Shown one piece after another: positions 1-34,762 of a stretch of 34,762 nucleotides of DNA. The DNA lies in assembly GCA_009773355.1 (NCBI GenBank), contig WRPG01000086.1, forward strand, positions 1 through 34,762. Direction: 5' to 3'. Source of the DNA: Limisphaerales bacterium (GTDB lineage: Bacteria > Verrucomicrobiota > Verrucomicrobiia > Limisphaerales > SXTU01). How positions within the stretch are numbered: the first letter of the stretch is position 1; each line of letters opens with the position of its first letter. The notes beneath the pieces were generated by a model. That model saw only the letters and a list, made by a program, of their open reading frames with translations, made no database searches and was not told the origin of the DNA. The position numbers and the translations under genes were made by a program.

Positions 1-1
1 G

Positions 2-481
2 CTCGCGCCCGGCGAGCGCCGCAGCCTGGGCCTCACGCTCACCACCGCCACCGCCGGCACGCACGCGAACACCGTGGTCGCCGCCGCCGCCGGCCTCACC
101 GCCAACGCGCAGGCCGCCACGCTCTGGCGCGGTCTGGGCGCGATGCTCGTCGAGGTCGTGGATTCGCCCGACCCGATTCTCATCGGCGGCACCACCACCT
201 ACACCATCCGCATCACGAACCAGGGTTCCGCCGACCTCGTCAACGTCAACACCGTCGGCAGCTTCCCGCGCGAAATCACGCCCACCGCCGCGCAGAACGG
301 CACCATCAGCGGCGCGACCGTCCGCTTCCAGGCCATCCCGCGCATCGGCGTCGGCCAGTCCGCCACCTTCACCGTCACCGGGCGCGGCGCGGTGGAAGGC
401 GACGGCCGCGTGAAGTTCAGCTTCACCGAGGACAGCCTCGGCTCGCCCGTCATCGAAGAGGAAAGCACGCGGGTCTTTTGA
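2..481 (+). CDS. DUF11-repeat surface/exported protein, C-terminal part
   Basis: This reading frame is open from the first bases of the window and ends at TGA 479-481, so only the last ~159 residues are present. It carries a final DUF11-type beta-sandwich repeat, visible in the short motifs LVEVVDSPDPIL, TTYTIRITNQGSADLVN and the ending EEESTRVF. The same closing block recurs almost unchanged in the next gene, so the two are tandem paralogues. DUF11 proteins are usually exported and act in cell-envelope or surface structures; no enzymatic residues are visible. The N-terminus and any signal peptide lie outside the window. The family call is firm, the cellular role is unknown. Confidence 0.85.
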   Translation, partial: LAPGERRSLGLTLTTATAGTHANTVVAAAAGLTANAQAATLWRGLGAMLVEVVDSPDPILIGGTTTYTIRITNQGSADLVNVNTVGSFPREITPTAAQNGTISGATVRFQAIPRIGVGQSATFTVTGRGAVEGDGRVKFSFTEDSLGSPVIEEESTRVF

Positions 482-538
482 CTTTCTCCGGTTCCATTTG
501 GGACCGGGAACTCGGCAACCACCAACCAAAGCAACATC

Positions 539-2059
539 GTGAAAAAACTCGTCTGGCTCGCCCTTACCCTCGCCTGCGGCGTCGCGCTCCTGGCACGCGC
601 GGACGACGACGGCGTCAACATTGGCCGCTCGATTGACCTCATTGAGCGGAACAAAGTGGATTTCCCGCTCATCAAGCCGCCCGCGCCGGCCCCGACTCCG
701 CGTCCGGTGACGATGGCGACCGCCGCCAGCCATTCCGGCAACGTGCGGCTGCTCAAGCAAATGCCCGCCGAACTGACCCTTGGCCAGGAGTTCATGTATC
801 AGCTCCAGGTCATCGCCAACGAAAACGTGGCCGACGTCATCGTCCGCGACGTGGTGCCCGAGGGCGCGACCTACGTGCGCAGCGAGCCGCCCGCGCAGGT
901 GTCGGGCCGCGACCTGACGTGGAAGTTCGCCGAGATGGACGCCGGCCAGCATAAGGACATCAAGGTGTGGCTGAAGCCCGACCGCGAAGGCCGCATCGGC
1001 TCCTGCGCGACCGTCTTTGCGCTGTCGCGCGCGTGTGCCTACGGCGTCGTCGGCAAGCCCAGCGTCGCGCTCACCAAGACCGGTCCGGCCACCGCCACGC
1101 TCGGCGCGGACATCGCCTACACCATCACCGTCTCCAACCCCGGCAGCGCCATCGCGCGCGGCGTGGTCGTGACGGACAAAATCCCCGAGGGCCTCGCCCA
1201 CGCCAGCGGCCAGAGCGCGCTCACCTTCAACGTCGGCGACCTCGCGCCCGGCCAGTCCCGCACGCTCCCCGTCGTGCTGAAGGGCACCAAGCGCGGACGG
1301 CACTGCAACACCGCGAGCGCCGCGTCCGCCAATGCCGGCACCGCGAATGCCGAGGCCTGCACCACCATCCTCGTGCCCGGTGTCGAGCTGGTGAAGTCCG
1401 GCACCAAGGAGCAGTTCCTCGGCAAGGCCGCTGATTACACCGTCACCGTCAGCAACACTGGCGACACCAAGCTCACCAACCTCGTCATCACCGACACCGC
1501 CCCGGCGGCGACGCGCATCGTCTCCGCTTCCGACGCGGCGGTGAACGGCAACCAGGCCGTGTGGCGGCTGGCCGAACTGGCTCCGGGCGAGAAGAAGACC
1601 TTCCACCTGACCCTCACCTCCGCCACCGCCGGCACGCACAGCAACGTGGCCGCCGTGACCAGCGCCGAGGGCCAGCGCGCCAATGCCGAGGCCGGCACGC
1701 TTTGGCGCGGCGTCGGCGCGATCCTCGTGGAAGTGGTGGACGACCCCGACCCGATCCTCGTCGGCAACCTCACCACCTACACCGTCCGCATCACCAACCA
1801 AGGCTCGGCGGACCTGGTGAACATCAACACCATCGCCGTCTTCCCGGCGAACATCGCGCCCGTGGCCACCCAGCAGGGCACCGTCACCGGCCAGAACGTG
1901 AAGTTCCAGACCGTGCCCCGCCTGCCTTCCAAGGGCGTGGTTGAGTTCAAGCTGACCGCCCGGGGCGTCAGCGCCGGCGACACCCGCGTGAAGTTCACCT
2001 TCACCGAGGAGGGTCTCAGCTCGCCCATCGTCGAGGAGGAGAGCACCCGCGTGTTCTAA
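539..2059 (+). CDS. DUF11-repeat exported protein (506 aa)
   Basis: The protein starts at GTG 539 with a clear Sec signal peptide (MKKLVWLALTLACGVALLARA, cleavage about residue 21). After a Pro-rich spacer (about 45-60) come about four DUF11/beta-sandwich repeats, near residues 70-150, 172-275, 283-390 and 393-500. They are recognised by recurring patterns such as Y.ITVSNPG, VVVTDKIPEGL and L.PGQSRTL. The C-terminal repeat is nearly identical in pattern to that of the upstream gene and both end in EEESTRVF. No transmembrane anchor or catalytic motif is visible, so a structural envelope or surface role is the likely reading. The intergenic gap of 57 bp has no terminator, so the pair may be co-transcribed; a strong terminator follows this gene. 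Confidence 0.85.
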   Translation: MKKLVWLALTLACGVALLARADDDGVNIGRSIDLIERNKVDFPLIKPPAPAPTPRPVTMATAASHSGNVRLLKQMPAELTLGQEFMYQLQVIANENVADVIVRDVVPEGATYVRSEPPAQVSGRDLTWKFAEMDAGQHKDIKVWLKPDREGRIGSCATVFALSRACAYGVVGKPSVALTKTGPATATLGADIAYTITVSNPGSAIARGVVVTDKIPEGLAHASGQSALTFNVGDLAPGQSRTLPVVLKGTKRGRHCNTASAASANAGTANAEACTTILVPGVELVKSGTKEQFLGKAADYTVTVSNTGDTKLTNLVITDTAPAATRIVSASDAAVNGNQAVWRLAELAPGEKKTFHLTLTSATAGTHSNVAAVTSAEGQRANAEAGTLWRGVGAILVEVVDDPDPILVGNLTTYTVRITNQGSADLVNINTIAVFPANIAPVATQQGTVTGQNVKFQTVPRLPSKGVVEFKLTARGVSAGDTRVKFTFTEEGLSSPIVEEESTRVF

Positions 2060-2081
2060 GCTTCTCCGGCAAGTTCAAGGC

Positions 2082-2107
2082 AAGGCCCGGCACCCGCCGG
2101 GCCTTTT
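2082..2107 (+). terminator. Rho-independent terminator after the DUF11 pair
   Basis: A perfect 10-bp stem (AAGGCCCGGC at 2082-2091, GCCGGGCCTT at 2096-2105) with a 4-nt loop ACCC runs directly into a T-rich tail. It lies 23 bp after the stop codon of the DUF11 gene and separates it from the next transcription unit. Confidence 0.85.
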
Positions 2108-2209
2108 CCTTTGCCCGCGTGCGCTTGGCTCAAGCCGGCGGATGATGCGTTGCCCCGGCGCGCCCGCCGCCGATACGCCGCATTGTTGCTTCCCACGAGA
2201 ATTTGTCAT

Positions 2210-2239
2210 TTGCCCTGTCATGCGCCGCCTCCCTAGAGT
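2210..2239 (+). promoter_or_regulatory. Candidate promoter for the 1175-aa gene
   Basis: TTGCCC (2210-2215) and TAGAGT (2234-2239) are separated by 18 nt. The -10-like hexamer ends only 9 nt before the ATG at 2249, and there is no Shine-Dalgarno sequence, so a nearly leaderless transcript is likely. The same arrangement recurs at several other genes in the window. Confidence 0.45.
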
Positions 2240-2248
2240 CCGCCTCGC

Positions 2249-5200
2249 ATGAAGGCTGACTTGCAGCGCGCCATCGGCCTCGGTGGCAACGCCTCCCCGC
2301 TCACCGACCCCAAGCTCGTCACCTACATCAACCTCAAGCTCGCCGCGCTCGGCTGCCCCACGCTCGACACGGCGGACGCGGCGGAGTTCCACGACCTCAC
2401 CGAGTCGCTCCTCGCGCGGCATCGCGAGACGGAGCGGCTGCTTTCCGACTACCAGGCACCGGTGGACTGGCGCATCCAGCAGTTCCTCGACGAATACCTG
2501 CACGAGACCGGCGTGGCTGTGCGGCTGCCGCACCAGACTTTCGTGCTGGACCGGCACGGCGTCGCGCGCGCGCTGTCGCTGCCGCCGGACAAGGATGAGT
2601 TCTGCTCCGACATTGTCAGCTCGTATCGGGTGCGGCAGGGCGTGCTGCACAACCCGGCCAAGGACAAGCGCACGACCGCCGGTGTCTTCCACGTCGCCGA
2701 GGGCGGCCTGCCGATTCCCGACGACAAGAAGGTCGTGCCCGCCCACACGTTTGGGCTGATGCTCCAGGCCGCGCTGAAGCCACCGCAGAAACTGCTGCGC
2801 CTGCCCTTCACGGCATCGCAGCCGGTGCCGGCGGAGTGCTTCGTCTCACTGCTGCTGCGGCCGCTCGTGTGTCCGGCCGTGCCGGGCTTCTGCGCGGAGA
2901 AGACGATGGAGATTCGCTTCTTCGCGCCGGGCAACCTCGTCAGCAACCTCGACTTCGTCGAAAGCATCTTCGGCAACGCGGGCGACCCGTATCTGCCGGT
3001 CAACGACGCGGCGCTGGACGTGGAGCATTGGACCGGCCACACCGGCTGCGTCATCCTCGCGCCGCATCTCACCACGGTGACGAAGAAGGACGCGGGCCTG
3101 CCGCACTGGGACAAGGCCACCGAGCGCCAGCGCCGCGACGGCATGTGCTGGCGCGGCGAGGACGAGCGCTACAACGACGGCTCCGCGTTCAAGCTCACCG
3201 CGCGCGACGAGTCCGGCGTCATCGTCACGCTCATCGCGGACAACTATTTCGGTTACTGCAAGAAGGAGGTGAAGACGCAAATCAGCTTCGCCGCGAATCT
3301 CTTCGGCCTCTGCGAGGAGGAGCACTCCGGCGGCGCGCTGGTTTTCCCGAGCTACGACCTCGGCGAGGAGTTTGCCGGCGGAGTCCATGTGCAGGACCGC
3401 GGGCACTCGTTTGAGGATGCGGCGGCGCAGTTCGCAGACGTGATGGAGCTGAAACCCGAGGGTTACGCCGTGGACCGGAAGTTCGCCGACGTGCTCTACG
3501 TGCCGGAGGACGCGAGCTTCGACCTCCGCACACAGTTGGTGACGTGGACCAACGAGCGCGGGCCGCAGAGCGTCAAGCTGCTCGCCGGGCATACTTACGT
3601 CCGGCCCAGCGGCTACAAGGTCCAGATGGAGAAGCCGGGCAACCGCGCGTGGCGGCTGGTCGGCACGCGCGGCGAAGGCACCTTCTGCCACAAGCCCTGC
3701 ACCGTCTCCGGCGGCGGCAAGTCGGAGATTTCCAAGTCGCTCTCCGACGCGATTCTGCAAGGCCCGGTCTTCGTCGCCAACTTCAGGCAGGACTTCGACA
3801 CGGTGGCCGGGCTGCTGGAGCGCGACTACTCGCAGCGCTTCCGCGACCCGGAGCGCAACGGCACGGACGCGCGCACGGTCATGAGCCGCGAGCGTTCCCT
3901 CGGCTCCGTCATCAAGCTGCTCACGCCGTCGCCGCGGGACTACGCGGACGAGTTCAACGCCTGGCTGGAGGCCATCCCGCAGTATGTGAAGGAGCTGGTC
4001 TTCGTGGTGAAGCGCTTCCACAAGCCGGAATGGGGCAAGAACTGGCGCGAGCACTTCGGCGTGGACATCGTCAACGGCGTGCCCGGCTACGAGCTGAAGT
4101 GCGACAACCGCAAGCTGGTGACCAACTACCTGCGCGTGGGCTTCGACCCCGACGGCGCGTGGCGCGTGTTCAGCCTGCGCAAGGATTTCCACCCCGCGAT
4201 GAAGCTCCAACAGGAGGACGACATCAGCGCGAGCGTGGTGGTGCCGGCGGCGGTTGTGAAGAAAGACAGCTCTCCTGCGCCCCAGCCGGCGAGCACCGAA
4301 GCGGCGGCGGGAGCAACCGCCTTCCTCACGCGCGCCTCCTTCGCCGGGCCTTCAGACCCGGGCCGCTCGCTGAAGTTCGTCCAGAACTGCGAGTATCGCC
4401 TCTTCCAGCGGCCCGACGACGCGGTGCATCGCGGCTACGACAAGCAGGCCGAGAGCGACTTCGCGCAGCCGGGCAATTTCTTCTCCAACTACCAGCCGCT
4501 CACGCGGGCCGACGCGCGGCACGAGCTGGAGGACAGCATCAACTTCGTGAAGTTCACGCCGCCGATGGCCGACCTCATCCGCGCCGCCGCGAGGGAGACG
4601 GGCCGGCCCAAGTTCTTCGTCAGCTCCGCCCAGCCGCGCCTCGTGGACGGCAAGATGACGAAGAACCCGCGCTACCTCCAAAACCGCCACGACCTCATCC
4701 ACCCGCGCGAGTTCCACCTCGCCGAGATGGCCACACGCCTCTTCCGCCGCGTGCCGACGAGCGAACCGCTGCACCGGCCCGTCAACGCCGTGCTGCCGGG
4801 CCGTCGCAACAACCCGCCGGAGCCGGGCGTGCGGCCACTGTGCGTCTTCAATCCGATTCACCATCTCGAACTGCCGGAGCTGTTCATCGAGTTCATCTCC
4901 AGCATGACCGGCAAGTCGCCGTCCACCACCGGCGCGGGTTCCGAGGGCGCGCTCACCAAGGGGCCGTTCAACGCGCTGCATCCCATCATTGACCTCAACG
5001 CCGCGCTCGTGAGCCACATCCTCACCGGCGGCGGCGTGTTCGTGACCTGCGCCGGCAGCGTCGGCCCGAATGTGCGCGTGGACCACGACATCAGCCTGCT
5101 CGTGCCCGAGCTGTGGTGCCGCATGGGGCCGGAGGAGCGCGACCCGGAGTTCATGAAGCGCGAGGGCTACCTGGAGCGCTGCGAGGACTTCGACTTCAAC

Positions 5201-5776
5201 GGCCAGCGCGTGCTCGCGAGCCGGCTCGGCTGGCGCATCACCGGGCGGTTCGTGCGCCACTACTTCGGCCGCGTCTTCAACTACCCGCACAGCGTCTTCA
5301 CCGACGAAATGCTGCGGCCCGAATTGCAGGACAAGGCGGTCTTCGCCGACGGCGTGGACAACATCGTCTCCACCGCGCGCCGCGTGGCGGAGCACTACTT
5401 CGCCGACGGCGGCATCGAACTCGCCTGCCCGCCGCTGCGCGCGCTGCTCCACATCATGCGCGACGGCCAGCACGAAGGCCGCGACCTCGCCCACCCGGAA
5501 ATCCGCGCGCTCTTCACCCGCGAGTCGCTGCTTGCGAGCGACTGGTATGCGGAGCGGCTGGCCACGAAGCAGTCCGCCGACGTGAAGTTCTGGCAACGCC
5601 GCGTGAAGAACCTCGAAGCCTTCCTCGCCCGCACCAACACGCGCGGCGTCTCCACCCAGCTCAACATCCGCGACCGCCTCGACACCGCCTGGGCCGAACT
5701 CCGCCGCGCCCAAACCCCCGAGCACCTCGCCGCCCTGCGCGGCACCCTCGGCGTGCAGCCCAGGCTGCGCGTTTGA
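2249..5776 (+). CDS. Large (1175 aa) protein, probable PPi-type phosphoenolpyruvate carboxykinase family
   Basis: The 1175-residue length and overall pattern recall the ~130-kDa pyrophosphate-dependent PEP carboxykinases described from Entamoeba and propionibacteria, which are unlike the ATP and GTP enzymes. That family interconverts oxaloacetate plus PPi with PEP, CO2 and Pi in the cytosol. Visible features: an N-terminal segment with KLAALGCPT and a WRIQQFL motif (about 25-85); a P-loop-like GGGKSEIS at 488-495, preceded by FCHKPCTVS; a Pro/Ala linker about 670-703 that looks like an insertion; FQRPDDAVHRGYDKQ after it; and a Gly/Ser-rich STTGAGSEGALTKGPFN at 892-908. There is no signal peptide or membrane segment. 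The gene reads in the same direction as the kinase module, 175 bp upstream, with a palindromic repeat between. The family call is from memory of the pattern; an uncharacterised relative of that family is the main alternative. Confidence 0.6.
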   Translation: MKADLQRAIGLGGNASPLTDPKLVTYINLKLAALGCPTLDTADAAEFHDLTESLLARHRETERLLSDYQAPVDWRIQQFLDEYLHETGVAVRLPHQTFVLDRHGVARALSLPPDKDEFCSDIVSSYRVRQGVLHNPAKDKRTTAGVFHVAEGGLPIPDDKKVVPAHTFGLMLQAALKPPQKLLRLPFTASQPVPAECFVSLLLRPLVCPAVPGFCAEKTMEIRFFAPGNLVSNLDFVESIFGNAGDPYLPVNDAALDVEHWTGHTGCVILAPHLTTVTKKDAGLPHWDKATERQRRDGMCWRGEDERYNDGSAFKLTARDESGVIVTLIADNYFGYCKKEVKTQISFAANLFGLCEEEHSGGALVFPSYDLGEEFAGGVHVQDRGHSFEDAAAQFADVMELKPEGYAVDRKFADVLYVPEDASFDLRTQLVTWTNERGPQSVKLLAGHTYVRPSGYKVQMEKPGNRAWRLVGTRGEGTFCHKPCTVSGGGKSEISKSLSDAILQGPVFVANFRQDFDTVAGLLERDYSQRFRDPERNGTDARTVMSRERSLGSVIKLLTPSPRDYADEFNAWLEAIPQYVKELVFVVKRFHKPEWGKNWREHFGVDIVNGVPGYELKCDNRKLVTNYLRVGFDPDGAWRVFSLRKDFHPAMKLQQEDDISASVVVPAAVVKKDSSPAPQPASTEAAAGATAFLTRASFAGPSDPGRSLKFVQNCEYRLFQRPDDAVHRGYDKQAESDFAQPGNFFSNYQPLTRADARHELEDSINFVKFTPPMADLIRAAARETGRPKFFVSSAQPRLVDGKMTKNPRYLQNRHDLIHPREFHLAEMATRLFRRVPTSEPLHRPVNAVLPGRRNNPPEPGVRPLCVFNPIHHLELPELFIEFISSMTGKSPSTTGAGSEGALTKGPFNALHPIIDLNAALVSHILTGGGVFVTCAGSVGPNVRVDHDISLLVPELWCRMGPEERDPEFMKREGYLERCEDFDFNGQRVLASRLGWRITGRFVRHYFGRVFNYPHSVFTDEMLRPELQDKAVFADGVDNIVSTARRVAEHYFADGGIELACPPLRALLHIMRDGQHEGRDLAHPEIRALFTRESLLASDWYAERLATKQSADVKFWQRRVKNLEAFLARTNTRGVSTQLNIRDRLDTAWAELRRAQTPEHLAALRGTLGVQPRLRV

Positions 5777-5785
5777 GCCGAAACC

Positions 5786-5885
5786 CGTGCCGGCGATTTG
5801 CAATCGCCGTCCGCGCCGTTCAGCAGGCCGAGGCGATGCGAGATTTCCAGCCCTGCTGACGGCGGTTGCAAACCGCCAGCACGGC
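5786..5885. repeat. REP-like palindromic element, family 1 (copy a)
   Basis: Two small hairpins, GGCGATT/AATCGCC (5792-5798 with 5802-5808) and GGCGGTT/AACCGCC (5861-5867 with 5871-5877), sit in opposite orientation inside outer arms GTGCCGGC...CAGCAC. The same two-hairpin design, with the core GTGCCGGCGACTTGCAGTCG, occurs at 17597-17672 and 28324-28420. It fills most of the gap before the radical-SAM gene. Confidence 0.75.
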
Positions 5886-5951
5886 GCAACCCGACCGCCC
5901 AAGCTCTCCCTTTCCGCCGCGCCTCATTGGTGCTATTCCAGCGGTGCGCCC

Positions 5952-6602
5952 ATGCACATCGCCATCAACAAGGTTCACTTCCCCGTCACCACGCTGGGGC
6001 ATGGCCGGCGGCTGGGCATCTGGACGCAGGGCTGTTCCATCCATTGCCCCGGCTGTGTGAGCCGCGACACCTGGGACACGGAACCGCGCCACCGCATCGC
6101 GCTGGACGAATTGCTCGCCGGTTGCGCCGGCTGGCTGGCGGAGGCGGACGGCGTGACCATTTCCGGCGGCGAACCGTTTGACCAGCCGGACGCGCTGCGC
6201 GAACTGCTGCAAGCGCTCCGCACCCGGTGTGCTGGTGACTTGCTGGTCTTCTCCGGCTACGCGAATGAAAAGCTCTTCGCCCAGCACGCGGACATTCTCA
6301 CACTGGCCGACGTGCTCATCTCCGAGCCGTTCGTTGCGCACGCGGGGCAAACGCTCGCGTTGCGCGGCTCGGACAACCAGCGCGTCTTCCTGCTCACGCC
6401 GCTCGCCCGCGAGCGTTATCCCGCCGACCTCGACCGGCGCGCGTGGGAGCCGCAGCGTCGCCTCGACCTGATGATGGAGGGTGACGACATCTGGATGGCG
6501 GGCATCCCGGAGCCGGGCGCGATGGCGAAGTTGCGCGACAAGCTCCGCGCGCTCGGCTACGACACCGTCACGTCCGACCAGCCCGTGAAAGTCCGCGCAT
6601 GA
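5952..6602 (+). CDS. Radical-SAM activase-like 4Fe-4S protein (216 aa)
   Basis: This short radical-SAM protein resembles the activases of the NrdG/PflA type. It has the CxxxCxxC cluster motif at C28, C32 and C35 (CSIHCPGC) and the SAM-binding GGEP motif in ISGGEPFDQP (about residues 74-83). Such enzymes cleave SAM with a [4Fe-4S] cluster to make a 5'-deoxyadenosyl radical, usually to install a glycyl radical or modify a protein. No glycyl-radical enzyme is encoded in the window, so the substrate is unknown; a neighbour in the same operon is a reasonable guess. ATG 5952 was chosen because the family begins directly with this beta-strand; the in-frame extension upstream to 5787 is only repeat sequence. 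Its stop overlaps the next start as ATGA, so translation of the two is coupled. Confidence 0.85.
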   Translation: MHIAINKVHFPVTTLGHGRRLGIWTQGCSIHCPGCVSRDTWDTEPRHRIALDELLAGCAGWLAEADGVTISGGEPFDQPDALRELLQALRTRCAGDLLVFSGYANEKLFAQHADILTLADVLISEPFVAHAGQTLALRGSDNQRVFLLTPLARERYPADLDRRAWEPQRRLDLMMEGDDIWMAGIPEPGAMAKLRDKLRALGYDTVTSDQPVKVRA

Positions 6603-7243
6603 GCCAGCGAGTGAAACACTGCGGTTGCGGCCAGGCCAACGCCGAGCACGACGCGTTCTGCGCCCGCTGCGGCCAGCCCATCTTCGACCTCGTCGCGGTC
6701 GCGACGGAGCCGCCCAAGGCGGAGGCGAAGGCGGAATCGGCACCGACTGCGGCTCCCGCTGTCGCCGCTTCCGCCAAGAAGGTCTGCCCGCTCTGCGGCA
6801 CGGTGAACGAGTCTTTCGCCCTGCTCTGCGGCGGCACGGGCTGCGGGAACGACCTGAGCGCGGTCGTGCCCAGCGGCGGCACTCCGTCGGCGGAGAAGGC
6901 GTTAGCGCAACCAGCGGCAACTTCCGCCTCCCCACCAGTTCCAAGCCTGCTTCTGTCCGTCGGCGCACAGAACTTCGAGTGTCGCGACGGCGACATCATC
7001 GGGCGCGAGGGCACCGTGGGTTGCCAGGTCTTCTCCGGCATCGGGACCGTTTCGCGACGACACGTCTCCTTCACGCAGCGCGACGGACAATGGTTTGTCA
7101 CCGCGTTGGCCGGCGTGCAGAACATCACGCAGCTCGACGGCCGCGAACTCCCGCGCGGCGCACCGCAGCCGCTCACGAGCGAGCACACTTTGAAGCTGTC
7201 CACGCAGTGCGAGGTGAGACTGAAAGTAGGGAATGGGAAATAG
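6599..7243 (+). CDS. Double zinc-ribbon FHA-domain adaptor protein (214 aa)
   Basis: Two zinc-ribbon-like cysteine sets come first (C8/C10/C21/C24 and C63/C66/C77/C82), separated by an Ala/Pro/Glu-rich linker, followed by another linker and a C-terminal FHA domain (about 117-210). The FHA signature residues are present: GR at 135-136, SRRH at 152-155 and N175 in NIT. FHA domains bind phosphothreonine, so this protein is the natural reader for the Ser/Thr kinase encoded 4 kb downstream. It starts inside the stop of the radical-SAM gene (ATGA, 6599-6602). Its last codons (GNGK, stop 7241-7243) run into the arm of a 7-nt-unit palindrome, which may have replaced the original C-terminal end. No membrane segment is visible, so it is probably cytosolic. 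Confidence 0.88.
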   Translation: MSQRVKHCGCGQANAEHDAFCARCGQPIFDLVAVATEPPKAEAKAESAPTAAPAVAASAKKVCPLCGTVNESFALLCGGTGCGNDLSAVVPSGGTPSAEKALAQPAATSASPPVPSLLLSVGAQNFECRDGDIIGREGTVGCQVFSGIGTVSRRHVSFTQRDGQWFVTALAGVQNITQLDGRELPRGAPQPLTSEHTLKLSTQCEVRLKVGNGK

Positions 7244-7296
7244 GGGATAGGAGATGGGGAGCACCGATCTTCCCTGTCTCCCATCTCCTATTCCCA
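7242..7296. repeat. Palindrome with 7-nt-unit arms (FHA/AAA junction)
   Basis: The left arm and its imperfect reverse complement share a perfect 12-bp core, ATAGGAGATGGG (7247-7258) with CCCATCTCCTAT (7280-7291), around a 21-nt loop; the outer stem continues with mismatches. Both arms read as degenerate 7-nt units (ATAGGAG, ATGGGGA, ATGGGAG, ACAGGGA). The stop codon of the FHA gene is inside the left arm. There is no T-run, so it is not a typical terminator. Confidence 0.7.
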
Positions 7297-7347
7297 ATCA
7301 CCTTTCCTGACTTGCCCGCGAAGTGCTTGTCGCTTCACTCTTGTCCC

Positions 7348-9294
7348 ATGCCCACCGAAGCCGAGTTTCTCGCCGATGTCGCCACGCCGCGCTGGATCAA
7401 GGACGTGCTCCGTTTCCTGCCGGTGAAGTCGCAGTTCATCCTGTCCGGCAACATCCGTGACCGCTACCCGTTCCTGCTCGAAGCCGCCCAGACCGCGAAG
7501 CCCGCCGTGCCCGCTGCCGATGGCCAGCCCGAGCAGCCCGCCGTCCCGGCGCAGCCGCCCAAATACGCCCCGCTCGCGCTCAATGCCAGCGTCACCGAGG
7601 CGCTCAAGCTGCGCGGCTACCAGTTCTTCCTGGAGTTCAACGCGGTCGAGGGCTTCGGCGTCCTCACGCCGCGCGGCGAGTTCGCGGACGTGACGCGCAA
7701 GTTCTTCGCGGACACGTTCAAGCTCTCCTTCGACAACACGGGCCGCGCCAAGTGCAGCCTGCCCAAGGCGCTGGAGACGCTCGACCGCGTCGTCGCGCAC
7801 AAGGAGCATTTCATCGCCGTCTTCCTCGACTTCGCCTCGCGCTACGTGAAGCGCGTGGACTCGCTCGACGGCGGCGAGCATGAGTTTTTTAGCAAGGCGC
7901 TGGTGCAGTGCCACGGCGCGCAGCCGCACATCACCGCGACGAACTCGCTCGCGCAGTTCAACTCCGTCTTCTGGCTGTGCGACAAGGAGAACGACCTGCC
8001 CGACTGGCTCGTGCTCAACAACCCGCGCCTCCGCGCCGTGACCATCCCGCGCCCGGACCACATCATCCGCCGCGCGCTCATCACCCAGATCACGCCGAGC
8101 CTGCCCGGCTTCATCGAGGCCGAGGAGAAGCGCCGCGAGGATTTGCACGACGTGTTCGTCGAGCAGACGGAGGGTATGGTGCTCACCGATGTCATCGCCA
8201 TCACGCAGCTTTGCCGGCGCGAGCAGCTCAAGTTCGACGACATCGGCGAAGCTGTGCGCCGCTACAAGCTCGGCGTCACGGAAGACCCGTGGAAGCGGCT
8301 CGACCGGAAGAAAATCGCGAACGCGGGCGACTTCATCCGCCGCCGCGTGAAGGGCCAGCAGGCCGCCGTCACCAAGGCGCTCGACATCATCAAGCGCGCC
8401 GTCACCGGCCTGAGCGGCTCGCAAGGTTCGCGCGCCGGCGGCAAGCCGCGCGGCGTGATGTTCCTCGCCGGCCCCACCGGCACGGGCAAGACCGAGCTGG
8501 CCAAGACGCTCACCGAGCTGCTCTTCGGCGACGAGCGCGCCTACATCCGCTTCGACATGTCGGAGTTCTCCGCCGAGCACGCGGACCAGCGGCTCATCGG
8601 CGCGCCGCCCGGCTACATCGGCTCGGACATGGGCGGCGAGCTGACGAACGCGATCCGCGAGAAGCCCTTTTCCGTCGTGCTCTTCGATGAGATTGAGAAG
8701 GCCCACCCGCGCATCCTCGACAAGTTCCTTCAGATTCTCGACGACGGCGTGCTCACCAGCGGGCGCGGCGAGCGCGTCTATTTCAGCGAGGCGGTCATCG
8801 TCTTCACGTCGAACCTCGGCATCTACAAACACGACGACGAGGGCCGGCGCGTGCTCAACGTTCAGCCCGACGAGCCTTACGAGCAGGTCGAGTCGAAGGT
8901 GCGCGGCGAGATCGCCAATTACTTCAAGCTCCAGCTCAACCGGCCGGAAATCCTCAACCGCATCGGCGAGAACATCGTCGTCTTCGACTTCATCCGGCCC
9001 GAGGTGGCCGCGCAAATCTTCGACAAGATGGTCGCCGGCATCCTGGACCGCCTCGCGGACAAGCAGCGCATCAAGGTGACACTGCCCGACGCGGTGAAGG
9101 ACACGCTCCGCGAGCACTGCCTGCGCGACCTGAGCAACGGCGGCCGCGGCGTGGGCAACCAGCTCGAAGCCTGGCTCATCAACCCGCTGGCCCGCGCGCT
9201 CTTCGATGCCGACGTGGGCGAGGGCGGCAGCGTGACCATCACCCAACTTGCGCTCACCGACGGCGTGCCGACGGTGCGGCTGGAGGCGAAGTAA
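7348..9294 (+). CDS. ClpB/ClpA-type AAA+ protein with degenerate N-terminal ATPase domain (648 aa)
   Basis: The C-terminal half is a complete Clp-family AAA+ module of the second-domain type: Walker A GPTGTGKT at 375-382, pore loop GYIG at 422-425 within GAPPGYIG, Walker B VVLFDEIEKAH with D447/E448, a sensor-1-like SNLG near 490, and the C-terminal small domain. This type threads or remodels proteins using ATP. The N-terminal half (about 20-300) looks like a second AAA fold that has lost Walker A; a remnant Walker B-like strand IAVFLDFASRY is near residue 155, and an Ala/Pro loop interrupts it near 50-70. No Clp N-domain and no ClpP-binding IGF loop were seen, so it is probably not a protease component. 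The start ATG 7348 follows a repeat-filled gap of 104 bp after the FHA gene. It is an internal gene of the kinase module. Confidence 0.88.
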   Translation: MPTEAEFLADVATPRWIKDVLRFLPVKSQFILSGNIRDRYPFLLEAAQTAKPAVPAADGQPEQPAVPAQPPKYAPLALNASVTEALKLRGYQFFLEFNAVEGFGVLTPRGEFADVTRKFFADTFKLSFDNTGRAKCSLPKALETLDRVVAHKEHFIAVFLDFASRYVKRVDSLDGGEHEFFSKALVQCHGAQPHITATNSLAQFNSVFWLCDKENDLPDWLVLNNPRLRAVTIPRPDHIIRRALITQITPSLPGFIEAEEKRREDLHDVFVEQTEGMVLTDVIAITQLCRREQLKFDDIGEAVRRYKLGVTEDPWKRLDRKKIANAGDFIRRRVKGQQAAVTKALDIIKRAVTGLSGSQGSRAGGKPRGVMFLAGPTGTGKTELAKTLTELLFGDERAYIRFDMSEFSAEHADQRLIGAPPGYIGSDMGGELTNAIREKPFSVVLFDEIEKAHPRILDKFLQILDDGVLTSGRGERVYFSEAVIVFTSNLGIYKHDDEGRRVLNVQPDEPYEQVESKVRGEIANYFKLQLNRPEILNRIGENIVVFDFIRPEVAAQIFDKMVAGILDRLADKQRIKVTLPDAVKDTLREHCLRDLSNGGRGVGNQLEAWLINPLARALFDADVGEGGSVTITQLALTDGVPTVRLEAK

Positions 9295-9298
9295 CCGT

Positions 9299-9383
9299 GG
9301 TAGGGCGGGGTGTCCTCACCCCGCCGTCGGCCACCCGCAAGCCCTGGTTATTCGGCGGCGCGGTGAGGGCACCGCGCCCTACC
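9299..9383. repeat. Two-hairpin palindromic element, family 2 (copy a)
   Basis: Terminal inverted repeats GGTAGGGC (9299-9306) and GCCCTACC (9376-9383) enclose two hairpins, GGCGGGGTG/CACCCCGCC (9304-9312 with 9317-9325) and GGCGCGGTG/CACCGCGCC (9357-9365 with 9370-9378). A second element with the same ends and design is nested in the palindrome at 27225-27400. It starts 5 bp after the stop of the AAA+ gene. Confidence 0.75.
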
Positions 9384-9448
9384 ATGCCTACGGTGGAATT
9401 CGGACTCGCCGTGCCTGCCGGCCTTCCGCATACTGACGCCACAAGCCT

Positions 9449-11023
9449 ATGAGTGGACCCAAGTGCGTGGTGGTTGCGCCGATTGCTCCCGCTCTCATTC
9501 CCATCGCTCTGCTCATCGGCGTCGGCGCGCTGGGCGCGGTGGCGCTCGCCAATCTCGCCAGCCACTATCTCGAACAGCGCCGCCTGCTGGAGACATTCCG
9601 TCAGCAGCGTGAGTATCTCGACGGCCTGCTCACCCGGATGCGCGGGCTGGGCATCGAGACGGACGCGTTGCAATCCACCGTGGACGTCATCATGCACCGG
9701 GCCGACGACCTCGCGAAGGAGGGCAAGGCCGATGCCGCTGTCGCGCTGGTGGCCAGCGAGATTGCCGGGATAGACAACCAGCGCCGCGCCGCCGAGGACC
9801 GCTTGGAGCGCCGCGTCGCCGACCTGCAACGCCGTTTCCACACCCTGCCCACGCGCGCGGTGGAGTTGCGTCGCAATGCCGAGCGCATCGAGACGTTCGC
9901 CAAGTCCGCCATCCCCGGCGACTGGCCCGCCGTCGAGCGCGAGCGGCTGCTGGCCCGCGCCCGCGAAGCCCGGGCAAGCGTGTCTGCGCCGCCGCCGCTG
10001 GCTGCGGACTTGAGTGCGTCGGGCGTTGAGCAGCTTGAGGCCGCCGAAAGCCAGCTCGCCGCTGCCGAGCGCTCGCTGGCCGCGCTGCAATGCGCGTTGG
10101 AGGATGAGATCAACGCCACGCAGAAGCGCCTGATGGCTGACAAGCTCGGCCTTGGATCGGCCCGCACTGTCACGCTCGCGGAGTTCCTCGCGAAAAACCC
10201 GAGGCCGGTCGCGGCAGCGGCGGAGGCTGACGAGGACCGCGTGTTGCAGAAACTCGACGGACTGCTCGCAAAGATGGCCGTGTTGCAGGACACCGGTGGC
10301 TGGGCGGACCTCATGCGCCGCGTCGAAACCGTCCGCGCGGAGGAGGACATGTCACGCCGCCGCACGCTCTACGAAAGCCTCGTGCTCGAAGCCAGTCGCC
10401 GCCTCAAGGATCTGCGCGCCATCGAGCAGTGGCTGGCCGAGGTGGATGCGTTACTCGCGGAGTCCGCGCCCTATGCCGGGACCGCCGTGGACGCGGTGGT
10501 CGCGGAGCTACGTGAGGTCCGCCGCGCCGGACGCATCACCGCGCTGGAACCCTGGAAGCAGCGCCTTGCCGAAACTCAGCAGCGCGAACTTGCCCGGCTG
10601 GAGCGCGAGCGCAAGCGCCGGGCGATTCTCGAATCGCTCACCGAGCTGGGCTACGAGACGAACGAGGGCATGGAGACGGCGCTGGTGCAGGCCGGCAAAC
10701 TGGTTGTCCGCAAGCCCGGCGAGTCCGACTACGCCGTCGAGGTCGTCGCCAACAACGACTTGTCCATGCTCCAGACCGCGATGGTGCGCTACGCCGACTC
10801 GGAGGAGATGACCGAGCAGCAACGTCTCCGCGACCATGAGCGCGAGGAGGAATGGTGCGCCGACCACGCGCGCATCCGCGAGAAGATGGCCGCGCGCGGC
10901 CTCAGCGCGAAGTTCAAGATGCAGATGCCCGCTGGCAGCCATCCCGTCCGCGTGGTGAAGCGGGACCAGGCGGCTCCGGCGGCGCGGGCGAAGGCGAAGC
11001 CGGGACTCAAGCAAGGCGCATGA
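9449..11023 (+). CDS. Membrane-anchored coiled-coil protein (524 aa), unknown function
   Basis: The protein opens with MSGPKCVVV and one hydrophobic segment (about residues 10-34, rich in Ile, Leu, Gly and Ala) that should act as a membrane anchor. A long helical, heptad-rich region follows (about 38-410, many Arg/Glu/Ala/Leu runs such as RRAAEDRLERRVADLQRRF). The C-terminal ~100 residues are different: an alpha/beta segment beginning ESLTELGYETNEGMETALV, then VVRKPGESDYAVEVV, and a basic Ala/Lys tail. I do not recognise a named family. It ends in an ATGA overlap with the small frame at 11020 and lies between the AAA+ and kinase genes, so it is likely a scaffold or effector of that module. 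No catalytic motif is evident. Confidence 0.75.
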   Translation: MSGPKCVVVAPIAPALIPIALLIGVGALGAVALANLASHYLEQRRLLETFRQQREYLDGLLTRMRGLGIETDALQSTVDVIMHRADDLAKEGKADAAVALVASEIAGIDNQRRAAEDRLERRVADLQRRFHTLPTRAVELRRNAERIETFAKSAIPGDWPAVERERLLARAREARASVSAPPPLAADLSASGVEQLEAAESQLAAAERSLAALQCALEDEINATQKRLMADKLGLGSARTVTLAEFLAKNPRPVAAAAEADEDRVLQKLDGLLAKMAVLQDTGGWADLMRRVETVRAEEDMSRRRTLYESLVLEASRRLKDLRAIEQWLAEVDALLAESAPYAGTAVDAVVAELREVRRAGRITALEPWKQRLAETQQRELARLERERKRRAILESLTELGYETNEGMETALVQAGKLVVRKPGESDYAVEVVANNDLSMLQTAMVRYADSEEMTEQQRLRDHEREEEWCADHARIREKMAARGLSAKFKMQMPAGSHPVRVVKRDQAAPAARAKAKPGLKQGA

Positions 11024-11226
11024 GCAAGGAGCAGCGCCAGCCACTTCAAGTGCAGCGGGAAGTCCGCGACGTCTTGGACTGCGGCGGGCAGCGAAGCGCC
11101 ACGCCGCTTTTCAGTCCCGCGAAGCGGTTGGTGGATCGTGAGACGTTCCGCTCCGCGGGAAGCCAAAGCGGTGTCGCCGCTGCGCTCTGCCACCGCAGTC
11201 CAAGACGCGCCTGCCCTGTCGCGTGA
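11020..11226 (+). CDS. Small bridging ORF (68 aa), mostly repeat-derived, doubtful gene
   Basis: An open frame begins at ATG 11020, overlapping the coiled-coil stop as ATGA, and ends at TGA 11224-11226, overlapping the kinase GTG as GTGA. Only the first ~16 residues (MSKEQRQPLQVQREVR) come from unique sequence; the rest reads through a 138-bp palindromic element whose length is a multiple of three. It could be a translation bridge that couples the kinase to the upstream gene, the remnant of an older gene start, or chance. No domain is visible. Confidence 0.3.
   Translation: MSKEQRQPLQVQREVRDVLDCGGQRSATPLFSPAKRLVDRETFRSAGSQSGVAAALCHRSPRRACPVA
11070..11207. repeat. MITE-like 138-bp palindrome (coiled-coil/kinase junction)
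   Basis: The element starts CGTCTTGGACTGCGG and ends with its near reverse complement CCGCAGTCCAAGACG; similarity continues inward along almost the whole length (for example CGCCACGCCGCTTTTC against GGCGACACCGCTTTGG on the other strand). No transposase is encoded, so it is a non-autonomous palindromic repeat. I recall similar sequence and its conceptual peptide (VLDCGG.RSATPL) from verrucomicrobial genomes, which I cannot check here. Confidence 0.75.
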
Positions 11227-13739
11227 ACTCCGCCCAGACCATCATTGAGCCGAACGCTCCGGGCGCGTCCGCCTCGGTGCCGACGATCATCGAGTCGGCC
11301 CCGTCGTTCACCGGGCTGCCCAAGCCGCTCACATCGCGCGGCCAGCCGGCGGACGGGGCGGCCTCGTTCGCGCTCACGCCGGGCGCGATGTTCCGCGAGT
11401 GGCAGTTGTCGCGGCCCATCCAGGTGACCTCCGCCGAGGCGGATCTCTGGATGCTCACGCACCCGCGCACGCAGGAGCCGGCCGTGCTGAAGCTCTTCCG
11501 CTACGGCATCCGGCCCAAGGCGGAGATTCAGGCGGCCGTGCGGCGGCTCAAGTATTCCTCCGTCGTCACCGTGCTGGCTACGGGCGAGGTGGACGGGCGG
11601 CATTTCGAGGTGCAGGAGTTCATCCGCTGCGGCTCGCTCGCGCAGCTTTTCCCCGCTGGTCCCGCGCCGCAGGAAGGCTTGCGCGCCGTGCTGTCCGAAC
11701 TGGCCCGCTCGCTTGCCGATGTCCACGCCGCCGACATCATCCACCGTGACCTCAAGCCCGCCAACGTCCTCGTCCGGTCCCGCGACCCGCTCGACATCGT
11801 GCTCGCGGACTTCGGCATCTCCAGCCTCTCCGACCTTTCGCTGCACTTCAGCAACGCCAACCGCACCGCCGCCTACGCCGCGCCCGAAGCGATGACCGGC
11901 GTGGTCGCGCGCGCGAGCGACTGGTGGAGCATCGGCGTGATGCTGCTGGAGCTGCTGACCGGCAAGCACCCCTTCGCCGGACTCGACGAGCGCACGGTCA
12001 ACTTCGTCCTCGTCACGCGGGGCGTCGAAGTTCCGGCGGACCTGCCGCCCGACTGGTCGTTGCTCATCCGTGGCCTGCTTACGCGCGACCACGCGAAACG
12101 CTGGGGTCTCGCGCAGGTCGAGGCGTGGCTCTCAGGCAAGCGCGACCTGCCCGTCCACTACGGCCTCGAAGCTGGCGGCGAGGCCTCCATCCGCAAGGAG
12201 CCTTACAAGTTCGCCGGGCGCGACTACCGCGACCCGGCGGAACTGGCCGTCGCGCTGGTGGAAAACTGGGACGACGCCACGCGCCGGCTCACGCGCGGTT
12301 CCATCGCCGACTGGGTGAAGAACGTCCTGCGCGACGCCGACCTCGGCGCGCGCCTCGACGACATTACCGCTGACCGCAAGCTTGACGAGGACCAGAAGCT
12401 CGCCGCCGCGTTGCTGGCGATGGACCCGACGCTGCCGCTCGTGCTGCGCGGCACGGTCATCACGCCCGACTGGCTCGCGGTGAACGCCGCCGTCCAGCAC
12501 CTGCCCGCGCTCCGCCTCTCGCAGCCCGGCGCGGTGCCGGACTCGAAGGACACCAGTGGCGACGACATTGACCTGCTGCGCCGCGCGATTGAGCTGGTGC
12601 GCGCCGAGCAGCACGCCAGCCCGATGCAGTTCGAGCGCCGGCTCGGGGTGTCGCGGGAGAAAGCCGAGAAGCTGCTCGATGAGCTGGCCAGCCGGCACAT
12701 CGTCGGCCCGCGCACCGGGGTCGCCGCGCGCGACGTGCTCGTCGGTCGTGAGGAAGGTTTGTCCGTCGCGGTCGGCGTGCTGGAAAGCTCGCTGCCCAAG
12801 TGGGTCGAGGAATTGCGCGGCGACAACTGGCTCTCCAAAGCCGCTGCGCGGCACCGGGGCGCGTGGGAGTTCTTCCGGGCGCAGAAACTGCCGGTCAACC
12901 GCACGCTCGCCGACCAGATGATTCTCAGCCCGCACGAGAACGCGGTCTGGCCGCTGGTCGAGGAGCGCCGCAGCCAGTTCGCCCGCGCGCAGCACAAGGG
13001 ACTGAACGCACTGCTGACGAAAGCAGAGCCGCTCTCCTGGCACGAGGCTGTTGCGCTCGTGACTGCGGAGCCGGCGGGTTTTCAGACGCACGACCAAGTC
13101 ATGTTGGCGGATTCGCTCGCGTGGCTGGACCGGCAGCAGCTCCGTTTCGACCGCGCGCAAGCCGAGCGGCTGATCCTCGCCCGCGACTGGAACGCGCTGC
13201 TCGACGAGTGGCACGATCGCCGCGCGAAGTTCATCGCCGCTGCGCCACCGGTCTTGGAGGCGATGTTGCGGAAGGACGATCCCGAATACCTTGAAGCCAT
13301 CGCGCTCGTCATCGCCGAGGCCACGCACTTCGAGACCGCGCGGCAGGCGTGGCTGAACGAGTCGGCCCGCTGGCAGCAGCGGCTGGAACGGCTCCGCCGC
13401 GAGCTGACCAGCCCGCGCCCGCCGTTCCTCGCCTTCAACATCAGCGCATTGGACACCGAACTGGAGCGGCGACTCGCCCGGCTCCGCGAGGAGCGCGCGC
13501 GGTTGGATGAGCTGCTCAACCGTCAGGAACCCACCTTCCACGAGGCCGAGCCGACCGCCGACGGCATGGCCGCCGCGCAGACCGCCGACACCCGCGAAGG
13601 CGAACTGCTCATGGCCGTGTTCAAGCTGGAGGAGGACTTGGGGAGGATGTTCCAAAGCGCGCGGATGCGGTCGCTGGTGCTGATGGGCCTGGCCGCCCTG
13701 CTGGTCATCATCGCCGCCGGCCTCGCGCTGGCACGCTGA
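11223..13739 (+). CDS. Tail-anchored Ser/Thr protein kinase with FtsK-gamma-like winged helix (838 aa)
   Basis: Residues 1-55 hold a low-complexity leader with two TIIE motifs. The eukaryotic-like kinase domain follows (about 55-310): catalytic Lys90 in VLKLF, HRDLKPANVL from H174, DFG at 196-198, APE at 220-222, with Thr/Ser in the activation segment. The glycine-rich loop is weak. Next, residues 447-507 align with the FtsK gamma winged helix (IELVRAEQHAS, ERRLGVS, VGPRTGVAARDVLV). The region after it is helical and Arg/Glu-rich, and the protein ends with one membrane segment (about 817-836) and a two-residue tail, so the kinase faces the cytosol on a C-terminal anchor. The start GTG 11223 overlaps the stop of the bridging ORF (GTGA). 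It is the last gene of the module; the FHA protein is its likely partner. Confidence 0.9.
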   Translation: MNSAQTIIEPNAPGASASVPTIIESAPSFTGLPKPLTSRGQPADGAASFALTPGAMFREWQLSRPIQVTSAEADLWMLTHPRTQEPAVLKLFRYGIRPKAEIQAAVRRLKYSSVVTVLATGEVDGRHFEVQEFIRCGSLAQLFPAGPAPQEGLRAVLSELARSLADVHAADIIHRDLKPANVLVRSRDPLDIVLADFGISSLSDLSLHFSNANRTAAYAAPEAMTGVVARASDWWSIGVMLLELLTGKHPFAGLDERTVNFVLVTRGVEVPADLPPDWSLLIRGLLTRDHAKRWGLAQVEAWLSGKRDLPVHYGLEAGGEASIRKEPYKFAGRDYRDPAELAVALVENWDDATRRLTRGSIADWVKNVLRDADLGARLDDITADRKLDEDQKLAAALLAMDPTLPLVLRGTVITPDWLAVNAAVQHLPALRLSQPGAVPDSKDTSGDDIDLLRRAIELVRAEQHASPMQFERRLGVSREKAEKLLDELASRHIVGPRTGVAARDVLVGREEGLSVAVGVLESSLPKWVEELRGDNWLSKAAARHRGAWEFFRAQKLPVNRTLADQMILSPHENAVWPLVEERRSQFARAQHKGLNALLTKAEPLSWHEAVALVTAEPAGFQTHDQVMLADSLAWLDRQQLRFDRAQAERLILARDWNALLDEWHDRRAKFIAAAPPVLEAMLRKDDPEYLEAIALVIAEATHFETARQAWLNESARWQQRLERLRRELTSPRPPFLAFNISALDTELERRLARLREERARLDELLNRQEPTFHEAEPTADGMAAAQTADTREGELLMAVFKLEEDLGRMFQSARMRSLVLMGLAALLVIIAAGLALAR

Positions 13740-13758
13740 CGTGACAGCGGAGGGCAGC

Positions 13759-14406
13759 TCAACGCCCGCCTTCATTCGGCTTCCCGGAGTCACGGAAAAG
13801 GAACCGATGGATCGCCCACCACAGCAACGGCGGCAGCCCCATGCTCACGAGCAGAGCCAGCTTCGGATGCTCCCCACCCGCATGGCCGATGGCCGCATAG
13901 GTGAAGCCCAGCGGCACCGAGCCGCAGGCCAGCGCAAGGAAGAAGACTGCCGGCGACATGCGGGTCAGCCCCGCCATGCACGCGATGACTTCGGGAAACA
14001 GCGGCAGCCAGCGCGACAGCACCACCAGCCACGCGCCCCAGCGTTGGAAAAGCGCCTCGCCCCTGGTCAGGTCCGCTTCGTCAACCAATCGAAGTGCCGC
14101 CCGGCGTCCCAGCGCGCGGCACAGCCCGTAAGCCACCGCGCCGGAGAGGAACGAGCCGCCGGCGCTGACCAGTCCGCCCAGCACCGGCCCGTAGGTGAAT
14201 CCCAACGCTGCCATCACCGCCGTGCCCGGCACTGGCAGGAACAGGTCGGCCACCAGCAGCAGCATGCCTGCGAGCCAGGCCCACTGCCCGAAGCCGCGCA
14301 GCCACGCCACCGCGCCCTCCGGGGTGAACAGCTTCGCGTCACCCCAGAGGAGAAACGGCACGGCCAGCACCAGAGCCAGCCCGAGAAATATCCAGACCAG
14401 TCGCAT
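13759..14406 (-). CDS. TVP38/TMEM64 (DedA/SNARE-associated-like) membrane protein (215 aa)
   Basis: This is a polytopic inner-membrane protein with about five hydrophobic stretches. It carries family hallmarks of the VTT/SNARE-associated fold: FLPVPGTAVMAALGFTYGPVLGG (shown in parts: FLPVPGTAV, GFTYGPVLGG) and RWLPLFPEVIACMAGLTRM, with the membrane-re-entrant Pro and Arg residues. Family members are tied to lipid scrambling or envelope homeostasis; a specific substrate cannot be read from sequence. ATG 14406 is chosen because it directly begins the first membrane helix (MRLVWIFLGLAL); the longer frame from 14514 adds an Arg/Ser-rich leader. It is convergent with the kinase gene, 19 bp apart, with no obvious terminator between. 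Confidence 0.82.
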   Translation of the reverse strand: MRLVWIFLGLALVLAVPFLLWGDAKLFTPEGAVAWLRGFGQWAWLAGMLLLVADLFLPVPGTAVMAALGFTYGPVLGGLVSAGGSFLSGAVAYGLCRALGRRAALRLVDEADLTRGEALFQRWGAWLVVLSRWLPLFPEVIACMAGLTRMSPAVFFLALACGSVPLGFTYAAIGHAGGEHPKLALLVSMGLPPLLWWAIHRFLFRDSGKPNEGGR

Positions 14407-14449
14407 GAAGGAATGCTGGAGCGTTGGCGGCCATGTTGAAGCGCTTGAA

Positions 14450-15985
14450 CTATTGCTGCTGGCCTGTGCCGAACCCCGCCTGCGTCCGCTCCAACTCCGC
14501 CTGCAACGCCGCACGCAGCTTCGCCAGCCGCTCCTTGGCCTCGGGCGCGGCGATGCGGTTGGTGAGTTCGTCCGGGTCGCGCTTCAGGTCATAGAGTTCG
14601 TCGCCGGTGCCGGGCTTGAGGTAGTGGATGAGCTTCCAGCCGTCCTGCACCACGGCGGCATACCACGGGACGTTGTGAAACTCGGCCTTCGCCGGCTCGC
14701 TCTTCACCAGCCGGGCGACACTCGATCCGTAGATTTCCCCGGTGAACTCGTAGAGGCACGGGTGCGGCCAGGCGGCGGCGGGGTTCTTCAAGAGCGGCGT
14801 CAGGTCGCGGCCGTGCGTGGCCCACGGGATTTTCACGCCGGTCTGCGACGCGCAGGTGGCGACGAGGTCGGGCGCGTTCACGGGCACGTTGCAGACCTTG
14901 CCCGCCGGCGTGAGGCCCGGCATCGCGATGATGAGCGGCGAGCGATACGTGGCGTCGTAAGGCCCGAGCTTGGTGCGGAAGCCGTGCTCGCCCATGCCGA
15001 AGCCCTGGTCGGCGGTGTAGATGACGAGGGTGTTGTCGAGCTGGCCGGTTTCCTTGAGCGCGGCCATCAGCCGGCCCACGCCCTCGTCAATCGCCGGGAC
15101 GCACTCGTTCATCTGCCGCACGAAGGCCGCGTGCGACTGCCGTTGTTTCCCGCTCGTGTCGCCGAAGGCCTCGCCGCTCCTGCCGGTGATGGGCTTGCCG
15201 GCGGCGTCCTTGGTCCACGCCTGCGTGTCGTCGAGGTAGGCCGGCTTGCCGGGGCGCGGCGGAAAGATGTCCTTGGGCACGGGCACCTCGGCGCTGGCGT
15301 AAAGACCCTTGTGCCGCGCGGCGGGCTTCGACGGGCCGTGGATGCTGCCGTAGCAGAGCCAGAGGAACCACGGCTTGTCGGCCACGCGCGTCTTGCCGCG
15401 AATGTAGTCCTCGGCCCATTGCGAGTAGTTGTCGGCGGGGTAGCCGTCCATCCACTCCTCCTTGCCGTTGATGGCGAGGATTTGCCGCTCGTAGTAAGCC
15501 CCGGCGTTCTCGGGATGCTGCGGGCGGTTCCAGACGATTTGATGGTCCCAGTCGCGGCCCCAGCCGGAGTCCACGCCCGTGTGCCACTTGCCGATGTGCC
15601 CGGTGTGGTAGCCGCTTTGCCGGAGGACCGCCGGCCAGAACGGGCATTGCTGCGGGTCGTAGGCGCTGGCGGGATACCGGCCCTCCATCCTCATGCTCTC
15701 GACGCCGTGCGGGTGATGGCCGGTGAGCATCGAGGCGCGCGAGGGCATGCACCACGCGCCCAGATACGCCGCGTGGAAGCGCACGCCCGAGGCCGCGAGC
15801 CGGTCAAGGTTCGGCGTCTTCACCCACGGCCACGACTCCGGGTAGCAGCCGACCGTCTTGTAGGACTGGTCGTCGGCGTAGATGAGCAGGATGTTCGGGC
15901 GCTTCGCGGCGGCGGACGATTGGCCGCAAAAGGGCGCGAGGAGCGCAAGGACAAGGAAGGCGGTGAAACGGCGGAGCGTGGTCAT
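14450..15985 (-). CDS. Sulfatase, formylglycine type (511 aa)
   Basis: After a signal peptide (MTTLRRFTAFLVLALLAPFCGQSSAAA) the protein has the sulfatase/alkaline-phosphatase fold: RPNILLIYADDQ with the metal-binding Asp pair near 38-39, and the maturation motif CxPxR as C79-M-P-S-R. That cysteine is converted to formylglycine. GKWHTG and YTADQGFGMGEHG supply further metal/substrate residues, and ELYDLKRDPDELTN closes the domain as usual in the family. It is predicted to act on sulfate esters outside the cytoplasm, probably of polysaccharides; the substrate is not determined. ATG 15985 was preferred over 16027 because it starts the signal peptide and follows a -35/-10 pair. It reads towards the TVP38 gene. 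Confidence 0.92.
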   Translation of the reverse strand: MTTLRRFTAFLVLALLAPFCGQSSAAAKRPNILLIYADDQSYKTVGCYPESWPWVKTPNLDRLAASGVRFHAAYLGAWCMPSRASMLTGHHPHGVESMRMEGRYPASAYDPQQCPFWPAVLRQSGYHTGHIGKWHTGVDSGWGRDWDHQIVWNRPQHPENAGAYYERQILAINGKEEWMDGYPADNYSQWAEDYIRGKTRVADKPWFLWLCYGSIHGPSKPAARHKGLYASAEVPVPKDIFPPRPGKPAYLDDTQAWTKDAAGKPITGRSGEAFGDTSGKQRQSHAAFVRQMNECVPAIDEGVGRLMAALKETGQLDNTLVIYTADQGFGMGEHGFRTKLGPYDATYRSPLIIAMPGLTPAGKVCNVPVNAPDLVATCASQTGVKIPWATHGRDLTPLLKNPAAAWPHPCLYEFTGEIYGSSVARLVKSEPAKAEFHNVPWYAAVVQDGWKLIHYLKPGTGDELYDLKRDPDELTNRIAAPEAKERLAKLRAALQAELERTQAGFGTGQQQ

Positions 15986-15992
15986 GCGCGAA

Positions 15993-16021
15993 AAGGTAGC
16001 GCCAACGTCAGGAGGCTCCAA
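15993..16021 (-). promoter_or_regulatory. Candidate promoter of the first sulfatase
   Basis: On the minus strand, TTGGAG and TACCTT are spaced 17 nt apart, and the -10-like hexamer ends 7 nt before ATG 15985. No Shine-Dalgarno sequence is present between them. This supports the shorter start and a near-leaderless transcript. Confidence 0.4.
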
Positions 16022-16086
16022 TCTCAAATGCGCCTAGCATGGACACGGCATGAAGTCAGAGCCTCCTTGCGTCGGCTGCTGCCAAC

Positions 16087-17688
16087 TCATTTCCAGTCGT
16101 CCGTGCGGAAGGGCGAGGCAGGGAGGCCCGCACCGTTGTAGAGGTTGCACGTCGGCCAGTTCTCCCATGCGTAGCGGACGGCGATGGGCTGCTTCAAGGC
16201 GGCGCAGGAGACGATGACCTTGTCGCCTTCGATGCGGGCGGTCGCGGGCTGCCACTGCTTGTCCGCGCCGGCGATGACGAAGCCTTTCAGCTCGCCGCCC
16301 TTCGCGATGAGGCCGCCGTCGGTGTGCTTGAAGCTCAGAACGACTTCGCGCCCGCGCACTTGATGACCGGCGGGCAACGGGCCGCTGGTGGCGACTTTCT
16401 GACCATAGACCGTGCCCAGCGCCCATGCGGCGAGGCGGCGGCCCACGTCTTGTTTGTTCTTCGGGTGGATGTCCTTCTCCTCGCCGATGTCAATGGTGAT
16501 GGCCATGCCGGTCTGCGGCAGCGCCAGGGTCTTGAGCATCGCCTCGCGCACGGCCGGCCAGTCGCGGCCCGGCCCGCCGAAGTTCGGGAGCTGCACCCAC
16601 GCGAAGGGAAACTCGTGGCCCCAGAGTTTCCGCCAGTCGGTGACGAGGAGCTTGAGCTGCGCCTCGTAGAACTGCGCCTTCTCCGGCACCGAGTTTGCCT
16701 CGCCCTGATACCAGAGCGCGCCGCGGATTGCGTAGGGAATGAGCGGCGCGATCTTGCCGTTGAAGAGGCCGCCCACATTGCCCTTGCGCTCGGCGAGCGC
16801 CACGGGGTCTTGCGGACGGCGCGGCGCGGGCTTGCCCTCGCCCTTCGCCTTCTTGGCGGCTTCCTGCCATTTGGCGAGGTCGGCATCGAACTTCGCCTTG
16901 GCTTGGGCGGGGTCGGCGGCCTTCTTGGAATTCCGTGCTGACTCGAAGAAGCCCTTCAACTCCGGTGACGCCGTCTGCGCTCCGGGGGCAATCCACGACT
17001 CGATGGGCGTGCCGCCGACGGACGAGTTGATGAGGCCGACCGGCACGCCGAGCGCCTGGTGAATTTCGCGGCCAAAGAAATACGCAGTGGCCGAGAAGCG
17101 CGCGACCGCGTCCGGCGAGCACACGACCCACGAGCCTTTGCCCTCGGACTGCGCGGTGGCCGACGCGCCGGAGGCCTCGATGAACATGCGGATTTGCGGG
17201 AGCTTCGCCGCCGCCTGCTCGGCCTCGAAGTCCTTCGCGCGGTTGACGGTCATCGCCATGTTGGACTGGCCGGAGCCGAGCCAGACCTCGCCCACGAGCA
17301 CGTCGGAAATCGTCACGGTGTTCTTCCCCTTCACGGTGAGCGTGTGCGGGCCGGCGGCGGAGAGCTTGGCGAGCTTCACGGACCACTTGCCGTCCGCGCC
17401 GGCCTTCGCGGTCACAGTCTGGCCGGCGATGGACACGGTGACTTCCTCGCCGGCGGCGGCGGTGCCCCAGACGGGCACGGCGGTGTCGCGCTGGAGGACC
17501 ATGTGGTCGCCGAAGATGGCGGGGAGCTTCACCTCGGCGCGGACCGTGACCGCGAGGAGAAGGAGAATGGCCCCGCAGCGTCGGACGACGCGCGCGCCCG
17601 TGCCGGCGACTTGCAGTCGCCGCCGGGGACTGCTGTTCGCGCCAGACGGCGACTGCAAGTCGCCGGCACGGGGTGGCGGCAACAACAC
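16087..17688 (-). CDS. Sialate O-acetylesterase-like SGNH hydrolase (up to 533 aa)
   Basis: The mature protein carries the SGNH/sialate O-acetylesterase pattern: GDHMVLQRD near 60-68, the nucleophile block GQSNM at 140-144, and GALWYQGEANS in the middle. An LPNFGGPGRDWP block follows. Such enzymes remove acetyl groups from sugars, here probably from extracellular or host/algal glycans, since a hydrophobic signal (CGAILLLLAVTVRA, about 38-51) precedes EVKLPAIFGD. The start is uncertain. The only in-frame ATG (17688) reads through a palindromic repeat, giving an odd leader with the peptide RRLQVAGTG; between the repeat and the signal peptide there is no ATG or GTG. The repeat probably replaced or displaced the original start. 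The gene is divergent from the ceramidase gene. Confidence 0.85.
   Translation of the reverse strand: MLLPPPRAGDLQSPSGANSSPRRRLQVAGTGARVVRRCGAILLLLAVTVRAEVKLPAIFGDHMVLQRDTAVPVWGTAAAGEEVTVSIAGQTVTAKAGADGKWSVKLAKLSAAGPHTLTVKGKNTVTISDVLVGEVWLGSGQSNMAMTVNRAKDFEAEQAAAKLPQIRMFIEASGASATAQSEGKGSWVVCSPDAVARFSATAYFFGREIHQALGVPVGLINSSVGGTPIESWIAPGAQTASPELKGFFESARNSKKAADPAQAKAKFDADLAKWQEAAKKAKGEGKPAPRRPQDPVALAERKGNVGGLFNGKIAPLIPYAIRGALWYQGEANSVPEKAQFYEAQLKLLVTDWRKLWGHEFPFAWVQLPNFGGPGRDWPAVREAMLKTLALPQTGMAITIDIGEEKDIHPKNKQDVGRRLAAWALGTVYGQKVATSGPLPAGHQVRGREVVLSFKHTDGGLIAKGGELKGFVIAGADKQWQPATARIEGDKVIVSCAALKQPIAVRYAWENWPTCNLYNGAGLPASPFRTDDWK
17597..17672. repeat. REP-like palindromic element, family 1 (copy b), 26-bp perfect inverted repeat
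   Basis: Positions 17597-17622 and 17647-17672 are exact reverse complements over 26 bp with a 24-nt loop. The arm core is CGTGCCGGCGACTTGCAGTC. Each arm can also fold on itself (GGCGACT/AGTCGCC). It lies between divergent genes and overlaps the 5' end of the sialate esterase frame. Confidence 0.88.
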
Positions 17689-17701
17689 TGAGAATTTGCG
17701 T

Positions 17702-19177
17702 ATGACTGGACTTCACACACTTCGCTGCGGTTACAAATCTCTCCGCCAGCTCGGCTGGCTGCTGGCACTGGCTCTAAGCCTGCCGCTGCTGGCGGCACCC
17801 GCTCCGAAGGCGAAGCAGCTCCGCGCCGGCGCGGCCACGAGCAATCTCACGCCCGCCATCGGTGGTGGAATCATCGGCGGCTTCCACCCGATCCCCTCCA
17901 CGCACATCCACGACGAGCTGCACGCGCGCTGCCTCGTGCTGGACAACGGCGAGGCGCGCGTGGCCATCGTCGTGTGCGATTTGCTCGGTGCGTCGCGCGA
18001 GGTTTATGACGAGGCGCGGCGGCTGGTGACGGCGGAGACCGGCCTGCCGGGCGCGAGTCTCTTCATGTCCTCGACGCACACGCACTCCGCCACGAGCGCG
18101 CTGGGCACAAACCGCTTCCGCATCAACACGCCGCTCGATGATTACCAGCAGTTCGTCGCCCGCCGCATCGCGGACGGCGTGCGCCGCGCCATCAACAATC
18201 TCGCGCCCGCGCGCATCGGCTGGGCGACGGGCAACGAGCCGAGGCACGTCTTCAACCGCCGCTGGTTCCTCAAGCCCGGCACGATGCCGGTGAACCCGTT
18301 CGGCAGCACCAACGACCTCGTGAAGATGAACCCCGCCCGCGCCAGCAAGGACCTCGACCGGCCCGCCGGCCCGACCGACCCGGAGGTCGTCCTCGTCTCG
18401 GTGCAGTCGCCCGAGGGCCGGCCCATTGCGGTGCTGGCGAACTACTCGCTGCACTACGTCGGCGGCGTGGGCAACGGCCACATCTCGGCGGACTACTACG
18501 GGATGTTCTGCGACCGGCTGCAGCAGCTCCTCGGCGCGGACCGGCAGCGCCCGGCCTTCGTCGCGATGCTGGCCAACGGCACGAGCGGCAACATCAACAA
18601 CATTGACTTCACCAAGCCCGCCGAGCGGATGGCGAGCTACGAGAAGATGCGCGTCGTGGCGGACGACGTGGCGGCGGTCGCGTTCAAGGCGCTGCAAGGC
18701 GTGAAGCATCACGACTGGGTGCCGCTGGGCGGACAGTTGCGCGAGCTGGAGCTGGGCACGCGCCGCCCGACGCCCGAGCAGATTTCCCGCGCGAGGGAAG
18801 TGCTCGGCCGCCCCAGGACGCTGCCGCGGCCCGCGACGCTGGAGGAGATTTACGCCGAGCGCACGCTCGGGATGGCCGAGTATCCGGCGCGGCTGGCGAT
18901 TCCGATTCAAGCACTGCGCGTCGGCGATGTGGGCATCACGGGCATCCCGTGTGAGACGTTTGTGGAGACGGGCCTGGAGCTGAAGGCGCGCAATCCCTTC
19001 AAGCCGAGCTTCACGCACTCGATTGCCAACGGCTACTACGGCTACCTGCCCACGCCCGAGCACCACCGGCTCGGCGGCTACGAGACCTGGCTGGGGACGA
19101 ACCGGCTGGAGGAGCAGGCTTCGACGAAGATTGTCACGGCGCTGCTGGAGATGCTGGGGAGCCTGAAGGGGAAGTGA
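17702..19177 (+). CDS. Neutral/alkaline ceramidase N-terminal-domain-like hydrolase (491 aa)
   Basis: A signal peptide (hydrophobic stretch LGWLLALALSLPLLAAPA, about 18-35) leads into a neutral-ceramidase-type N-terminal domain. The zinc-binding motif SSTHTHS is at about 122-128, after VVCDLLGAS; NGYYGYLPTPEHH near the end is a further family-like block. Full neutral ceramidases also have a C-terminal immunoglobulin-like domain, which this shorter protein lacks. Many bacterial proteins with this fold have unknown substrates, so an extracytoplasmic amidase or lipid hydrolase role is only likely. ATG 17702 directly begins the signal peptide; the frame extends upstream to 17087 only as antisense of the neighbour. 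The stop lies in the arm of a 7-nt-unit palindrome. Confidence 0.85.
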   Translation: MTGLHTLRCGYKSLRQLGWLLALALSLPLLAAPAPKAKQLRAGAATSNLTPAIGGGIIGGFHPIPSTHIHDELHARCLVLDNGEARVAIVVCDLLGASREVYDEARRLVTAETGLPGASLFMSSTHTHSATSALGTNRFRINTPLDDYQQFVARRIADGVRRAINNLAPARIGWATGNEPRHVFNRRWFLKPGTMPVNPFGSTNDLVKMNPARASKDLDRPAGPTDPEVVLVSVQSPEGRPIAVLANYSLHYVGGVGNGHISADYYGMFCDRLQQLLGADRQRPAFVAMLANGTSGNINNIDFTKPAERMASYEKMRVVADDVAAVAFKALQGVKHHDWVPLGGQLRELELGTRRPTPEQISRAREVLGRPRTLPRPATLEEIYAERTLGMAEYPARLAIPIQALRVGDVGITGIPCETFVETGLELKARNPFKPSFTHSIANGYYGYLPTPEHHRLGGYETWLGTNRLEEQASTKIVTALLEMLGSLKGK

Positions 19178-19248
19178 TTAGTAAGTAGTGATTAGTGAAG
19201 AGTCCGCTTCGTCAGCGCTCGCAGCACTAATTACTAATCACTAATTAC
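19174..19248. repeat. Palindrome with 7-nt-unit arms (after ceramidase gene)
   Basis: The 24-nt arms at 19174-19197 and 19225-19248 are reverse complements with four mismatches around a 27-nt loop. Both are made of 7-nt units: GTGATTA GTAAGTA GTGATTA on the left, CACTAAT TACTAAT CACTAAT on the right. The ceramidase stop (TGA 19175-19177) is in the left arm. The AT-rich arms contrast strongly with the surrounding GC-rich DNA. Confidence 0.8.
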
Positions 19249-19300
19249 TCGCCTTCAAATCAGACTGGCCTCCCACCGCACCGCTTCCTAACCTCCGCCC

Positions 19301-20521
19301 ATGAACCGCCGCCATTTCCTCAGCACCGTTCCGTTCACGTTCGCCGCTGCCTCTAACGCCTTCGCCCTATCCCCGGCGAACCCTTTCGATACGGCTTGGA
19401 TGCTCAAGAGAATCCCACGCCGGATGCAGGAGTTCGTGGACAAACAGGTCGTCTCCGGCGCGGTCACGCTCGTGGCGCACGGCGGCAAGGTCGTTGCGCT
19501 CGACGCCGTCGGTTACTCCGACCTCGCGGCGAAGAAGCCGATGCGCGCGGATGACTTGTTCTGGATTGCCTCGATGACCAAGCCGCTCACCGGCACCGCC
19601 ATCCTGATGTTGCAGGACGAGGGCAAGCTCTCCGTGGACGACGCGGTGGAGAAGTTCCTGCCCGAGTTCAAGAACCAGATGCTCCTCGTGACGAAGACGC
19701 CCGAGGCCATCGTGCTCAAGAAGCCGGGTCGCCGCATCACCTTGCGCGACCTGCTCACGCACACCGCCGGCTTGAACAGCGACATTCCCGAGACGGGCCG
19801 CGACCTGATGCTCGGCGAGCGCACGCTGGCCTACGCGCTCCAGCCGCTCGCCTTTGAGCCGGGCAGCAAGTGGCAATACAGCAACCCCGGCATCAACACG
19901 CTGGGCCGCATCGTCGAGGTCGTGAGCGGACGGAACTTCGCGGACTTCCTCGACGCGCGGCTCCTCAGGCCGCTCGGCATGAAGGACACGACGTTCTGGC
20001 CAACGGAGGCGCAGGCACGCCGCGTGGCGAAGTCCTACCAGCCCGGCCCGGACAACAAGGGCCTCGCCGAGGTGGACAATTACTTCCTCAAGGGCCTGCC
20101 GCTCACCGCACGCTGGCGCACGGCCATCCCGGCAGGCGGCCTTTACTCGACGGCGTCGGACATGGCGAAGTTCTACCAGATGATGCTCAACGGCGGCGTG
20201 GCCAACGGCAAACGCTACCTCTCCGCCGCCGCGCACCGGCAGCTCACCAGCACGCAGACCGGCGAGATCAAGACCGGCTTCACCGAAGGCATGAGCTGGG
20301 GCTTCGGCTTCCAGGTCGTGAAGCAGCCGCAGGGCGTGACTGCGATGCTCGCGCCCGGCACCTACGGCCACGGCGGTGCCTACGGCACGCAGAGCTGGGC
20401 CGACCCGAAGAGCGGGACGATCTACATCCTGATGATCCAGCGCGCCCGTATGGCGAACGGCGACGCCTCCGACATTCGCAAGGCGTTTCAGGAGACGGCG
20501 GTGGGGGCGTTGGGGAACTGA
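19301..20521 (+). CDS. Beta-lactamase-family serine hydrolase (406 aa)
   Basis: This is a class C beta-lactamase/esterase-type serine hydrolase. All three active-site motifs are present: SxxK as SMTK (S91), YxN as YSN (Y193), and HGG at about 357 in place of KTG. An RR-containing leader (MNRRHFLSTVPFTFAAASNAFA) suggests export, possibly by Tat. Members act as esterases, peptidases or transpeptidase-like enzymes; true antibiotic hydrolysis is not implied. A TAACCT hexamer ends 6 nt before the ATG. The neighbours are extracytoplasmic hydrolases, which fits a shared role in degrading external substrates. Confidence 0.9.
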   Translation: MNRRHFLSTVPFTFAAASNAFALSPANPFDTAWMLKRIPRRMQEFVDKQVVSGAVTLVAHGGKVVALDAVGYSDLAAKKPMRADDLFWIASMTKPLTGTAILMLQDEGKLSVDDAVEKFLPEFKNQMLLVTKTPEAIVLKKPGRRITLRDLLTHTAGLNSDIPETGRDLMLGERTLAYALQPLAFEPGSKWQYSNPGINTLGRIVEVVSGRNFADFLDARLLRPLGMKDTTFWPTEAQARRVAKSYQPGPDNKGLAEVDNYFLKGLPLTARWRTAIPAGGLYSTASDMAKFYQMMLNGGVANGKRYLSAAAHRQLTSTQTGEIKTGFTEGMSWGFGFQVVKQPQGVTAMLAPGTYGHGGAYGTQSWADPKSGTIYILMIQRARMANGDASDIRKAFQETAVGALGN

Positions 20522-20552
20522 CCAGGCAAACCCGCCGCAGCGAAGGCGTCGT

Positions 20553-20759
20553 TCAGCGGACGGCGGCTTTCGTTGGCATCGCGAGATTGGATACATGGTC
20601 CAAGTCCACGATGTGCAGGTGCTCGCCGTCCGCCACGACGGCGACTGTCTTCGCCTCGTTGAACATCACGCACTCGGGATGCTTGATCCGGATGACGCGC
20701 GCGTTGTCGAGGACCAGTTCAAAGGGAATGAACTTCCGCTTGTTCAAGGCTTTGGTCAT
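20553..20759 (-). CDS. Small conserved protein of the 'PF.PF / HPE' family (68 aa)
   Basis: The sequence has the layout of a short protein family common in Planctomycetes and Verrucomicrobia: basic start, RKFIPFELVLDNARVIRIKHPE, a spacer, then VADGEHLHIVDLDHVSNL. It looks like a compact beta-rich fold; no function is known to me. It is convergent with the serine hydrolase (31 bp gap) and divergent from the restriction controller. ATG 20759 (MTKALNK) is preferred; an in-frame ATG at 20774 would add five residues. Neither has a clear ribosome-binding site. Confidence 0.7.
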   Translation of the reverse strand: MTKALNKRKFIPFELVLDNARVIRIKHPECVMFNEAKTVAVVADGEHLHIVDLDHVSNLAMPTKAAVR

Positions 20760-20823
20760 GGTGGCGACTCGCATGAGGGAAAACTGCCACGTTCGAGTTG
20801 GTTGGCAATTTGTCTCGTTGGCC

Positions 20824-20837
20824 TGTTACACATCGTC
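20824..20837. promoter_or_regulatory. Candidate controller-protein site upstream of the XRE regulator
   Basis: The 14-mer TGTTACACATCGTC matches 13 of 14 bases of TGTGACACATCGTC at 23002-23015, just upstream of the methyltransferase start. A shared site before both genes of a restriction-modification locus is the expected pattern for autoregulation by a C protein. Binding is inferred only. Confidence 0.45.
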
Positions 20838-20876
20838 CGTGGACGCATCATCTGCATTGCGGGTTAGATTCGCAGC

Positions 20877-21128
20877 GTGCCATCCCGACAATCCATCCTG
20901 CAAAACTTCGGCCAGCTCATTGTTAAGCGGCGCAAGGCGCAGGGCATCTCGCAAGAGGAACTTGCGCATCGGGCGAGCTTGGACCGGACGTATGTTTCCG
21001 GGCTGGAGCGCGGCGTCCGCAACCCTTCGCTGACGGCGATTGTGAAGGTGGCGCAGGGATTGGGCATCACGACCGACAAGCTCTTGAAAGGGCTTGAGGA
21101 CGGGGCGAAGGCAGGGAGGCAGCGGTGA
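20877..21128 (+). CDS. XRE-family HTH regulator, probable restriction-modification controller (C) protein (83 aa)
   Basis: The protein is almost entirely one HTH_3 domain (about 10-68): ISQEELAHRASLDRTYVSG is the helix-turn-helix, followed by LERGVRNPSLTAIVKVA and LGITTDKLLKGL. Size and layout fit controller proteins of type II restriction-modification systems, which set the timing of nuclease expression. It starts at GTG 20877, 6 nt after a TAGATT hexamer, and its stop overlaps the nuclease start as GTGA, the usual C-R arrangement. A motif upstream recurs before the methyltransferase. A generic XRE regulator is the alternative. Confidence 0.85.
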   Translation: MPSRQSILQNFGQLIVKRRKAQGISQEELAHRASLDRTYVSGLERGVRNPSLTAIVKVAQGLGITTDKLLKGLEDGAKAGRQR

Positions 21129-21835
21129 ACAAGCCCAAGCGTGGGAGTCTGCAGGCCAAGGTGCGGGCGGTCCTCGAGGACGGGAACTGGCATTGTCGTA
21201 GCCACGAATACAAGCGCATCCCCAGTGGGCAACTCGCAGGCGGCGGTGGCATCCAAGGATTGCAGCGCGGCACTTCGGCGCGACCCGGCCTGAAGATTGA
21301 ATCCAAGACGGACCTCTGTGAGCATTGCGGCAGGAAGACCCGCTGGGACAGATGGACTGGCGAACACCAGACCGCGAATGCGCCGGCAAGTATCCCGAAA
21401 GCACTCGCCGAGAAGGTGCTGGCACACTTCGGCAACGTGGATTCCATTGAGCAACGCGTGCGTCCAGTTCACGAACTGGTCATTGACCACCGCTTCCCGA
21501 TGATTCGCTGGGGAGCCACCGAGACCAAGCTGTCAGGGGAAATGTCCGAGGCGGACATCGAGCAGAAGTTTCAACTGCTCAAGTTTGACGGAAGCGGAAA
21601 CCACAATCTCCTCAAGAGCCGGGCTTGTGAGGTTTGCTTCAAAACCGGCCAGCGAGGGACACCGTTCGGAATCCGGTTCTTCTATGAGGGGAATGACCGC
21701 TGGCCAGGCCACACGCCAGCCTCTGGAACCCAAGCAGAAAAGGGCTGCATCGGCTGCGGTTGGTATGACTTCGCCAAGTGGCGCGAGGCGCTCAACCTCA
21801 AGCTGGCCGCTCCATCAGCCGCCACTCTGCCGTAG
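21125..21835 (+). CDS. HNH-type restriction endonuclease candidate (236 aa)
   Basis: The sequence shows an HNH/beta-beta-alpha-metal nuclease: CxxC at 65-68 (CEHC), the core D121-H122 in VIDHRFPMIRWG, N159/N161 in GNHNLLKSRAC, and a second CxxC at 168-171, with a further CIGC at 208-211. The cysteine pairs should bind structural zinc and the His the catalytic metal. Position between a controller gene (4-nt overlap) and a convergent m5C methyltransferase makes a type II restriction enzyme the natural reading. The recognition sequence cannot be told. Its 3' end overlaps the methyltransferase 3' end by 38 bp. The locus is visibly less GC-rich than its surroundings, consistent with transfer. Confidence 0.78.
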   Translation: MNKPKRGSLQAKVRAVLEDGNWHCRSHEYKRIPSGQLAGGGGIQGLQRGTSARPGLKIESKTDLCEHCGRKTRWDRWTGEHQTANAPASIPKALAEKVLAHFGNVDSIEQRVRPVHELVIDHRFPMIRWGATETKLSGEMSEADIEQKFQLLKFDGSGNHNLLKSRACEVCFKTGQRGTPFGIRFFYEGNDRWPGHTPASGTQAEKGCIGCGWYDFAKWREALNLKLAAPSAATLP

Positions 21836-22988
21836 CCGTGCATGGGTCCGGCTGCTTGTCGGCCAGCGCGCGGAGTGAAGGGAGCAAAGCCTTGCCAATG
21901 ACTTCCGCCAGCCGGGGCGGCACGGCGTTGCCGATTTGCCACATGGCCTTCTTCATTGGGCCGCAAAAGATGAAGTCGTCAGGGAAAGTTTGGAGCCGCG
22001 CCATTTCCCGGGCCGAGAGCACCCGGTTCAAGTGCGGGTGGACGTGTGTGCCGCCGTGGTTCTCCTTGATGGTCATGCTGGGCAGGCCGGGATACTGCCG
22101 CTTCCACGCGTCGAAGAAAGATTCGTAAAGCGACCCTCCAGGCGGAACCTTCGCCAGCCGCGCCTCCATTTCCGACGAGTGCCTGGTCCACTCGTGGTTG
22201 ATTTCCGGGATACGGTCGTTGGCCGGCAAGCCGTGGAGTGCGCTTTCAATGGGGCGGTAGCGGTCGGGAGTCAGTTGGGGCAAGGGATACGGGTTGCATC
22301 GCCCAAAGCGGTTCGCGATGAAGATGGCGCGCGGACGCAGTTGTGCCACGCCATAATTCGCCGACTCCAGCACCGCCACTGAAACCGTGGGATACCCTGC
22401 CTCAGCAAACGCCTCCATGATGGCGCGGTAAAACGCACCGCTCGCCAAGGTCAGGATGCCGGGGACATTTTCCATTACGACAAACCAAGGCTTCACCGTC
22501 CGCACGACCCGCATGAATTCGCGGAACAACTGATTGCGCTCGTCCTTCGGGTTGCGGAAGCCAGCGACGGAAAAGCCCTGACAAGGCGGACCGCCCACTA
22601 CGAGATGAATCTCGCCAGCGCCGGCTAATGCTGCCGCAGGGTCAAAGTCCTGAATCGGGCCGCGATGCAGCCTGCACTTGGGAAAGTTGCGGTGATGCGT
22701 GTCGCAGGCGATGGGCACGATCTCCACGGCGGCCTTGGGCGTGTAGCCGGCGCGAGTGAAGCCGCACGTCATGCCACCGGCACCGCAGAACAAATCTATG
22801 AACTGAAAGCCATTGGGCTGAGGAACCTGCTCGCTAAAATCTACAAACACCCTTGCCGTATCCGACGTGTCGTTTTCCAGCTTCTTGCGAATGCCCTCGT
22901 AGCGGCCAAGACGCGGCTTCTTCTGCCGGACGGGCCGCACGGCAGGCACGTCCAGCAGTAAGCTTTCGGTTGTCGCTTCGATCACCAT
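21798..22988 (-). CDS. DNA (cytosine-5) methyltransferase (396 aa)
   Basis: All key m5C methyltransferase motifs are present in order: motif I FIDLFCGAGG (about 61-70), motif IV GGPPCQGFS with the catalytic Cys (about 135), motif VI ENVPGI, motif VIII RPRAIFIANR, then REMARLQTFPDDF and QIGNAVPP (IX-X). The variable target-recognition region lies between VIII and IX. It protects the host DNA from the adjacent HNH nuclease. ATG 22988 is preferred: a TATCTG hexamer ends 7 nt before it and a palindrome sits directly upstream. The alternative ATG 23033 would place the palindrome inside the coding region and start 3 nt after the ftsK stop. Confidence 0.92.
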   Translation of the reverse strand: MVIEATTESLLLDVPAVRPVRQKKPRLGRYEGIRKKLENDTSDTARVFVDFSEQVPQPNGFQFIDLFCGAGGMTCGFTRAGYTPKAAVEIVPIACDTHHRNFPKCRLHRGPIQDFDPAAALAGAGEIHLVVGGPPCQGFSVAGFRNPKDERNQLFREFMRVVRTVKPWFVVMENVPGILTLASGAFYRAIMEAFAEAGYPTVSVAVLESANYGVAQLRPRAIFIANRFGRCNPYPLPQLTPDRYRPIESALHGLPANDRIPEINHEWTRHSSEMEARLAKVPPGGSLYESFFDAWKRQYPGLPSMTIKENHGGTHVHPHLNRVLSAREMARLQTFPDDFIFCGPMKKAMWQIGNAVPPRLAEVIGKALLPSLRALADKQPDPCTATAEWRLMERPA

Positions 22989-23000
22989 ACTTGGCCAGAT

Positions 23001-23015
23001 ATGTGACACATCGTC
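23001..23015. promoter_or_regulatory. Palindromic operator candidate at the methyltransferase promoter
   Basis: ATGTGACACAT (23001-23011) is a perfect palindrome around a central base. It overlaps the region next to the TATCTG -10-like hexamer of the minus-strand methyltransferase. Together with the following TCGTC it matches 13 of 14 bases of the site upstream of the HTH controller gene, so controller binding is plausible. Confidence 0.5.
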
Positions 23016-23036
23016 TTCAACATGGCAAGCCATTGT

Positions 23037-25931
23037 TCACAACGCCTGCTGGCCCGCGCCGTCGTGGCCTTCGCCGTCGAGGTCAATGAGGATGTCGCGC
23101 GGCTCGGCGCCCTTGCTGGGGCCGACGTAGCCGCGCTCCTCCAGCACGTCCATGATGCGGGCGGCGCGTCCGTAGCCAATCTTGAGCCGCCGTTGCAGGA
23201 GCGAGACGCTCGCCTTCTGCTCGCTGCGGATAACTTCGATGCACTGCTCAATAAGCTCCTCGTCCTCGCCCTCGCCTTCCTCGGCGTCGAAGGGCTGCGC
23301 GACGCTGTTCGGCGTCCGTTGCAGCGCGTTGTGGATTTCCATCTCGTAGCTGGGCTTGCCCTGCTTGGCGATAAAGTCCACGCACTGGTTGATTTCCTCG
23401 TCGGTGATGAGCACGCCCTGCGCGCGGATGAGCTTCGCGGAGCCGGGCGGAAGGTAGAGCATGTCGCCCTTGCCGAGCAATTTGTCCGCGCCCATCGCGT
23501 CGAGAATCGTGCGTGAATCCACCTTCTGCGCGACCTGGAAGGCGATGCGCGCGGGGATGTTCGCCTTGATGACGCCGGTGATGACATCCACGGACGGACG
23601 CTGCGTGGCGACGATGCAATGGATGCCGGCGGCGCGCGCCATCTGCGTGATGCGCGCGATGCACATCTCCACGTCGGCGGGCGCGACGAGCATGAGGTCC
23701 GCCAGCTCGTCAATGATGACGACGATGTAACTGAGCTTCTCGGGGATGACGATGTCCTCGTCGCGCGGCACGACAATCTGCTCGTCAATCTGCACGGCGA
23801 ACCCGTCCGCCCCGGCCTCGACCTTCTCCTTCTTCGAGGTGAGCGGCAACTCCAGCTCGGCCTGCGGGAGCGGCTTGTCCTTGGGCCGGTCATTGAACGA
23901 CTTGATGTTGCGCACGCCGACGCGCGCGAAAATCTGGTAACGCTTCTCCATCTCGTTGACCACCCAGCGCAGCGCGAGGATGACCTTCTTCGGGTCGGTG
24001 ACGACGGGGACAACGAGGTGCGGCAGCGCGTTGTATTGCTGCAGCTCGACGACCTTCGGGTCAATCATCACGAAGCGGAGCTGGTCCGGTGAAAACCGGT
24101 AGAGCAGCGAGGCGACGATGGAGTTGATGCAGACGGACTTGCCGGAGCCAGTGCTGCCGGCAATGAGCACATGCGGCATGTCCGCGAGGTCGGCGATGAC
24201 CGGCGTGCCGTAAACATCCTTGCCCAGCGCGAGCGGAATGCGGGCCTTGCTGTGCTTCCACTCCTCGGATTCGAGGAGGTCGCGCATGATGACCTTGGTC
24301 TTCACGCGGTTGGGCACCTCGATGCCGACGGAGGACTTGCCGGGCACAGGCGCGAGGATGTTGATGCGCTCGGCCTTGAGCGCGGCGGCGATGTTGTTGG
24401 AGAGCGCGGCGATCTTCTCCAGCTTCACGCCCGGCGCGGGGTGCAGTTCGTAACGCGTGATGGTGGGGCCTTTGGTGATGTCGCCCAGCGCCACCTCGAT
24501 CTCGAACTGCGCGAGCGTGTTCTTCATCAACTGCGCGTTCGCCATCAAGTCCTCCTTCGACTCCGTGGGCTTCACGGTCATGTCCGGGTGCTGGAGGAAG
24601 TCGAGCGGCGGAACCTGGTAGTTCCCGATGAGCGGCACGCTCGCGACGGTCATCGGCTTGGGCTTCTTGGGCTGCGGCTTCGGTCGCGGGCGCGGGGCGG
24701 AGCCGCTGTTGTCGAAGATGGCCGGGGCCGGGACAGCGGCGGCGGGTTCGACGGGCTTGGCTTCCTCGATGGGCTTCGGAGCCTCAGCGGCCGCAACGGC
24801 CAGCGCATCGGCGATGTGAACGAGCGGCTCGCCGGGCGCGATTGGCTCCGGCTCCGGCGCTTTCACCGGCTCGGTCAACGGCTCAACCTTCGCGGGCTTG
24901 GCGGCCTTCTCCGGTTTGTCCGTCTTCTTCGCGAGCGCGCTGTCCTTGCTGAGAATGTCCGCGGTCGTGGCCGCGACGACTTCCTCCGCCTTGATGATGA
25001 TGGCGTCGTCTGCTGGTAGAGGGCCGGGTTTGGCAGCACCGCTCGGACTCCAATCTTCGGCAGGGGGCGCTTCGACCTTCTCCTTGCGCTTGGCTTTGGC
25101 CGTGAGGTCCGCAGGGCGGGCCTGCGGGACGCTGAGGTCGCGGATGAGCGGCGTGGGCACGGGCTTGCCGTCCGCGCCGAGTTCGGGGCCGGCCTTCTCC
25201 GGCGCGGCGGGTTGCTCCACTGACTTGGCGGCCTTGGCCTTCGCCGCCTTCTCCACTTCTTCCTGCAACCGCTTGGCTTCCTTCTCCAGTTCCTTCGCCC
25301 GCTTGTTCAGCGCAAGCTCCTCCGCACTCGCGTCGGCGGTGGACACGGCGGAGTCGTCGCCGCGCAGGAACAGGCTGCGCGCCCAGTCCAGCAGCGCGAA
25401 GTTGGTGAGGTAAATCAGGCCGACGACGTAGAGCGTCAGGAAAACCACCGACGCGCCGACGGTGCCGAGGAAGTGCTTGAAGAGATACTGGTTCAGCAAC
25501 ATGCCCACCGTGCCGCCCGCGTGGCCGGAGTTGATGGCGCGGACAATGCGCTCGAACGCGCCGGGGAACAGGTCGAACAGGCCAACCAGGCACAGCAGCA
25601 GCACGACGCACCACGGCCAGCGGCGGCGCAAGTGCTGGAGCTGGTCCACGAACGGCACCAGCCCAATCAGCACCAGTAGCGGCGGCAGCAGATACGCCGC
25701 CGCGCCGAAAGTGAAGAAACCCGCGTTCGCCACATGCGCGCCCAGCCGGCCGATGAGGTTGTGGATTTCCGGGTTTGGCTCGGCGGTGTTGGCAGCCACG
25801 TCGTTCTTGTCGAACGAGAACTGCGCCAGCAGCAGCAGCACGGCGGCGGCGAGCAGCACGAGGCCGAGGATTCCCCCTTCGCCGCGCGCGGGCGGCTGCT
25901 CCTTGTCGTTTGCATTGTCCTTACGGGCCAC
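23037..25931 (-). CDS. ftsK: DNA translocase FtsK (964 aa)
   Basis: FtsK/SpoIIIE pumps DNA through the division septum and aligns the chromosome terminus for resolution. The N-terminus has four membrane helices (about 22-40, 71-96, 105-126, 155-180). A long Ala/Pro/Lys/Glu-rich linker follows (about 200-420). The motor has Walker A GSTGSGKS (about 588-596) and Walker B VVIIDELADLM (about 732-745). The C-terminal gamma winged helix (about 887-950) contains IEVIRSEQKAS, GYGRAARIMD and VGPSKGAEPRDILI; it reads polar DNA motifs in other bacteria. Length is normal for the family. The start is GTG 25931, with TAGTCT ending 6 nt upstream. The restriction-modification locus begins immediately downstream. 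Confidence 0.95.
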   Translation of the reverse strand: MARKDNANDKEQPPARGEGGILGLVLLAAAVLLLLAQFSFDKNDVAANTAEPNPEIHNLIGRLGAHVANAGFFTFGAAAYLLPPLLVLIGLVPFVDQLQHLRRRWPWCVVLLLCLVGLFDLFPGAFERIVRAINSGHAGGTVGMLLNQYLFKHFLGTVGASVVFLTLYVVGLIYLTNFALLDWARSLFLRGDDSAVSTADASAEELALNKRAKELEKEAKRLQEEVEKAAKAKAAKSVEQPAAPEKAGPELGADGKPVPTPLIRDLSVPQARPADLTAKAKRKEKVEAPPAEDWSPSGAAKPGPLPADDAIIIKAEEVVAATTADILSKDSALAKKTDKPEKAAKPAKVEPLTEPVKAPEPEPIAPGEPLVHIADALAVAAAEAPKPIEEAKPVEPAAAVPAPAIFDNSGSAPRPRPKPQPKKPKPMTVASVPLIGNYQVPPLDFLQHPDMTVKPTESKEDLMANAQLMKNTLAQFEIEVALGDITKGPTITRYELHPAPGVKLEKIAALSNNIAAALKAERINILAPVPGKSSVGIEVPNRVKTKVIMRDLLESEEWKHSKARIPLALGKDVYGTPVIADLADMPHVLIAGSTGSGKSVCINSIVASLLYRFSPDQLRFVMIDPKVVELQQYNALPHLVVPVVTDPKKVILALRWVVNEMEKRYQIFARVGVRNIKSFNDRPKDKPLPQAELELPLTSKKEKVEAGADGFAVQIDEQIVVPRDEDIVIPEKLSYIVVIIDELADLMLVAPADVEMCIARITQMARAAGIHCIVATQRPSVDVITGVIKANIPARIAFQVAQKVDSRTILDAMGADKLLGKGDMLYLPPGSAKLIRAQGVLITDEEINQCVDFIAKQGKPSYEMEIHNALQRTPNSVAQPFDAEEGEGEDEELIEQCIEVIRSEQKASVSLLQRRLKIGYGRAARIMDVLEERGYVGPSKGAEPRDILIDLDGEGHDGAGQQAL

Positions 25932-25937
25932 GGGCGG

Positions 25938-25943
25938 AGACTA
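25938..25943 (-). promoter_or_regulatory. -10-like hexamer of ftsK
   Basis: TAGTCT on the minus strand ends 6 nt before the GTG start of ftsK. The upstream -35 region is T-rich (TTTCCT about 17 nt away) rather than a clear consensus. It follows the window-wide near-leaderless pattern. Confidence 0.3.
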
Positions 25944-25982
25944 GGGAAGCACGGCGGGAAAGGAAAAAGGAAAAACGCGGGC

Positions 25983-26047
25983 GGAGCGCCGAGCATCTCC
26001 CGGCCTTGAGGCAACTGCCCGCACTGCCGAGCAATACTCGGCGCTCC
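25983..26047. repeat. Palindromic element between ftsK and the RMD1-like gene
   Basis: Perfect 11-bp terminal inverted repeats GGAGCGCCGAG (25983-25993) and CTCGGCGCTCC (26037-26047) bound a 65-bp element. An inner hairpin GCCGAG/CTCGGC (26026-26031 with 26037-26042) shares the right arm. It is different in sequence from the other repeat families here. It ends 3 bp before the stop codon side of the next minus-strand gene. Confidence 0.65.
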
Positions 26048-26050
26048 ACG

Positions 26051-27157
26051 CTACTTCTTCATCGTGAACAGCAGCACGAGGTCGAGGATGAAGAGCAGGA
26101 CGATGGTGGCCTCCAGGATGAGCATCCAACGGTTGTTCTGGTCGGTCTTGAGGAGCTGGTAGAGGCCGTCGAGCGTGCGGAGCTTCTCGTCAATCGTCCG
26201 GTGCCATTCGCCGAGGTGGAAGCGCGCGGAGAGCGCCTGGTAGATGCGCGAGAGATGCCAGTCGCCGAAGAACTTCGAGATGTTCGACAGCTCGTCGCTC
26301 AGGCGCGCCATGTCCACGCGGATTTCCTTCAGCTCCTGCATGATGACCTTCGAGGGGCGCTGGGCGGGCTGGTTGGAGAGGTCGCGGTAGGAGCGCTCCA
26401 GGGCGTCGTCGAGCAGGCGGTCGTAGGCCTCCAGCTCGGCGAGCTGCACGTTGGCCAGCTCCATGATGAAGAGCGTCTCCTCGAAGTTGCGCGGGTCGTC
26501 CAGGATGAGCGCGGCGTCCCAGTCCACCACCGCGATGTCGCCGCGGTAGTAGCTGAGGAAACGCCCGGTGGACTCCTCGACCTCCTGGTCGGAGAGCTGT
26601 TGCACGTCGTGCTCCTGCGTGAGGAGCGACGCGACCTCACGGCGATGGCAGGCCAGCCAGTCCTCGGCGCGGAAATCTTTGCCGTCGTGTGCCGGCGTCT
26701 GGAAGCAGAAGACCGTGTAAGCCTCCTCCTCGCTCAACGGTTCGACCGGGCGGATGTAGAACGGCCGAAGCTCGTTGCGCACCTGCTCGGCGAGGCGCTT
26801 CACCTCGTCGTGCAGCGAGCCATTGCTGAACTGGAGATCATGGAACACGACGAGTTCCGTCAGGCTCTTCACCTCGAACGGCACATGGACGGTGATGCTG
26901 ATGGCGCCGATGGGCAGGAGCTTGATGGTGCGATGGACGCGCACGGGGCCGAGCGGGCCGATGCGTTCCTGCGGCGGCAGGCGGACCATCTGCGGGCGGT
27001 AGAAGGAGAGCTGGCGCGGGCTGCGCTTGCTGGCGTCCACGCTGAACTGCGCGACCGGCTGGCCGAGCAGCTCCTTCACGGGCTGGCGCACCATGTCGTA
27101 GGCCACGTCGAAGGCGTAGATGAAGACGACTTCGCCGGAGTAGCGCTCGGTTTGCAC
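26051..27157 (-). CDS. RMD1/DUF155-like membrane protein (368 aa)
   Basis: The protein is mostly soluble and ends with one strong membrane helix (about 344-365: MLILEATIVLLFILDLVLLF) and a short basic tail. An N-terminal alpha/beta part (GEVVFIYAFDVAYDM), a middle Trp/Asp-rich segment (VVDWDAALILDD), and a helical C-terminal region (IYQALSARFHLGEWHRTID) resemble the RMD1/DUF155 layout, but similarity is by pattern only. Function in bacteria is unknown. GTG 27157 was chosen over the longer TTG start at 27193: a TTGCCC/TACACT promoter pair (18-nt spacer) ends 6 nt before it, and the TTG would lie in the -35 box. It is divergent from panC across a large palindrome. Confidence 0.7.
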   Translation of the reverse strand: MQTERYSGEVVFIYAFDVAYDMVRQPVKELLGQPVAQFSVDASKRSPRQLSFYRPQMVRLPPQERIGPLGPVRVHRTIKLLPIGAISITVHVPFEVKSLTELVVFHDLQFSNGSLHDEVKRLAEQVRNELRPFYIRPVEPLSEEEAYTVFCFQTPAHDGKDFRAEDWLACHRREVASLLTQEHDVQQLSDQEVEESTGRFLSYYRGDIAVVDWDAALILDDPRNFEETLFIMELANVQLAELEAYDRLLDDALERSYRDLSNQPAQRPSKVIMQELKEIRVDMARLSDELSNISKFFGDWHLSRIYQALSARFHLGEWHRTIDEKLRTLDGLYQLLKTDQNNRWMLILEATIVLLFILDLVLLFTMKK

Positions 27158-27163
27158 GGGGCC

Positions 27164-27193
27164 AGTGTAGGCGCGCGGCAAGGCGGCGGGCAA
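27164..27193 (-). promoter_or_regulatory. Candidate promoter of the RMD1-like gene
   Basis: On the minus strand TTGCCC and TACACT are 18 nt apart, and TACACT ends 6 nt before GTG 27157. The -35 hexamer is identical to that proposed at 2210. This is one of the clearest near-leaderless arrangements in the window. Confidence 0.5.
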
Positions 27194-27224
27194 CTCTGCC
27201 CGTGCGGAAAGGTGCGCGGGTTTT

Positions 27225-27400
27225 GCTCCTACTCCTGCTCGTAATCGTAATCGTAATCCTGCTCCTCATTTGCATTGGTAGGGCCGCGTTGCTGCGCGGC
27301 CTCTTCTCGCGAATTAGCCCAGGCCGACCGGTAGGTCGGCCCTACCGGGCTGGGAGGAGCAGGATTACGATTAGGATTAAGATTAAGAGCAGGAGGAACA
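27225..27400. repeat. Large palindrome with 6-nt-unit arms and a nested family-2 element
   Basis: The left arm (27225-27267) and right arm (27354-27400) are reverse complements made of 6-nt units (GTAATC repeated, CTGCTC, and degenerate TTAATC/CTAATC); the right arm has one extra unit. Inside lies an element with GGTAGGGCCG (27277-27286) and CGGCCCTACC (27337-27346) ends and two hairpins, GGCCGCG/CGCGGCC (27282-27288 with 27295-27301) and GGCCGACC/GGTCGGCC (27322-27329 with 27334-27341). This repeats the design of the element at 9299-9383. The whole fills the divergent gap upstream of panC. Confidence 0.8.
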
Positions 27401-27413
27401 AGTCAGCGGCGCA

Positions 27414-27444
27414 TTGGACACGCGGCGCTTCTCCCGCCTAAACT
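27414..27444 (+). promoter_or_regulatory. Candidate promoter of panC
   Basis: TTGGAC (27414-27419) and TAAACT (27439-27444) are 19 nt apart, and TAAACT ends 7 nt before the ATG. There is no Shine-Dalgarno sequence in the gap. Confidence 0.4.
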
Positions 27445-27451
27445 CCCGCCC

Positions 27452-28321
27452 ATGCGCATCGTCACCACCGCCGCCGCCATGCAACGCCTCGCCCTCCGCT
27501 GGCGGCGGGCCGGCACGCGCGTCGGCTTCGTGCCGACGATGGGCTACCTGCACGGCGGTCACCTCAGCCTCGTGCACCGCGCCCGGCGGCTCGTGGGCAA
27601 ACGCGGCATCGTCGTCGCCAGCATTTACGTGAACCCGACGCAGTTCGCGCCGACGGAAGACTTGTCCGCCTACCCGCGCGATCTGGAGCGGGACAAGGCG
27701 CTGTGCCGGAAAGCCGGCGTGGACGTGCTGTTCCTCCCGTCCGACGCCGAGATGTATCCGGGCCGCGACACCGGCGGCTACAGCACCTACGTCGTCGAGG
27801 AAAGGCTCTCACAAGGCATGGAAGGCGGCTCACGCCCGACGCACTTTCGCGGCGTCACCACGGTCGTTGCGAAGCTCTTCAACCTCGTGCTGCCGGACGT
27901 GGCCGTGTTCGGCGCGAAGGACTGGCAGCAGGCCGCCGTCATCCGCCGCATGACGCGCGATCTGAACTTCCCGCTGCGAGTCGTCGTGGCTCCGACGCGC
28001 CGCGAGAAGGACGGCCTGGCGATGAGTTCGCGGAACAAATACCTCTCCGCCGAGGAGCGGGCGCAGGCGACGATCCTGTTCCGCGCGCTGAAGCTGGCGA
28101 AGGAGGTGGTTGCCGCGTCCCGCACGCCAAATTACGCCGACGTGCTGAAGAAGGAGCTCGCCGCGCTCATCGCCACGCAGCCCGCCGCGCGGCTGGACTA
28201 CGTGGAGTTCTTCGACCCCGAGACGCTTCAGCCAGCCATCGCCGTCACGCGTGGCACGCACCTGGCGCTGGCGGTGTTCATCGGCAGGACGCGGCTGATA
28301 GACAACGCGGAGCTGAAGTAG
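27452..28321 (+). CDS. panC: Pantothenate synthetase (289 aa)
   Basis: The enzyme joins pantoate and beta-alanine using ATP, forming pantothenate for coenzyme A synthesis in the cytosol. It shows the family's HIGH-like nucleotide motif PTMGYLHGGH (about 28-37), YVNPTQF, then FGAKDWQQ (about 153-160, where FGEKD is commoner) and MSSRN (about 191-195, the KMSKS-like loop). Length is typical. The other pantothenate genes are not in the window, so it stands alone. A family-1 palindromic repeat begins 2 bp after its stop. Confidence 0.96.
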   Translation: MRIVTTAAAMQRLALRWRRAGTRVGFVPTMGYLHGGHLSLVHRARRLVGKRGIVVASIYVNPTQFAPTEDLSAYPRDLERDKALCRKAGVDVLFLPSDAEMYPGRDTGGYSTYVVEERLSQGMEGGSRPTHFRGVTTVVAKLFNLVLPDVAVFGAKDWQQAAVIRRMTRDLNFPLRVVVAPTRREKDGLAMSSRNKYLSAEERAQATILFRALKLAKEVVAASRTPNYADVLKKELAALIATQPAARLDYVEFFDPETLQPAIAVTRGTHLALAVFIGRTRLIDNAELK

Positions 28322-28323
28322 CT

Positions 28324-28420
28324 CGTGCCGGCAACTTGCAGTCGCCGTCCGTTGGACACGGCAAAACGGACGGGCTTCGAGCCATCCACCGCAACGCGGC
28401 GACTACAAGTCGCCGGCACG
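28324..28420. repeat. REP-like palindromic element, family 1 (copy c)
   Basis: Arms of 24 nt at 28324-28347 and 28397-28420 are reverse complements with two mismatches and share the CGTGCCGGC.ACTTGCAGTC core of the 17597-17672 copy. The loop holds a second short inverted pair (GTCCGTT/AACGGAC). It fills the convergent gap between panC and the next gene, where it could also slow transcription. Confidence 0.82.
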
Positions 28421-28423
28421 GGT

Positions 28424-29191
28424 TCACGGCACCGCTTGCTGCAGCTTGCGCTCGGCCTTGTCCAGTTCCTTGTCGAGCTTCCGGACACGGCCCTCGATTT
28501 CCTTGCCGAGCGCCTTCATGAGCTTCTCGGATTTCTCCGGGTCGTTCGCGAGCTGCTCCAGCTTGCGCTGGTGCTTGCTCATCACGTAGTCGCGAACCTG
28601 CTCGGGCGTGAGCGTGCGCGGATCGGGTTTCCGCGAATCAGACTTGCGGTGCTGGAAGATCTGGCCGGAGGGCGGCTGCGTCGGCTGAAAGTTGTCGGGC
28701 AGGTCCGCGAGCCGCCACTCGCCCTGGTCCTCGCGGCGGAACTGCATCTTCAGCGGCAGGCACAGCTCACTGTCCTCGGCCTTGAGCGTCACGCGGTCGT
28801 GCTCGATGGCGGTGACGGTATAGGTGCCCAGCTTGTCGCCCGGCTCGGTCGCCTTGCGATACGCCGTGCTCGTGCCGTCGAAGAACGCCACCGCGCCGCG
28901 CTCGGAGATGAGCGTGCCCAGGAGCGCGAACGCCTCGACGGACGGCGGGCGCGCGGGCTTGGGCGCGACGGCCATCGGCGCGGGCGCGTCCGCGGCATGG
29001 CGGTTCGCGTTGAAGACGTTTCGCTCCGTGATGACGGCGAAGGGCTTGAACCCCTCGTCCATTTTCACCGGCTTTTCCGGGCGCGTCCTGCCCGCCGCCG
29101 CCGCCGACAGGGTCGCAAGCAGCAGCACCACACATCCTCGGACGAGGATGCCGGCTCCGCGAAGGCCCGCGATTGGCAAATCAGTTTTCAA
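28424..29191 (-). CDS. Exported GspC/PilP-like protein with C-terminal coiled coil (about 255 aa)
   Basis: A hydrophobic signal or anchor (GCVVLLLATLSAAAA) is followed by FAVITERNVFNANR and a beta-rich segment, FALLGTLISERGAVAFFDG ... PGDKLGTYTVTAIEHDRVTLK. This resembles the homology-region fold of type II secretion GspC or type IV pilus PilP. A Pro-rich linker and a charged helical tail (about the last 75 residues) follow. No other secretion or pilus gene is here, so the link is structural only. The start is unsure: no ATG or GTG precedes the signal until 29293, and that extension is repeat-like (ARRLETSAPAP). TTG 29191 is given as the most economical choice. Confidence 0.6.
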   Translation of the reverse strand: MKTDLPIAGLRGAGILVRGCVVLLLATLSAAAAGRTRPEKPVKMDEGFKPFAVITERNVFNANRHAADAPAPMAVAPKPARPPSVEAFALLGTLISERGAVAFFDGTSTAYRKATEPGDKLGTYTVTAIEHDRVTLKAEDSELCLPLKMQFRREDQGEWRLADLPDNFQPTQPPSGQIFQHRKSDSRKPDPRTLTPEQVRDYVMSKHQRKLEQLANDPEKSEKLMKALGKEIEGRVRKLDKELDKAERKLQQAVP

Positions 29192-29211
29192 CCTGCGACG
29201 CCAGCTGGACG

Positions 29212-29275
29212 CCGGTGCCGGCGCGGAAGTTTCAAGCCGCCTTGCGGGCGGGTCGCGGGCTTCGGAAACCAATCC
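29212..29275. repeat. Degenerate repeat related to family 1
   Basis: GGTGCCGGCGCGGAAGTTTC is followed by CAAGCCGCC and a GCGGGCGGGTCGCGGG stretch, resembling the family-1 arm (GTGCCGGCG...) with a diverged core. It occupies the divergent gap between the GspC-like gene and a sulfatase and accounts for the odd in-frame leader of the former. Confidence 0.35.
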
Positions 29276-29310
29276 CCGCCGGGCCGCGTCCATCCCTCCG
29301 ACCCTGACGC

Positions 29311-30690
29311 ATGAAACAACTTCTCATCCTCTCACTCCTGGCCAGCGCGCTCGCCGCGTCCGCCGCCAAGCCCAACATCCTGCTCATCGTCTCGGACGAC
29401 CACGGCTGGGGCGACGTGGACGTGAACGGCTGCAAGGACATCCCCACGCCGCACCTGGATTCGCTGGCGAAGAACGGCGTGCGCTTCACGAGCGGCTACG
29501 TCAGCGGGCCGTATTGCAGCCCGACGCGCGCGGGGCTGATGTCGGGCCGCTACCAGACGCGCTTCGGCCACGAGTTCAACCCCGGGCAGGCGCTGCCACC
29601 GGAGAAGAAATTCGGCCTGCCGCTCACCGAGACGCCGCTGCCGCAGAAGCTCAAGGCCGCCGGCTACAGGACCGGCATGGTCGGCAAATGGCACCTGGGC
29701 GACGCGAAGGAGTTTCATCCGTTGAGCCGGGGCTTCGACGAGTTCTTCGGCTTCCTCGGCGGCGCGCACAGCTACGTGAACCTGCGGCCCGCCGGAGCCA
29801 ATCCGATCCTGCGCGGCTTCGAGCCGGTGGACGAGAAGGAGTATCTGACCGACGCCTTCAAGCGCGAGGCGCTGGCGTTCATTGACCGGCACAAGCAGGA
29901 GCCGTGGTTTCTCTATCTGCCCTTCAACGCCGTCCACGGCCCGATGGACGCCTCGCCGCGCCATGCCGACCGTTTCCCGAACCTGACCGGCGGGCGCAAG
30001 ACCTACGCCACGATGCTCACCGCGATGGACGACGCCATCGGCGCGGTGCTGGCGAAGCTGCGCGAGCATCGGCTGGAGGAGAGCACGCTCGTCCTCTTCT
30101 GCGCGGACAACGGCGGGCCGGAGGCCGTGAACTCGTCGGACAACGGGCCGTTGCGCGGGGCCAAGGCGCAGACATGGGAAGGCGGCATCCGCGTGCCGTT
30201 CATGGTCCGGTGGACGGGCGTGCTGCCCGCCGGCAAGGTCTTTGACCAGCCGGTGATCCAGCTCGACTTCCACGCGACCGCACTCGTGGCGGCGGGCGTG
30301 AAGCCGGAGGCGAAACTCGATGGCGTGAACCTGATTCCTTTCCTCAAAGGCGAAAAGACCAGCGCGCCGCACGAGGCGCTCTACTGGCGCTTCGGCCAGC
30401 AGATGGCCATCCGCATGGGTGATTGGAAGCTCGTGCGCGCCACCGGCGCGGGCACCGACCAGGAGCGCGCCCAACTCCGTCGCGACGTGGTGAAGGATCT
30501 CGCTGGCTCGCATCTCTACAACCTCGCCAAGGACATCGGCGAGACGACGAACCTCGCGGACAAGGAGCCGGAGAAGTTCAAGCAGCTCGCCGCCGCGTGG
30601 ACGGAGTGGAACAAGGGCAACGCCGAGCCGCTGTGGTTCCCCGGCGGCGGCGACCGCGCGAAGAAGAAGGGCAAGGCGAAGGCGCAGTGA
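29311..30690 (+). CDS. Sulfatase, formylglycine type (459 aa)
   Basis: The signal peptide (MKQLLILSLLASALAASAA) is followed directly by KPNILLIVSDDHGWGD with the metal Asp residues (29-30), then the maturation motif C69-S-P-T-R, AGLMSGRY, MVGKWHLG, FCADNGGPEAVNSSDNGPLRG, and a closing HLYNLAKDIGETTNLAD block. This is a typical full-length bacterial arylsulfatase-like enzyme of the S1 type; the precise sulfated sugar is unknown. It ends with a Lys-rich tail. The next gene, 90 bp downstream on the same strand, is another sulfatase, so the two may form one unit. Confidence 0.94.
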   Translation: MKQLLILSLLASALAASAAKPNILLIVSDDHGWGDVDVNGCKDIPTPHLDSLAKNGVRFTSGYVSGPYCSPTRAGLMSGRYQTRFGHEFNPGQALPPEKKFGLPLTETPLPQKLKAAGYRTGMVGKWHLGDAKEFHPLSRGFDEFFGFLGGAHSYVNLRPAGANPILRGFEPVDEKEYLTDAFKREALAFIDRHKQEPWFLYLPFNAVHGPMDASPRHADRFPNLTGGRKTYATMLTAMDDAIGAVLAKLREHRLEESTLVLFCADNGGPEAVNSSDNGPLRGAKAQTWEGGIRVPFMVRWTGVLPAGKVFDQPVIQLDFHATALVAAGVKPEAKLDGVNLIPFLKGEKTSAPHEALYWRFGQQMAIRMGDWKLVRATGAGTDQERAQLRRDVVKDLAGSHLYNLAKDIGETTNLADKEPEKFKQLAAAWTEWNKGNAEPLWFPGGGDRAKKKGKAKAQ

Positions 30691-30780
30691 GCGGATGCGT
30701 CCCGCCGCATTGCTCCATTGGGCCGCTGCGCGCGCCAACAGGCTTGTAACTTCCCCATCTCCGTTCGCATCCTTCGCCCC

Positions 30781-32703
30781 ATGACACGCCGACTGCTCCT
30801 GGCCGCGCTTTCAGCTTTCAGCTCTCTGCTTTCTGCTCTCTGCGCGACCGCCGCCGACCGCCCGAACATCCTCTGGATCACCAGCGAGGATCACAGCCCG
30901 ACGATGGGCTGCTATGGCGACAAATACGCGACGACCCCGAACGTGGACGCGCTCGCCGCGCGCGGGCTGCGCTACCGCTTTGCGTGGTCGTGCGCGCCGG
31001 TCTGCGCGCCCGCCCGCACCACGCTCATCAGCGGGCTTTACCCGCCCAGCACCGGCGCGGAACACATGAGGTCCATGGTGCCGCTGCCGGCGGGCTTCAA
31101 GATGTATCCGCAGTTCCTCCGCGAGGCCGGCTACTACTGCTCGAACAACTCGAAGGAGGACTACAACCTCGCCAAGCCCGGCCAGGTTTGGGACGAGTCC
31201 AGCGGCAAGGCCCACTACAAGAACCGCGCCGCCGGCCAGCCGTTCTTCGCCGTCTTCAACTCCACCAAGAGCCACGAGAGCCAGCTTCGCACGCGCCCGC
31301 ACACCGCCGTTCACGACCCCGCCAAGGTCCGCGTGCCCGCCTACCATCCCGACACGCCGGAGGTCCGGCAGGACTGGGCGCAATACTACGACAAGGTCTC
31401 CGAGGTGGACGCCGTTGCCGGCACTCACCTCAAGGAACTCGCCGATGCCGGCCTCGCCGATGACACCATCGTTTTCTACTACGCCGACCACGGCTCCGGG
31501 ATGCCGCGCAGCAAGCGCTGGCCCTGCAACTCCGGTTTGCAGGTGCCCGTCGTCGTCCATTTCCCGGCCAAGTGGAAGCACCTCGCGCCGCCCGAATACC
31601 AGCCCGGCGGCGTGAGCGACCGGCTCATTAGCTTCGTGGACTTCGCGCCGACCGTCCTGAGCCTCGCGGGCATCCAGCCGCCCGCGTGGATGCAGGGCCA
31701 CGCCTTCGCCGGCAAGTTCATCGCGCCGAAGCAGCCGTTCATCTTTGGTTTCCGCGGCCGGATGGACGAGCGCATTGACTGCGTCCGCAGCGTGAGCGAC
31801 GGCCGCTACGTTTATCTGCGCAACTTCATGCCGCACCTCTCGCAGGCGCAGCATGTGGATTACCAGTTCGCGACTCCAACTACGCGCGTCTGGTTCGAGC
31901 GCTTCAAGTCCGGTCAGGCCACCGAGGCGCAATCCCTCTTCTGGCGCGCCCCCAAGGCACCTGAGGAACTCTACGACCTCACGACCGACCCCGACGAAGT
32001 GAAGAACCTCGCCGGTTCGCCGCAGCATCAGGAAGTGCTCGCCAAGTTCCGCAAGGCGCAAGCCGACCTCGCCGGCAAAATCCGCGACGTTGGCTTTCTG
32101 CCCGAGGGAGAAATCCATTCGCGCTCCGCCGGCAGCGCGCCCTACACGATGGGCCACGATGAAGCGAAGTATCCCTTGGGCCGCATCTACAACACCGCCG
32201 CCCTCGCCTCGAACCTGAAGGCCGACGCGCTCCCGCAGCTCCGCCAATCGCTTGCTGACGCCGACAGCGCCGTCCGCTACTGGGCCGCGCTGGGCCTGCT
32301 CATGCGCGGCAAGGACGCCGTAGCCGCCGCGCGGGCGGACTTGCACAAGGCGCTGGCGGACGCGTCGCCCTTCGTCCGCATTCCCGCCGCGCAGGCACTC
32401 GGCCAGTTCGGCGATCAAGCGGACTTGGACAAGGCGCTGCCCGCGCTGCTGGAGCAGGCCGACTGGAGCAAAAGCGGCGTTTTCGCCTCCGTTTCGGCGC
32501 TCAACGCCCTCGGCGCCCTCGGCTCAAAGGCCGCGCCCGCCGCCTCCGCCATCAAGACGCTGCCGGACAAAAGCTCGTCGCCCGACGCCCGCTTCAACTC
32601 CTACGTCCCCCGCCTGCTCGCCGACTTGAACGCCGGCCTGGGCGGCGCGGCTCCCGCCCCGGAGAAAGCCCCGGCGAAGAAGGCGAAAAGGAAGGCGGAG
32701 TAA
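30781..32703 (+). CDS. Sulfatase with C-terminal HEAT-like repeats (640 aa)
   Basis: A signal peptide (about 1-25) precedes DRPNILWITSEDHSPTMGCYG and the formylglycine motif C75-A-P-A-R. YYADHGSGMPRSKRW and ELYDLTTDPDEVKNLAG complete a sulfatase domain of about 450 residues. Residues about 475-620 form helical pairs (LRQSLADADSAVRYWAALGL, ALADASPFVRIPAAQALGQF) typical of HEAT/armadillo repeats, then a Lys/Ala tail. The added repeats suggest binding to a partner or substrate. Residues 9-21 of the signal peptide are encoded by five 7-nt tandem units. The start ATG 30781 begins the signal peptide; upstream extension to 30718 lacks one. Confidence 0.92.
   Translation: MTRRLLLAALSAFSSLLSALCATAADRPNILWITSEDHSPTMGCYGDKYATTPNVDALAARGLRYRFAWSCAPVCAPARTTLISGLYPPSTGAEHMRSMVPLPAGFKMYPQFLREAGYYCSNNSKEDYNLAKPGQVWDESSGKAHYKNRAAGQPFFAVFNSTKSHESQLRTRPHTAVHDPAKVRVPAYHPDTPEVRQDWAQYYDKVSEVDAVAGTHLKELADAGLADDTIVFYYADHGSGMPRSKRWPCNSGLQVPVVVHFPAKWKHLAPPEYQPGGVSDRLISFVDFAPTVLSLAGIQPPAWMQGHAFAGKFIAPKQPFIFGFRGRMDERIDCVRSVSDGRYVYLRNFMPHLSQAQHVDYQFATPTTRVWFERFKSGQATEAQSLFWRAPKAPEELYDLTTDPDEVKNLAGSPQHQEVLAKFRKAQADLAGKIRDVGFLPEGEIHSRSAGSAPYTMGHDEAKYPLGRIYNTAALASNLKADALPQLRQSLADADSAVRYWAALGLLMRGKDAVAAARADLHKALADASPFVRIPAAQALGQFGDQADLDKALPALLEQADWSKSGVFASVSALNALGALGSKAAPAASAIKTLPDKSSSPDARFNSYVPRLLADLNAGLGGAAPAPEKAPAKKAKRKAE
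30807..30841 (+). repeat. Five 7-nt tandem units inside a signal-peptide coding region
   Basis: The units read GCTTTCA GCTTTCA GCTCTCT GCTTTCT GCTCTCT. Because 7 is not a multiple of 3, gain or loss of one unit would shift the reading frame of the sulfatase. Only the first two units are identical, which limits slippage. Confidence 0.75.
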
Positions 32704-32785
32704 ATCCCGGCGGAATCGTTGCCCCCCCCGGACCGGCCGGCAACATCCAACACTCCTGTGCGACCGCGCATCACCGAACCGGCTG

Positions 32786-32814
32786 TTGCTTCCCCGCGCG
32801 CCGGGTGCTAGTCT
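32786..32814 (+). promoter_or_regulatory. Candidate promoter of ftsH
   Basis: TTGCTT (32786-32791) and TAGTCT (32809-32814) are 17 nt apart, with an extended -10 TG one base upstream of the hexamer. The distance to ATG 32831 is 16 nt, longer than at other genes here. The remaining gap after the sulfatase stop contains a short GTTGCC/GGCAAC inverted pair and nothing else recognisable. Confidence 0.4.
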
Positions 32815-32830
32815 CCCCCACCTTTGACAA

Positions 32831-34762
32831 ATGTCTGAGAACAACCGCAGCCCGGACAACGGGAAGAACGACCAGAACGACGACTTCAAGTCGGGCGCGC
32901 GCCCGTGGGTGATCTGGCTCGCCATCGTCGGCTTCATCGTGGTGTTGATCACCTTTCGCAACCAGACCATGGAGGTGAAGGCCAAGCCGCTGACCTACCC
33001 CGAGTTCATCCAGAAGGTGGACGACAAGCTCATCCGCAACGGCCGGATCACCTACAACCCGCAGACTTCCGACCTGCGCGAGATCACCGGCACCTATGTC
33101 GAGGTGGGCGACAGCGGCAAACCAGTGATCGAGAACGGCAAGGAAAAGGAAATCCCGTTCGTCATCAAGATTCCCGTCACCGACAAGCTCCTGGAAAAGC
33201 TGCTCGAAGCGAAGTTCGTGACCAAGGAGCCGAACACGCTCTTCTGGTCCGTGCTCCTGAGCTTCCTGCCGGTGCTGCTCATCGCCGGGTTCATTTACTT
33301 CGTCTTCATCCGCAACCTGAAGATGGCGGGCAAGAGCGCCCTGAGCTTTGGCAAAAGCAAGGCGCGGATGCTCTCGAAGGACAAGAACAAGACCACGTTC
33401 AAAGATGTGGCCGGCGTCGAGGAGGCGAAGGACGAGGTGAGCGAACTGGTCGAGTTCTTGAAAGACCCGAAGAAGTTCCAGAAGCTTGGCGGGCGCATCC
33501 CCAAGGGCATCCTGATGATCGGTGCGCCCGGCACCGGCAAGACGCTGCTCGCGAAGGCCATCGCGGGCGAGGCCGATGCCGCGTTCTTCAGCATCAGCGG
33601 TTCGGACTTCGTGGAGATGTTCGTCGGCGTCGGCGCGAGCCGCGTGCGCGACATGTTCGAGCAGGCGCGCAAGGCCACGCCCTGCCTGATCTTCATTGAT
33701 GAGATTGACGCCGTGGGCCGCAGCCGCGGCATCGGCCTCGGCGGCGGCAACGACGAGCGCGAGCAGACGCTCAACGCGCTGCTCGTCGAGATGGACGGCT
33801 TCGACACGCAGGAGGGCATCATCATCATCGCGGCGACGAACCGTCCCGACGTGCTCGACCCCGCCCTGCTGCGCCCGGGTCGCTTCGACCGCCAGATCAC
33901 CGTCAACCTCCCCGATGTGCGTGGGCGCGAGGCGATTTTGAAAGTCCACGCGCGCAACGTGAAGCTCGACCCCGCCGCCGACCTCTCGGTCATCGCGCGC
34001 GGCACGCCTGGCTTCTCCGGTGCCGAGTTGGCGAACCTGTTGAACGAGGCCGCCTTGCTCGCCGCCCGGCAAGGCCTGAAAGCCGTTGGCATCAAGGAAC
34101 TCGACGAGGCCCGCGACAAGGTCCGCTGGGGCCGCGAGCGTCGCAGTCTGGCCATGACCGACGAGGAGAAGCGCGACACCGCCTGGCACGAGGCCGGCCA
34201 CGCGCTGGTCAACGTCCTCCTCGAACACACGCACCCGCTGCACAAGGTCACCATCATCCCGCGCGGTCGCGCGCTGGGCCTGACCATGATGCTCCCCAAG
34301 CAGGACGTTCACAGTCAGCGGCGCAAGAATCTGCTCGACGACCTCGCTGTCACCATGGGCGGGCGCATCGGCGAGCAGATTGTTTCCGACGACGTTTCCA
34401 CCGGCGCTGGCGGCGACATCCAGCAGGCCACCGCCTACGCGCGCGCGATGGTCTGCCAGTTCGGCATGAGCGACAAGATGGGCATGATCCTCTACGGCAG
34501 TGACGACGACCGGTTCATGGGCCGCGACCTCGGGCGCAGCAAGGATTACAGCGAGCACACCGCGCAGGAGATTGATGCCGAGGTGAAGCGCATCATTGAC
34601 GAGGCTTACACGCGGGCCAAGCAGCTCATTGATGACAACCGCGACAAGCTCGAGTTGATCGCCAAGGCGCTGCTTGAGTTCGAGACGCTCGACGGCCAGC
34701 AGGTGGAAGACCTCATCCGCACCGGCAAGATGAGCAACCCGCCGCCGCCCGCCGCGCTCACC
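32831..34762 (+). CDS. ftsH: ATP-dependent zinc metalloprotease FtsH, 3' end missing
   Basis: This membrane-bound AAA+ protease degrades damaged membrane proteins and unstable regulators. A first membrane helix (about 27-41) is followed by an extracytoplasmic domain and a second helix (about 140-158: [19 protein letters not shown]). Then come Walker A GAPGTGKT at 231-238, the pore motif [11 protein letters not shown], Walker [13 protein letters not shown], the second region of homology ([19 protein letters not shown]), and the zinc site HEAGH at 453-457. The frame stays open to the last base, 644 codons, so only a short tail is missing. The insert between the first helix and the second is longer than in many homologues. 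ATG 32831 is the first start that gives the N-terminal helix. Confidence 0.96.

Follow-up and report, generated by a model that had tools for sequence, protein, structure and literature searches.

Control of restriction-modification by C proteins

In the Esp1396I restriction-modification (R-M) system, the operon for the controller protein and the restriction enzyme (C-R) is convergent with the methyltransferase gene (M). C-R is activated through a distal C-box and later repressed through a proximal one, and M is repressed from a single box at its own promoter; repression of M by a C protein is described in the same source as unusual (PMC4041747). Published descriptions of C-boxes give either GAC and GTC flanking a spacer, which is TATA in the best Esp1396I site, or an 11-bp consensus, GACTTATAGTC; TG is conserved outside, and the pair before C-R is spaced by about 4 bp (PMC3758141, PMC4321490). 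C RNAs that start at the start codon are reported as common in C-controlled systems (PMC4824078, PMC2997769). Systems of the PvuII/AhdI type are described with a short C protein, a C-R operon, tandem C-boxes and overlapping C and R genes (PMC2997769, PMC4824078). In Kpn2I, as described in PMC6237814, the M promoter is repressed by the C protein, with divergent C and M promoters, a site inside the C coding region and an R gene that is independent of C.

The locus analysed here lies in a 34,762-nucleotide stretch of a Limisphaerales bacterium (contig WRPG01000086.1), referred to below as the window. Like Esp1396I, it has a C-R operon convergent with M, two putative boxes before C-R and one before M, boxes of the GAC/GTC kind with TG outside (PMC3758141, PMC4041747), and a distance of about 4 bp between the tandem boxes (PMC4321490). 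At its left the M-side box here reads TG-T-GAC, just as the Esp1396I OL oligonucleotide from the literature does at its left end, and 11-bp boxes about 4 bp apart match the GACTTATAGTC consensus class (PMC3758141, PMC4321490). In contrast to the TATA-centred spacers of Esp1396I, the spacers here are ACATC and GCATC on the C side and ACATC on the M side. Because no spacer is TATA-centred we do not call the locus an Esp1396I orthologue, which does not bar C-control itself; the comparison covers layout and C-box pattern. Unlike the PvuII/AhdI-type systems, with which it shares the short C protein, the operon, the tandem boxes and the gene overlap, the locus has an extra C-box before M. With Kpn2I it would share, by analogy, repression of M by the C protein, whereas here C-R converges on M and carries boxes of its own. 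The locus opens no new kind of system; its layout is already known from Esp1396I.

Its gene content marks the locus as a type II R-M cassette that includes a controller-like HTH gene. The first-pass annotation had described an HTH gene, an overlapping nuclease gene and a convergent m5C methyltransferase gene, and the open reading frames and profile matches bear this out. The C gene (20877–21128, + strand) starts with GTG and encodes an 83-aa XRE/HTH_3 protein. It overlaps by 4 bp the gene for a predicted type II restriction endonuclease (R; 21125–21835, + strand, 236 aa, GTG start), which in turn overlaps the convergent M gene tail-to-tail by 38 bp. M, with its stop at 21798, encodes a predicted C-5 cytosine methyltransferase of 396 aa from the favoured ATG (21798–22988, − strand) and matches PF00145 (4.3e-60, 204 bits). 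R and M are both present here, and the pair also stays together in G450, a genome from another family of the same order, in which C, R and M are arranged as here and flanked by different genes.

The nuclease is matched by the PADLOC model REase_II (PDLC03537; 1.3e-86, 288 bits), and the Pfam search gave no family above cut-off and no HNH match. Residues D121-H122 and N161 and the cysteine pairs C65/C68, C168/C171 and C208/C211 are invariant in all eight aligned nuclease sequences; in our own reading, D121-H122 and N161 with the three CxxC pairs would make an HNH-type (beta-beta-alpha-metal) site. PF05315 (ICEA) is matched by four of the seven aligned members (best 2.6e-6), and the window protein itself does not match it. 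Foldseek with an AlphaFold model of the nuclease (pLDDT 71) returned nothing at E ≤ 0.001, the best hit being Cap5 (E 0.81), and VIA-align gave Z scores up to 6.2, mostly for winged-helix-like matches to residues 1–84. At E ≤ 0.001 the nuclease is found in three of 320 genomes of the order, namely this one, G450 (79% identical to ours) and G594 (50% identical over residues 94–233). The family occurs in five of 387 genomes of the phylum, this genome included, and in none of 14 control genomes. A plasmid search gave only two records, matching 25% of R, and a phage search gave no match for R. Among viral contigs, eight loci have an R match, with no match for C and none for M.

Candidate operators before C-R and before M

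Two 14-mers, TGTTACACATCGTC at 20824–20837 and TGTGACACATCGTC at 23002–23015, both on the + strand, match at 13 of 14 positions. The first-pass annotation had placed such a pair upstream of the HTH and methyltransferase genes, which the letters confirm, and had assigned them to two gaps of about 100 bp, which holds for the C side (102 bp) and not for the M side, where the gap is 48 bp if ATG 22988 is used. It had also judged the match unlikely by chance. Only 2 of 2000 pairs of dinucleotide-shuffled gaps (102 and 48 bp) reached 13/14 with either strand counted, a result that is moderate by itself because the pair was picked after the fact. The decisive check on the pair is its retention in G450. 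Both 14-mers recur there letter for letter, the left copy with T and the right copy with G, as here. The left 14-mer stands 53 bp from the C start codon in both genomes, and the right box 16 nt from the aligned M ATG in both. As the full set was found in just one other genome, the apparent conservation of the operator pair is that of a single genome pair.

An 11-bp palindrome, ATGTGACACAT, to which the first-pass annotation had drawn attention, is present at 23001–23011. It is not the shared element, being broken in the C-side copy (TGTTACACAT) and replaced by ATGTGTGACACAT in G450, and it was rejected as the binding site. The element common to both sites is (T/G)AC-ACATC-GTC; the palindrome is probably the wrong dyad, and the C-box pattern TG-N-GAC-N5-GTC fits the copies better. 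Read in this way, the candidate distal operator on the C side (OL-like, + strand, 20824–20837, with its 11-bp box at 20827–20837) is TGT-TAC-ACATC-GTC, identical in G450, and departs from the consensus in having TAC for GAC. A second C-side box, absent from the first-pass annotation, would form the proximal operator (OR-like, + strand, 20842–20852); it reads GAC-GCATC-ATC here and GAC-ACATC-ATC in G450, with ATC for GTC, and lies 4 bp (CGTG) after the distal box and 24 bp before the GTG. Before C, this genome and G450 each agree with the tandem pattern GAC-N5-GTC-N4-GAC-N5-GTC at 10 of its 12 fixed positions, a score reached by 13 of 2000 dinucleotide shuffles of the 150 bp upstream of C in this genome and by 10 of 2000 in G450. 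Before the convergent M gene there is a single extra candidate C-box (OM-like, assigned to the − strand, 23002–23015, 11-bp box 23005–23015), which is TG-T-GAC-ACATC-GTC in the + strand reading and is identical in G450. Both genomes have weak promoter hexamers, the weakest being those before M. From its letters, TAGATT at 20865–20870 (+ strand) is a possible, weak −10 element of the C-R promoter.

The longest M reading frame opens further upstream, at ATG 23033, and from that start the M-side site would lie inside the gene and encode DDVSH, which is in frame in G450 as well. The HTH protein might then control only its own C-R operon, with the M-side copy a by-product of M coding or a product of chance. 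Such a reading gains from the unusual nature of M repression by C (PMC4041747) and from a relative, G097, that has no M-side box. Codon identity neither decides between the two starts nor excludes a coding by-product, as the same codon is used at 174 of the 321 residues (54%) shared by the two M genes. Against it, the residues flanking DDVSH differ between this genome and G450, G450 has an ATG at the position aligned with ATG 22988, and the N-terminus of the G594 methyltransferase (75% identical), given its nearest ATG, starts a few residues before a conserved LIDVP, without such an extension. For these reasons ATG 22988, with the M-side site upstream of M, is the favoured though not certain start. 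The C-side copy, moreover, is almost letter-identical although it does not lie in the M frame, and we consider control of C-R only to be unlikely.

We also asked how often the motif occurs elsewhere. In the assembly of 6,158,408 bases (6.16 Mb, completeness given as 95%), TGTNACACATCGTC has exactly two matches, both at the locus, and its backward control has none; with at most one mismatch there are five, three of them elsewhere, and the backward control has one. The first-pass annotation had stated that finding the motif at many unrelated genes would speak against its proposal, and the assembly holds no further exact 14-mer. Across the 320 genomes of the order, ACACATCGTCCGTG has matches in 11 genomes versus one for the backward control. 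No C-like protein or M was found within 1.5 kb in the eight genomes checked among the nine other than G000 and G450 (G686 was left out). The excess is provisionally taken as base composition, because about 11 would be expected in roughly 1.5 billion random bases by our own estimate. A scan for the tandem pattern in the 150 bp upstream of 18 other C homologues of the order gave one locus that beat all 200 mononucleotide shuffles, one at P 0.035 and 16 at or above P 0.05; the scan is weak because the gene starts were taken from the match, unchecked. The C-like genes of loci L013, L018, L021, L027, L028 and L030, also from this order, have a GGACTATGAGTC or GGACTATCAGTC-type sequence directly before the start codon and GTCCATAGAC-like sequences about 25–45 bp upstream as well, perhaps another C-box layout in which the box touches the start codon.

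On contig C50 of the same genome (L034:2725-5921), a second C-like gene, 44% identical to the window C, overlaps a 577-aa m5C methyltransferase-like gene, which is followed by a 131-aa ORF and a 256-aa ORF; in our own reading of the ORFs the last bears an HNH-like motif. This is probably a second C-linked R-M system. Its tandem score of 8/12 was matched by 568 of 2000 shuffles, so we do not read it as carrying this box, and cross-talk with it seems unlikely because its upstream sequence differs from the boxes in the window.

The cassette and its relatives

The cassette is 75% identical in DNA to that of G450, whose C protein is 81% identical to the window C. The longer blastn alignment covers 20823–23029, with 1656 identical columns out of 2213, opening one base before the distal site and closing just past the M-side box. 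The cassette looks inserted, or horizontally moved, judging from the comparison with the rest of the genus. The nuclease was found in none of the ten other genomes of the genus that were searched (completeness 71–95%). The ftsK homology of eight of these ten starts no more than 12 bases from the ftsK stop codon; that of G532 starts at a contig end, and G531 has no listed ftsK match. In G527, 86 bp lie between the ftsK homology and the end of a stretch homologous to 20575–20750, which in this genome is to the left of the cassette.

Since the two 14-mers have the same orientation and mark the outermost ends of the block shared with G450, and the cassette looks inserted, they could be the ends of a mobile cassette, either a target duplication or recombination sites, rather than operators. 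Allowing up to two mismatches, the 14-mer is absent from the 1001-base G527 junction stretch, so the pair is not a target duplication; none was found in the ftsK-end stretches of G524 and G529. The difference between left T and right G is identical in both genomes, fitting two kept roles. The tandem second box on the C side and the C-box pair before C in G097 also speak for operators, and we regard cassette ends as a very unlikely explanation.

Relatives with other gene combinations bear on which gene the box accompanies. In G594 the methyltransferase is kept, the HTH protein is only 38% identical and the nuclease is of a long form, and TG-N-GAC-N5-GTC is absent from the whole 7841-base contig. 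With M retained in G594 and both a close C and the box missing, the box appears to travel with the C protein and not with M. G097 has a homologous C-R pair and a convergent M of a different sort. Before its C gene stands TAC-TCATA-GTC-TGTA-GAC-ATAAA-GTC, matching 11 of 12 fixed positions and equalled by none of 2000 dinucleotide shuffles; in the 151 bp before its M there is no box with at least 5 of 6 fixed bases. The M-side box is present in the two loci found with this C protein, and absent in the relatives G594 and G097. On the G594 contig (C201; L037, L048:901-1062, 3797-3958), direct 162-bp copies, 91% identical, flank the M, nuclease and HTH genes. The repeat reads like an aldehyde dehydrogenase fragment, and the arrangement suggests insertion with duplication of the target region.

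At E ≤ 0.001 in tblastn, C has no match in the nuclease loci L002–L005, L008 and L050–L059 (L010 was left out, and L009 was covered only through the overlapping L050). Tandem nucleases of this family, one of a long form (about 310 aa) and one of a short form (about 240 aa), occur in four loci (L002, L052, L053 and L054; L053 and L054 share identical tblastn coordinates, and the L053 ORFs are unlisted). Three of the four sit on viral contigs. The m5C methyltransferase that follows the tandem nucleases is only distantly like the window M in L052, L053 and L054, and in L002 it has no match to the window M at E ≤ 0.001. The two nucleases are possibly the subunits of a two-subunit restriction enzyme. 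In L003 and L004 the short form comes after a different methyltransferase (with a DPPY motif, in our own reading). Two nuclease homologues look broken, one in two overlapping frames (L004:3977-4688) and one with its middle part missing (L005:3968-4330), and these look like decay or sequencing errors.

A closely related M accompanies only the short form in this genome and G450, and only the long form in G594. Swapping of the nuclease around one methyltransferase, long form versus short form, is a tentative reading of these combinations that we hold to be possible and rather doubtful.

The controller protein and a model for its action

The best PADLOC model for the HTH protein is Control_protein (1.1e-17), and the top three PADLOC models are all R-M control proteins. 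Its two best PDB chains are C.AhdI (6.9e-12) and C.BclI (4.4e-11), and C.Esp1396I is also among its best solved relatives. Four DNA-interface residues of C.Esp1396I have been tested by mutation, T36, Y37, R46 and S52 (PMC4041747). In our alignment, numbered with an inferred offset of −3 for the 82-residue chain, T, Y and R are kept in the controller protein, and S52 is replaced by A. That the HTH protein is a generic XRE repressor with a role unrelated to the R-M genes, as the breadth of HTH_3 (E ≤ 0.001 match in 191 of the 320 genomes of the order) and the matches to such models as PADLOC capH (4.2e-11), PADLOC HTH_VI (3.1e-12) and NCBIfam couple_hipB (2.5e-11, below that model's cut-off) might suggest, is scarcely credible beside these top-ranked control proteins, the 4-bp C/R overlap kept in G450 and the boxes upstream of both the operon and M.

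The proposal of the first-pass annotation, C-protein control of both genes, is supported by the homology of the HTH protein, by the sites kept in G450 and by the Esp1396I layout. By analogy with that system, we consider it highly probable that the locus is a type II R-M cassette which was moved horizontally and is controlled in an Esp1396I-like manner. After entry into a cell, M would be made at once from its own promoter, with C-R nearly silent. C would accumulate slowly, and a dimer at the distal box (20827–20837) would activate the C-R promoter and hence production of the nuclease. At higher levels of C the proximal box (20842–20852), which lies where a −35 element would be, would fill and turn C-R off, and M would be repressed by a C dimer on its single box, 16 nt from the M start codon. 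The predicted outcome is protection first, cutting later, and a bounded level of M. TAGATT, 6 bp before the GTG, would put the start of the C-R RNA at or next to the GTG, which would make it leaderless and would suit the reported frequency of such C RNAs in C-controlled systems.

If this model holds, Esp1396I-type control, in which a single regulator sets the timing of cutter and protector alike, would extend to another lineage. The putative operator pair has stayed whole along with its cassette in both families. Going by the boxes, this C protein would be expected to prefer a different spacer. Because one methyltransferase occurs with two forms of nuclease, part exchange among R-M systems has a natural test case here. 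If both forms recognise the same site, a two-nuclease system may have come apart into two systems with one nuclease and one switch each; and if nuclease swapping is true, the C-box variant with the ACATC spacer would have moved with one of the two systems.
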